DNA of 64,000 nt from Isoetes taiwanensis. Lineage: Eukaryota > Streptophyta > Lycopodiopsida > Isoetales > Isoetaceae. Position 1 is the first letter of the stretch; each line of letters begins with the position of its first letter. Position numbers and translations under genes: made by a program. The notes under the pieces were generated by a model. The model searched no databases. It saw only the letters and a list, made by a program, of their open reading frames with translations, and was not told the DNA's origin. Positions 1 to 64,000 of the stretch are shown here, one piece after another. The stretch lies in contig JAJEKV010000096.1 in NCBI GenBank assembly GCA_021234155.1, positions 2,603,678-2,667,677 of the forward strand, written 5' to 3'.

Positions 1-55
1 TGGACCGAGGTGTCATTCCAGGACATTTTATTTTTGGAACGAGGTGCTTATACAC

Positions 56-134
56 ATCTATTACCAACACTTATGAATTCCAATTTATCACCCATTGAGA
101 GCTTACTCACACCTACTATTAATTCCAAAGCCTC
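56..134. repeat. CTACTACCAATTCCAAAG-type satellite unit, interrupted by LINE
   Basis: Degenerate units of about 45-50 bp combine a run like CTATTACCAACAC, then AATTCCAA, then CACCCATTGAGAGCTTACTC. The same units resume at 639 after the LINE insertion and dominate 1690-2460, so this is the left end of one array. Confidence 0.7.
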
Positions 135-638
135 GAGTGTCAGCACTCTGCCCACTGTGCAAGCAAAGGGATGAGACCATTGAGCATTGTTTCTTTTTAT
201 ATCGTCATCTCCAGCCTGTTTGGTCTTGGTTGCTTTCTCTTTTTCATGTGACATTGACAAGTCAGCAAGTGCTTCTGGCTATTTATCCGGATACTTGGAA
301 TAAGGTGCAGAGCCAAGCATTTCATTTGGCATTAGGATGGTTGTTGTGGTCCATCTGGAAGCGCAGAAGATTGTGTATCTTTCAGGGTTTTGGATATTCC
401 TCCTGCAGTTGTCCTCCAGGACGCACAAGCTAGAATCCCTAAGGTCTACCATTGTTCTTCGCTTGCTCCTGCCAAGCGACAGTTGATATTTGAGTCCTAT
501 TTGAGTGTATTGTCTTATGCATAGGCTGGTGGTTCTACTCAGTGGATCATGATTATCCTTTCAGATTTTATTCTTGCCTCTGCATTTGTATCTGGCTTTT
601 GGCTTGGTGTTTCAATAAAGTTTGTCGTTCTTCAAAAA
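135..638 (+). mobile_element. 5'-truncated L1-type LINE, 3' end with zinc-binding (zf-RVT) domain
   Basis: The plus-strand frame at 95-433 enters LINE sequence at about 135. It reads a zinc-binding module CPLCKQRDETIEHCFF followed by PVWSW and WSIWKRRRL, which is the layout of the reverse-transcriptase zinc-binding domain at the C-terminus of plant L1-type LINE ORF2. The 3' untranslated part ends in AATAAAG followed by a short A-run at 634-640. The fragment is flanked by a 14-bp direct repeat, AATTCCAAAGCCTC, at 121-134 and 639-652; the duplicated word belongs to the surrounding satellite repeat. This shows a 5'-truncated target-primed insertion into the satellite. A related 3' end lies on the minus strand at 61250-61900. 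It is not expected to be functional. Confidence 0.85.
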
Positions 639-790
639 AATTCCAAAGCCTCATTAACTTAGTACCATTGACAATATACCTACTACCAATTCTAGAGTAT
701 CACCCATGAGGAGCTTACTCCCATCTACTACCATTTCCAAATTGTTGCCTATTGAAAACTTTCTATTATTGGACCGAGCTTGCAAAGTTT
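639..790. repeat. Satellite units continued, ~45-50 bp
   Basis: Two to three units carry CTACTACCAATTCTAGAG, ATCACCCATGAGGAGCTTAC and CTACTACCATTTCCAAA. They join the second repeat type (heat-shock-element type) near 770. Confidence 0.65.
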
Positions 791-1440
791 CAAACCATTC
801 TATCTTTAGACTGAGGGTATGAGCATATAAAACATTTTAGAACATTGCTTACTTGGCGCATCTGGAACATTCTAGAACATTCTACTTTGAGTCTTTATAT
901 TCAAAAAAAACTTTCTATTTTTAGACTGAGGTGCTTATCCATGACCATCTAGATCATTCCAGAACATTCTAGAAAATTCTAGATACTTTCAAAAACACTT
1001 TCTATTTTTAGGCTGAGGTGCTTATCCATGATCATCTAGAACATTCTAGAACATTCTATTTTTGGTTGTTTGCAAAGTTTCAAAAAAACTGCTATTTTTA
1101 GACTGAAGTGCTTACCCATGAGCATTCTAGGATATTCTATTTTGAGTGTTTATACAGTTTCAAAAAAATTACTATTTTTAAACTGAGGTGTTTACCCAGG
1201 AGCATTTTAAACATTCTAGAACATTCTATTTTGAGTGTGTGCAAAGTTTAAAAAAACTTTCTATTTTTAGACTGAGGTGCTTAGCCATGAGCATCTGGAA
1301 TATTTTAGAACATTCTATTTTGAGTGTTTACAAAGGTTCGAAAAAATTAATATTTTTAGACTGAGGTGATTGCCCATGAGAATCTGGAAAAATCCAGAAC
1401 ATTCTAGAAGATTCTAGAGCTACCTAGAATACTAGAGCAT
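770..1440. repeat. Degenerate ~85-100 bp tandem repeat with heat-shock-element arrays
   Basis: About seven units begin CTATTTTTAGACTGAGGTGC, continue with CCATGAGCATCT, a run of (ATTCTAGAAC)-like decamers, then TATTTTGAGTGTTT and GCAAAGTTTCAAAAAA. Several units carry perfect alternating GAA/TTC blocks spaced by two bases: 865-882, 957-979, 1039-1056 and 1397-1414, with a near-perfect one at 1209-1226. This matches the plant heat-shock-factor binding consensus of inverted nGAAn pentamers. The array may have arisen simply from decamer slippage, so regulatory function is an inference. Confidence 0.7.
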
Positions 1441-1494
1441 TCTTGAATTGATCAACTTTCACCCTTAACTATATGTGAATCTCTAGTTATTTTA

Positions 1495-1670
1495 GCAAAC
1501 TAATGCTTGGCATAGTGGTAAGTAGAGGGGATTTGGGAGGCAAGAAGCAGGGTTCAAATCCTTTATGCTACATCAAACTTTTAAAAGCCCTCCACTGAAA
1601 TGCAGGGAGGACATGGAGGGCCGAGATCACGCCACGTGGCGCCTCCTTTACTGTCGATGGGGGTTTACCT
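1495..1670 (+). mobile_element. tRNA-derived SINE, copy 1
   Basis: A polymerase III A box (TTGGCATAGTGGTAAGT, 1507-1523) is followed about 30 bp later by a B box (GGTTCAAATCC, 1551-1561), the internal promoter of a tRNA-derived SINE. The body continues through CCACGTGGCGCCTCC near 1632-1650. A diverged copy with the same head and body lies at 3045-3215. In both cases the SINE follows the heat-shock-element repeat and an ATTTTAGCAAACTAATGC-like word, so the whole block appears duplicated. Confidence 0.75.
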
Positions 1671-1679
1671 CAGTTTAGA

Positions 1680-2470
1680 AAAAGCAGACCTACCCATATA
1701 CTCCTATAATTCCAAAGTATCATCCGTTAGGAGCTTACTCAACCTCATCTCGGGCTCGGCCTTAGGCCGAGGCCTCGCCTCGGTCATACACACCTACTAC
1801 CAATTGCAAAGTATCACCCATTGGTAGCTTACTCACACCTATTACTAATTCCAAAGTATCGCCCAATGGGAACTTACTCACACCTCCTATCCATTCTAAA
1901 GTTTCACCCATTAGAAGTTGACTCACACCTACTGTACTCAACATTCATTTGTCAATCTACAAGGAGCTTACTGTGACTTACCACCAATTCCAAAGTATCA
2001 CCCCTGAAGAGTTGACTCACACCTACTAACAATTTGAAAGTATCACGCATGAGACGCTAACTCATACCTACTACAATTTCAATGTATCACCCGTGTAGAG
2101 CTTATATACACCTACTACCAATACCTATCAATTCCAAAGTATCATCCATTGGGAGCTATTCACACCTACTATCAATTCCAAAGTTGCACCCATTAGAAGC
2201 AGACTCACACCTACTGATACCTACTACAATTTCAAAGTATCCTCCATTTAGGGCTTATACATATCTACTACCAACACTTCTCAATTCCAAAGTATCATAC
2301 ATTGTCAGCTTACTCACATTTGGTGTCAATTCCAAAGTGGAAACTTTCTATTCTTGGACTACGCTTGCACACCTAGTACCAATTCCAAAGCATCATACAT
2401 GAGGAAAGCATCACCCATGTGGTCCAACATCCAATACTACCAATTCTAACCTTAGCATTTTGTAACGTTT
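1680..2470. repeat. Satellite array, ~45-50 bp units
   Basis: About fifteen degenerate copies of a unit containing CTACTACCAATTCCAAAG, TATCACCCATT and GGAGCTTACTCACAC. Short frames here are read through the repeat and are not genes. A GC-rich insertion (CGGGCTCGGCCTTAGGCCGA and following, about 1749-1785) interrupts one unit and is palindromic. Confidence 0.75.
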
Positions 2471-3010
2471 CAAAAAACTTTCTATTTTTAGACTGAAGGT
2501 CTTACCCATGAGACTTTCTATTTTTGGACTGAGATGCGTGCTCATGAGCATCTAAGCATGTAAAATATTTTACCTTGCCTCTTTGCAATTTTTCAACAAA
2601 CTTTCTATTTTTAGACTGATGTGTTTACCCATGTGCGTCTGGAACATTATAGAACATTCTATTTTGAATGTTTGTAAAGTTTTCAAGAAGCTTTCTATTT
2701 TTAGACTGAGGTGCTTATCCATGAAAGAAAACTTTCTATATTTAGACTGAAGTGCTTACCCTGAGTATCTTGAACATTCCAGAACATTCTATTTTGCCTC
2801 CTTGCAAAGCTTCAAAAAAACTTTCTATTTTTAGATTGAGTTGCTTATCCATGAGCATATGGAACATTCCAAAACATTCGCTTTTGCCTCCTTGCAAAGT
2901 TTCAATAAAACTTTCTATTTTTAGATTGAGGTGCTTACCCATGAGCCTCTACACCATTCCAGAACGTTCTATAAGATTAGAAGATTTTAGAGCTATCTAG
3001 AACATTCTAT
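2450..3010. repeat. Second cluster of the heat-shock-element repeat
   Basis: About five more units of the CTATTTTTAGACTGAGGTGC repeat. A perfect four-block GAA/TTC array lies at 2772-2789 and a three-block array at 2957-2969. Short frames on both strands here (2742-3000) are repeat-derived and repeat within themselves. Confidence 0.7.
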
Positions 3011-3044
3011 AACATTCTTGATTAGTTCTCAAATTATTTTAACA

Positions 3045-3215
3045 AACTAATGCTTGGCCTAGTGTTAGGTATGGGGGCATGGACCAGTGTTCGAATCCTC
3101 ACTCAACATGAAAGTTTTTGAAGCCCCTCATTAAGATGGAGGAAGACCACAGAGGGCAGAGATCATACCATGTGGCGCCTCCACAATCGTCGAGAAGGCG
3201 TAACCGACAGGCTCA
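3045..3215 (+). mobile_element. tRNA-derived SINE, copy 2
   Basis: A box TTGGCCTAGTGTTAGG (3055-3070) and B box GTGTTCGAATCC (3087-3098) are in the same order and spacing as in copy 1. The body matches copy 1 through ATGTGGCGCCTCC at about 3170-3182. The A box is slightly diverged from the tRNA consensus, so promoter activity is doubtful. Confidence 0.7.
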
Positions 3216-3890
3216 CTCACTCAAAGACGTGGAAGAGGAATCAGTATGCTTCACGAGCATTTTGTAAAACTTGCCCCTTCACTTTGTCGTTGTTTATTGT
3301 ACTTTTAGTGCTTAATACGTATCAGTAGACTCCAATAACAAAATGTAGATATAAAAGATATATCAAAAGATAAAGTATTGATTCCTGCAAATTGGTGGCA
3401 GCAACAGAATAAAGGTCTAATTCTTAGATTTATGGGGATTGGTGCTTGCTTGATCAAAGACCTCATGAGTGGCCTAACATTGACAATGCCCAGTTCAATT
3501 GAATGTCCTTGTAGCTTGAACAATTTTATAACTGTAAAATCTTCGTCCAACTCTCCAGTAGCCCTCATCAAAGTTCTCACTCAATAGTATTTTTTATATA
3601 TGAACTGGTGCAGGCACCCCATACGATAAACTGATGCTTATCTTCTAAGGTGCTTGTTTATACTGTCTGCATCGCAAAAATGACATGACCTTTCTTGTAT
3701 ACGAATTGTGGATGTTTTAACCGGGCAGTGTCAGTGCAACATGTGATTACTTCAAATCATGGTTTTTCAAATCATGGTCCTTGGACTGGCTATGTCTAGA
3801 TAATTTTAGAAGCACAAAATTACCACTAGCATTAGCATTATCTTCTTCTTGATAGTCTTTTAATATTTGATTATTGTGTTTGTTGATGGG
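3216..3890. other. Intergenic, nothing recognised
   Basis: AT-rich sequence without convincing coding potential. Two short opposing frames at 3305-3587 overlap each other and match no family I recognise. Confidence 0.4.
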
Positions 3891-3894
3891 GCCT

Positions 3895-4005
3895 AGTCCC
3901 CAGGTTTTAGATGGGATGTTGCCCTTGCATATGCCGTCCCATAACCTGGTGGGTTCTCGTGGACGTAAAAATTCATCTTATCTTATCTTATTGTGATTCC
4001 TTTGG
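3895..4005 (+). mobile_element. LINE 3' terminus with (CTTAT)n microsatellite tail
   Basis: The sequence CCCATAACCTGGTGGG, then TCTCGTGGACGTAAAA, ends in TTATCTTATCTTA. The GTGGACG-TAAAA word followed directly by a pentamer run recurs at eight or more places in the window with different repeat units. This suggests a LINE group whose transcripts end in short tandem repeats rather than poly(A). Only the last ~100 bp are present. Confidence 0.55.
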
Positions 4006-4304
4006 GGCATTCCAGTAGCTGATTCTTAGCACATGTGACTTTATGCGAGCTAATTCCAGCAAGGCTTTCTTGTTGTAAAAAGATGCAGATCATTCAAATT
4101 TAGCGTACAAGGGCTTAAGCCCTTTGGAAATTTAATATGCACATTATTCAAGTTCCAGTCTCCACAATCTATTTTCATAGTATTAATTTATAGGGGATGC
4201 TCTTGTTGTAAACACACAATTAGCAAGTTGCATGCACTTGTCACTTTGTATTATTCTTTGTCACTTTGTCGCTAAAAACCTATTCTATTCTATTATTCTT
4301 TTAT

Positions 4305-4440
4305 TAAAAAATAAGATAAGAGTGTTTTAACGTCCACGAGAACCCAACGAGTTATGGGCAGAACGGAAAAAGAGGGCATGAGCCCCAATAGAACAGAGGG
4401 CCTAAGCCCAAACGATACAGGACATGGGGACTAAAGGTCC
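4305..4440 (-). mobile_element. LINE 3' terminus, opposite orientation to 3895-4005
   Basis: Read on the minus strand this carries GCCCATAACTCGTTGGG, TCTCGTGGACGTTAAAAC and then a (CTTAT)-like run. It is the same 3' module as at 3895-4005, in inverted orientation about 300 bp away. Confidence 0.55.
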
Positions 4441-4449
4441 CAAAGGTAC

Positions 4450-4798
4450 CAAATTTTTTACTTACACCCAAACACACATTAATATTAAAAGCATAAACCT
4501 TCTTACATACCCCCGTTGTTTGGGTGCATATTGACATGAGCTGTGTAAAGCTATACGGATAGTTATATTATATAATTTAATTAACTTTTGTGCCATGCTT
4601 GTTTAATGTTCATCCATCAAGTCAAGTGAACCACTCTCTCGAGCTTGCCATGTTCTTTCTTTATTAATTTGTCTGGATACCAGAGCATAGAAGCACCACA
4701 TCCTGTAGGCAACTAATTACACCCAAACACTAATGAATAAACATTAATATTAAAAGCATAAACCTTCTTACATATCTCCCATTCTTTGGGTGCATATT
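4450..4798. repeat. Tandemly duplicated ~260-bp unit (left part)
   Basis: The block ACACCCAAACAC, ATTAATATTAAAAGCATAAA, TTTGGGTGCATATTGACA and GTGTAAAGCTATACG occurs at 4452-4560. It begins again at 4722, is interrupted at 4798 by the LINE, and continues at 12595-12790. A weaker third unit may lie at 12990-13090. Confidence 0.75.
4787..4798. repeat. Target-site duplication of the long LINE, left copy
   Basis: TGGGTGCATATT is identical to 12595-12606. The undisturbed duplicate of this site at 4523-4534 shows the unfilled target. Confidence 0.85.
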
Positions 4799-5749
4799 TT
4801 TTTTTTTTTTTTGAGAGTAAGAGTTGATTTTTCCATTAATCAAGAAAAACAGTACATGATTCTGCTTATAGCCGCAGAATACATTTTAGCAAGGTCTATC
4901 ACCAGAATTATGTAGCATAAATACAGAATGTGTTGCTCAACATATGTGATGCTAGTCAAGTTTCAAAAAGTCGTGAACTTTTTTCTCAAAAATAACTTAT
5001 AAGATAAAGATGACTTCAACAGAGAGGAGGAATCTCGACCCCAACCAACACGGGACTGAAACAATCAACCAAAACTCCAACCAGATTAAGAAATAAGATT
5101 GAGCAATTGATGACCAGAGTAGGGCCGGTAATGAGTTCAAGATGGATGAAAGAGAGAAGGTAGGCTAAAGGCATGTTGAGTCAAGTCTAGAATTGAAGTA
5201 AGCATAGAAAGGAGCAGCAGAATCAAAGGTATAAGAATCAGTAGTCTGTTCAGCAATCTCCTCAATGCAAGAAGGATCAACCCCACTCAAACAGAGCAAG
5301 GAGCCATATAGATCTGCCAACATTCTATGTGTGTAATATCGCCTCCAGTATCCGAGAACCGATTCTCTGTCATGAAGTGATGGTACATGGAGAGAAAGTC
5401 GAACATGTTGTAAACCCCGCACCACTTCCTGTGGAATAATCTTACTAACTTGATGCTATTGCTTGCCTCTCGCTTCCACCAAAGACATATTGCTAAATAA
5501 CACACTGAAATCTTGACCAATGTCTTTCTTAAGAAGGCTGTCTTCAATCTCCCCCAGACTAGTTTTACATATCTTCAAGTAAGCTAGCATCATCATGAAA
5601 AATGGAATTAGAATTAATGACACCAAGATTGGATGCAAATAAATCAAAAGACCCCCTGAAAAGACCAATTGAGTTCCATTTCTGTTGTATTTATCCAGAT
5701 ATTTCCTTTTATGGGCCGATGCAATTGGACTCAACATCAAATTGAAAGT

Positions 5750-6346
5750 GGACCTTGATCCAAAAAGTTGAGAATTTTTTCATACCATAAACCACTCTAT
5801 TTCTAGCTTTCCAGACATTCCACAAAGCAATAAACATTAGAGAGTTAGCAAAGGCACACTTATTTTGAATATAAGACAACAGATTACCCGAATCCTATTA
5901 GGGTAAAGATGTCCTAGATTATCAAAGAACCAAGACCAAAAGGGGTTTAGGTGGGGCAAAAGAAAATGTGCTCAAGATTTTTCTTCCCTATTGCATCCAA
6001 GATGGCAAAGAGCGTAAATATCAACATTCCTAATGGCAAGCAATTGTAAATTGGGGACACTTTTATTAGCTATCGGCCCGGATAAAGAGACCGGTCTTAG
6101 GGAAGCAATAGGAGTTCCGCACCTCCTTGAAGCGAGAATGTTGCTTTCTTCCTCCGAGATAAGCCACTTAGAACTTGCCTTGGAGGGTTCATCATTTTTA
6201 CTTATCAAAGAGTATATCTTGCTAACTTTGTAATGAGATTTGCCCTCCAGAGTCCAATTAGTTGCCCTTGGCACAATATTATTTACCCGGATATGAGGCG
6301 CATAAGATTTTATGTGAAAATAAATCTTTTTATCACCAAGTACCAT
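5750..6346 (-). pseudogene. LINE ORF2 C-terminal region with zinc-binding domain
   Basis: The minus-strand frame ending at 5972 reads a LINE C-terminal segment (SHYKVSKIYSLIS) and then LCHLGCNREEKS. In a shifted frame it continues with a WSWFFDNLGHL-like and LWNVWKARN-like stretch down to about 5770. This is the Cys/His reverse-transcriptase zinc-binding module typical of plant L1-type ORF2. The frame changes near 5975, so it is broken. Confidence 0.75.
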
Positions 6347-7241
6347 GGATAGTGTTCTTGAGATAGGTCCAAGAAATCAACTTGTTGTTTATGTATAGGT
6401 CTTGTATAGATTTGAAGCCATAATCGACCACTTTTTGTACACCCTCGGATGTCTCAAAGCCTTAACTTTATTTGGATGATTCTTGAGGATAGGATTCAGA
6501 AAATTGACATGTGCAGGTTCAAATCCTCGAGAGGGAGCATAATCAAAGGCAAAGATGCACCTTATTCCAAGCATGACTAATGTTCCTCATAAGAGGGAAG
6601 TATTAACACCCAAACATGGAGGACATTAAAGCATGAATCAGAAGAATATGGCCAATAGAGGGGTGACCTTAGGTGATGAGAGGAAAGCAGCCCAAGATTC
6701 TAATGAATAGAGAGGAGGAACTTGAATTGCTCGGCAAGGATTTCCGGATGTATTTACCAAAGCAAAGAAGAGCTTGTGCTTGCGGATGTAGATTTTGCAC
6801 CCTAAGCCCCTGATCTTTAGGATTGGTAACAAACTTCCAACCAACCTTATGAGATCCCCTCCATATAAATCTCCGATTGTTTTCTCAATCTCATAGTAAA
6901 AAAGCCTTGGGAGCCACAAGAGCGTAAGAAAAGTAGATGTGAGAGCTAGCAAAACGTAATTAGCAATTAAAGTTCTCGCAACCTAGAGATAAGCCACCTT
7001 TGAAATTATTCAACTTCTTTTTTGATTCTATCAATGATTGGTTGCCAAAGACCTTTGATTAGGATTTAGAGATAAAGGCATACCAAGAAGAGTAGACGCT
7101 TTGGTTGGAATTTAGAACCTTAATATCGGCAAAATTGGGTTGATATTATCACCAATGATCATACATTTGGCCAGATTTAAATGAACACCGATGCAAAGAG
7201 AATTGTTTAATTATATCAAGAAAAACTCAATATTAGAGATG

Positions 7242-8040
7242 TCAAAGATCTAAGAAAGCAAAGGTGTCATCAGCATATTGGGAAAGAGTAAGAGAGTCGT
7301 CACTGTCAGGCATTTTAAGACCCTTAAGTTCACCAAGGTCCTTGAAATGAATTATAGCCCTTGTGAGCATCTCAGCCACAATCAGAAATAGATAAGGAGC
7401 AAGAGGGCAACCTTGCCTCACACCTCGAGCAAGAGGGAAGAAATGAGAAGGGGATCCATTCAAAATGATAGCAGAGTTGGAGTAGACATTCAAGCCCTGA
7501 ATTAAAAGTCTCAACTTGGGATGAAAACCAATCTTAGACAAAGCAAGGTCAAGGAAATCCCATCTAACAGTATCAAAAGCTTTCTTGAAGTCAAGCTTAA
7601 GAAGAACACAATTTTGGTTGGAGATTCTATTCCAATGAAGACCTTCCATAGCTGTGATATAATTGTCCAGGATAAACCTGTTAGAGAGAAAAGCGATTGA
7701 TGAAGGGAGATGTTTCTCTCAGAGATAATCCTTGATTCTATTAGCAATGATTTTAGCACAGATCTTGTAAGAGGTATTGGTCAGGGAGATAGGCCTCCAA
7801 TCAGAGAATGTAGAAGGATTGTCAACTTTGGGAATAAGAGAAATAAAGCCAGCTGATATGGAAGGATGCGGGTGATTGACCTCCCAAAACCTCTAACCAA
7901 AGAAACAATGTCATGCTTGAGAATTTCCCTTAAGTGGATAAAAACTCACAAGGAAGGCCATCGTGTCCGGAGACTTATTCTTACCAAAAGAACTTAAAAC
8001 CTTAAAAATCTCATTTCACCGGGAATGGCCATAAAGGAAC
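7242..8040 (-). pseudogene. LINE reverse transcriptase (ORF2), broken
   Basis: The minus-strand frame 7649-7242 encodes core reverse-transcriptase motifs: LKLDFKKAFDTVRWDFL (palm aspartate), GSPSHFFPLARGVRQGCPLAPYLF cut into its usual RQGCPL core, and the catalytic YADD of LSQYADDTFAFL. Upstream, in other frames, I see DWRPISLTNTSYKI-like sequence near 7790 and SLIPK near 7840. A stop follows YADDTFAFLDL at 7242. Frameshifts near 7650 and 7760 separate the segments. It would copy LINE RNA at the insertion site if intact. Confidence 0.85.
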
Positions 8041-8639
8041 CATCCATGTCCTCAATGGGAGAGGGGATTACCTTATCCAAAGAAATCTAGAAAACTCTTC
8101 TCTTTGATCGAAGTCAATGAGATTAGCAAAAGCAGTTTGGGAGAAGAGGGAAGCATAGTTATCCCGAAAAAGGTTTTGATGAGCTTGGGATCTTCTACTA
8201 ACAGCCCTGTATCGGTTCTAACCTCGAGTGATGGAGTTCCTTAGGAGCCCGACTTTAGCCATTTTGAAGAAAAAATCTAGAACTCGCCACAAAGCCCATA
8301 TCCTTTGCTGAATTTAATTTTACACTTTATAGTTGAACTCTTAGCTTCCACTTCCTCAATACTCTTCAAATAGTTTTCCAAGAGCTCTTCCCCAATCAGA
8401 GGTTTAAATTATAAGGATCATCCTCAAGAAGAGATCTAATATCCCTCATTTTGGAAAGCAACCGCTCCTTCTCATTGATCTTGGACAAATGCTTGCTTTT
8501 TGACCAATCTTTTATCCAAATTTTTGATCTTCTTAATTCTGCCATAAAATCTTTTCATGGAGTGCTGGTTTCTCTTCGTAAATTTGCAAATAGAATTCCC
8601 TAAAGTCTTTCACAAAGGAATCATTCTCAAGCAAAGCAC

Positions 8640-9400
8640 GCTTAAATTTGTAGGGGACATTACCTTCTCTCGGGAATTTGAGTTAATCTTTGTGCAAAGG
8701 AATTGGGCTGGTGATCCGAGATAATATTGCCTTCATCACTAGTAACAAAGCAGCTTGTCCCAAAGAGAGGAGTTTGGGCTACAGACATAATACCTATCAA
8801 GGGCAAAAAACTCTTTTGTCCCCTTTTTTGTTTATTAGACCAGGTATATGAGGCAGTGGAAGAGGGAACATAGATCAAAGCATTGTCAGATATTAGAGAC
8901 TCCCAATTATTTCTCTCTGGAATGGACATATTAATTTTGTTGCCAAGCTTCATGTTCCAATCAGAGTATTGTTAAAATCACCCCAATAATCCGCCTGAAA
9001 TAGGATTATTACGCAACCAAAGGTTAATTTCAGTCCAGAGTAATTCTCTATCTTTGGGGTTAGTGGAGGCATATACATTAATCACTCCAAAAGTCGAGTC
9101 CTGAAATTCAAAGGTAACACCTTGCCACATCTTGGAGGGGAATTAAAGAAAGAAAGCTGTTTTGTGTTTCTCCGCATCATGATAATACCCCCACTTCTAC
9201 CAGAGGCTTCAATCCGTGGAAAAGGCACTGGGAAAATCCAATCACCAAGATTAGAGATTTCAATTTAGGAAGTTTAACTTCCCGGAGCATAATGATGTCA
9301 GCATTATAGCTCCTAATTTGGGAGATAGCTCTCCTTCTTTTGATAGGGCCCTTGATTCCTTTTTTTTTACATTCCAAGAAAGAATCTTCATAGAAAACTG
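8640..9400 (-). pseudogene. LINE apurinic-type endonuclease (ORF2 N-terminus), broken
   Basis: The minus strand near 9375 begins MKILSWNV, the usual start of plant L1 endonuclease. Further along come RSGGIIM-like, W-GDFN-like and YTWSNKQKRG segments, then a DRYYVCS-like stretch. Stops and frame changes interrupt it several times. This domain nicks target DNA in intact elements. Confidence 0.7.
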
Positions 9401-9499
9401 GGGAGGATCGAGAGAAAAAAGGAAATCAAAGGTTCAGTTGTCTATGAAGTTTCTTTTTTTCCTTTTCCCTTCTTAACCTTACTTCTAGTATTAGCATTT

Positions 9500-12420
9500 T
9501 GGAGTATTATGCATTAATGAGCTCAGCCTGGGGTGTCATAGTTTTTGGACTTAGCTAAATTCTTAGTCCGAGAAGAGATAGATTTGGAGATAACCTGAGG
9601 AGGAGGGCACTCAACAAGAAACTTATCTCCCTCCCAATTCTCTTTATCTATATCAGCATCCAAATCAACATCACTATCCTCAAAAGCTCCCCCAGGGATA
9701 AATTCAAACATTTTATTTATTGGAGGAGAATGGTCCAAATTATTGACAGGTTTAACCAAAAAACAGTCATGAGGTGAAGAAATCTGACCTGATAAAGTGG
9801 TGACCATTTCTTGAGATTCCTGTAAATTGCCAGTATCTCTAAGCTTGGAAGTCTCTTCATAAATGTCTTGGCCTTTGTCTTGAGAAATCATGTCTCTATC
9901 CGAGTATCTTGTACAATTTCTTCATCCATTAAATTCCAAAGGCAAGTCCGGCCGAGATTGAGAGTTGAGACCTTCTTGCAAGGAAGCTAATTGCTCAAAG
10001 AATGTCATCAAAGAATAGTGGAGTGTGGGGGAAGAAAAGGATCAGAGACAGGAGAAATATCAATAATGGGAGAAAGACAATTTTTGTTTGAGAGGTCATG
10101 GGAATTGCTCAAAATTACATCCATATCTAACTCAGAGTTAAGGTTAGCTAATACCTGAAATTGGTTGGTATTACCATTTGCTTGATTGGAGCAGTCAATT
10201 GAGTTGACATGAGGAGGACCGGCCCACCTTATCAGCTACCTTGAAGTTATTACAAACAGAGGTTGGGGCTGGAGCAGTACAATCTCCACCAAAGTGTCTC
10301 TAGGATCAATTTCATCACCGAGCAATTGGCTCTTGTTTGAACTTTTGGCCGGAAGACCTTGCCATGTTTGCTTTTTCTTGTTTAATGAACCACTCTTACC
10401 CCTTTTTGAGTTAAATGAGAGAGAGATCTCATTTTTTTCCGCCGAGAGGTTTTGGCTTCCAAAATAATCTTATTTAAGGTCTCATGAAGATCGGCCGACC
10501 TTATTTTTTTTTTGTCCATCAAGGTGCCTTTATGCAACACCTTAATTTGTTGTGAAGAACCCTTTTCAAGAAGGGAGAAGACTTGATCATGTTTCTTAGC
10601 AAAGAGTTGTAGAGGTTGCAATGTTATCTTGAGAATCCCTCACCTTCTTCTTTCTTTGGATTCTTTTATAGTCGCCATTGACTTTAGTCCACTTTGGAAT
10701 CTATTATCTTTCGAGATAATATCCGGAAATCCAATATCACCGATTTTGTTTGAGGCATCATGATGAGAAGCATGCTTCCTAGAATTTTGATCCATCGGTT
10801 GTAGCAATCGACTCCCATGCCGCTTTTTGACTAGCGAAGTTGACTTTTTGATTGACTATATTATTATCATTGACTTCTCGATTTGCTGTCGGCTTGGACA
10901 TAGATCCGTCATTCATATCAAGAGAAGGTGATAATTCTTTTGCAAGATTCATACCAAAAGTGCCTTACCCGCAATTTTGATGTTGTGAGGGGCGCACTGC
11001 ACCACCTTAAGGGAAGGGAGGTTTTTTTGGCCAAAGACATCAAGGAAGGGGATTTGACCGAACTTCCTTGGATATATCAATTTGAACAATAGATCTTGGG
11101 GTTTGTAAGGAGAATATTGATTGCATATGTATGCGAGCCAATTGATCCAAACAAGAATTTAAGGCGCTTCTTCATTCCAAAGAAATAGGATTAAGGCCGT
11201 GAAGAGTTGTCGGCCACACACGGTTTATCCAAATTAGTGACTTCAAATTTAGGATCCCATTTGAGGAAAGTAATTTGAAGGATTCAAGAGCCGGGGACCA
11301 TGGTTGAGTAGAAGATTTGCGGGGTTGTCTATTACCACACTCAATCATGATAAAAGGAGAATGAAGCCAATAGACAAAGATTAATGAGGATTCCTTTATG
11401 CGATTCAAACAGAAAAGCCCATAATTTATCAAGTTTGATGCCATGTTTATTGACTTTAACAACAACAGTGACTCATGAAAAGAACTCAATTTAGCATGAA
11501 CAGAGGGGAGATCCAGGAAATACCCTTTAAAAGTTTCAAATTTTCCTTGTGAAAGGAGGATTGAAAGACCGAATTGTTCCAAGAGCATTCTTGAGAGAAA
11601 CATCCGAAGCATTTTCGGCTGTTCCGCCTCTTTTCTCCATAGGGAACGGGAATTTGAATATTCTCGTCCATGCATGGTAGTTGGCCTCTCAAGTCCGGTC
11701 CTTAGACAAATTATCCCAAAGATGGAACCTTGAAAGAGAGGGGATCCATTGAATTGTCCGACCGCCCGGAGAAAGAGTTAGCAAAGTCACAAAAAAAATA
11801 AATGTTTTTGGATTTTTCTTGAAAGGACCTTAGTCGTTTAAGGAGACTTGCAGAGGGCTCAAGATCAGCAAAGGCGTGAAGAATTGAAAGAAATTTAGGG
11901 TAATTTTTGCTTTTATAAGCTCCATCCGTAAAGAATCAGGTGGAAACTACAAAAAGCAAATTGAAAACGCATGGAAGAGCGGAGAGGGGAAAACAAGGGC
12001 CGAAAAAGAAACAGAGGATGAGAAAATTCGTAAAAAGGAAGTCGGAGAGCCAAGTTCAAGGCCAAAACGACAGGGAAACGGCACAAGAGGATGAATCATT
12101 GCTCGAGAAAAATACCTTTACCACAATTTTAGAGTCGCCCAATCACAATGCACATGAAAATACCGGGCCGACACTTCTTTTCTACCAATGAATTCTTGTA
12201 ACTGTGAATCAACAATTTCGACTTCGAATTCTACCGAACTCGGAACAAAGGAGTATTCGTGGGTGAAGAGCTCTTGGGGGAAGTACTGATTTGTAATCGA
12301 GAGTTCCAAAGATCCATGGGGTGTTCCCTTTAAAACCACATGTGTTAATCTGCCATTGTGCTTGATAATTGTGAAGATATTAATGTCCATCGATAGGAAA
12401 AAGGTGAGGGGAAACATGTG
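9500..12420 (-). pseudogene. LINE ORF1 region (RNA-binding/gag-like), degenerate
   Basis: A run of short minus-strand frames (9891-9523, 10621-10382, 11675-11172, 12417-12118) fills the region 5' of the endonuclease. The 11172-11690 part looks like the DUF4283-type segment common in plant L1 ORF1: a SINEHGIKLD-like, WAF-like layout ending in WSPALESFKLLSSNG. Acidic, serine-rich sequence follows near 9600-9890. I could not find a clean zinc knuckle. Assignment rests largely on position. Confidence 0.5.
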
Positions 12421-12594
12421 GGATTGCTAGCCCCTACAAGGTCGGGTAACATCAATCTTCCAATTTCTTCACGAGTAGTAGAAATTAGCACGTAAAGATC
12501 AAGAAAATAGTTTGAATCGAATAGGACAAACAAATCAAGAAAAATGGCGCTGATTGCTGACGTCATCACCGCTCCCGTCTTCTTACCTCTCAGA

Positions 12595-12790
12595 TGGGTG
12601 CATATTGACACGAGGTGTGTAAAGCTATACGAATAGTTATATTACATAATTTAATTAACTTTTCTGCCATGCTTCAAGTCAAGTGAACCACTCCCTCGAG
12701 CTTGCCATGTTCGTTCTTTATTACTTTGTCTGGATACCAAAGCATAGCAAAGATCAAGATCCTCAGTAGACAACTCATCGTGATGCAATA
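12595..12790. repeat. Right target-site duplication and remainder of the duplicated unit
   Basis: TGGGTGCATATT (12595-12606) repeats the left duplication. The sequence then continues GACACGAGGTGTGTAAAGC and matches 4535-4710 closely, ending near GGATACCAAAGCATAGC. Confidence 0.85.
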
Positions 12791-13099
12791 TGTGTCACAA
12801 CCAAGCCGGGCTAGGAAGAGTGGAAAGCAAGCAATGCCATGTGATCTAATGACCTAATCGGTTATGTAGATTGGGCGGGAGTGGTAAAAGATCTCTGCTT
12901 CCCAATTTGGATGTTGGATAATACACATTTCTTAGTGCAAATACCTATATCAACCTTTGGAATTAAATGGATTAAAAAATTCTAAGACTGTATATGGACA
13001 ATTAAATTACACAACTTATGTAACTTTCATGCCATACTTGCTTAGTGTTCATCCATCAAGTCTCCTGAACCATTCCCCCAAGCATGTGCTATATCAAAT

Positions 13100-13430
13100 C
13101 CTTCCCTTCTCAAGACTGGTAGATATCGGTCGTTTGCCTTGCGGGAATAAATCTTTGAAGACTGATCAAACTCGATCATCTGTCTTAAAGATATCCATCT
13201 CCTCTCAAAACTGACCTAACTCGATCGTCTGTTTTGGAGGCTAAAAGACTTCTCCTAAAGTTGATCACCTGATCATCGGCTTTGAAAGACCTGCTACCTC
13301 TTATCTAAGGCTGATAATATTACCATCGACCTTAAGGGAACTTCTACATTTCTCTTATCTAAGGCTGATAACTTACCATCTACAAGAGACATCTCCAAAA
13401 ATATACTTAGGATCTGGCTATTGCGTTGCA
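13100..13430. repeat. Degenerate ~50-bp tandem repeats (GATCATCTG / CTAAGGCTGATAA)
   Basis: Words such as CTGATCAAACTCGATCATCT, CTGACCTAACTCGATCGTCT, GATCACCTGATCATCGGCTT and, twice, CTCTTATCTAAGGCTGATAA recur at roughly 50-bp intervals. This could be part of an LTR, since a TATAAAAATA box follows at 13559, but no partner copy was found. Confidence 0.45.
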
Positions 13431-14340
13431 GTCACAATAACCTCCTAGTATCTTTCCTTAAAGGAAACCATTTGAAAACACCTTCAATCAAACACCTAGA
13501 GTCCTATTTATGTTATAAATCGCAAAACACCTAAAACCCTAGGTTGCGCCAGGCATCTATAAAAATAAGGTGGTTTCTCCAAACTAAATTCGCAAACTTC
13601 AATGAACAACGTTAGACTAGCAAACTCATGCAGTATTATGGCTCCTCTTGTCTACTAATGCCATTATCTGCATAAAAATTGTTGAGTTAAATCATCACCT
13701 AGCATAAGTTCATCACAAAGACCAATTAAATGTCCACCTCTAGCATAGTTTCAAAGCGTTACAATTTTACTGTCAATAATTCAGGGTAGCCTTGTGGCGT
13801 GACGTTAAAATCTAAACCTAAGAATATTCAAGCAACAACCAAACCAAAGGTCATAATTTCAAGACACTTGGCTAAACACGTCTTTAGATTGATTTTCTTT
13901 CAATGAGGTCTTGAGCAATGGAACCATTGCAATTAAATGATGGCTTTTCTGCAACTACAAATTTAGGGCATCGAATAGCAAGCTAGGGTTTCGGCTGGAC
14001 TGTATGGCTAGGTTTTAGGCGGATTCCACAGCTCTGTGGCATCGAAGGTTCAACCGCTTCTGATTGACAGATAGCTTCAGGGCGAAATCCAAAGTATAAT
14101 TGAGAATGGCGACTAGATTCATTTGGCAGCTTGCTTTTGCATTTCCAGAAGTTTCAGTTCTGGCTCTTCTTGGTCGAACATGGTATTCAAGCTCCACTTT
14201 TTATAACAGAAGGTAGGAGTTCAGAGTATACACTAATTCTTCTGTAATCTTCTAGATTTAATCTTAAACGTATGTTATCTAACAGATTTATCACCAGGCC
14301 TTGTTAACAGATTCCCATAGGTTCGATCTGGACTCTTGAT
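13431..14340. other. Intergenic, no recognised gene
   Basis: AT-rich with a TATA-like TATAAAAATA at 13559-13568. The 60-codon minus frame at 14015-14197 matches nothing I know. Confidence 0.4.
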
Positions 14341-14349
14341 ACCTATTCT

Positions 14350-14464
14350 TCCTTTAAATATAGTCATTATGAGCATAAGGCCATAGACCAAAACTGGCGA
14401 ACCTGATTCCTTTTAAATATAGTCATTATGAGCATAAGGCCATAGACCAAAACTGGCGAACCTG
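14350..14464. repeat. Two-copy tandem repeat, ~57-bp unit
   Basis: TTTAAATATAGTCATTATGA, GCATAAGGCCATAGACC and AAAACTGGCGAACCTG occur twice in immediate succession with essentially no change, indicating a recent duplication. Confidence 0.85.
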
Positions 14465-14614
14465 TTGTATGAGACATCATGTGTAAGAGTAGCCAACGAT
14501 ACAGAATTTGGGAATTTGGTACAGTTTATGTGCTTTGATATCTAAGGTATAAGTCATCTACAATAAACTTCATGTTAGTTTTACCATTAATACAATATCA
14601 TAATCGGTGGTGTA

Positions 14615-14785
14615 TTCCTCTGATGCCACATGGCATCAACCAATATCATGGAATAAGAAATTGGATTCAAGAATTCTGGATTCCACATGGCATCAACTAA
14701 TATCACAGAATAACAATTGGGTTCAAGTATTCGTTTCCTGCCACATGGCATCAGCCAATATCACGGAATAACAATTGAATTCAAG
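14615..14785. repeat. Three-copy ~58-bp repeat with a palindromic core
   Basis: CCACATGGCATCA, then CCAATATCA, GGAATAA and ATTGGATTCAAG, recurs at 14626, 14683 and 14740. In the first copy the core TGATGCCACATGGCATCA (14621-14638) is an 8-bp perfect inverted repeat around CA. Confidence 0.8.
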
Positions 14786-14943
14786 GACTTTGGATTACTG
14801 GTCCAACCGGTGGACACGATTAAGATATTGCATTCAAGAAACCGGTGGTCACGATCAAGAAGCTTGCTTGAGCTTAAACTCCGGCAATGAAAACTACAGG
14901 ATTAAGGTTCTAAGGTGCGTGCTTCAATAATTGAGAGACCCAG

Positions 14944-15010
14944 ATATCAAAAGTTTATATCTATATTAGCAGGTGCTTTGTTCTCTATATTCTCCGTGGA
15001 CTTTAAAAGC
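14944..15010. repeat. 67-bp exact direct repeat, copy 1 (LINE 3' end-like)
   Basis: Identical over 67 bp to 15364-15430. It ends TTCTCCGTGGACTTTAAAAG, matching the GTGGACG-TAAAA terminus of the microsatellite-tailed LINE group, but lacks the microsatellite. Confidence 0.85.
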
Positions 15011-15363
15011 TCCTTAATAATTGAGAGATTCAAGCTCCTTAAGCTCTCCCTGATTGAAGAAAATGTCTCCCCAATTATGATACTGTTAGGATAACAGTTT
15101 TTGGTCTGTGATTCCCTGTCTCCAGCCACAAGATTAAATGGGAATCACATCCCAAAAATGTTATTCTAGTACAAGATAATGCCCTCGAACAACACAAGAT
15201 ATGCATGCCCTCTCTTCTTTTCTTAGTGGAGGGTTAAATAGTATTTATCTTTTCATCTATCTATTTAATTGAGCATTTCATTTACATCGTTGCAAACACA
15301 ATGGTCCTAATGGAGATGCAAAGAAAAGGATCTCATTCCCCTTGTAAGAGACCCAGTTATTAA

Positions 15364-15430
15364 ATATCAAAAGTTTATATCTATATTAGCAGGTGCTTTG
15401 TTCTCTATATTCTCCGTGGACTTTAAAAGC
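15364..15430 (+). repeat. 67-bp exact direct repeat, copy 2, followed by microsatellite
   Basis: Same 67 bp as 14944-15010, here running directly into the (TATTC)n tract. This is the expected structure of a LINE 3' end with a microsatellite tail. Confidence 0.85.
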
Positions 15431-15432
15431 CC

Positions 15433-15520
15433 TTCTATTCTATTCTATTCTATTCTATTCTATTCTATTCTATTCTATTCTATTCTATTCTATTCTATTC
15501 TATTCTATTCTATTCTATCC
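15433..15520. repeat. (TATTC)n microsatellite
   Basis: About 17 perfect TATTC units ending in TATCC. It directly follows a LINE 3'-type terminus. The open frame across it is a repeat artefact. Confidence 0.95.
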
Positions 15521-16415
15521 TGTATTCACCAATAGATACCATAACGAAGTCACAATATGTCTATCAAAAGATAACAACTTGTCTTGTTAAAAGAAATAAT
15601 AAAGGAAGAGAAATAACACTTAATCAAGATAGATATATAATGTGTCAGGAAGATACAAGTATCGAAGGAATGACAACTAGAGGAAAATTCCAACAATCTA
15701 TGCGAGAATAGCTACATCCACTTAAAGACCAGTTGAACAAAGACCTGAAATAAGCACTCTTAAATTGTTTGGAGAAAGCCAAGAAAGAAGGAGGCAACTT
15801 GATGCGAAGACGCAACTTGATGCGAAGATGCGGGAAGCGAAATACCAACTTACTAGAAGATGTCTTATGCCCTCTGATCTTAAGCACTTCCCTTCTTTTA
15901 GAGCCATTAATCCGATGGTATCTAAAAGCCCCCTCATGTTGATTCCTTTTGATTTTGAGCCCCTATTTATTTAGGTTGCTAGCCCCATTGGTTTGTCCAA
16001 ATATGCCCCATTTTCCTTATGGGACAATAATAATTCAATAGTCATAGTTACCTTTTTGTTGTCTTCTTATCTCCCACAGAATTCTCTCCAGTTTATCTTG
16101 TCCTTGACCACATATACATTATTACCTCGTGCCTCTTCCTAGGGTTCTTATTTTTGTAATTTTTTTTATTATTTGTCAATATTTGAATTGTTGATTTATC
16201 TTCTACTTTATATAAACCTAATGCACGTCTTTACCAATTGTACAAAACTTTGGAGGCAATAAGAATGAAAGGATATCATAATGTGGCTAGAATACATTTG
16301 TATATTTCATATCAACCATGTGGCACAAACAAATACAACTTTACCATGCAATTATAAGTATCATGAAATTGGTTTCGTGATTTAGGAATTAATTTAATTT
16401 GTTTTTTATCATCTC
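15521..16415. other. Intergenic, no recognised gene
   Basis: Overlapping short frames on both strands at 15645-15974 include an internal duplication (CAACTTGATGCGAAGA twice near 15800) but match no family. The rest is AT-rich. Confidence 0.4.
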
Positions 16416-16419
16416 TGCA

Positions 16420-16660
16420 TGCTAAGAGGTCTATGGGGACTCAATACAAAAAGAACACAATAGTCTTATCATTATGCTGGATTTAAAATACCCACTTGCG
16501 AAGGGTTTGTAAGCAGAAATTTTTTAGAATTGAATTGAATTGAATGGCTTTTATTATCCACATAGGCCTATGTGATCCAATAAATGAATGCAGCAGACTT
16601 ATTACTATCCAGGTTAGAAAACCCACTGCCCGAAGGGTTTTCGAGGGAAAAACTATGGCA
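16420..16660 (-). mobile_element. Two tandem fragments of microsatellite-tailed LINE 3' ends
   Basis: Both fragments contain the module GGATTTAAAATACCC or AGAAAACCCACTGCCCGAAG followed by GGGTTTTCGAGG, a potential hairpin (16478-16515 and 16608-16650). The second starts at a (GAATT)n run (16529-16543) next to TTTTATTATCCACATAGGCC. Read on the minus strand each is a LINE 3' end with a pentamer tail. Confidence 0.55.
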
Positions 16661-16839
16661 GTAATAAGAATGCTGACAAACTATACAAATATACATCATG
16701 AAATACACATGTCAGGTGAATGTTTCAGGACCATTCCTCTCACGATGTTGCTAATGGTACCCTTGATGCTGATGTTGCTGATGTTGTCGCATCGCCGCCC
16801 GCCGCTTCTATTGCTCCGGCCTCCTTAGTTCGTGACCGC

Positions 16840-18120
16840 TCATACCTCAAATGTATCTTCCTAGGAAACGTGCCTTCTGGGTTGGTGTCTTGAATTGTCG
16901 AGGTTTTCCTCGGCGTAAAGGTGATGGCTTGAATCCCATTGCAAAAGATATGGATATCCTTCGCTCATGGAAACGTGGAGCATTCAACCAAACGGCTACC
17001 TCATTTTACAAAGCTATCAATTGTTTTCATTATTTAATGAATGTCATGGGCAATGAGGTTGATTGGAGTTGCTTGCTATTTCAAGGATGCCCTTGCTCCA
17101 TATATCACGCTCATAAAGCCGATAGATATAATCGCTACATGTGGATCAAACTTCATTGCCACAATAGTAGTACCATTTTGTTGTCGCCTGATTACTTTCC
17201 ACCTACATCATCACCTTTTATGATGAATATGATGTCGCCGCAAGGATTCCTATGGTGATCTTTATGATGACATTGCTCAATTCAAACAGCTTGGGGCATG
17301 TTATTCTTTTTGGTGATTTCAATGCTCGCGACGGCTGAAATGCAAGCCGCTCAACTCATATTTGAGGATGTTCGTGGACCCTTTATAGATGTCCGCTAAT
17401 GATACGCTTCTTTCCATGTTCATCGTTCGATGCTAACAAACCCGCCTCAACATTTGGAAGGGAGCTCATCCAGCCAGGTGAAGTCTTTGAGATGGTACTT
17501 TGTAATGGCTTAGAGCAATGGCCACACTCTAAAGGTATTACATGCACAGGATAGGTGGTGGTGGTACTAGTATTGTTGATTATGTCATTTCCCAAGTGCA
17601 AGCCTTGGATCTCATTTCGATTTCGAATTGGCACAAGGCATAGAGATGAGGAGATAAAATCTGATCACTATCCACTTTTGTCATTAAAGTGGCGCCTTTC
17701 CACCTCTTCAACCCATTGCTATCCCGGCTCCCTCTTTCGTGATTCGCTTTGACTTATTCTAGATCTTTTGAATATGAACAGACATTAGCTCCTCTGGCAG
17801 GTGTATTTTGGATTACCCAACCTTCAAGAGCGTAATGCAAAGATTTGTCGATGCTTTGCTTACTGCCTCTCTTGCGTTGGCACACGCACTTCTGGTGTTG
17901 CTCATGCTTGTAAGAAATCCTTTCCTAGAAATGCCTGGTTTGATGAAGACTGCAAGTAGCTCAAAAAACAATTGCGAACGATAGTTGAGCCAGATACGCG
18001 ACATAATGCCATTCAGAATTATAAGTCTATTTTGAAACGCAAGAAGGCACGCTTTGTTGCTGAGCATCAGAAGCACATGTTTGAATTACTGCTTAATAGA
18101 AACAAACGTTGCTCAAGTTG
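16840..18120 (+). pseudogene. LINE endonuclease domain, degenerate
   Basis: Plus-strand segments in several frames read VLNCRGF, then VILFGDFNARDG (17304-17338), ASTFGRELI, GTSIVDYVISQVQALDL (17557-17607) and SDHYPLLSLKWRL (17660-17698). After that come NAWFDEDCK (17930-17957) and a Lys/Arg-rich stretch. This is the endonuclease layout of non-LTR elements followed by the linker toward the reverse transcriptase. Many frame changes show it is dead. A similar SDH/WWDEECRDA end occurs at 25400-25710. Confidence 0.7.
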
Positions 18121-19825
18121 AAATGATTTTGCACATCAGGTTTAAATAGTAGTGTATAAATCATCAGAGACATTCCACGAAGCAGTCATGAACCTAAGAG
18201 CCAAATCCACATTGTAGAAAAGAAAGGCAAAACATACCAGCCCAGCAGCAAGCTTCAACAACCTGCTGCACTCCAAAAGAAACATTTTGAGTTTGTCACC
18301 TTTATGTAGCAAAGCTTAAGGTGGAAATTTCGTTAAGCAGGAAGCCCTCGACCCTAACCTCATATATGAGTGCTTGTTCATTGACCTTGGTGCTTCTTCA
18401 AAAAAGCTTATCACAACCTCAAACCCCCCCAGAACTTTTACCCTGAAACAAACCGGGATGGAAATGCTATATCGTAGAGCATCTCAACCTTGAGACAAAC
18501 TAAAATGAAAATGCAGGGTTGCATGTGATGTCTGAATATGTTTACTTCTAGAAAGGAGCATTCAAGAATGAGCACAAGTCACTCATTAGCACAGCCCCAG
18601 ACAGTGGCAATGCAATGCGTCGTCATGCTTTGGAAATCGCCGGAGGTTGCAAATGCGGCAGACTTTGATCAGTAGATAATTCGTTAAAAGCGACTATGAT
18701 GGGCATCCCCGACTCTGGAGTGCTCACGCTTTTCACAAAGGTTCTTTTTCTCAATTTTTTTCCTCTTATTTAGCTTTAGTCATTTTTGAGGTTCATGCGG
18801 TACGTCAGTGTTCTGGAGGATATTCTTCATAGATAGCACAAATGCAGAATCTGGATAAAGTTTCAGGCCGCTTATTTGGATTGTGTATAACCAAAGAAAA
18901 TGACGATAGCGTTTGTGCACCAAGCTTCCTTGGATGATCATGAAAACATCTGCATTTCTTTCTACAATTGGTGGTCTCTTTCCTGTGTCTAGTTCGTGTT
19001 TGTCAAAATGACACATATGCGTCTCTTGTGGCAGTTCTCTCCAAGGAGGAGTGTATCATACATCCAATGTACAAATTATATTAGTTCAGGAAGTGCTTCT
19101 GGTATTAGCATCTAGGTTTTTGAGATTAGAGATGCTATATTTGGTTAGCCCTCGATAAAATCAAGAAAGAAAACTTTGTTTTTTGTCACCCATTTGTCAA
19201 AATATCCTTAAAAAATGGCAAAATGTTAATATCGAGCAAAGAATAGGTGTCTTTATCCAAGAGTGACTTGGTCCTAGTCATGGGGTAAGCTGACCCTATG
19301 TTTGACCATATTTGGCTAGCTCATAATGTGCAAAAGCCCCATTATTATTTACACTTGGAATTTAATAACTACATTGGTAGAATCTGTTAGAACTCCAATT
19401 GCTACAATATAATATAAAAACTCTATATACAAATTGTGATAAAAGAAAACCAAAGAACTTTTGTACCATACTTAATGCGAACAATGATCGGTGCATTTGA
19501 TCACAATAGTCGACAAATATAGTTATGGTAGTTCTAGAAGTAAAAGTTAAATCGATCCTGTGCAGGTGAAAATACTTGAAAGCCCGATTCAAGAGCGCCG
19601 CTTGAAATGCTCTACATCCTCCCATGTGGCAATGATATCACACAACCACGTACTTCTATACTATATAGGAGAATCTGCTCAAGCAACACCCGAAACAAAT
19701 GTGCCAGTGGGAGCAGTCAAAGCTACGAATTACGGCAATTATTTTGCATAACATGTAGCCATAGAATCTACACCAAGTGCTTCACTATTTGACAATGATA
19801 TTTGAAGAAGATCTATGGTACCATG
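18121..19825. other. Unassigned, probably LINE-derived linker and other decayed sequence
   Basis: No frame longer than 90 codons and no recognisable domain. The sequence at 18560-18700 has biased composition compatible with continued LINE ORF2, but I cannot show a motif. Confidence 0.35.
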
Positions 19826-19826
19826 A

Positions 19827-19884
19827 ATGAAGGAAGGAAGGAAGGAGGGAGGGAGGGAGGGAGGGAGGGAGGGAGGAGGGAGGA
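19827..19884. repeat. (GGAA)n/(GGAG)n microsatellite
   Basis: GAAGGAAGGAAGG grading into GGGAGGGAGGGAGG and ending in AGGATGG. It is followed by the LINE 3' module on the minus strand, so it is the tail of the LINE at 19885-21420. Confidence 0.9.
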
Positions 19885-21420
19885 TGGATATTTTATCCGC
19901 CCACCTGAGGCCAACCGGCCTCCAGACAAGCTGATACAATATAGCGAAAAGTTTGCAAACACAAAAGAAAACCACGTAAACCCCAGCACAATGTGTCTAC
20001 CACTGGGATGAAAAAACCCCCCATGTAGGAGGAAAAAACCCTTGTAGTAGGCGTTGAGAGGCCCTATCTGGGCGCTCAAATTCCCTGTGCTGTGAGGGAC
20101 TCCCTAACGATGGAGACTTGCAGAATGTAGGATGCAAACGAAAAAAACCATTGGCGGCCGCCAGAGTTGATGAATTGCTATCACGTAGAGCATCCGGGAG
20201 ACGGCATGAGTCGCCGGATGTGTGCATATATGTCGGGCATTCCCGTAGAGCATGGTGTTCATCTTCTACTATCCGCATGTGACAAAGACGGCATAATCTC
20301 TCATCTTGGGGATTCCCCGCCTCCCTCGCCTCAATTCTAAGATGGTGGGACCCTGTCCTTATTGCAGCTATGGCTCTTCATTTCTTGGTAGAGATGTGTG
20401 CCTTCAAATACTGGTGGGGGCCATGTTCAAGCGACGGATTAACCTGCATGTGGTAGTGCTCTGTTTTGGGCTTTGCAAGAGTGGACGATCCCACAGAGAG
20501 GCAAAGAAAGCGCCATTCAAATGCAGCTCCTCGCCCAATGATATCCGACATATCCATATGTGTTGATAGTCTACGGAGCATCTTGCGAACCATCCCCTAC
20601 AATGCTCCTGCCACACTCTCTTCAGACGTTGTGGCCCTTGTGCCAATAACAGAGCCGAGGGAGGAAGACGTTGTGCATCCATTCTGTCAACCTTATGGAA
20701 ATACGCAAGGTGCCTCGACATAGCGTAATCGCCGCAGGCCAAAAGCCGCCTCATACAAAGCAAAATTCCGGGATATGGCACCATGTCCTTGACGCCTAGG
20801 GTCGTATGTCGTGAAAGCCTTCGCACCCTCTCTAGCTTATCCCAAGTACCCTTTGCTAACCGGCCGCCCCCATACCTCTACCCCATATAGCAATACTAGT
20901 TCCACGAAAGTTTCTGGATGTGTGTGCTTTGCATGCCCAATCGCAGAGATCTATTCTATAACAGCCTATTATGCATTGCATACAAGGCTTTCCATCCCAA
21001 ATGACCCTTCTTTCTACACGCGGTCATCCCATAGCATGTTAGCAGAGAAATCCCATTCCCGTGATACTTAAAGGTCCTTACAACTTCCATCCTTTGTCCC
21101 TCGTAATAGAAGTCCGGGGATATCATGATGTGAGACAAGATTGGCAAAATTTTGTTTTTTTCGCCTTTTGATCGTCATTCCCGCTATGTCACGTAATTGA
21201 TCGAGAGCATTCAAATGTTCCCGCATACTCCTAGTCAGATGGGACAATAAGCCCGTGATCGCCTCGCGATAGAGCAACCGTTGTAACAGATATGCCTCTC
21301 GCAGAATCAAGGGCCACCACCTCCATGTTCTTGCATAAAAGAATACAGTCATCTGGTAGGGACATAAGCTAAAAGGTTAACATCGTCTGCATATAACAAC
21401 ATCAAGGCATGGAATAAGAT
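19885..21420 (-). mobile_element. 5'-truncated LINE: reverse transcriptase end, linker and C-terminal zinc-binding region
   Basis: Reading the minus strand from 21410, LMLLYADDVNLL carries the reverse-transcriptase YADD box. It is followed by FYYEGQRMEVVRTFKYHG (21115-21060), matching the VV-FKYLG segment of LINEs. A CLCH-like, then RIVEDEHHALRECPTYMH segment (20290-20225) is a Cys/His C-terminal module. The 3' end passes a hairpin-like AAAAAACCCCCC/GGAGGAAAAAACC module (20008-20042), then GGCGGATAAAATATCC and the GGAG microsatellite. Stops and frameshifts are frequent. The 5' part is missing beyond about 21420. Confidence 0.8.
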
Positions 21421-21429
21421 AAGGGTGAA

Positions 21430-22048
21430 ACTTGCAATTTTTAAGCACATTTTTAAAATTTTTTGGCTAAAGTAAATTGTGCTGATTTATTTAAGGTCAT
21501 CACATTTGTTTCATTGATACAACATATGCAGGCTCAGTGAAGATGTGCAGAAACATATGGGATAAATAATGTGTGCTTGATCTCCACTTGAATTTGGTAG
21601 ATTTAAGCCTAAAGGGATAATCTAATTCATGAATACTTTAATGGTTTAGCAGTGTGACCTTTTATTTCTTGAAGGATACAATTTATTAAATTTAAATAAG
21701 GTAGTCATCTAAGTTTTGCAGCGAAAAAACTATTGAAAGAAACTTTAAATGAAGTTAGTCCAACAACATTGCTACACTAACTGCTAAATCATCGAAGACC
21801 TGTAAATAAAGACTTACACACTCTTTAAACACAAGTTTGAATAGATTGATTTTGAGATCAATCCAGATGATTAGGTTTGAATATTTTTGTCTTCTATACT
21901 CAGTCAATGCTACAGTATTTCAGTTAATGACTTTAGCTACAGTGTTTTCCAACGGTTCGAGTTGAAATTGTCTAAATATAAGCTAGCTAATATAGAAGTT
22001 GAATTTGAAAATTGAATGTGTGGAATTAAGTTGCTACTAATATTTCAC
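21430..22048 (+). mobile_element. Probable Copia LTR (3' part)
   Basis: AT-rich sequence directly preceding the primer-binding site and ending in TTTCACA, consistent with an LTR terminal CA. The left LTR edge was not determined, because no second copy lies in the window. Confidence 0.45.
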
Positions 22049-22051
22049 ATT

Positions 22052-22063
22052 TGGTATCAGAGC
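22052..22063 (+). promoter_or_regulatory. Primer-binding site, initiator Met-tRNA type
   Basis: TGGTATCAGAGC, the usual 12-base complement of the plant initiator Met-tRNA 3' end, sits 3 bp after the presumed LTR end. Confidence 0.85.
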
Positions 22064-22089
22064 AGGAAATTGTTTTGCTTGTTATAGCA

Positions 22090-23600
22090 ATATGTCAAGC
22101 AAGTTTGGAGCTAGTTTGTTGAGTAGTCTTATATAAAGGAGGTACAGGCTTTTACGTCTAGAAAGATGCCATAAAGTACATTTTGGCAGTGGAAGACTTG
22201 TGGGATTTGGTTGATCTCTCTGGAGAAGGTTTTGCTCAAATTGGTACTGAAACAAGTAACACAACAAGGTAAGTTATACGTGGTTGAGCCAACAATCAAA
22301 TTAGCATTGCAACTGCCAGCTCGGGTGGCTACTTTAGGAGAAACTTCTGCAACCATTAGTGTTGGAAAAGCTATGAAAAAATCAAGGAAGCCGAAGGCAT
22401 AATTATCTCAAAGTTAGTGCAACTATTAGATTGAAATTCAAAAACTTATAGCAAGTACCCCTGTATGCATACTTGGAGGGGTAGTAGTTGGAGGGGTTGC
22501 GTTGATGCGCCATTAAGAATATTAAAACACATATAACCCATGAAGGAGCATGGAAGCAAGTGTTATCGCAAAAGCCAACAAAGCCTACGTGCATCATCTC
22601 TATGGCGAACGTGAACCACTACCCTTGCTCTAGGATTGCCAAGTGCCCCCCCACAAAAGGTGCGTAGTGCTCCATGATCTATATTAGTTGAAGAAGGTTA
22701 TAAGTACCAAAAAAACATATTGTGACTTGAATTAGACTCGTAAACATCCGTAGTCCTACCTCCATCCATGTAAACCACGTTCCCGGAAATAGAATGAAGC
22801 ACTAAGAAGAAACTGGACGAAGAAATGGATATTCACATGAATGTAAGAAGGAATAAAACATTAAGAAACAATTATATAACTTGCATATTGTACCCATATT
22901 GTACCCCATAATGCTGGGTACTTTTTGTTCTATGGGATTATAGTAGGCAAGAATTTTTGCTTAAGCATTACGAAAAGAAAACCTCCTCCCAAATCGATTT
23001 GCTTGAGAATGAGTTGAGAAGAATGAGGTTGAGAGATGACATTAATATTTTAGAGTTCTTTGATAGATTTGATAGAGTCATTGCTGACCTAGAGGGTGCT
23101 AGAGCAAACACTTCTGAAAGGAGTCAAGTTCTTGCCATAGCAAGAGTAGCTTGTGAGAATGAACATTGTTTATTAGAAACGTGGCCAAAACCAGAGAAGA
23201 ACTGAAGAAAAACAAAAGAAAGTTGTAAAGGATCAAACGACAAAGGGGCATGTTTCTATCGTCATGAAACTGGCCATTTCAAAGATAATTGTCCAAAACT
23301 GAACACTAATTTTAACTTCTATAGATGTGAGGAAAAGGAGATATGGGTGCTAAATGTCCAACACCAAAGGACTATGGAAGTTATTAAAAGGAGGAGGAAC
23401 CAACATGGGATGTGGTGAAAGGAGACCTATAGATTACATATTGCAAGAGAAAAATATGATGCGAACAATGAAGAAAATACAAATGAAAATGAGGTAAGGA
23501 GTGAATTTGCAACTTATGATAATACTGATCACAATACTTTTGTAGTTGATAGTTGAGCTAAGTGATGGATCTAAAAGAAAAATATAGAAGAACTAGTTAG
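22090..23600 (+). pseudogene. Copia gag and start of protease, degenerate
   Basis: After the primer site, a gag start is visible (SSKFGA, then a KMP-like and AVEDLWDLVDLSGE segment at 22183-22235). An unrelated stretch of about 550 bp follows. The gag core is a clean frame at 22957-23205 (LLENELRRMRLRDDINILEF). A degenerate zinc knuckle CFYRHETGHFKDNCP lies at 23250-23295 and a FVVDS protease-like word with stops at about 23537. The same gag family lies on the minus strand at 26943-27440 (MLENELRGLRLQEDG). Confidence 0.75.
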
Positions 23601-24775
23601 GTATTGTGTGGAGCAGGGAGACAATTGACTTCCAATATTCTGTTTTCAATTTAAAATGACAGGGAAAAGTTCACAATCAAGCAAGCTTAGAGTAGAGGAA
23701 GAACGTGGATTGCTAGAAGAGAGAGCAGAAAGAAATAGTGTTGGTGATTGCCAAATGCCGAAGAGGCAGCCAAGCTTTGCGACACCTTTGCTCTTGATTG
23801 CTAGCATTGTATATACAAAATGAATGTAGGAACAATTACCGTCATCAGGATCGGCAGTTCCTGCTGTGCCACAAGAAATAATCCTACAAGAATTTGAAAA
23901 TGTATCCAGAACTTCCACATTTTCCTTAGCCGTTACTGACTAATTACCCCCTTTGAGCATTTCATTTGGCCTTTTCATCGGCGAGCTGGGCTTGCATTAT
24001 TGAAGTTATCCAGTATTGATGGTGGCAGGCTTGTGTGCAGTGAATTTCAGAGACTTATTACTGTGTTTCTAATGCTTATAATTTACTACGAGAAAGCACA
24101 TGAAATCTTATGCAATATGTTATTAGCTTTTACTAAAGAGATGGATTGACAAGAGGATCAAAACTATATGAGTGCCAAAATCGGAGCCAACATAGATTAA
24201 TATAAAAGCAATTTTTTTCTATATGAGATTGGTAGGGGCATCCGATCCATACCCAATTGATATAAATGTTCAAATTGGGGTGCTAAAAACACAAATCGTA
24301 CAAACATTTTGAAGCAAGACATGCTAAGAGGAAAGACAATGACTAATGTTGTATTTGACAAAAAAATCAATGTCTCAAAATAAAACCACTGACCATTAAC
24401 TTTGGCCACTAAACTTACCTAGTTCATTCTCTTGGACAACCTTATTTAAATGCTCCATTGTCGGCGACGTTTAACGTAATTTCATCACTAATTTAATTCT
24501 TTCCCTCGACATCATGCCAAACCAACAGACATTAAATGAGATCTTATTCTTTCCCATTGGACTATGGATGGTGCCCAACTCTGTTATATACTAGCAAAAT
24601 TTTAAGAATCAAGGCATACATGACTTCACAAAGAATGGAAGACCACATGCACATGTCAAAAATAGGGCTATACATATCATCTAGTGTTCTACATTATATA
24701 AACATCGAGCCAAATCCAATAGGAGAGATTATAACACATATTAATCTAATATTCCCCATTAGATGTATTCTAAAT
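23601..24775. other. Unassigned
   Basis: No recognised domain. The minus frame at 23646-23918 is Ser/Leu-rich and without known motif. The sequence is probably decayed transposon. Confidence 0.35.
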
Positions 24776-24779
24776 ATTC

Positions 24780-25312
24780 CTCCTGGGGAGATGCAACCCG
24801 GCAGTAGCCCTCTTGGCTACGTACCCGGCAAGCTACGGTCCGGTCCCAATACTTTTCAACCTACTTTGCAAAGTGTGCACGGGAGGGGCGGATGGAGTGG
24901 ACTACCCAACAACCATGTTCTTATGCCAGCCCAATTCATTGCCATGACTCGGTCTGCATTGACTTCTGGAGACCCCAACCGTCAGTCGATCCCCTATGAG
25001 TCTGAGCCCTGGGTAGGATCTTCCCTTGTTGATGATATTGATGTTGTTGTATATGCTATGTTATGATGTGTTCACCCTTCGAGGTGGACTTATTGATGTA
25101 TTGATGTTATGTGCTCATGTTTGTTCACGCTTCCGCAGCTAGGACGGTCCCAAAGGAAGACGGGCAAATGACCCATCCACTCTCCCCTCACTGGCCCAGT
25201 TCATGGGATTGGTGTCAGGTGGATGGCCCCTGCTAGTTTGGCTATCAGGGGGATGAACTCCGCCTTCGGATACGATGGGAGCATCATAGACGAAGTAGGG
25301 GACGTCACAGTG
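24780..25312 (+). mobile_element. LTR fragment upstream of a primer-binding site
   Basis: A GC-richer segment than its surroundings. It ends GGGGACGTCACA immediately before TGGTATCAGAGC. The CDS-like frame through it (to 25066) is typical of LTR sequence and not a gene. The left edge is not defined. Confidence 0.5.
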
Positions 25313-25313
25313 G

Positions 25314-25325
25314 TATCAGAGCATG
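25314..25325 (+). promoter_or_regulatory. Primer-binding site, initiator Met-tRNA type
   Basis: TGGTATCAGAGC lies one base after the CACA end of the preceding LTR. The internal region of that element is missing and LINE sequence begins within about 50 bp. Confidence 0.8.
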
Positions 25326-25339
25326 ATCTTGGTAGACCA

Positions 25340-25815
25340 AGATCGAGCACTGACCATTCCCTGTTTATCATCAAATCATTTGTAGTGCTTAATAAAGTTC
25401 CAGAGTCAGACCATGCAGGCTTACTTTTGGAATTGAACTTGGTTTTGCAGAAAACAAAACAATCGGATGTTTTTGCGCCTAAACTCAAATTAGACTTTAA
25501 TTTGAGTGCAGATTACAAGAAGAAAGTTAGTAAGCTCCTTGAGGCCGCGAAATGGACTGGTATGCTAGAAAATAATTTAGCTTTGCTTTCTGACATATTG
25601 CTCTGTGCAGCTCGCTCCATTTTTGGATGCACCAAAAAACAAATTTCTGAGCATCCATGCAATGGTTGGTGGGATGAAGAATGTCGTGATGCCGTGCTCA
25701 CCTTCCAAAGAATTGCTATTTTAAACCCAAGTGGTTTAAGAATCTAATTAGATGTAAGAAGCATTTGTTATTTGAAAGAAGACAAGCTATGATAGGTTCT
25801 TTGTTTCAAGCAAAA
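25340..25815 (+). pseudogene. LINE endonuclease C-terminal part and linker
   Basis: The plus frame to 25747 reads VPESDHAGLLLEL (25396-25434), the SDH motif closing the endonuclease fold. A Lys-rich linker and NGWWDEECRDAVLTFQRI (25662-25715) follow, as in non-LTR elements between endonuclease and reverse transcriptase. The upstream endonuclease half is absent, replaced by the LTR and primer site. It breaks off where the minus-strand Copia begins. Confidence 0.7.
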
Positions 25816-27440
25816 CCTGAGTGTACCTGCAGGTTAGTTGTCGTTTGATCCCATTTATGATGCAAAAATCTTTGAATTTTATTGACAAATATTCACCCCC
25901 ACAGTCTGATCTTATGCACTTTAGCTTTTCACATGCTCTCCATTTCTTTAACGAATTGTTTAAAAGCTGCCAAAGCTTGAGATTTTCTAGTAAGACAATA
26001 ACAAATATACTTCTTGCTATAACCATCTATAAATGAGATGAAGTATCTTTTGTTGGTCATGCTTCTAACATTTAGAGGGCCACACAAATCTGTATGAACT
26101 AGCTCACGTATTCTTTTTGCTCTGTACTTTGATTTTTTAAATGATAGTCTATTAAGTTTGCCAAACATGCATCCTTCACAAATGAATCCTTGCTTCTCTA
26201 ATTCTTTGCATTCTATTTTCTTAGCCAGAATTTTTAAATTGTTGTAGTGTCTGTGAGCTGGACGTTTGTGCCACGGTTCGATGTCATGAGTGTTCACACA
26301 ATTAATGCTATTGCACAAAGAACTTCTCATTTCAAACAAGTTTCTACACTTTTTTGCCAGGAACTTCAATTCATTTCCAATAACTATTTTACATGCTTTA
26401 GAGTCAAAATTGACTCTATATCCCAGATCCACCAATTGGCTAACAGATATCAAATTTTTTATCATGTTGGGAACACACAAGACATTTTCTACATCCACTA
26501 TATTTCCTTGCAAATCTGTTAACTGTAGCAGCCCACTCCTTTCAATCAAATGCAATGCTCCATTTCCAACTTATATATTCTTGGAGTGCACTTGTTTGAT
26601 GTCCTTGAGCAGGTCCACAGATTGAACTACTGATCTCTCAGCTCCATTATCAACTATAAGTGTGCAGCATGATATTAGCTCCAACAAAATCGTCAACAAT
26701 AGGGCAAAAATATATTAACTCATTTTCATCTTCGATGTCCTTTCTTTTCCTTTTCTTTAGCTTGAGCAATATGCACACCAGTCTGCCTTCTTCACCCCGA
26801 CCCCTGCTTGCATTATATCTTCCTCCTCTGTTATCTTTCCCATTACCTCTTTCTTTGTCATAGTCCTTGGGGTAGAACATTTAGCTGCCACATGTCCTTT
26901 ACTACCGCAATTGTAGCAGTTATATTCATTCTTTAATTTAGGTCAATCCCTTTTGAAGTGTTCTGCCTCATGGCAATAATAGCAGTTTCCTTTGCTTCTC
27001 TTGCCAATAAATAGTACTTCAGTAGTGTCAATTTCCTTGAGCATCTCCTTCTGCTCATGCTCAGTCCTCAGTACATTTTTCGCCTCTTCCCTTGTCTTAC
27101 TCATATTCCTTATGAATAGAGCTAGCTGGTCATTTTCACTAACAGACCTTAAAATCAGAACTTGGCTCCTCTCAGATATGTGAACTCCTGCTCCAGCCAA
27201 ATCAGCTACGATGTTGTCAAAATTATAGAAGAAGTCTGACACATCTCCATCTTCTTGTAACCTTAGCCCTCTTAATTCGTTTTCTAACATATCTATTCGA
27301 GAACTTGTTTTCTCTTCGTAATGCTTTAGCAGAAATGACCATGATCAAACATTCAACAGATAAGTCAATGGACCGATAGGGAAGATCTAATGGAGCCAAG
27401 CCCAAACTAAATTTTTCGTTTTCCTTTTTCTTCCACATAG
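25815..27440 (-). pseudogene. Copia gag, zinc knuckles, pre-integrase and integrase, 3'-truncated
   Basis: Reading on the minus strand from 27440: a gag core (MLENELRGLRLQEDG, frame 27290-26943) ends in a zinc knuckle CYYCHEAEHFKRD. A second knuckle, CYNCGSKGHVAAKC, lies at 26920-26875. The frame 26555-25929 has a GAG pre-integrase region (LISVSQLVDLGYRV, PWHKRPAH), CEGCMFGKL, and the integrase core beginning HTDLCGPLNV. The frame 26026-25787 holds CIRSDCGGEYLS and RQLTCRY. Reverse transcriptase is missing. Stops separate knuckle, protease and integrase segments. It is the same family as 22090-23600. Confidence 0.85.
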
Positions 27441-27930
27441 AATATCAACAATTTTTTTTTAACATTCACCTTCCATGCAATTCTCATTTATATTTGATGT
27501 TCCATGGCTTATTAATCTATTTGAACGTGAATTAACTCTCTTTTAGGCCTGGTAGTCTCATAGATACGAGAACGTTCATTTCCTTTTATTTCATTATCTC
27601 TCATGTCTGACCTCTATGCCACCCAACATTTACAAGCAATTGCAATTTTTGAAGATTATGGATGAATGCATACCTAGTGATACCCACCAACATCGTTGTG
27701 CTTTGTATACACAATATATACTCAAAATATTACATGTTATTATAGTACTACTAGTGTGTGATATTACATATAGACTATTATATAAAGCTCAAATGACACT
27801 TCCTGCATTGCTACTCAGGATCTAGAGTAAACAATGATACATGGAAACATCTTCAGTTGTTCAAGCTTCAACTTATTTACTTTCTACCATAGGCTGGTAG
27901 AGGTGAGACCAAGGCCTCTACACGGTGAGG
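27441..27930. other. Intergenic 3' flank of the proline-rich gene
   Basis: AT-rich, without recognised coding sequence. It may hold the 3' untranslated region of the minus-strand gene. Confidence 0.4.
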
Positions 27931-27936
27931 GTAAGA

Positions 27937-28386
27937 TTACCCTGAGGCTGATAGTGCAGGTGAAGGTGAAGGGCCCCTTAAGGGTGCAGGCGAGGGACCC
28001 CCTATAGGTGAAGGGGAGGGTTCTTTAGAGGGTGAGGGAGAGGGAGATGGTGAGGACGTGGGAGTAAAGGGCGGGGGTGGCAGTGGAGGTGGCGGCGGCG
28101 ATGATGATGGTGGTGGAGGTGGCGGCGATGACAATGGCGGTGGAGATGGCGGTGATGGTAGAGGTGGCGATGGGGGTGGAGGACAAAACTTGGATTTAGT
28201 ATCATATTTGCCAGATTTTTCACAAGATTTGAAGATATATGGAGGAGGAGGAGGAGGTGGCCTGCGTGGAGATGGAGGACAAAAGATGGGCTTATAAGTT
28301 AATTTATCACAAATCTTAGAGATATCTGCAAGAGAATGATGAACGAGGAACAAAAGTGGAAAGGAGATAAATAGAACCTTCTCCAT
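27937..28386 (-). CDS. Secreted proline-rich (extensin-like) protein, 149 aa
   Basis: An intact minus-strand frame. I chose the start at 28386 (MEKVLFISF) rather than the upstream ATG at 28479 because it opens a classic signal peptide: a hydrophobic core LFISFPLLFLVHHSLA, residues 5-20, then ADIS. The mature part has CDKLTYKPIFCPP, a run of prolines, SCEKSGKYDTKSKFCPP, then Pro/Ser repeats of SPPPP and SPSPSP type from residue 70 to the end. Four cysteines lie in two spaced pairs. The composition is that of cell-wall hydroxyproline-rich proteins, which are exported and hydroxylated. TATA-like AT-rich sequence lies upstream near 28490-28530. It is single-exon as seen. The simple repeats make an exact family assignment unsafe. 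Confidence 0.7.
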   Translation of the reverse strand: MEKVLFISFPLLFLVHHSLADISKICDKLTYKPIFCPPSPRRPPPPPPPYIFKSCEKSGKYDTKSKFCPPPPSPPLPSPPSPPPLSSPPPPPPSSSPPPPPLPPPPFTPTSSPSPSPSPSKEPSPSPIGGPSPAPLRGPSPSPALSASG

Positions 28387-28920
28387 GGCGACGCTTGCAT
28401 GCCATACATATTGGGCTCCATCATTTATATTAAGGGAAAGGCCACCAAAGTCTAGTAGTTTGGTTGAACATTTGGGCAACTGAATATAGCATCTTTATAG
28501 TTTCTAGATTATAGTAATAAATTTAAGACCTAGTTGCACCATGGGTCACTTTCCGAACACTTGGGCATGCTCGTTTTCTTTGGAAGTTTAGATTTAGATT
28601 GACTCAGCAAGATTACGACCTTAGACACTTTGTTATAATTAATGCATGTGTATTGCATGCCAATCCCATCCATAGCACAATAATTGAAGTCAATATATAT
28701 ACATGTCCACTTATTCAATATAGAAGCAAATATTGTCACATTTAACTGATTACTCTTATTTGTTGTGGGGAATAGGAATCCAATAGTATTACCCCAAAAT
28801 GTGATAAAGATACTTGCAAAGAATACAGAAAACTATCTTTAGGCTTGACATTCATCACAACAGCAGTATACAATATTTAGGAAAGGAATGAGAGGGAGTG
28901 ACCATAGGAATAACGTTGAT

Positions 28921-29202
28921 GGATCAAAGCATGGAGGTGGGGGACACTTTTGTTGTCAGTGCCACATGGTGCTTAGTGGGTGCTTTCTGGGGCTATTTTC
29001 TTTGTATTTTTTTAAAATATTTTTCTTTTATTCTTTTGATATTTTTCCCTAAAACGCATTCATATTATGCCTTGGAATACAAAATTTTAGTTTCGTCGAA
29101 GCTATAGAAAAAAAGATAAAAATAAAATAAGGTTTTCAGCATTAAGTGCTTAGGGGGTGCTTGGCTGGCGCAAAAATGCCCCCCAGCTCCATGCTTTGAC
29201 CC
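28921..29202. mobile_element. MITE with long imperfect terminal inverted repeats, copy 1
   Basis: The left end GGATCAAAGCATGGAGGTGG and right end CTCCATGCTTTGACCC are inverted copies, followed inward by GTGCTTAGTGGGTGCTT and AAGCACCCCCTAAGCACTT. The interior is AT-rich. It has no coding capacity. A second copy lies at 32310-32576. No clear target duplication was seen. Confidence 0.75.
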
Positions 29203-29270
29203 TGAGCTACCCCATAACAAACTATATGTAGTTAAGAGTGAGGACAGTGGTGACAACTTCTCATTGAGAT

Positions 29271-29297
29271 TTAAAAAAAAAAAAAAAAAAAAAAAAG
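29271..29297. repeat. Poly(A) tract
   Basis: About 26 consecutive A residues, possibly the tail of an unrecognised retroelement. Confidence 0.8.
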
Positions 29298-32200
29298 CCT
29301 TTTAAAATCTGTTCAACAGACTTTTACCTTCCATGGACTTTTGCAAAGACCACTTCTGGCCAATATGCAGCCTTAAGCCAAAACAGGTGTAAATTTTGAC
29401 TTAAGCCTTAAAAATGGTTAAACATTTATCAAAAGAAATTACCAGATTCTCTTCAGAAATAATGATTTCCTCTTTGTCAATTCAATTAATGTTCTTGTTC
29501 AGTACATCATATTAACCCTTAAAAGAATTCAGCATTGACTAAAAAATGACATAAGATTGAAAATGAAGTATAGAATTTCCCTTGTCTTTTAGATCAACAC
29601 CATATAGCTCAACAGCCTTGTCCAAAATGTGACCTCAAAGTCATCATGTCATGTAGCTTCTCCAACTTGAATGAATGGGAAACATACACAGGAGCAAGAA
29701 ATCCCGTTACCTGCAGTGAAACCAGAGGACAGTTAGCCTAAGAAGGGTAAGAGCCTAAGTCACTAGCAGGTAAGCTACAGATTCCTTGGGCTTATCGCCC
29801 TTCACCTTGTATGTTAACACAAACACAATAGACGAACAATTTATCAAGCAGAGAATGTGTAAAGTACTCTGCCCTAAAAGATAAGGATTCATTAAATTAG
29901 CATGCATGCTAAGAAGTTAAATTAAACGATCACGATGAACATCCTCTTAGGCAATTTGTTCCAGTCATGAACATCCTTCTCGGCAAGGTCCCTCCTAAAG
30001 TTACGCCCTGCAGCAGCCTATGCAGATATAATACATTCTCAAAAACATGAAATAAGTTGACAAGATTCTATTGTAACATATGGTTAAGTCTGCATGTGGA
30101 CCATCTATATAACATCACGTCTACTTGCCCAAAGGGGTTTGTCAATCATATTACTATGGGTATAGCCTCAGCCATCCTATTCATCACAGAAACCTCATAA
30201 GACTTGTAAGAGGCGCCATATTGAAGCAACTTCTCAAGTCATCTGCATAAGGGTTTGTCTTCATGCCACCAACCTGAAGAATGCATGTCAGGCTGCTGTT
30301 ATTTACAGCAGTAGCAGCAGTTCTGTGCACTGTAGTTCTTTCCAAGTAAACATTCTTTCAAACTTCTGTTAGAACATCTCACTTTAGTTCACGAGTAATA
30401 AATAGGTAACCAGAAATCAGAGATCAGTGGCTATTAGCTTTGATCCATGCATCACCCCAAGAAGCATATCCTAAGATCTATTGAATGACAACAAATTCTC
30501 TTAATTTTCTGTATAACTTGATGAAAGCATATGCTAAATCCTTCATCATTTATCTGCTGCTAAATATCAGAATCTTTATGGCATCCACTTTCAAGCTAAC
30601 CACATGTATCTCAAAGGATTCTGCTTATTTAAATGCGCCTGGATAATGCAGCCCATCGCCAAATCTGCAGTTTATATTCCAAACAAAAATAGAAAATGCA
30701 CACATTTTCCACGTAGCTTAATATTTCTGTTAGATTTGTCATAACCACTATAGAGTGATAGAATATACTGCAAATGCCAATTAGGTATTTGGGCTAGCCC
30801 CTAAACTAAAGATCCGTAAACTTATTCATGTTATAACATGTGTAGACTGTTACAATTTTCAGCTTATATTTGTTCATTATTTTGTAGACAGTATCAGATT
30901 CTATATTTCACATCTGGCACATAAGTTCACAAGAGCATTAAATCAAGAAATGTAACCTGTTGTGCTCGATTTTGAGGAAGTATTCCAGCATCTGCTTCTT
31001 GTTGCCTTTGTTATTGCCAAGAGATTCGTCTTCACATTTTCTTGATTCAGATTTTGATCTACTCTATTGCCTTGTTCGGATTCTTGTGCAATGCATCTAT
31101 TGGAATTTCCTCCACGTTTCTCTTTCGTTGTGCCCTGCATTGCATTGTAGTTTGTGCACCGCATTGTTTTGCTTCTGCATGTTTCCTTCCGGATATGATC
31201 AGATTGCAAACTACTAAAAATAGACTTGCCTCAAGCTAAATCCAGGCTCAGATACCAGCATATATATCCTTGCATTCTATTTCTTTCACCCTAAAAGCAT
31301 TTTGGGTGTAGCCCTTCTAGCCGCCAGCGCTTATTTTTATGGATCTCAGTTGAGCAAGGCAACTTTACCCTAACGGATTTCTCATCCAAGTAGCCCGCCT
31401 GCATGGCTGCAACAACCATCTCGGAGGTTAACTTCGAGCCATCTTCTATTTTTCCCAGTCTGTGATACAGGAAACCCTAAAGTTTGGTCTCTTCCATTTT
31501 CGTCTAGGTTTTGCCAAATAAAACAATTTGGGATGAAACATTTTGCCTTTAGTATTTCCCATTATTTCCACAGTTGAAGGTCAAAGCATGTGTATAAATT
31601 CCATGGCTTCCACATGTTGCATAACATGCAACTTTTGATGGCTCATAGTAGGGCTTGTGTCTATGCACTTTCACACTTGTGCACACTTCTCCATTCATAA
31701 TTGCTTTACAACTTTGCCTGCATGTAGTGTAAATGAATTCCATCGTAACATGCTCATACCATAGGTGAATGCCAACGCCAATACCGTAGGTGAATGCCAA
31801 TGACATGTCCCACCATTGTTACCAAATTGCTATGTCTCAAATTATCCATAGTACTGTGTAGTGTCACATATATGCCATAGAACCATTGGTCTTTACCTTT
31901 GTTCAAGCAACCTGCAGTAGATAGCTACATAGCTACAGACAGAGCAATAATTCCTTCCTTAGAGTCCTGATGCATTAGAGCCATCATTACTTATAAAAAA
32001 AAAAAAAAAAAAGCTTGCCCGTTCGATTTTTCGAGGAGATTCTAATGAGAAAATGTTGCAACGACCTTGAGGATGTCTCGAAGACCGAAGATAAAAAGAT
32101 GGCGAAGCCGAATACAATATGTAGCAGAACTTAAAAAAGGGCAGAACACAGGGAAAGTACCCATTAATCGTTAGGAAAAAATAAAAGAGGAATGTGCACC

Positions 32201-32300
32201 GCGAGCGAGCGACCACCCAAAAAAGAAAATAAACTTAGCAAGTCATAAGCATCCATGGGACATTGGTATCAACAAAAATATACATAGGAAAAAAGCATCA
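29298..32300. other. Unassigned region with a possible primer-binding site
   Basis: No convincing gene. GCTCAGATACCA at 31238-31249 is, on the minus strand, TGGTATCTGAGC, one base off the initiator-Met primer site. The minus frame 31209-30943 begins just after it and is Lys/Asn/Gln-rich, as a gag start could be. A poly(A) tract lies at about 31995-32012. The frame at 31549-31806 has an internal duplication (ACCATAGGTGAATGCCAA) but no motif. Confidence 0.35.
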
Positions 32301-32309
32301 CCAATAGAT

Positions 32310-32576
32310 GGGTCAAAGCACAGATATGGGGTGCATTTATGTGCCAGACAAGCACCCATCAAGCATCCAGCACTGGAAAAGTTATTTTTATCCCCCTTTT
32401 TTATTCTGTTAAGCTTGAATTTTGTATTACAAGGCAAAATATCAATATGTTTCGTATCAAAAAAAATAAAATAAAAAATATTCTTAGATAATACAAAGAA
32501 AAGCCCTTAGGAAGCACCCCCTAAGCACTACGTGTCCCTAACACAAGACGTGTCCCCCACCTCAATGCTTTGACCT
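32310..32576. mobile_element. MITE, copy 2 of the 28921-29202 family
   Basis: The left end GGGTCAAAGCACAGATATGG and right end CCCACCTCAATGCTTTGACC repeat the inverted ends of copy 1, as do the inner AAGCACCCATCAAGC and AAGCACCCCCTAAGC blocks. The surrounding sequence has GGAAAA-AAATAGCATCA repeats (32580-32690). Confidence 0.7.
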
Positions 32577-32700
32577 AGGTGGAAAGGAGAAAATAGCATT
32601 ACCCCAACAAGTGGAAAATAAATAGCATCAACCAATGGTGGAAAAGAAATAGCATCATTCAATGGGTAAAAAAATAATAGGATCACCCAGACTCCAACAG
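32577..32700. repeat. ~35-bp repeats (AAATAGCATCA)
   Basis: GAAAATAGCATTACCCCAAC, AAATAGCATCAACCAATGG and GAAATAGCATCATTCAATGG occur in succession. A related AAAAAAGCATCACCAATAGA lies left of the MITE at 32289-32308. Confidence 0.65.
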
Positions 32701-33115
32701 TATTGATGAGTTCTCTGCTCTAATTGGTCCTCCATCTATAGCAATTGAGGATACAACATTAATGATTGCTCCATTAGAAGGTGAAATCCTCATTATCTTA
32801 AGAAGTATAGCTCATGGGAACAGTTCAGGGCCAGATGGCATTCCCCCTGAGCTATATGACACCTTTTGAGAGCTCACGAAGCAGGACCTAGTGACTTCAT
32901 TCAAGGGGTCTAGGAAGCCACCAAACTTCATCCAGCTATCAATGCAGGCCTCATTGCTCTGGTACCTAAGGTAGAAGCTCCTTTTGCCTTCCCAAATTGG
33001 AGACCAATATCGCTAACCAACACTTCTTATAAAATTCTAGCCAAGCTTTTGTCTACCAAGCTGAAAGGGATATTGCAAAACAAAAATAATCCGGTATAGT
33101 CAGCCTTCCTTCCTT
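32700..33115 (+). pseudogene. LINE reverse transcriptase N-terminal part, broken
   Basis: Plus-strand segments read GNSSGPDGIPPELYDTF (32818-32868), LIALVPKVEAPFAFPNW (32950-33001) and RPISLTNTSYKILAKLLS (33002-33055), with a stop after YDTF and a frame change in between. These are the first conserved blocks of plant L1-type reverse transcriptase. The catalytic YADD part is missing, so this is an internal fragment. Confidence 0.8.
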
Positions 33116-34675
33116 CTAGATCATGATATATACTCTGTAACACATACTGGGCGCTTGTGTTCGAACCCCCACAACAATGTCAACACTTTACTCTAATTAA
33201 TCTAGAGTACTTCAGTATTATTTTGTGCCAAACTTCACTGCCTATATGGCCGTGATTATTTGTCTGCGCCACATGCCTGTCAAATTGACAGCAACCTACC
33301 CTCTTTCGGGGTTGTTCTATCGTAATGGTCTAATAGTATCCAACCATTGTTGGATAGTCATCTCCTTCTAGGGTATCTAGATATGGTTGGGGCAGTGTTT
33401 CGAACCATTGCTTTAGTGCCTAAATAAATGTCATTAAGTTCCACAAATAAACTTATATATTCTAAGGGATTATGTGGATATCCCAAAGGACAGTACCACT
33501 CAAAGACCTCTTAAGAGAGGCCTCTTCTATTAAAAAGGTTCTTGGTGAATTCAACCCACCATGTTGTCCTAGGAAATGAAAGTCTTCTTTCCTAAGCCAT
33601 GCACCAAACCTTTAAAGAGCTTTTCAGCTCTTGCTGCCTTTCAACTCGGAAATCTATCTTTGCATAATAGAAAAGACCACCCTTCAAGTCATGCCATTCA
33701 TTCAAAGATCGTGGAGGTAATAACCATCCTATCCAGGTCGCTAAATATCATTAATAAGGGCCCTCATTCCTTCCCTTCTTCAATATGTTTTCTACACCCA
33801 TGGCCGATTTTCATTATCCCAGCCCTTACGCCTGATACAACGTATACAATTCACCCTTTGGTTGTGACCTTTATTCACTAGAGTCACCAATCCATTTACT
33901 CCTTTAGGTATTCGTTAACCATCTTATGGCTTCTAAGCCGCTATATATGCCCCTTATGTTGTTAACCCACATATCATTGGGGGTTAGGATTCAACGTTGT
34001 CGCCCGCCCTAGAAATGCTAGTCATTATGTCTACCTGTTTCTTATGTTTTGCCCTCTTGTCGGTCAGCCTAAGGGGATGATTAGCAAAGTCACCAAACTT
34101 CCCTTCTACCATCATACGACGGGATAGTTCATACAACCTGCCATACCCAAAACCCAATAGATACTTTCATCTTGTAACACTGAATTAATTTATTCTTCTA
34201 AAGCCTAGTTGAACTCCAAACATAAACCAACCACCAAAATGCGGTAAGAGCCATAGGGGCCCTCCTTTTTATTTCCAAACCGGTAAAAAGATACAACATA
34301 TTCTGAAAACACTTCCAACAAAACCCTGAACATAACACAATTTCTTTTGCTCACTTGCACGTAAGCACAACGTAAAAGTAGGGATACTAGAAATTCTTTA
34401 TGGATGAGATCGAGCTCAATAGTGGGAATCTCATAATCGACATTAATGTTTGCAAGGATCATGAAGTCCAAACACCAATATTTGCAATGACACGAGACAT
34501 AATCATAGGGTTCAACTCCCACATAAGTGAATATCAGTGTCCATGGGAATGCACATGCATTTTGCATTTTTTAATTTAGCACCAAATATCTTCTACACAA
34601 AGTGTATCTTCTGCACATGGCATCTTTTGCACTAAACCAAATAAAAGAAATGTTCGTGGCGGTCAATTTCGTCGC
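33116..34675. other. Unassigned
   Basis: No recognised domain. A B-box-like TGTGTTCGAACCCCC (33151-33165) has no convincing A box upstream. Frames at 33576-33881 and 34205-34567 match nothing I know. Confidence 0.35.
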
Positions 34676-34679
34676 ATCG

Positions 34680-35065
34680 AATTTCTAGATCGATGGAATT
34701 CTAGAATGGGGCTCGCATGAAAACGACAAAAACCTCCCGAATAGAAGAGAAATTCCTTAGCAAAACGGAATCGAGGACGAAGGTCAAAGGATTATGGCTA
34801 AAGAAGAGGCAAGGCCGAGAAAGGACATGCCACAGCATTAATTGGTCAATCCAAGCAGGGAAAAGCCCCTCCCCTGCATGGTTTCAAAGAGAATAAGGTA
34901 CTGCTGAGAGAGAAGAGGAAGCGCCGATGAGACGTTGATGAAGAACCTCGCCTAATATAGCGATCTCCCAACCAGAGAGGCATGCAATACATGCATGCGA
35001 GACATGCATGCTCGCCCCCTCTAGAATCTCGATCCGAGGGCTTGGATCGATGGAATTTAGAGCAC
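34680..35065. repeat. Dispersed ~370-bp repeat, copy A (possible TRIM or LTR)
   Basis: Shares with 56840-57385: GGGGCTCGCATGAAAACGAC, ACAAAAACCTCCC, AAGGTCAAAGGATTATGGC, TTGGTCAATCCAAGCA, CTGCTGAGAGAGAAGAGGAA, CCTCGCCTAATATAGCGATC and a hairpin ATGCATGCGAGACATGCAT, then TCTCGATCCGAGGGCTTGG. On the minus strand the TATATTAGG word is TATA-like. No coding sequence. Confidence 0.75.
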
Positions 35066-36895
35066 ATATTGTGCCACGTTGATGCTAGCATTGATATTTT
35101 CAGTGAAGGTTAATACATGGCAAAGCTACTTTTATCATGCTAGAGGCAATGATGTTTTTCAGGTAAATAGTCTACCTGTACGAGATTGGATAATACAATT
35201 TTAAGCTGTGCCCACATGAACTTTCTTGTTCCTAGAGTTTACCTTGCATATATGCGACAGAGCAATTGTCAACCTAACACTTGGTTTTTTGGCTATTTCA
35301 TGAAGCGTTGAATTGCTCATATATGCATTCAATGATATGGAACATGCATTTTATCTTACAAACATATATGCCGCAACATTTTTTCTTGTTGCAAACTTGG
35401 TTATATATTTATGCTTCTATACTAGATGGCCTTATAAGCTAGTTATGCCATGCTTTATTTTTGAAGCTCTTATTATTGCTTTAGGAAGCTGATGTAAAAC
35501 CGCTCATCATAAAATTATTGAGTGTTCCTATTTTCGTGAATGGAACGAAGTTGGTAATCTTCTAACAGGGCCATGGATCTTGGTGACTCTACTCAGGTTT
35601 GTTATATGGCTTCAATACAGATTCATGTCTAGAAACCTTGGAAAATCGAATAAAGGTGACATACAAATGGCAACTTACACATATAGGAGTGGTTATATGT
35701 AGTGTTTAAGTGGACGAAAAATCAAATACACATGTTTTTGCTTGTTTAAATAAATCTGGCTCCACGTACATCGTTTTAGTAAAATTCAGTAGACGAGGAG
35801 GCACATCTTGCCATAGAAACAAGCGGCCATGGTGTACGAAAGAAAAACCACTGGCTGACATCTGTTTTGAGAAAATTTGGCCTCTTGCAGTTCCTCTATC
35901 AAGTCTATAAGCATGGAACTGCCTTGGTATTGCAAGCAGTTTTGGCAAAAGCCAAATTGATGAAGAGCTTTACCTGCAATGTCTGAAAATAAAATAGAAC
36001 TGCGTAAGTAGTTTCATCAGAAATCAATTTTGATTAACTTTTTAGCCATGTCCAAAAAGAGATTATTTCAAATCTTCATATCAAAAATAAGCACCATAAA
36101 AGCCTTTAAAGATTACGGCCAAGAGGTCCTCGAACATTTGGAACAAACCACAAAGCTAGATTTAAATTTGAAAAAAGCATTGAAGAACTTTGAAGGGGTA
36201 ATAAATTTATTTATCTCTCAAGTCTGTGAGTGCTAAGCCCTTATTATTTCATGTTCAAGTTTCTGAATATGGTGGATAGTTTTTGTTAAGATTGTCTTTG
36301 TATGACCCCGTTCTTCCATTAAATATTGAGGTACAAATCTTTTTTCATGAGCGTAGACAAGTGGTTATAAGAATGCACTCTTCATCTTGTTTTCCTTCTA
36401 GGTATCACCAAAGGAGCTAAGAAGCTAGCATCTATTGTCTTAAGAAACATTACAATGGTTTGGAGCTCTAGTTAGCACTTCATAACTACATTAATTCCCC
36501 ATGACGCACTTTTACACAGTTGCAGGGAACAAGAGTATTGTTAGGCTATATGCATAATATATTGATAGGCAATTCCTGAGCTTTTAGATGCTTACACTCT
36601 GGGTAAAGGTGGTTGTATATTGATATGAGAAAATATGTCAAATAATTTACATTGTGGGGAAGTAATTCACCAGGTCGAAATGTCATTGTTGCATTTCCAA
36701 ATAAAAGTGTTAACCTTTGTACTACTTAAACTTTATAAAAAAAGTATACAGTTGGACCATCTGTAATATTGAGTGATTATTTCATGGGGGCTAACTTGGT
36801 TGTGGTTTTCTCCAAGGTGTTATTTTGAACCTCTCCTATTATTATGGTACAACTAGTCATTTAATAAAATATTTTGTAAAAAATAGAACCTCCAC
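35066..36895. other. Unassigned
   Basis: AT-rich. The plus frame 36030-36236 has a Lys-rich helical look but no recognisable domain. I see nothing else. Confidence 0.35.
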
Positions 36896-36899
36896 CCCA

Positions 36900-37300
36900 T
36901 ATAGAAAAATGGACTCCACCCAGACCCGGAACAAGTGTGATTGATGGGCTCAGTCATAAAGCTCTGCTTTATAACTATAGTTCTGCGTTGCATAGAGTGC
37001 CTTCTAGCCTGCCGTCACTTGTTGCTGGATAGAAGCGTCCCAAAATGTGGTATGTTGAATTTCACTCCCAGGTACTTGTAGGTAGGCACAACCACTAAGT
37101 GAAGGAGAGTGGCCTTGGCTGATGTGAAGATGAGATGAGAAGCATCTTAGTCTTAGCCAAATTCATGCACATTCCAGTGGCCTGGCAACAAGTATCCAGG
37201 GTGTCTCTGTCGGGGTGGTCTACATCATCGGTGTATATGAGGGCAAAAGTTGCATGATGGATCTCCAGGCTCGGGGGCCAATTGGCATATAGGTAGTATG
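36900..37300 (-). pseudogene. LINE reverse transcriptase fragment with YTDD box
   Basis: On the minus strand near 37240, ALIYTDDVDHPDRDTLD aligns with the reverse-transcriptase catalytic box (YTDD in place of YADD). It is followed by MCMNLAKTKMLLISS and a YKYLGVKFN-like stretch in the next frame. It is related in layout to the LINE at 19885-21420, and only this small piece is present. Confidence 0.7.
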
Positions 37301-38443
37301 TGGAAGAGTAGGCATGTTAACAAGGCTCAATCAAGAAAATGGGCTAGGCATTCTTGAATTTGGGCCAATGGTTAGATCGTGATTACCCCAATAGGCGGTT
37401 GAGATGCGTTTGGGCCACGTGGCAGGATCTAACGTAAATAAAGAAAAAAGAGCAAAGCTAAAAGAACACTTTGAGACATACATGGCAAGACTGATTTGCT
37501 CTTCTTGTTCCTCTTGCATTGCATGCAAAAATGCCGCCATTACTTTCCGTTACAAAGCTTTCCCGATTCAGCTGGAAAGAAAAAAAGAAGAACAGAAAGA
37601 AAAAGCTGCCCCATCCTTTTCGATCTGCCACCGGATTCTTGCATTTCAAGCTACGATCATCAGGTAGGCCCCTCATTATTCCTCTGTCAAGATATTGTTC
37701 TTCCTGGTAATTGTTGTTATAAAATTAGTTTACTTATTCTTCGTTGCAGTTGCTTTTCCTTCAATCTGGCAATGGTGTTGTCTGTTGCCTTAGATTTTCT
37801 TTTGATTTTGATTGCCACAGCCATAGAAATGTGGTAGCTTAAATCTGGTGCAAACTCTTGGCGCTTATTCTGGCAATGTGTTTTGTCTGTTTGCTTTATT
37901 GCTTGTGTTTACAACGAAGAATCAATGGGGATAAAGTATCGCTTCTATTTTTGCATGCCGTATTTAGTCTCTTTGAAGCAATTCGACGCCACTGCTTATT
38001 GGAAGCTAGGAGTTATGATCTCCGATCCAAACATTCATCACTCCACCGGGAAGAATTTTTTCTGGTTATGTTTAGGCTGATCGAATGCGGTCCTTCCGCA
38101 TTAAGTAGAAATTGCCTAAAATCAGCAGAAATAAATAAATGGCGAATGCCATGCAATAGCAACTACGGAGAATAATTCTCTTACCTTTATCTAAATCGCT
38201 GCTCGAATCCAGGTCATTATCATTGCTGAATTTCATGTTTTTGTGAAATTGGTGCGACAATTTATGCTAAGTGTTTCTTTTTTGACAAGTTTTAGATACT
38301 GGTATTTCTACATGCGGGAATCCTAAATGTACATGGTCGAAACGTTTCCTGTTCCTAAACAGGACCTTGCTGATGGTTTTCCACTTGCGGCCAGGTGCAT
38401 GACTCCATTCTAAGCCAGTTATCAGAAGCATAAAAAATGACTA
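37301..38443. other. Upstream region of the transporter gene
   Basis: Several short overlapping frames, none with a recognised domain. A promoter and non-coding first exon of the downstream gene could lie here, but I cannot place them. Confidence 0.35.
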
Positions 38444-41400
38444 TTGATGGAAATGGACTGCTATTCGGAGGGGCCAAGTAAACGCAGAAGATGCATGGGA
38501 TGGTTGGGATCCAAAGTAGGACGGGAACAATTGGATGCTGTGAAGCCTCTCTTGCATCTTATGGCTGCCTTGTTCATGCATGTCACTGCATATTTCATGG
38601 TGGTGCCTGCTCTCACTGATGTAATAATGGAAGCCCTTTGCCCTGGAAAGAAGGAGTGCAGTGAAGCAATTTATTTAAGCAGTCTCCAGCAAGTGGCAAG
38701 TTGCTAGATCGCTAACTCTGTTCGTTTTGTTTTATCAATTAAAGGCTGCGTTACAAGAGTTAATAAGATAAATTGTTATTATTTGATAGGGATAAAAGTG
38801 TTTATGAATAATAAATATCAATCGGGCCCAACATGTTGCAGGGTGCAATGTCAAGGATGCAACATCAAGAAACTCCATAGTTTTCGAACAAAATGCCATG
38901 GAACATGGACAGGATTTATGATTTAAAGTATTGCAGATAATTGAATGATAGTTATCAGATATATCTAGGTTTTAGCCTTCCTCTGTCTTAAACGATCCTA
39001 TGCTAATGTTTGGAATTTTTCATAACTTCGAATATGAGAAGTGCATTGTTATTCTTGTTCATTGTGTGTTGAGAAATTGGTATCATGTTACTAATGACTC
39101 TTGTTGACCTGGAAAACCTGCAGGTTTCAGGTATTGGTACTATGTTACTAACTCCAGTTCTTGGGAATCTTTCCGATGTGTATGGTCGGAAACCTCTTTT
39201 GATGATACCATTCACCTTCGGAATCCTACCTGTTGGTACATTTTCTATCCCCATTTCGTATTCACTAAATAGATGAATTTCACATTTTGATGTGAGCAAT
39301 TGGCAGTTGTTTTGGCATACAAAAGAACCAAATACTTCATCTATATATATTATGGCATTCGTACGGTTGTTGCTATGACTACAGAGGGAAGCATAATTTG
39401 CCTTTCTCTTGCCTATGTGGTAAGAAAAATTGTCTTTAATTTGTATTGGGCTTCCCTGACTTATGTTCAATATATGTGAATTGTCAGGCTGATATGGTTG
39501 AACACCACCTTCGTGGACCTTTAATTGGTGTCCTAAAGACTTCATTCTGAGCTGGTTATGTCACTGGCATACTTATTGCCCGAATACTACCAGAAGAGCA
39601 CATTTTCAAAGTAAGCGTTCCTTGCCGCAGACACTAAATGCTTAACATAATCATCTAAAATCTGTGACATGAATACTGGCATTGTTATCGGTGCTGCATC
39701 GTATCTAATTTCTGCTCTTTGATTTTAGTAAATTATGTTCGAGTTTGCAATCATTTTCTTTTGCAGGAATCAGTTATTCTCTATGGCTTGACAGCTCTTT
39801 ACTTAAAGACCTTCTTGATTGAAGAGGAGTGTATAAGGTGTTTCCGGAAGATGACAAGAGACAAATGTGCCAGGGAAGACGATCCTCCCGCGGGAGATTG
39901 TCGCTGATAGAAACATTGTCCCTTGTCAAGGAAAGGTGTATATAACTGATCTCGCCCAGAAAGTGGGTTTAGGTTAGCAATGCTCAATCTATCTCCCAAG
40001 TTGAAACTGTGTATCAACAACATGGCAGTTGTTACATCTCTGATATATGTTCTTCACTGTGGAATTGCAGCAAGTTGTTAATACAGGTTTCGATTATCTC
40101 ATCTTTTTCAAGCTTGGGAGATGCAGGAATACAAGGCTCTTGGTAAATGCCATCCTATACCGTTTAGTTACCCAATGCACTTTACGGGTGCATTTTATGT
40201 TTATTCCTGCACGTGGAGAAACATCCACTAACTCTTTGAACTGTAGTACTACTTAAAAGCCACCTTCAGCTTTGAAAAAGATCATTTTGCAGAACTGATG
40301 CTTCTTGCAGGCATAACTTCTGTAATTTCACAGGTATTGCAGTACTTTTGTGGAATATTCAGGAAGAAACTTTGGTTAAGTTTGTATCAATTTTTCCTTT
40401 ATAGTTAGTTATTATGCCCGTTCTTGTACACTTAATGGGAGAACAAAGGGTGTTATGTATTGGTCTTCTTGCAGCTTCCTTACATGTAAGATATCATCAG
40501 TCGGGTAATTACTGCTGATACTGGTACTGACTATGCTTCAATTGGTTTTATCCTGCAGGCATTGTTATATGGTATTGCATGGGCGTCTTGGGTGATGTCT
40601 CTCTCCCTCTCTTATTGTCTTATAGACAAGATAATCCACGTTGCATTTCATTTCATTTCCTTCCTTTCTCACACATCCACACACACCGTTTTTCAAATCA
40701 ATTTGTTATCCTTTCCTGAAATCTTCTTTTGATTCCAGGTTCCATATCTGGCTGCTAGCCTTGGAGTGCTTTCCATCTTTGTCTTTCCATCTGTATGGCC
40801 GAAGTCATTTAGCTTTTTATAATTAACAATACAGAAAAACAGAAAAGCAAACTGAAATTTCCATGTGCAGATTGGGAGCATGGTATCAAAGGCTGCAGGA
40901 GATACTGAACAGGCAAGTACATATTTGAACTAGAAATTTCCCAGGATGCAAAGAAAACAGCCATATCTTCTGTTCGACTCTATTGCTATTTAGAGCAAGA
41001 GAACTAGAATTTCAGTTATGGTCCATTCCAGCATATTGAACCGTAAAAACCAAAGCAAGACTCTAAACTGAGCAGTTATGCGAATTTATGTAGGGAAGCT
41101 TGCAAGGATTTATGGCGGGGGTTCGATCCTTTGCAAACATAATAGCTCCATTCGCTATAAGTCCGTTAACAGGTACAAAGATGTTGCCATCAAGGTCCTC
41201 TGCACTTACACGGGCTTTTAACACCCTTTTTTGTTTTGGCAGCCTTGTTTCTTTCAGATAAGGCACCATTTCCATGTCCAGGTTTTAGTATCATCTGTGC
41301 AGGAGCTGTAATGGTACTACTATCTACGAATAAAAAAAATGAGTGACATTGTGAATAACATACCTTGATTCGTGTTGCTTTGACAGATGATGGCTTTCAT

Positions 41401-41506
41401 CCAAGGCACGTTTATGCGCATTCCGCCTACTCTTTCGAGGTTTAGAACAAGCAAGTTTGTCCAAGTTAACGACGAGGACCAGTTTTCTGCGAGTTCCGTC
41501 CACTAG
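38444..41506 (+). pseudogene. Major-facilitator transporter, HIAT/tetracycline-transporter-like, interrupted by a stop and frameshift
   Basis: Fourteen exon segments, mostly with GT-AG borders, give a protein like plant hippocampus-abundant-transcript-like MFS carriers (12 membrane helices). Exons: 38444-38692, 39124-39235, 39307-39419, 39488-39610, 39767-39935, ~40087-40142, 40247-40333, 40405-40485, 40559-40591, 40739-40792, 40871-40912, 41094-41172, 41243-41313, 41387-41506. Key motifs are FMVVPALTDVIMEALCPGK, the MFS loop signature GNLSDVYGRKPLL, EGSIICLSLAYV, YYLKATFSFEKDHFAELMLL, MAGVRSFANIIAP and LFLSDKAPFPCPGFS. Intron 11 has a GC donor. Exon 4 has an in-frame TGA at 39548-39550. Exon 5 needs a one-base shift near 39826 to reach a plausible loop (VFPEDDKRQM), and the exon 6-7 junction is also off by one base. 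The start and stop codons are present. The substrate is unknown. Confidence 0.8.
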
Positions 41507-42284
41507 AAAGAGCATAGTACGAGAGTTCCGTTCCCTATACTCGTTGAATTCTCAGAAATTCAACTTGGACGGGAGCTTTGTATATAATGTTGCGCCAATG
41601 CCATGGTAAATACAAGATTTAATCCTCTTGGTAACATCACTAATTTCTGTTCTGACTAATTTGTCTATAATATAATGGGATTAATCTGTAAAATGCAAAC
41701 ATATAAGGAGTCATATAAGATACAAGGAAATTCAACCAGCAGAAATACCTTTTTTTGTTACCTGTAAACCATCGATAGGGTGAAATTCCTGGTAATTATG
41801 CTATTTGTTGTTTTTGGGTATGTCCAAAGCACTGTCAACAACCTGCATTTTTTAGAGAACGAGCCCATGCCCCTTTCTGATCGGCTATGTAGGTTTGAAC
41901 AGAACATAGGCTTGGATTTTCTGATCAAAACAGGAAAAAAAACACGGTTCCAGAAAGCTCAAGACCGAATCTGTTAAGAGAAACAAAAATCAGAAAAATC
42001 GGGTGTCTACACCTAGAGTTGTGAGCCTTCAAATTAGGCCCTATCAACATCCCCGGTTCACCTCCTGCTCATCTAGCGTGCACCAGAATTTTTAGTTCAT
42101 TTTTTATTAAGAGGCACGATTCCAGAGCTTCTGCAAGCGGAAGCTAGTACCAAAACTGTGGCGAAAGTTGGGCAAAGGCACGAAATGCGGGCAACCCCCC
42201 CGTAATAAATAGGGCTTCAAGAGCCTATCTGCTCTCCCTCAGCATTCTTCTTGGAGTGGCAGAATATATTCGATTTGCCCATGT
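41507..42284. other. 3' flank of the transporter gene, nothing else recognised
   Basis: AT-rich; it probably includes the 3' untranslated region. The frame at 41780-41977 has no known domain. Confidence 0.4.
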
Positions 42285-42292
42285 TTTAAAAA

Positions 42293-42938
42293 ATGGAAAA
42301 TTATAAAAATATCCCTATATCTATGTAAGATTATGAAAATGCCCTTGGTTTTTTGTGTAGTTTGATAGAAATGACCGTAACATTTTTTGTGATGATCCAA
42401 ATGGGAATGTGTCTTTCAGATGCATTGTAGATGAGAATGATATTTTTCACCCAAAGTTAAAATTATTTGAATCGGTACAATGAGAATGATATTTTTCACC
42501 CAAAGTTAAAATTATTTGAATCGGAGTCTAAAATGTTAAGATATAGTCTCCTGAATCCTTACAATTTTTTGTATATTAAAAACAACATAACTTGTAATTT
42601 TGAATTTCGATTCAGGTGATTTTAGCTTTGATGGGAAGATATTATCTTTTTTTTTTTTATTGAAGGCTATGTATAAAAATTGAGAAATGCATGAGATATA
42701 GGTATGCATTCTCTAGTCCAAAATATGTAACCAAAGATATGGTTCTTAATTATCCCATAAAGATCAAAGTCTCATCATTTTCGACCTAATCCCCTTGTTG
42801 TCGAGCAGATGGGAAGATATTATCATTACCTACAATGCATCTAAAGGACAAAGTTAGTCATTTCCATGAAAACTAATCCAAAAATAGGGGCATTTTCATA
42901 ATTTTGCATAAATATAGGGGTATTTTTATAATTTTCCC
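42293..42938. mobile_element. Foldback MITE, ~646 bp, long terminal inverted repeats
   Basis: The outer ~140 bp are inverted copies: GGAAAATTATAAAAATATCC, then TTATGAAAATGCCC and AGATGCATTGTAGATGA on the left; TACAATGCATCT, GGGGCATTTTCATAATTTTG and TATTTTTATAATTTTCCC on the right. The flanking word TTTAAAAA (42285-42292 and 42939-42946) may be an 8-bp target duplication. An internal ~52-bp tandem duplication (GAGAATGATATTTTTCACCC twice) lies at 42434-42525. It is non-coding. Confidence 0.75.
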
Positions 42939-43339
42939 TTTAAAAATATCCTCTTCACAAATGCACCTTGTATGCTACGATTGATTCTTGCTTGAAAAGG
43001 GTTTCTTCTTTCTTCAAAAGCTGATTCGTGCTTCAAGAGAGTAAGAATTGAATCAGTCACAGTGGTTCCATGACAGTTTCTTAGCTCAACAACGCAAAAA
43101 TATACATCTTTTCTTTGTGACATGTTGAATTGTTACTTTCTTTTCTTTGTGACGTGTTGCATTGTTACTTTTAAGTATTCTAAAGGGAAAAAATTGAAGC
43201 ATATGCGAGAATGCAAATGAAAGTCTAATCTAAATTATGCCATGCATTTTGAAATTTCAATTTTACTGCATTTTGAAATTTCAATTTTGGGAGTAACGTT
43301 TAAAAAACGTATGGGCAACCCATTCCACTACTATTCGGC

Positions 43340-43412
43340 ATTTATTGCTACACTGTATTGTGTCTCATAAATGAGTCAGTCTCCGAGGACGTTAAAAACC
43401 AATTCAATTCAA
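43340..43412 (+). mobile_element. LINE 3' terminus with (AATTC)n tail
   Basis: GTCTCCGAGGACGTTAAAAA followed by CCAATTCAATTCAATTTAAT, another example of the GTGGACG-TAAAA plus microsatellite terminus. Confidence 0.55.
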
Positions 43413-43413
43413 T

Positions 43414-43810
43414 TTAATATCCAACCTTACTATAATTATACTCCATGGACAATTTTGGGATGTTATTGTCTTTATAGTTAGATGGATGCTTAATTCCATG
43501 GCAACAGGGTTGCTTATAGATATCCGACTCCTTGATCCTTATCCGGTGGTATTCGACCCGAAGATCTATCTTAGTAAAATACATAGCTTGACCCAATTGA
43601 TCAAACAACTCGTCCACCCTGGGCAACGCATACCCGTTCTTAACTGTGATCTGATTAAGCATCCGCTAATCAATCCAAAGTATTAGTATGCCATCTTTTT
43701 CTTCACAAACAAAATAGGAGCACCAAATGGGGACGTATTGGGCCTTATAAAGCTTTGATCCAACAATTCAACCAATTGCTTTTTCAACTCCGCCATTTCT
43801 AAGGCATAAA
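43414..43810 (-). pseudogene. Gypsy reverse transcriptase, N-terminal part
   Basis: On the minus strand, AELKKQLVELLDQSFIRPN (about 43795-43740) is followed by SPFGAPILFVKKKDG-like sequence, a stop, then LNQITVKNGYALPRVDELFD and YFTKIDLRVEYHRIRIKE (43662-43500). These are the first reverse-transcriptase blocks of a Ty3/Gypsy polyprotein. The catalytic YVDD region is lost at the 43414 breakpoint. Confidence 0.85.
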
Positions 43811-43887
43811 ACCTATAAGATGGTCTGGATGCAGGCTCTGCTCCTAGAGTGAGCTCAATCTCATAATCTGCCAGACAACTGTGTCAA

Positions 43888-44640
43888 TTACTCAGGAAAT
43901 ACATCTTTAAACTCATACAAAACTTGTTGTACTTCAGGGGCAATGGTTTCCTCTTGCGAGCCTACCAAGCTATCCCTTAACACTGCACATCCCATTTTGG
44001 AGCAACCTCTTCTGAGTTGCTTCTTAAGCCCCTTCCCAACCAATGGAATGATAGCGTACGATGAAGCTAACCCTTCCAACATATGCTCTTTCCCATCCGG
44101 ACTAGAACAATGGACTAATTGCTTAGCACAATCAATGCGAGCAGCCCACTGTCTCAACTATGACATTCCCAGAATGGCATCGTACTTTTCAAGGCCAATG
44201 ACCTCAAAATCAGCATGGGAGATCATATCTTTCACCTTAAATTCAAGGCACTCAACCATAGCATACGATGGCTTAACCTCGCCATTGGCTAGTTCTATAT
44301 ACCTCGCAGGCCATCCAATCGCATGCAAGTTTAACTTAGCAACCAATTTTGGAGAAATAAAACTATGGGTACTGCCACAATCAATAAGGAAAACACTTAA
44401 TATCCATCAATCTAGTTATGAGAAAAATCTTCAACTAGAGAACTCTTGTCATCAGAGTGTTTACTGATTAAGGCATCAATGGCCGCTTGATCCCCCGAAT
44501 CCAATGAGAGGTCATCTCCTTCACATGCGTACAGATGGACTTCATTGCATTCTAAAGAAGCTTCTGCAAAACCGAGGATAGATCCCACACTAGTTTCTAC
44601 CCTGGAAGGATGACTCTCCTCTGATCTCTAGGTCGTCTCG
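43888..44640 (-). pseudogene. Gypsy aspartic protease and gag-pol linker
   Basis: Near 44390 on the minus strand, LIDCGSTHSFISPKLVAKL carries the retroviral-type protease active-site triad in the form DCG, followed by YAMVECLEFKVKDMISHADF and KYDAILGMS (44346-44158), the usual flap and ILG segment. The frame 44157-43888 continues toward the reverse transcriptase. Upstream (44640-44400) is an acidic stretch shared with 56100-56270 on the plus strand. Gag itself is missing. Confidence 0.8.
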
Positions 44641-44689
44641 ATTACATGCTCACTTAGTGGGGGTTTGGGCACTTAAGAACTATTCATAC

Positions 44690-47499
44690 ACAATTACAAC
44701 TCATAATACCATAACAATCATCATTGCTTACCAAATAGCCCCATTACACCCAACCAACCAGGTTAGTATACATACAAGCCACAGGCAACATTTCCATATC
44801 TATGCCTAAACATTCTCATCAGCACACAGTGCCTACTCCGGTTCTAACATGCACCCAGGCTGATCAGGCCCTGCGGCCAATACGGGCAGGGTTTGCCTCA
44901 TGTGTACACACCCTTCCATGTTGCGTCCAGCACTGGAGGACCACTTTTGCCATGTAGCGCGACAATCCAGCCAGGATAACAATGCCCGATGTCACGCACA
45001 AACACAACTGCAAGTCCAAGCCCCAGAGACTATGCACTTATGCAATATTTTATTAAGCACATATGTTCCAATACCATTATGATTGCAATCCACGCAATAT
45101 CCAAATATAACTATAATGATGATATCATAATAGAATACAATTCCCCATGCATTTTTCTAACATGTATACCACAATAGAAATGCTGATTCTATATAAGACA
45201 TACCATGCATGCATCTTTTCATGATACAATGCCCATTCTGCTCATGGCATAAGGAACATACAACAATCATAACCAAGTATCTATTTTGCCTAGGGTTTGT
45301 TAGGGAATCTCTAGTCGACCCCTATGTTCAAGGATTCCATTACCAACCATTATACTAAGTTCCAGTATAAGGTACATTGGCACCATTTCCCATTTTATAT
45401 CGTTTCTCGGCAAGGTCTTTTTATCCTTAATTTCTCCCCACGTAAGAAGGTTCTTCCCATTATCTTAAGTGTGTATTAATCTAAGCCAACATTTTGTTTT
45501 CATTAAAAATCTCCTTCCTTACTAAGTTTGTTTAACGATTTCCTACTTGTTAAATTCACGTTCTCTACATTTTGCTATTAATTTGCCTAGAACCCATGCC
45601 TGCACTCATGGTTCTCATGCATCTCCTCGGCCTAGAATCCTCCCAAATCTCCGTAACTAAACCAATTTAGTCCCCATTGCAACCCATGGTATTTTTTTGT
45701 GTATCTTAGTATTTATTTAAAGTTATCATCAGTTTTATTTAGTGTTATTTTATAGGCTGATGCTGACGTTCATCTTCAGCCCTAACAGGTCGTGCCCCCA
45801 ACACCTTCAATGCAGGCCCTATGCCTTCATTTCCTCATACATCTGGCCTCCCAGAGGCCTAACATCCCAAATCGGCCCTTGTGGCCTCAGTTTTGACCCT
45901 AGGAGATCCACCCTCTTTATAAGGGATATGCCACCTGTGTGCATAGGGTAGCCAAAAAACCCCTAGTATACGTGTTTCTAATAGGCAAATTTGACCCCTT
46001 TTCGTATGATTTTATAACTAGAAGAGCCGACCCAAAATCCTATGACCCCTAGTATACATACGAAAAAGGGTAAAAAATTGCCCCCCCCACAAAAAAAAAA
46101 AAGCACGTGGTTTTGACAGGTTCCACAAGGTGATGTCCCTTTGGTTCCGACCTCCTTAGGTCGATTTGGTGCCCTAGCAATACCGTTTGACAGCTCCAGC
46201 TATGGCAGCTCGGCTTCAATCCAGAGTTTATTTGAGCCTCCAGCATTCAAATTTGCCCTTCTAGACCAATTTCAGCCCTTTATCGAGGGCCGGCCCAGGC
46301 ACGCTCGTCCGTTCCTAATCATGCCACAACTCTGTCTTACCCCTGTTTCCAAGCTATCCAACCAGACTTTACCAAGCTCTAGCTCTTCCGGTTAATCCCT
46401 AAACTTATTGAGCATTTCTTTAACATCATATAGCCCTTAAAATCTCCTTTGGTGACCTATCTCGAATCCTCCCGCAATACTAGACAGCCAATACGAATTC
46501 TACAACCTGCTTCCTATAATAATTTTAATTCTTTAATACTTCCATTCTAACCAGATTATTCATACCAATGTTGTTAAAAAACCCGTTTTTTATTTTTAAA
46601 GTACCTCTATAAAAATCCTCACGTTTTTTAAAGGATTTTTATGATTTGGCATGGCCAAAAATAAAAAATAAAGAAATTGCACATTCTTTGCACTGCTTTA
46701 TTGGACATATTTGCTACTGTTAGAATGCACATTTTTGCTACAAGTTATAAGACGTAGCATGCCAACAAGTAAATCAAAAACTTATACTGCTATTAGAAAC
46801 TATTAAGTTCAAGTACATAGATATCATAGCTGTTTTGCCATGCAACTCTTAAGAAAGTTTAGAAAAACACTATTATAGAGGTTAAGAAGTATAAGAATTT
46901 TATATACAAGGATAAATAAGTTCAAGAATATCATATATTTGGTTAAAAAAAAATCATAGCCTAAGGATTTTTAAGGATTTTTAAAGATTTTTAAGGATTT
47001 TTAAGGATTTTAAAGATTTTTAACGTATTTTATATAAAATACGTTTTTAAAGATTTTTTTCAAAAATTTTAAAAATCTTCAAAAAATCTTAAAAAACGTT
47101 TTTTAAACGTACGGATTTTGACGTACTTAACAACATTGATTCATACAAAGCAAGATGCAATTAACTCCATAATTTTTTTATTTAGCCAAGATCAACTTTA
47201 TGCATCCTAACATCAAATGAGTAAGTTGTAAATCACCCACCTGGTTAAGCTTTCTTTGTAGTTGTCTGCTTGGTCTCCAAGCCTCCTTTACAGAAAACTC
47301 CTCCTCAGCAAGTATACTCCCAATGGAAAACTTCAAATTCTCTACAATTTACTATATATAGACCTCCTGTATAAACATCTACATACCATGTATGTGTTTT
47401 TCTTTAAGTCGGTATTAGTTTAATGGTCTCTTATAATCATAACCAAATTGTATTAAACTACTTACGTCACTTGTCAGCTAACACTCCAGGCTCGTTACA
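44690..47499 (-). mobile_element. Gypsy long terminal repeat, minus copy, with hAT MITE inside
   Basis: On the minus strand the LTR starts TGTAACGAGCCTGGAGTG at 47499, matching TGTAAAGAGCCTAGGGTG at 51052 on the plus strand. The two copies align throughout, including ATACATGGTATG, GGTGGGT and AGGCCTAACATCCCAAATCG. This copy has two extra pieces: the hAT MITE (46566-47138) and about 240 bp at 45900-46143. Without them the LTR is about 2 kb. The inner edge near 44690 is approximate; no clean primer site is visible. Confidence 0.8.
46558..47146. mobile_element. hAT-type MITE in the Gypsy LTR (element 46566-47138, with 8-bp duplications)
   Basis: Terminal inverted repeats CAATGTTGTTAA and TTAACAACATTG bound a 573-bp element. 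It is flanked by the 8-bp direct repeat ATTCATAC (46558-46565 and 47139-47146); the plus LTR copy shows the site once, near 51415. Eight-bp duplications and CA(A/G)TGTTGTTAA ends are hallmarks of the hAT superfamily. The right part carries AAGGATTTTT tandem repeats (46965-47030) and an AACGTATTTTATATAAAATA palindrome. It is non-coding, so mobilisation would need a transposase in trans. Confidence 0.9.
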
Positions 47500-47990
47500 G
47501 AAATGACCTAAATACTCCAGTTAATGTATGCAAAATGAAATGAGAGAATGAACCTCTTAATCCCCTAACTTTTCTCTCTATCTGAACAAACCAATGAGAT
47601 TATTCCTTGACAACTTTTCAAGCTATACTATAACCAGAAAATGACCTAAATACTTCCGTTAATGTACGCAAGATGAAATGAGAGAATGAACCAGTTTATT
47701 CTCTTAACCTTTGTCTCTATACTTGAATAGATCAATGATATTATTCCTTCACATCTTTGCATTGGATCAATGTAGTAATAATAAAACAATGACCTAAAAT
47801 GTGTGCAAAATGAGAGAATGAACCTCTTAATTCTCTTATTTTGTCTCCATATCTGAACATACTAGTGAGATTAGAAGTAGAAATCTTCTTATCCATATGG
47901 CACCAAAGTTCTTCATCTAAATAAGACAACCAATGTCTTCTTACCAATGCCCATTTACATCAAATGTGCATCTCTATAAGTAACATTCAT
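47500..47990. repeat. Tandem ~130-bp repeats flanking the Gypsy LTR
   Basis: AATGACCTAAATACTCCAGT, AAATGAGAGAATGAACC, TTTGTCTCTAT-like and GATTATTCCTT words recur three times (47500, 47640, 47780). No genes. Confidence 0.65.
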
Positions 47991-47994
47991 CCTA

Positions 47995-48090
47995 GAACAT
48001 CTAGGTCTTGAATTCGAGACCGCCCAAAGAAACACTATGTATAGACTCGTTCCATAACCCAGTGCAGGGTTCCAATGGACATTAAAATAA
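47995..48090 (+). mobile_element. SINE remnant (B box)
   Basis: GGTCTTGAATTCGAGACCGC (48004-48023) corresponds to the B-box part of the SINE at 58005-58160. The A-box half is missing. Confidence 0.5.
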
Positions 48091-48094
48091 TATC

Positions 48095-48330
48095 TATCTA
48101 TGAATTGAATTTTACCGTCCGCAAAGACTAAAAAGGCCTATGGGACTCAAACAAAGAACACATCAGCCAATGTGGCATGACATAGAAATACTATCCATCC
48201 ATCCATCCATCCATCCATCCATCCATCCATCCATCCATCCTCTGTCTGTCCATCCATTTATCTACTCTCCAGGATTTAAAAAACCCATTTCAAAAGGTTT
48301 TTGAGAAAAAAACCTTAGCAATGGTAGCCT
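48095..48330 (-). mobile_element. LINE 3' end with (CCAT)n microsatellite
   Basis: GAATTGAATTTTACCGTCCG and AAAAAGGCCTATGGGACTC lie at 48104-48150. About twelve CCAT units follow (48192-48240), then GGATTTAAAAAACCCATTTC and AAAAGGTTTTTGAG (48272-48307), the hairpin-like module shared with 16478, 16608, 20008 and 56505. Confidence 0.6.
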
Positions 48331-48639
48331 CAATGGTAAACTGGACATTTGTACATATTAATGTAGTGATGAAGGACATAACTAAGTTCGCATGTCCAAT
48401 ACCTCTTGAAGATACAATGCTCGTCTCCTACTGAAGCCATTTGCAATATCTAGCGGTTGGTTAGGCATAACCAACCCAACATATCGTACCCTAGTAGACC
48501 CAAATGTTGGATAGGTCTAATGGCATCCAATGTACCATTTGGGGCTCGATTTCAAATTGTGGAGGACTTCCATATCCCATTCTTATGATATGTTCTTTGT
48601 AGGTGGGCACTTGCCCGTAGTGGTTCACGCGTGTCCTTC
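48331..48639. other. Unassigned, probably LINE- or Gypsy-derived
   Basis: No clear domain before the Gypsy reverse transcriptase resumes at about 48690. Confidence 0.35.
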
Positions 48640-50850
48640 ACAGGTGCGTGTGTGTGCTACCATCATGAAAGCTTGAGAAGTTATTGGACTGCCTTTTAAA
48701 CACGCTATGGTCACTATGAGTTTGTGGTGATGCCGTTTGATTTACGCGCCTACTACCTTTATGCGATTGATGAACAATGTTTTTAGACCCTTCCTGGGCG
48801 ATTTCATATTGGTGTTCTTTGATGATATTCTAGTTTATTCTAGAACCCTGCAAGAGCATGTGAAGCATGTGAGGTAGGCTTTGAGTATCCTGAAAGAAGA
48901 GAAGTTGTATGGAAAAATGTCGAAATGTTCTTTTGCACCGCATAAATTAGTGTATTTGGGCTTTATAATTTTTGAAGATGGGGTTGCGCCAGATCCCGCA
49001 AAGACAAAAGCTGTGAAAGATTGGCCAATTCCATAGTCTGTGAAGGAAGTAAGAGCTTTTTGGGACTTGTAGGTTACTATCGCAAATTCGTCCCTAAATT
49101 TTCAAATATTGTTGCTCCTCTCACGCCATTGTTGAAGAAAGGGATTAATTTGGCTTGGACGTAGAATTGAAGGAGGCGTTAATTCGAGATCCTATTTCGA
49201 AGACATTTGATATGGATCAGCCCATTCAAGTAGTCACAAATGCCTCTGGAAAAGCTATCGATGGAGCTTTATTGCAGCATGGAAGAGTATGTGCCTATAC
49301 ATCTCATAAATTGTCGCCAGCAGAGTAGAATTATCTAATGCATGATTTGAAGATGTTGGCAATCATACATGCTTTGCATGTATGGAGACACTACCTATTA
49401 GGTCGTCATTTCTCATTGAAGACTAACCATCAGAATCTAAAATTTTTGTGAAGCAGCCACATTTGAATAGGCAGCGAAGTGGATGCAATTGCGAGAAGAA
49501 TACGATTTTGAGATTGAGTATCAGCCGGGCAAGGAGAATGTGATAGCGGATGCTTTATCCCGCAGATCTGTTTTTACCTCTATTAGTATGCTTCAGGGTC
49601 AATGGAATGCTCATCTCATGGATAAAGTGGCACGGGACCCGTATTTTGGGCCGGTGGTTGCCAGTATCAAAAGGGGTCTACCAAGTTTCCACAATACTCG
49701 TTATCTAATGGAGTCTTGTATTACAAGGATCCGACGTGCAGGATGAGGCTCTTGTATGAAGCGCATGATAGTCCATTAGGGGGACATCCCGGGGTGCACA
49801 AGACTCAAAGGAAGGTCAGATAACATTTCTTTTGACGGGGGCAGAAGAAAATGGTTAAAGAGTATGTGGCAAAATGTTTAGAATGCCAGAAAGTTAAAGC
49901 TTCACGATCTAAAGCCCCAGGGGAGTTGCAACCATTGGAAGTTCCTTCATCCATATGGGAATGCATTGGCATTTTGTAGATCTACCTCGAACATGAGTAG
50001 GGTATAATGCCATTTATGTTGTGGTAAACAGATTGATTAAGCAAGCGCATTTTATGCTAACAAAGACGACAATTACAGCTATGGATATCTCCAAGTTATT
50101 TGTCAAAGAATTTTTTAGGTTGCATGGTATGCCAGTACTATTACCTCCGATCGAGACTCAAGGTTCATGAGTAATTTTTGGCAAGGATTGTTCCGGAATG
50201 TGGGAACTAAGTTAAATACTAGCACTGCATACCACCCACAGACAACCGGGCAAGTGGAGCGAGTAAATCAGGTTTTGAAGGATATGCCAAGAATGTATGT
50301 GTTGAGCCAGCCTAAGGCGTGGGATTCCTATTTACATTTGTCAGAGTTTGCATACAATAATACATACCAAGAATCTATCAGGATAAGTCCCTTTGAGGCA
50401 ATGTATAGCAAAGAGTGCCAATGTCCGATGAATTGGAGGGATTCTACTTGCAATGTGGAAATGGCCAATGAGGTAGCCTAGGATTTGGATGCACAATTCA
50501 GGGGGGACTTTGTCAAAATCTTGCAATGGTTCAAAATAGGCAGAAGCAGTATGCAAATAAAAGGCGCAAACCTTTAGAATTCACAGAAGGTCAATATGTA
50601 TTCTTACGGATTAATCCCAAACAGAATAGAATAGAATAGAATAGAACAGAGCTTATTGGCATTTAAAAGTGCGGGGAAGTGGGCTCCGAGGTATGCAGGA
50701 CCCTTTAAGATCCTGGAACGTATCGGGAAAGTAGCTTACAGGTTGGAATTACCCTCGCATGTTAGGGTGCATAATGTATTCCATGTGAGCAACTCGAGGA
50801 AATATGTCTTTGATCCGTCGCATATGCTTGCCGTGATGATTTAGTAAGCA
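48640..50850 (+). pseudogene. Gypsy pol: reverse transcriptase, RNase H, integrase, chromodomain-like tail
   Basis: Plus-strand segments in shifting frames: YGHYEFVVMPFDL (48708-48747), an FDDILVYS-like catalytic box near 48820, [16 protein letters not shown] (49057-49104), an RNase H end KWMQLREEYDFEIEYQPG and NVIADALSRRS (49471-49570). The integrase catalytic-core end is MSNFWQGLFRNVGTKLNTST, then AYHPQTTGQVERVNQVLKD (50167-50285). After it come [20 protein letters not shown] and [12 protein letters not shown] (50686-50810). Gag, protease and the N-terminal reverse transcriptase are missing. A run of ATAGA units (50622-50645) is inserted in the integrase tail. Many stops: inactive. Confidence 0.85.
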
Positions 50851-51040
50851 GAGATGAATTTTTATACCCCCAACCAGAGCGTATTTTGCAAAGAGAGACA
50901 GGCAAGCTTCAATGACAGACAATCACAAGATTTTTGGTCTAATGGTCTGGTTGTCCGATTGAAGATGCAACATGGGAAGATTCAAAGCGGATTCTTTGCA
51001 ATTTCTTGAGCTTGCCCATAAGGACATGGGTTAAATATTC

Positions 51041-51051
51041 AAAGGAGAGAA
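51041..51051 (+). promoter_or_regulatory. Polypurine tract before the Gypsy LTR
   Basis: AAAGGAGAGAA lies directly before the LTR start TGTAAAGAG, the position where plus-strand DNA synthesis is primed in LTR retrotransposons. Confidence 0.7.
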
Positions 51052-53393
51052 TGTAAAGAGCCTAGGGTGTTAGCAGACAAGTGATGTAAGTATTTTAATA
51101 CAATTTGGTTATGATTATAAGAGACCATTAAACTAATACTGAGTTGGGGAAAAATACATACATGGTATGCACATGATGTTTATACATGAGGTCTATAAAT
51201 ACTGAATTGTTAGAGGATTTGAAGTTTTTATATTGGAAGTATACTTAGCGAGGAGGAGTTTTTACGTGAAGGAGGCTTGGAGAGCAAAAGCATTAAACAA
51301 GCGCAAAAAAAGCTTAACCAGGTGGGTGGTTTACACCTTACACAGGGGATGTTAGGATGTGTAAACTTGATCTTGAATAAATAAGAAAATTTTGGAGTTG
51401 ATTGCATCTTGCTTTGTATAAATAATCTGGTTAGAATGGAAGTATTAAAGAACTAAAATTATTATAGCAAGCTGAGGTTATGGAATTTTTATTGGGTACA
51501 TCTAGTGGGATAGGTCATTAGAGGAGAATTTAAGGGCTATATGATGTTAAAGAATGTTTAATAAGTTTAGGGATTAACCGAAAGAGCTGGAGCTTGGTAA
51601 AGTCTGGTTGGATAGCTTGGAAGCGAGGGGGTAAAGGCGAGTTGTGGCATGATTAGGAATGGACTGAAGCGGTCGGGCTGGCTGAGAAAGGGCGAAATTG
51701 ATCTAGAAGGGCAAATTTGAATCTTTGGAGGCTCAAATAAACCCGGATTGGAGCCGAAGCTGCCATACTCGAGTCATCAGCGGCATTCGTTGAGAGCACC
51801 AAATCGACTGAAGAGGTCGGGCCGAGGCCACAAGGAACGATTTGGGATGTTAGGCCTCACGGGAGGCCAGATTCTGAAAACGAAGGCATAAGGGCCGTTG
51901 AAGCTATTGGACCCCTTGACCTGTTAGGGCTGAAGATGAATACCCGACAACGACCTACAAAGTAACACTAAATAAATAACTAAGGATAACTTTGAATAAA
52001 CAACACTAAGATACATATAACAATACCATGGGCTGCCATGGATATTAAATTGGTTTAGTTATGGAGATTGGGGAGGATTCTAGGCCGGGAAGATGCATGA
52101 GAACCATGAGCGTAGGCATGGGTTCTATGGAAATTAATAGCAAAATGTAGAGAACGTGAATTTAACAAGTAAGAAATTGTTGAACAAACTTAGTAAGGAA
52201 GGAGAATTTTAATGAAAACAAAATGTTGGCCTAGGTTAATACACACTTAGGTTGATGGGCTCTAATCAATTCCCGACCATTAGATAGGGGAATATTCCGA
52301 GGGATATGCCCTCTAGTGCGATCCCATCCCTACACCTCATGGGAGATGGGGTCAAGCCCGATGTGGCTCTATTCCTAAGGGGCCGTTGACATCCATTGCA
52401 AGGGATTTTGATGTCAATTGACTTCAAAGTAGCAAGCGCCACTATTCGAACCTTTGAAGCGGGGCGGCTCCTACAACTAAATTAGTAGGCGGTGAGGTTT
52501 CTCCCACAAGCTTCCACGATCTGAGTAGCAAAGCAACCCGAGCAGGTTGGGAGCCATCAAATCAGAGGCTTCTTGACTGCAAAGAGAATGTACAAACAAA
52601 CCGGGGTTTGAACCCCCCGCCAGCGCATTTCGCCATCCTTTTCTTAACTCTCATGTCTGATCATGCAGACAATGAGCAGCCATAACAGAAAGTGACATCT
52701 CCCTCAGGCAAGGAAGAGGAATTACCTAAGTTTCATTGACTTTGCATACGAAATTGCTAATGCACAAAGTGGATGAGTTCAGATTACTAGCAAACACTAC
52801 CTATCAATGAACAGCAACAAGAAGGCAGGGCATGTAAATTCGCCACTGTATAGCAATGAATAGAAAATGAATAAAAAGAAAGCGAGCAGAGCCATACCAT
52901 TGCGGCCGGAGCCGGATAGTGCATGCAGCCCAAAATAGAACACAGAAATAGGCATGGGTCTTAAAATAGGAAAGAGTGCAAGAAAAGCTTCCTGTGTGTG
53001 GCACCACATACCTGAGGCAAGCGTTCACAGCCACCATAGAAGCCTGAAGCAGAAGTGCACCTGGAATGAGGACCGCGGTACCGGGGATTGAACCCCTAGC
53101 GCCTTGTCTGCTCAAGCAATCTGCCCGCCCTTAAAGGGCAGGGGCTATTCCCATGCACATGCACATGCAATCACACCATGTTTTCCCTTAAGTTTTTTTG
53201 GCTGACCTGTAGTCCATTTCCACATCCATTTTTCATTTTTAGTTCCTTTTACGATGCATAGCACACGCCACACAAAAACAACACAATAAGCAAGCAAAGC
53301 ACTTTGTCTAGTTTTGTTCATAACAGACATTGTGGCGCTGGCCAAAGCGTCAATCGCCCGCAACTCCACGAGAAGAAGAGCCCGTCGCGAGAT

Positions 53394-53756
53394 TCATATC
53401 GCGCCCAAGATATCTTTGGCGCTCATCGTGGTGACCTCCACCTCTTCCCCTCCATGTGAGAGGCGACCTCTTCCAATCTTTGCAAAGAAGCCCAAGCTGC
53501 ATCCTAAACAATCGGCCGGAGGCGACCCACGGACTTCGGCGGTGTTAATGTTAACAATGCTTGACACAACATCGAGCAACAACGCACCGCTCCTGTTGGA
53601 GAAGGCAGCGGAGAGGGCCACGGCATTGTGAATCACATCATGGACACTTGGCCCGGGAGGCGGAGGCGTGAGGAGGGAAGATGGGGCCTCCTCATCACTT
53701 TCAATGTTAATGGCGGCATCGGTGGCCTCACCCCAACAAATGCAGCGGGACTGGCG
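53394..53756 (-). CDS. Possible C-terminal extension of the Replitron transposase, same frame beyond one TAG
   Basis: Directly after the TAG at 53757-53759 the same frame stays open for about 120 codons: CWGEATDAAINIESDEEAP, PPPPGPSVHDVIHNAVALS, LLLDVVSSIVNINTAEV and KDILGAI before a stop at 53394. The segment is GC-rich like the transposase and unlike its surroundings. Splicing from a donor near 53881 to an acceptor after the TAG (GCGCCAG near 53750) could join it, or the TAG may be a late mutation. I do not recognise a domain in it. Confidence 0.4.
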   Translation of the reverse strand, partial: RQSRCICWGEATDAAINIESDEEAPSSLLTPPPPGPSVHDVIHNAVALSAAFSNRSGALLLDVVSSIVNINTAEVRGSPPADCLGCSLGFFAKIGRGRLSHGGEEVEVTTMSAKDILGAI

Positions 53757-55034
53757 CTAGCGGCCCCATTCCCAATCTCCATCCCTATAGTCCCACCAGC
53801 ACGATCCATCTCTATTCAGGCATAATAATTGCAAAGAAAGATGCAAAATCAAAACAAACAAAGACATATGTACAAGACCTGCAGGCAGCCCCCTACAAGT
53901 CACCCAATTGCCATTGTGTAATCCGTACCCTTCCCAATCCGCTGAATGGGCTCCATCCGGTAGGGATCCCATCTCTGACACATCTAACATCGCTTGGCAA
54001 AGCCACTCACGGGTTTGATTGTCGGTGTCGGCGACCTTCACCCTATGCTTTCGGATATAAAGGCAAGTGTTAGAAGGAAGGATCCAGCTAGTAGACAACA
54101 CAAATTTACCGGTTCTAAGCATCCTAGTGATTGTGTATACAAGGCTAGAGCTCAGATGCCTTCCACCATGATAGTTTACAAAATGAAGAGCCCTTCCCAA
54201 GAGGTTCCTGTTATCCAGAACTACCACATGCTTAATGTCTCCTGCACCATACAGCAAGTACAGGTCCTTCCCCATCTCCAATTGGCGCTCGGAAACATTC
54301 TTTGTGTGCAGCTTGAAGTGGGGCTTCCTCATATCCTTCATGCAATACCCTATTAGCCCCTCAAAACAATGGAGCTTCGTATTTCTTAATGCCTTGCAAA
54401 TAAGAACAACCCCCACAGGCTTCTTACCTCCCCACCCAAACCTGCGCTTCATGGCCAAATTGACTACTCTAGGGGACTTCAGAGCAAGCCTAAAGACACA
54501 TTGGTAATGCAGGTGGTCTAGGTCACTCCCCCTCTCCGCTGCAACAGCACCTGACACACAATCCTCCTGACAGAACTTAATCAGCATGTCATAGAACTCT
54601 GGGGGTGCATCCTTGCCTGCCACACCCAGGGTAACACTGACGTCTATGAGGCCTATGCCTTCATCCTCAAGGCCATCTCTGCATGCCTCTATAGTAGACC
54701 TGCCAGAAGAAGACTCTGGTTGCCCATTCCTGCCTGCCCGCCCTGCTCTTCTAGCATCCCTCCTCATGGAAAGAAAACAAGCAGAAGAAGGAAGAACAGA
54801 AGGGAATGAAGCAAACCTGGTTAATATACGCAAGGCGCCTCCAAGGTGACGATTTATACACAGAAATCTGGCCGGATTCCCCATCTTATCCACAACCACG
54901 TCGCCAGGAACGGCAAGCGTGGCCTTCCAAACATAGCGCCCCGAGCTAGTTGGGCACATCCGCGAATACAGTCTGCCCACTAAACCTAACCATTGCTGAA
55001 TGCACCCCAAATGAAAAACAGTCGAAAATGGCAA
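53757..55034 (-). CDS. Replitron transposase: HUH (Rep) endonuclease, single catalytic tyrosine
   Basis: The longest intact frame in the window, 425 codons. By analogy with HUH endonucleases it would nick one DNA strand, form a 5'-phosphotyrosine link and drive copy-and-paste rolling-circle transposition in the nucleus. Motif I is IDVSVTLG (130-137). The metal-binding HUH motif is DHLHYQC, with His174, His176 and Gln178. The catalytic motif is LIGYCMKD, with Tyr230 and Lys233. Only one tyrosine is placed there and no helicase follows. Residues 240-350 form an extra conserved-looking domain (LGRALHFVNYHGG, RMLRTGKFVLSTSWIL), which in this family is proposed to aid oligomerisation. The first 89 residues look non-coding in character; Met90 (MRRDARRAG) is a likelier start. 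The last ~35 residues may be intron: GTCTTGTACATATG is donor-like near 53881. All catalytic residues are intact. Confidence 0.82.
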   Translation of the reverse strand: MPFSTVFHLGCIQQWLGLVGRLYSRMCPTSSGRYVWKATLAVPGDVVVDKMGNPARFLCINRHLGGALRILTRFASFPSVLPSSACFLSMRRDARRAGRAGRNGQPESSSGRSTIEACRDGLEDEGIGLIDVSVTLGVAGKDAPPEFYDMLIKFCQEDCVSGAVAAERGSDLDHLHYQCVFRLALKSPRVVNLAMKRRFGWGGKKPVGVVLICKALRNTKLHCFEGLIGYCMKDMRKPHFKLHTKNVSERQLEMGKDLYLLYGAGDIKHVVVLDNRNLLGRALHFVNYHGGRHLSSSLVYTITRMLRTGKFVLSTSWILPSNTCLYIRKHRVKVADTDNQTREWLCQAMLDVSEMGSLPDGAHSADWEGYGLHNGNWVTCRGLPAGLVHMSLFVLILHLSLQLLCLNRDGSCWWDYRDGDWEWGR

Positions 55035-55959
55035 AGATTCCCTTATGCCCCATTCATGTACACTTTTCTATACAATACACCCTAATAACCATTACAACCT
55101 CATGTTACAAACATACCCTTTTATGAACTAGCAAACTATATGGGACGAACCTTTTTAGGTGGGGAAAAATTAATGGGTAAAAAGATCTTGCCGGGAGAAA
55201 TCGCATTAAATGGGAAATGGTACTAGTGTACCTTATATTGGAACTTAGTATAATGGTTGGTAATGGAATCGTTGAACATGGGGGTCGACTAGAGATTTCC
55301 TAACAAACCCTAGGCAAAATAGAGACTTTGTTATGATGGTTCTATGTTCCTTATACCATGAGTAGAATGGGCATTGTGTCATAAAAAGATGCATGCATGG
55401 CATGTCTAATGTGGAATCGCATTTCTATTAGAGAAAGGCATGGAGAATTGTATTCTATTATGATATCATCATTATGGTTATATTTGGATATTGCATGGAT
55501 TGCAATCATAATGGTATTGGAACATATATGCTTAATAAAATATTGCATAAGTGCATAGTCTCTTGGGGCCGGAGTCCTTGTGCGGTGGCTTGGACTTGCG
55601 CTTGTGTTTACGCGTGGCATTGAGCTTTGTTATCCTGGCTGGATTCTTTGTCGTGCTACATGGAAAAAGTGGTTCTCAGTCGTTGGATGCGGCATGGAAG
55701 GGTGTGTACACATGAGGACCTCCCCTCCCCCCCCCAGCTCTGTGGTCCGGATCAGCCCGGATGGCATGTTAGAACTGGAGTAGGCACTGTATGATAATGA
55801 GAATTAAGCATGCATATGGAAATGTTATCTGTGGCTTGTATGCATACTAACCTGGTTGGTTGGGTTTAGTGGGACTATTCGATAAGCAATGATGATTGTT
55901 ATGGTATTATGAGTTGTAATTATGTATGAATAATCCTTAAGTGCCCCAAATCCCCACTT

Positions 55960-56280
55960 AGTCTTTAGGACTAATCCCCAGGTTGGTGTAACCAGTACCT
56001 GATGGAGCCGAGTACAGTAATGCCACAGAGACCTGAGGATCAGAGAGTTGGAGACAAGATCAGGCGTGAGGAGGTGTCTAGATTTCCTTTACGAATTGGA
56101 GGACGAGGCTAGTGAGCATGTAACCGAGACAACCCAGAGATCAGAGGAGAGTCATCCTTCCAGGGTAGAAACTAGTATGGGATCTACCCCTAGTTTTTGT
56201 GGCCATAAATGCCTTAATGAGCGAACCCTCTGATGAAAAGAGTTCTCTAGTTGAAGATTTTTCTCATAACTAGCAATTGT
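55960..56280 (+). pseudogene. Gypsy 5' internal region (leader/gag-protease linker), truncated
   Basis: GAGCATGTAACCGAGACAAC, CAGAGGAGAGTCATCCTTCC and AGTTCTCTAGTTGAAGATTT match, inverted, the region 44400-44660 of the minus Gypsy copy. About 130 bp at 55965-56095 have no counterpart there. Homology stops at about 56275. Confidence 0.7.
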
Positions 56281-56838
56281 ATTGATTCTATAATGGGGCT
56301 CGCATGAAAATGACAAAAACCTCCGATAGATAGGCTTCTCATTCATCTAGCAGATTTTCTACAATGGTGGATAGTGGATAGCCGCACACATGCGAACCAC
56401 CCACGAAGAAAAATAAAAAGAATGTCCAATTATACAACTTGGACCCCAGAAAATACAATGCTACTAGATGTTTGGTTTGTGTACCTGCCGAAAGCTTATC
56501 ACGGGGATTAAAAAACCCTGCCCTTTCGGGTTTTCGAGGAAAAACCCTAGTGATAAGGCTTTGACAAGGGGCTTAGACAAATGTAAGGCTGAGAAATTGC
56601 TCCTAAAAAACCCACGAATGGAGAAGTCGAAGCGGCTATCACTTACCAACCTGTACCTGCACATCACCAACACTAGAACAAATGTGAAAAAACAAACCTC
56701 CCAAAGTGGAGAGGCTGATCACGCGTGCCACACAACAACAAAAGAGAAACCACTTCAAATAGAGGGTCTAGTCACGCGTGTCACGCGACAAATACATTAA
56801 ACAATTAAGGGCGGGGAAGGTGGGCTTCAGAGAAATAG
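56281..56838. mobile_element. Mixed fragments: dispersed-repeat start and LINE 3' hairpin module
   Basis: GGGGCTCGCATGAAAATGAC (56294-56313) is the start of the dispersed repeat of 34680. GGGGATTAAAAAACCCTGCC then CTTTCGGGTTTTCGAGG (56503-56537) is the LINE 3' module. Two CACGCGTG words (56721 and 56772) flank a short tandem duplication. No gene. Confidence 0.5.
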
Positions 56839-56839
56839 A

Positions 56840-57385
56840 GAATAAGATACTGCTGAGAGAGAAGAGGAAGCGCCGATGAGATGTTGATGAAGAACCTCGC
56901 CTAATATAGCGATCTCCCAACTAGAGAAAGCATTGAATGCATGCATGCGAGACATGCATGCTCGCTCCTTCTAGAATCTCGATCCGAGGGCTTGGGTTGA
57001 TGGGATTCTAGAACGGGGCTCACATGAAAACGACAAAAACCTCCCAAATAGAAGAGAACTTCCTTATAAAAATGGGATCGTGGGTGAAGGTCAAAGGATT
57101 ATGGCCAAAGAAGAGGCAAAGGAGAAAATGCCTGAAAGATGAAAGAAACGCCAAATTGGTCAATCCAAGCAAGGAGAAGCCCATCCCCTGCATAGCTTCA
57201 GAGAATAAAGAATAAGGTATACTGCTGAGAGAGAAGAGGAAGCGTCGCTGAGACGTTGATGAAAAACCTCGCCTAATATAGCGATCTCCCAACTAGAAAA
57301 AGCATGCAATGCATGCATGCGAGACATGCATGCTCACCCCCTCTGGAATCTCGATCCAAGGGCTCGGATCGATGGGATTGTGGTT
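56840..57385. repeat. Dispersed repeat, copies B and C in tandem (possible TRIM)
   Basis: The CTGCTGAGAGAGAAGAGGAA to TCTCGATCC block occurs at about 56851-56990 and again at 57223-57360. The CATGAAAACGACAAAAACCTC region lies between them. Two flanking copies around a short non-coding interior look like a terminal-repeat retrotransposon in miniature, though no primer site was recognised. Confidence 0.65.
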
Positions 57386-57995
57386 TTAGTGTCTTGGAAT
57401 TTTGAATGTATGTACATATATTATATGATTTATTTTCAACACTTGTTGAATGTTAATGAACAAAGATTTGATTCTTCACCATGATGTACAATGTATAAGA
57501 ACTTGCATCAATCTCTAAGGAGCTCCAACCACCCTGTGTAAATGTGTTAATATCAAGTGTGTAAAAGGAGATGATCCCAAGCTGCCTCAGAGAGGCCAAC
57601 TTGGCAAGCCCGTTACAATTTCCTAGTTAGCCTGGCCACACTATGACCCACTGCAAAATTCTGTCCATTTCTATGAATATCAAACTTCTACCAATGCCAT
57701 TAAAGATGCACTATCGATCTCTTAGAATTAACTACTTAAATGATCAACGAGGCATACCATTGTTGGTGCTTCAACAAAGCTAATGTTGGATTCATAATCA
57801 CCAGTTAGCATAAGTTTGTAATCTCCAAATAAAGTGATTTATAATAAATGTTTAACCTGTACTTGCGTGCTCTATATGGTTTTTTGTTGAACTTCTAGGA
57901 GGCGTTGCCTTTCTTTAAATATCTCTAAGAAGGTTTGCCTTTTGGTTCGTTCTCCTTCAATCTTATTCAAAGTGCATTATCTATAGTACACCCAG
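57386..57995. other. Intergenic, nothing recognised
   Basis: AT-rich, without domain or repeat evidence. Confidence 0.4.
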
Positions 57996-58001
57996 AATAG
58001 T

Positions 58002-58165
58002 GTCTTGGTCGTTAGTCTAGTGGTAACACATTAGTTTTAGCAACTATAGGTCTCGAATTCGAGACTGCCCAGAATTGCATTCTGAGCTGTTGGGCGTCTC
58101 ATAGATGCAATGTAAAGTGGTTGGGGGCAGAGCCCTACTGCTAGTTGTTTTTTTTTTTTTTTTTT
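58002..58165 (+). mobile_element. tRNA-derived SINE with T-rich tail
   Basis: A box GTTAGTCTAGTGGTAACA (58011-58028) and B box GGTCTCGAATTCGAGAC (58049-58065). The body runs to CTAGTTG followed by about 20 T (58147-58166). The A-to-B spacing and TTG-T tail resemble the Au-type plant SINEs, but family assignment was not tested. A partial copy is at 47995. Confidence 0.75.
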
Positions 58166-60284
58166 TGGTTCATTTTCTTAATGTTTTTTGTATTAGATCA
58201 AGTGGAGTTTTCTTGCAACGAAAATAACGATGACGACAATGCAAGATTGGTTGACGATATGCTCATATGATGTTGATATTGCTCTTTAAACAATGCCCCC
58301 ACTTGTTAACATGTTCAACACATAAAATTGATAATATTAAATAGATAAAAAAGACTAAACTACGTACAATGTTGCATGAAACTCAAGCATGTAATCAAGA
58401 CAATATCGATAAGCTAACATAGCATGCATCATTGTAGCCAAAAACTTAATTAAAAACTTAAAATATTGAATAGATAAAAAGAATGAAAGCACTCTCATGT
58501 CACAAGATACTTTAAGCATGTAGCCAAGACTGACATTTCATATTTAAGTGAGGTGTAAACTTGAAAAAACAATGGAAGATTGCCTTTTGTACACATATTA
58601 TCCCCATCGTCATAAATAATATTCACATGACATATCCATATGAAATAAGAATATCAAAATTGATCATGAATAAGATGTCTGCAAGCTCTAATAAAGCAAT
58701 GAAGCTACTTCCAAGAAAATTGGAAAAGCTGGGATGTGAGCACAAACGTTATAAATGTTGTTTTTTAACATCATGGGAAATTGTAATTTCACATCCCAAG
58801 GGTTTTTAATTAAAGTAATTGTTCCCAAATGATTAAAGATGTTTGATAATGTGATGAAACATATGTTCGATGAATATTGAATATTGAGTTTTTTATCATC
58901 AATGGAATCTTATCGTGGAACCTACAGTTCCTCGTGATATGTCATTCTACCATCCCAATGTAGATCTAAATCGAGAGGAACATCGCCAGGATGAAGATGT
59001 ACCCCATATCTATTTCTGGCAGTCTTTGAAGAACAATGCAACTGCGCAGAGCCTGTATTTACCTTGTTTGAATAAATATAGATAGTTGATGAACACTATT
59101 TTTGCTCCTTAATACTTCTAAGGAGTAGATTGTTCTTCAACATTTAGGACATGAATTATCCCATTAGAAATGAAATGAATTAAGGTCTATCATCCACGGA
59201 AACCATAAGGTCTACCAGACCCAATACAAGAAAGAGAGCACACCAAGACCATTACTTCCAATGAATAAAAAACGTCTGCCACGAAAGGTTCTACGAGTGA
59301 AAAATCTTACCAGAGAAACTATACATTTGTGTATATCAATGCAAAGATGGAGGACTCATTTCATCTCACTTATCGAGAACCTCAGGATATAGGATGATAA
59401 TGCCATTATTGCGGGGCATCTCGTATAAGCAAAGATAGTGGTCGATTAGGTGTAATCAAGTCAATATATTGTGCTCGTATAGTTGCAAATGCTGGATAAA
59501 CTTGAAAAATGTGGCATTAATCTTTAGTGGCTTCCCTTTGATAATATTGGTATTTCCATGCTTCTCATGGCCCATCTACCTGTTTCTATTTTGAGGCAAT
59601 GTGTACCAGTGTGATTGGATGCAATTGTTTACATGTCTTCATAAGTAAATGTGATAACAAGTATTGTTGTAGGCTAGGGGGAAGTGTGGGATTAATCTGG
59701 CTTTTGTAGTGTGATATTTTAGCCTCCGTCAAAGCAGCGGCATCCCAAAGCTTATCAAGCAAGCATGTATCGAGATATTATTTCAAGTGAGTGTGATCTT
59801 CATTATTCTGCATCTATACAGGGCATGAGCACGCTGCTCGCCATCACTTTTGGAATCTGCCAAAGTTTATACACTAGGTGCTTCTGGAATGGGTATTGTT
59901 CCTTGTTCTTTATATCAAAGCTAATTCTTAAGTTCAAAATAAAAGTCAAGAACATGGTAATATTCAAGGTTAATATGAAGACAATACTATTGAAGGCCAA
60001 AATGAATGCATCCAATTTAACACTTACTAATTAATGAGACTTTATACAAGTACCTACTACCCAGTGTTGGGTACTCCTTTAAGTAGTTTTATGATCCCTT
60101 TTTAATACTTTTTATGGTAGGGTATAGCATGCTTATGCCCTACAATCATTTCTCCTATGCATTCCATCTAGAGAACCAATATGCATATTTCTTCTTCCAA
60201 CATGCTTTAAGATGTTATGGACTCATGACGACTGTGTAGGCAAGTTTCAGAAATCGGGTGTCTCCCATGTTTACCACCTTTTGG
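58166..60284. other. Unassigned
   Basis: No domain recognised. Short frames at 58561-58809 and 59765-60034 are Lys/Ile-rich and match nothing. The region around 59690-59800 has an LTR-like feel but no second copy. Confidence 0.35.
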
Positions 60285-60370
60285 CAATCGAATAGAATAG
60301 AATAGATTTTTTATCGTCCACGGAGACCAATAGAGTATGTATCGTCCAAAGTGGAACACGGTCACTGAAG
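60285..60370 (-). mobile_element. LINE 3' terminus with (GAATA)n tail
   Basis: GAATAGAATAGAATAGATTT, then TTTATCGTCCACGGAGACC: on the minus strand GGTCTCCGTGGACGATAAAA followed by the pentamer tail. Confidence 0.6.
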
Positions 60371-61240
60371 CACAAGAGCATAGGAGCACAAGAGCCACAT
60401 GGCGTTGGTGCCATCACTTCACCCAGAAACTAACCACATATCACCCAAAAACAAAAACAAAACCAGCTGCGATCACCTCGATACTATTTTTACCGCATAA
60501 TAGAATGTGTTGCTCTAGAAGTCACCCCAACCTAAATAAAAAACAACTAAACAACAAATACAAAAACCAATGCAGCTTCGTGTAAATGACCGTTCATACA
60601 GTTTCTCCACAGCAATCTATATTTTTATTAAAGCCTAGGCATCAATGCCATAACTATGCTCATAGCCAACTAAGTGATAATAGCTTGAGTTATTGCCGGC
60701 CTATGATTTTCATGATCCATAACCATGAGCCATAGATCAATAGATGCATTGGTACCAAGCACTTCTACTAGCTAAAAAAATGAAAGCATTATTTGCCATA
60801 AATCCATCAATGGAAGAAACTCATTAGCTTCAATTATCTTAATATCTGACTCATGGGAGAGATGCAGTCGTGATTCTGGGTTGTGGTTCAAAGGATGTAT
60901 CCCCTCTGATATAGAAGCATACACATGAGAAGCAAAAAAAAGGGTCAAGGACCTAGACTTCTTTGAAGTCTCGGATACTTTTTTATGAGAGTAACCAGGA
61001 GTAATAACACTCCGACACACTAGATAGTATGTCATCTACATTACAAACACTTAAAAAGAAAAAAAAAAAGAAAAAAAAGAAAAGGGGAACTAGCAAGCAG
61101 CACACCAGAAGGCTTTAGCAAGGTAAACCTTATTAGGTTTTTATTTAGGCTTGGTATCACAATGTCTTAATGGAGCTAAATCTAATCTGATTAAGCAAGA
61201 AATGGTGTGATAAGATTGTGGTTGTGAAAAATTGTATTCT
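60371..61240. other. Intergenic, nothing recognised
   Basis: A-rich tracts at 61055-61082. No coding evidence. Confidence 0.4.
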
Positions 61241-61244
61241 TTTA

Positions 61245-62285
61245 ATGTTTTTTTTTTGAAGGACGACAAACGTTATTGAAACTCCAAGCCAAAAAGCAAA
61301 ATACAAATGCAGAGGCGGGAATAAAGTCTCAGAGGATAATCATGATCCACTGAGTAGAACCACCAGCCTATGCATAAGACAACACACTCAAATAGGACTC
61401 AAATATCAATTGTCGCTAAGGGGAGCAAGCGCGAAGAAATGGTAAGCCTTAACAAATTCTAGCTTGTGCGTCTTGGGAGGACAAGCTGCCGGGAGGAATA
61501 TCAAACCACGAAAGATAGGCGGTCAAGCGCCTTCGGATGGACCATAACAACCATCCACGATGCTAAATGAAATGCTTGGCTCCATAACTTATTCCAAGTA
61601 TCGGATAGGCGACCCGGAAGCACTTCGACTTGTCAATGTCACATGAAAAAGAAAGCGACCAAGACCAAACAGTGGAGATGAACACATAAAAGAAACAATG
61701 CTCAATGGTCTCACCGTCCCTTTTTTGCACAGTGCGATTAGGAGTCTTTGACACTCGAGGATCAAATCGTGGACAAGCACGTTCACACGAGGACATCGTG
61801 AAGAATCGCCACCAAAGCACGACCACCTTAGGATGAAGTAGTTTATCCCAAGCCCAAGTCCACATCGTCTCCAATTAGGAGGTGAAAGCTGAAGGGACCA
61901 CCTAGTGGATGGCGGAAGGATATCACTATTGACAAGCAACCTATACATAGAATTCACAAGCCTATGCTCATGAATACTCTGGTGGGAAACCCACATGCAC
62001 CCTTCAATAGCCTCTGGAGCAACCAATGGCAGAGTACTAGCAACCTTTTGCCAAATAGGTTTGTCCCATCGAGACAATGAGAATTTTGTTTGAAAGATTT
62101 GCCATGTCGCTAACTGGCCAGAATTATACCATGCCGCAACTGTCAAGATTCCTGCTAACCTCCAGCGCCGTTGAGTTAATGGATGAACCGAGGCACAAAG
62201 TGGAAGATTATTTTCCACAGGTATCCACCAACAAGGGGCATTCAGCTGATGACATGCAACAAATGTAGTCATCGAACGGTTTGTA
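61245..62285 (-). mobile_element. 5'-truncated L1-type LINE, C-terminal ORF2 and 3' UTR
   Basis: Minus strand. The frame 62272-61589 covers the post-reverse-transcriptase region (RRWRLAGILTVAAWYNSGQL, WDKPIWQKVASTLP). The frame 61874-61563 holds WAWDKLLHPKVVVLWWRFF, TVQKRDGETIEHCFF and VWSWSLSFSCDID, the zinc-binding end. Two frames are needed, so it is broken. The 3' UTR ends in a T-run at 61247-61257 and matches the LINE end at 435-635, so both belong to one family. No target duplication was found. Confidence 0.82.
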
Positions 62286-63400
62286 TTTGCAAAAATCTGG
62301 AGCCATTTTCTTGTTTGGATTTTTTTTGTATTAGTAGATCCTTTGCTTTAAGTTTCTCGATTGGATTATATACTTCTTCATAGTTAGTCTGCACGTTATC
62401 GAGTATATTGTGATATGCTTGTGTTCCTGTTTGGCTTGTACCTAATTGAACATTTGGACTTTTATTTTTGTTGTTTGTTAAACAATACCTATTGCATGTG
62501 TGTCATGGGAATGAGATGTCTAGTAGTTGTTTCTATTTTTGCAAATGGTTGTATGTTAGAACTCTCTATGTTGAGAACTCTCTATGAAAATGTGAATTGC
62601 AATGGGATCCACCTTAGCAACAAACCTCCACACATGATCATGAAGGCATTATTTGCATCTCTGGTTAAAGAGATGCTCATTTACAAATTGGTCATTCCGT
62701 AAGAAACACACTTACCATAAATGAGCTAAGCCTAGGCAAACTTGAACTCGCAAAACTCATGGTTTTTTACTTTCTCATAATTTTATTGTTAAGAAATCTA
62801 TGCTGTTTATTTTTTTAAGTAGTACATATTTTTGCATAAAAAAGGAAATCATTTACGATGTTTTGCCTTTCTCCATCAGACGTTCTATTTCCTTGGTACA
62901 ATCTTTTATGGTTATATTTTAAAGCAATACATATTTCTGCATGAAAAATAGAACGACCTAGGATGTTTTGCCTTTCTCCATGCATGGAAGCATTGCAACA
63001 CAAATTGTATGTTCATCTAGAAAATGCAAAAGAAGATGTGCAAAATAATGTAGATGGACTTCGACTATATATGCAAGTAGAAGACTGCATGTTTAGATCA
63101 TCAAATTTTGATTAAGGACAATGAGTGTCATGCCTCGGATGCATAGCATGCAATTGTCAAATTGAATTAAAAAAGACACTAAGTCAATTAAGCTCAGTAA
63201 TGTGATATAGAATGAGTATGTCGCATGCAAACAGTTACATTGCGAGTCTTTTGATTTAAGACACGGTAATTTGTTCTTTGTCTATTGATCCAGGCAATTA
63301 CAGTTATTAAGCTAGACAATCCTAGACAATAAGATCCAGACAATCCCATATACAAGAGAACATTTCTTACTTGAAACCTAGTTGATTCACGGCCACGAAC
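62286..63400. other. Unassigned
   Basis: AT-rich. A local ~100-bp duplication (TTTGCCTTTCTCCAT, TACATATTTTTGCAT and TACATATTTCTGCAT) lies at 62820-62990. No gene recognised. Confidence 0.4.
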
Positions 63401-63409
63401 GATTTTGGT

Positions 63410-64000
63410 TGGCGTATATTTGCATCCACTTGTTGGACGGATCTTTTTATCTGTGGCAATGGGTGCATGATAAATTTAATAAACAGATGGAGGAATGTTG
63501 GAACAAATCACGAAAAATGATGAGAAAAGATATCTGAGAAAAAACAAGGAGGACTTGGAATGACTTCCTCTTGCTTGAGAAACTTTTGCCGGAGGAGCTA
63601 TGTGTTCAATTGGACAAGCTGTTGGAAAGAAAACAAGAATAGATGGATGTTTGGGGCAATGCCATACTTTGGCAGTGGGGAGCATTCAAGATTGTGAAGG
63701 TGGGGTTCATGAGAGTTGGGCATACACATGATGATGTAGATGCATTCTTCGGAACTTTCTCTACCAAGCTCAAGAGAGAAAATATGACTAGTCTCCCTGA
63801 ACTAATAGATATGCTTGAGAGCTGAATTGGCCCCAATCCAATGGCTTTCTTGATGGATGAGGTTGCAGATTGAAATCATTTGTCGAGGGATACTTATTGG
63901 ATGGTAAGGATCAGTTGACATGACACACAAAGCCACTTTAGTTCAAGTTTTGGGTCAGGGAGGGAATACCGATCATGCAATATAAGTGGAGACTAGGTGA
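63410..64000 (+). pseudogene. Fragment of a conserved eukaryotic protein with GHTHDDVDA motif (DUF7869-like), runs off the window
   Basis: Segments in the plus strand read LCVQLDKLLERKQE, then a stop, then a clean frame 63643-63825 with GFMRVGHTHDDVDAFFGTFS and SLPELIDML. The frame is then interrupted by TGA, and a W-like stop codon precedes SFVEGYLLDGKDQ. REGIPIMQYKWRLG is at the very edge. This order (QLDN-like, GHTHEDVD-like, FVEGY, MQYKW) is that of a widespread eukaryotic family of unknown function that I associate with DUF7869. Some members are transposon-linked. At least two stops make it a probable pseudogene. The domain name is from memory. Confidence 0.55.

Follow-up and report, generated by a model that had tools for sequence, protein, structure and literature searches.

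The longest open frame listed for the window (the whole 64,000-nt stretch of Isoetes taiwanensis DNA analysed here, contig JAJEKV010000096.1) encodes 425 aa on the minus strand (Table 1), the runner-up being 227 aa long. The stop-free run around this frame extends over 436 codons, a length reached in 0 of 1000 first-order Markov sequences with the length and composition of the element described below (longest run over six frames: median 129, maximum 311 codons). The sequences DVSVTLG (residues 131–137, window positions 54624–54644), HLHYQ and YCMKD were all located on the minus strand in that order, which is the HUH order described in a previous sequence-only reading of this DNA. We take YCMKD, with its YxxK pattern, to be the catalytic-tyrosine motif. 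It follows the HUH motif and contains no second tyrosine, which would place the protein in the Y1 type by motif alone. The exon containing the HUH motif has neither a stop codon nor an evident frameshift.

Table 1. Features of the element and of the paralogous site, in window coordinates.
Feature	Position	Strand	Basis and remarks
Probable Replitron insertion, 2,880 bp	52260–55139	minus (transposase sense)	Flanks contiguous in the empty paralogous site; blastn blocks
Target-site duplication, copy 1, ATGGG	52255–52259		Empty-site comparison; single copy there (45456–45460)
Target-site duplication, copy 2, ATGGG	55140–55144		Empty-site comparison
Possible last exon (hypothetical)	53394–53750	minus	Weak coding score; splice enumeration
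Open frame, 425 aa	53757–55034	minus	Frame list; holds the HUH transposase domain; TTG start mechanical
Replitron_HUH domain	54258–54635	minus	Residues 134–259; Pfam PF21859
YCMKD, presumed catalytic-tyrosine motif	54333–54347	minus	Residues 230–234; Tyr230
HUH motif HLHYQ	54501–54515	minus	Residues 174–178; His174, His176
Paralogous repeat stretch without the insertion	44412–47499	minus	Matches in blocks with gaps; for comparison, outside the element

The Pfam profile Replitron_HUH matched the frame over profile positions 2–127 of 128 (E 4.5e-15), with a score of 56.6 bits, about twice the cut-off of 28.5. The piece beginning at the in-frame ATG of residue 90 (54111–54767) gave a slightly better match (58.3 bits, E 1.3e-15). 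The sole other Pfam family listed for the frame at E ≤ 1 was a sub-threshold zf-rbx1 RING finger (residues 6–29, E 0.086), and CRESS Rep, Helitron and helicase families were absent from the list at this threshold. Eight other stretches of the element, covering part of its frames, yielded no Pfam family at E ≤ 0.1, helicases included. None of the PHROGs families, a library restricted to viruses of prokaryotes, matched at E ≤ 1, and no PDB chain matched by sequence at E ≤ 5. The sequence-only reading had proposed a Replitron with a Y1 HUH transposase and without a helicase; the curated profile agrees with this assignment, and a helicase was not found in the stretches scanned.

Comparison of the window with itself by blastn matched both flanks of the region carrying this frame to a second repeat copy on the opposite strand: 52002–52259 aligned with 45713–45456 and 55140–55962 with 45460–44652, with a five-base overlap. 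Once joined, with one ATGGG removed, the flanks (52180–52259 and 55145–55240) aligned in one piece to 45535–45363 on the minus strand. The flanks are continuous in the paralogue and ATGGG occurs there only once; the intervening 2,880 bp are therefore an insertion accompanied by a 5-bp duplication, and the paralogue corresponds to the empty site. The insert has a GC content of 48.9%, versus 38.9% in the remaining window. Homologous blocks, with gaps between them, relate 51052–56273, reversed, to 47499–44412, at approximately 80–91% identity. Judged from these alignments, the insertion postdates the divergence of the two repeat copies, which sets an upper age only. The empty site and the duplication thus place the outer boundaries exactly where the sequence-only reading had put them, and its family assignment also stands. 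Its description of the copy as recently inserted and possibly autonomous was not established.

The two ends of the element, each taken as about 155 nt with the duplication, were compared for exact matches. The longest inverted match between them measured 6 nt, and no terminal inverted repeat was found. The longest exact direct match was 8 nt, and 200 shuffles gave a mean of 6.9 and a maximum of 10, with at least 7 nt in 61.5% of them. Direct terminal repeats are therefore not demonstrated, because the direct matches are close to the shuffled expectation: beyond the duplication, none exceeded chance in these ends of about 155 nt from one copy. ATGGG, present once in the empty site, is the only repeat found at both edges. 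Each of the four 120-nt end strands had a hairpin energy below the shuffled mean, by less than two standard deviations. The 3' portion of the element contains two motifs resembling a tRNA T arm, which we take to be B-box-like, at a distance of 480 bp from each other (52600–52616 and 53080–53096, motif on the minus strand). A loose pattern of the same kind also occurs near positions 6039 and 5149 of two sampled stretches of the host assembly (L006 and L011, respectively) and near window position 34508. Rfam gave one sub-threshold match only and ARAGORN no tRNA, and neither found a tRNA at the two motifs, which are possibly SINE remnants.

Just upstream of the target, at about 48.5–50.8 kb on the plus strand, a decayed Ty3/gypsy-like coding sequence was identified by reading of the frames, which presumably represent reverse transcriptase, RNase H and integrase of the Ty3/gypsy type. 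Neither a Pfam family (E ≤ 0.1) nor a second place in the window matched the integrase-like fragment (50167–50481). Relatives of this fragment are present in the sampled assembly, the best being in stretch L014 (39% over 87 aa, E 5e-19). The target is presumably the 3' portion of that Ty3/gypsy-like retrotransposon. Other repeats were observed in the window. A fragment at 25929–26555 on the minus strand, which we assume to be Copia-like, carries a GAG-pre-integrase domain that passes the Pfam cut-off (E 2.4e-07), besides a weak integrase core. Segments rich in GCATGC characterise a repeat of about 180 bp that occurs twice beside the element (56824–57007 and 57195–57379, about 90% identical), and related sequence is found at 34692–35061 (34.7–35.1 kb). 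Degenerate tandem arrays, mainly of 87–90-bp units with TCTAGAACAT sub-repeats, are present at 858–1406 and 2459–2969 and are alike in both places.

No second copy of the element was seen within the window, where the remaining tblastn matches had E values of at least 0.16. Sampling of the host assembly, comprising 202 kb (5 kb of N) all drawn from the initial 392 kb of a single contig, revealed a copy in 0 of 21 stretches (tblastn E ≤ 1, blastn E ≤ 1e-3). Protein homologues were not found at E ≤ 0.01 among the 7,996 scored candidates sharing most words, nor at E ≤ 1 among 933 candidates, and none of the pattern matches obtained in viral contigs (6) and genome contigs (23) was confirmed. We take these empty homologue searches to reflect a limit of collections that are probably poor in plants, and they are no evidence of novelty. 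AF2 models of 219 and 140 aa, generated without an alignment, had low confidence (pLDDT 32.8 and 42.9, respectively). Fold searches with the second model at E ≤ 10 returned 218 matches in the PDB and 236 in the viral collection, none of them at E ≤ 0.001. RNA polymerase stalk subunits led the best 50 of the 218 PDB matches (best E 0.42); among the best 50 of the 236 viral matches, a mixed set (best E 0.22), a CRESS Rep fragment ranked 29th (E 2.4). Given the low confidence of the model, neither list supports or refutes an HUH fold.

On the basis of its sequence, the insert is very probably a single Replitron, a DNA transposon of the HUH-endonuclease type, with one recognisable gene, on the minus strand, that would encode a Y1 HUH transposase. 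The 425-aa frame itself probably differs from the exact protein, because its TTG start is mechanical, not being credible in a eukaryote, and because a weak coding score beyond the stop hints at a further, last exon. In-frame ATGs, for example those of residues 26, 51 and 90, are other possible starts, and there may be an intron near the N-terminus. The base-position coding score was trained on 54767–54147 of the same frame (207 codons) and applied in 120-nt windows, so positive scores inside that segment are circular. The score was below zero at 54839–54660, around the ATG of residue 90, and at 53999–53760. It was positive again in the same frame at 53759–53520 (+0.06 to +0.15), past the stop at 53757; this signal of a last exon is weak, because 52679–52560, which contains a stop and has no other sign of coding, also reached +0.12. 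There may thus be either an intron or damage near the C-terminus. Forty frame-keeping GT-AG joins are continuous to the stop at 53394. The putative intron at 53903–53751, which ranks first among them by a rough score, would join 54767–53904 to the hypothetical last exon; the protein would then have 406 aa, beginning with the ATG at 54767 and ending at this stop.

A narrower form of the Replitron assignment, rather than a competitor to it, is that the copy is non-autonomous or dead, with an intact HUH exon but damage in the C-terminal part or at the ends, so that the element no longer moves. Damage would explain the stop and the renewed weak score beyond it as well as an intron would, and the implausible TTG start and the absence of another copy from the 202 kb sampled are also consistent with a copy of this kind. 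However, the GT-AG joins that restore one continuous frame, and the uninterrupted HUH exon, argue against it. We consider the chances that the copy is non-autonomous or dead to be evenly balanced. A possibly distinct Replitron lineage, with ends lacking direct repeats of their own, a spliced C-terminal extension of the transposase and perhaps a host group without reported Replitrons, appears doubtful.

Three other explanations were also weighed. An endogenous fragment of a Rep from a CRESS-DNA virus or plasmid, rather than a transposon, would account for the motifs, since CRESS Reps have the same order of HUHxQ followed by YxxK. However, Replitron_HUH was the sole Pfam family above its cut-off, no CRESS Rep family was listed at E ≤ 1, no helicase domain was found in the stretches scanned, no relative was confirmed among the viral contigs, and the frame lies in a clean chromosomal insert with a target-site duplication, making such an origin very improbable. 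Similarly, a domesticated host gene of Replitron origin would be consistent with a long open frame amid decayed sequence, but the frame is enclosed in a complete transposon-like insertion, with its duplication, in a repeat, and we give this explanation hardly any weight. The Rep of Helitrons has two tyrosines and is fused to a helicase. A Helitron, which would likewise be an HUH transposon of eukaryotes, is scarcely credible here, as the element has one tyrosine in YCMKD, no helicase or Helitron Pfam match in the stretches scanned and a 5-bp duplication, whereas Helitrons make none according to the available text of PMC10741241. On these respective grounds, the Helitron, CRESS Rep and host-gene explanations were rejected.

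What is observed at this locus is the domain with its motifs intact, and an insertion that is clean and has a 5-bp duplication; nicking, a covalent intermediate and copy-and-paste movement would follow by analogy with the Replitron family. His174 and His176 would hold a divalent metal, and Tyr230 would attack single-stranded DNA at the element end and would stay attached through a 5'-phosphotyrosine. Host polymerases would then copy the strand, and the copy would be joined into a new site, generating a short duplication, here ATGGG. Craig, in PNAS in 2023, is said to have described Replitrons and their copy-and-paste movement. In the HUH superfamily, the tyrosine nicks DNA and forms a 5'-phosphotyrosine link, as stated in the available part of PMC13231165.

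Replitrons have been known only since their description in 2023, and no software for their annotation had been developed as of a review of that year, according to its available text (PMC10741241). The present copy, for which an empty paralogous site is at hand and whose ends are exact, target-site duplication defined and HUH exon intact, is a useful seed for annotation, and a useful substrate for testing the positions at which a Y1 transposase cuts. One copy by itself leaves knowledge of the group unchanged, and the element exemplifies well a type of mobile DNA that is already known, rather than a new one. The same part of the review lists green algae, liverworts, mosses, lycophytes and ferns as hosts, with Replitrons absent from hornworts and seed plants, and gives an element length of 0.9–4 kb, target-site duplications of 2–8 bp and short direct terminal repeats of 5–11 bp (PMC10741241). 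The element studied here may differ from known Replitrons in that short direct terminal repeats of its own were not found above chance and in its possible C-terminal intron. It resembles them in its nearly full-length Replitron_HUH domain, its Y1 motif, the lack of a detected helicase and of detected terminal inverted repeats, and its length and target-site duplication, both of which fall within the ranges of the family.
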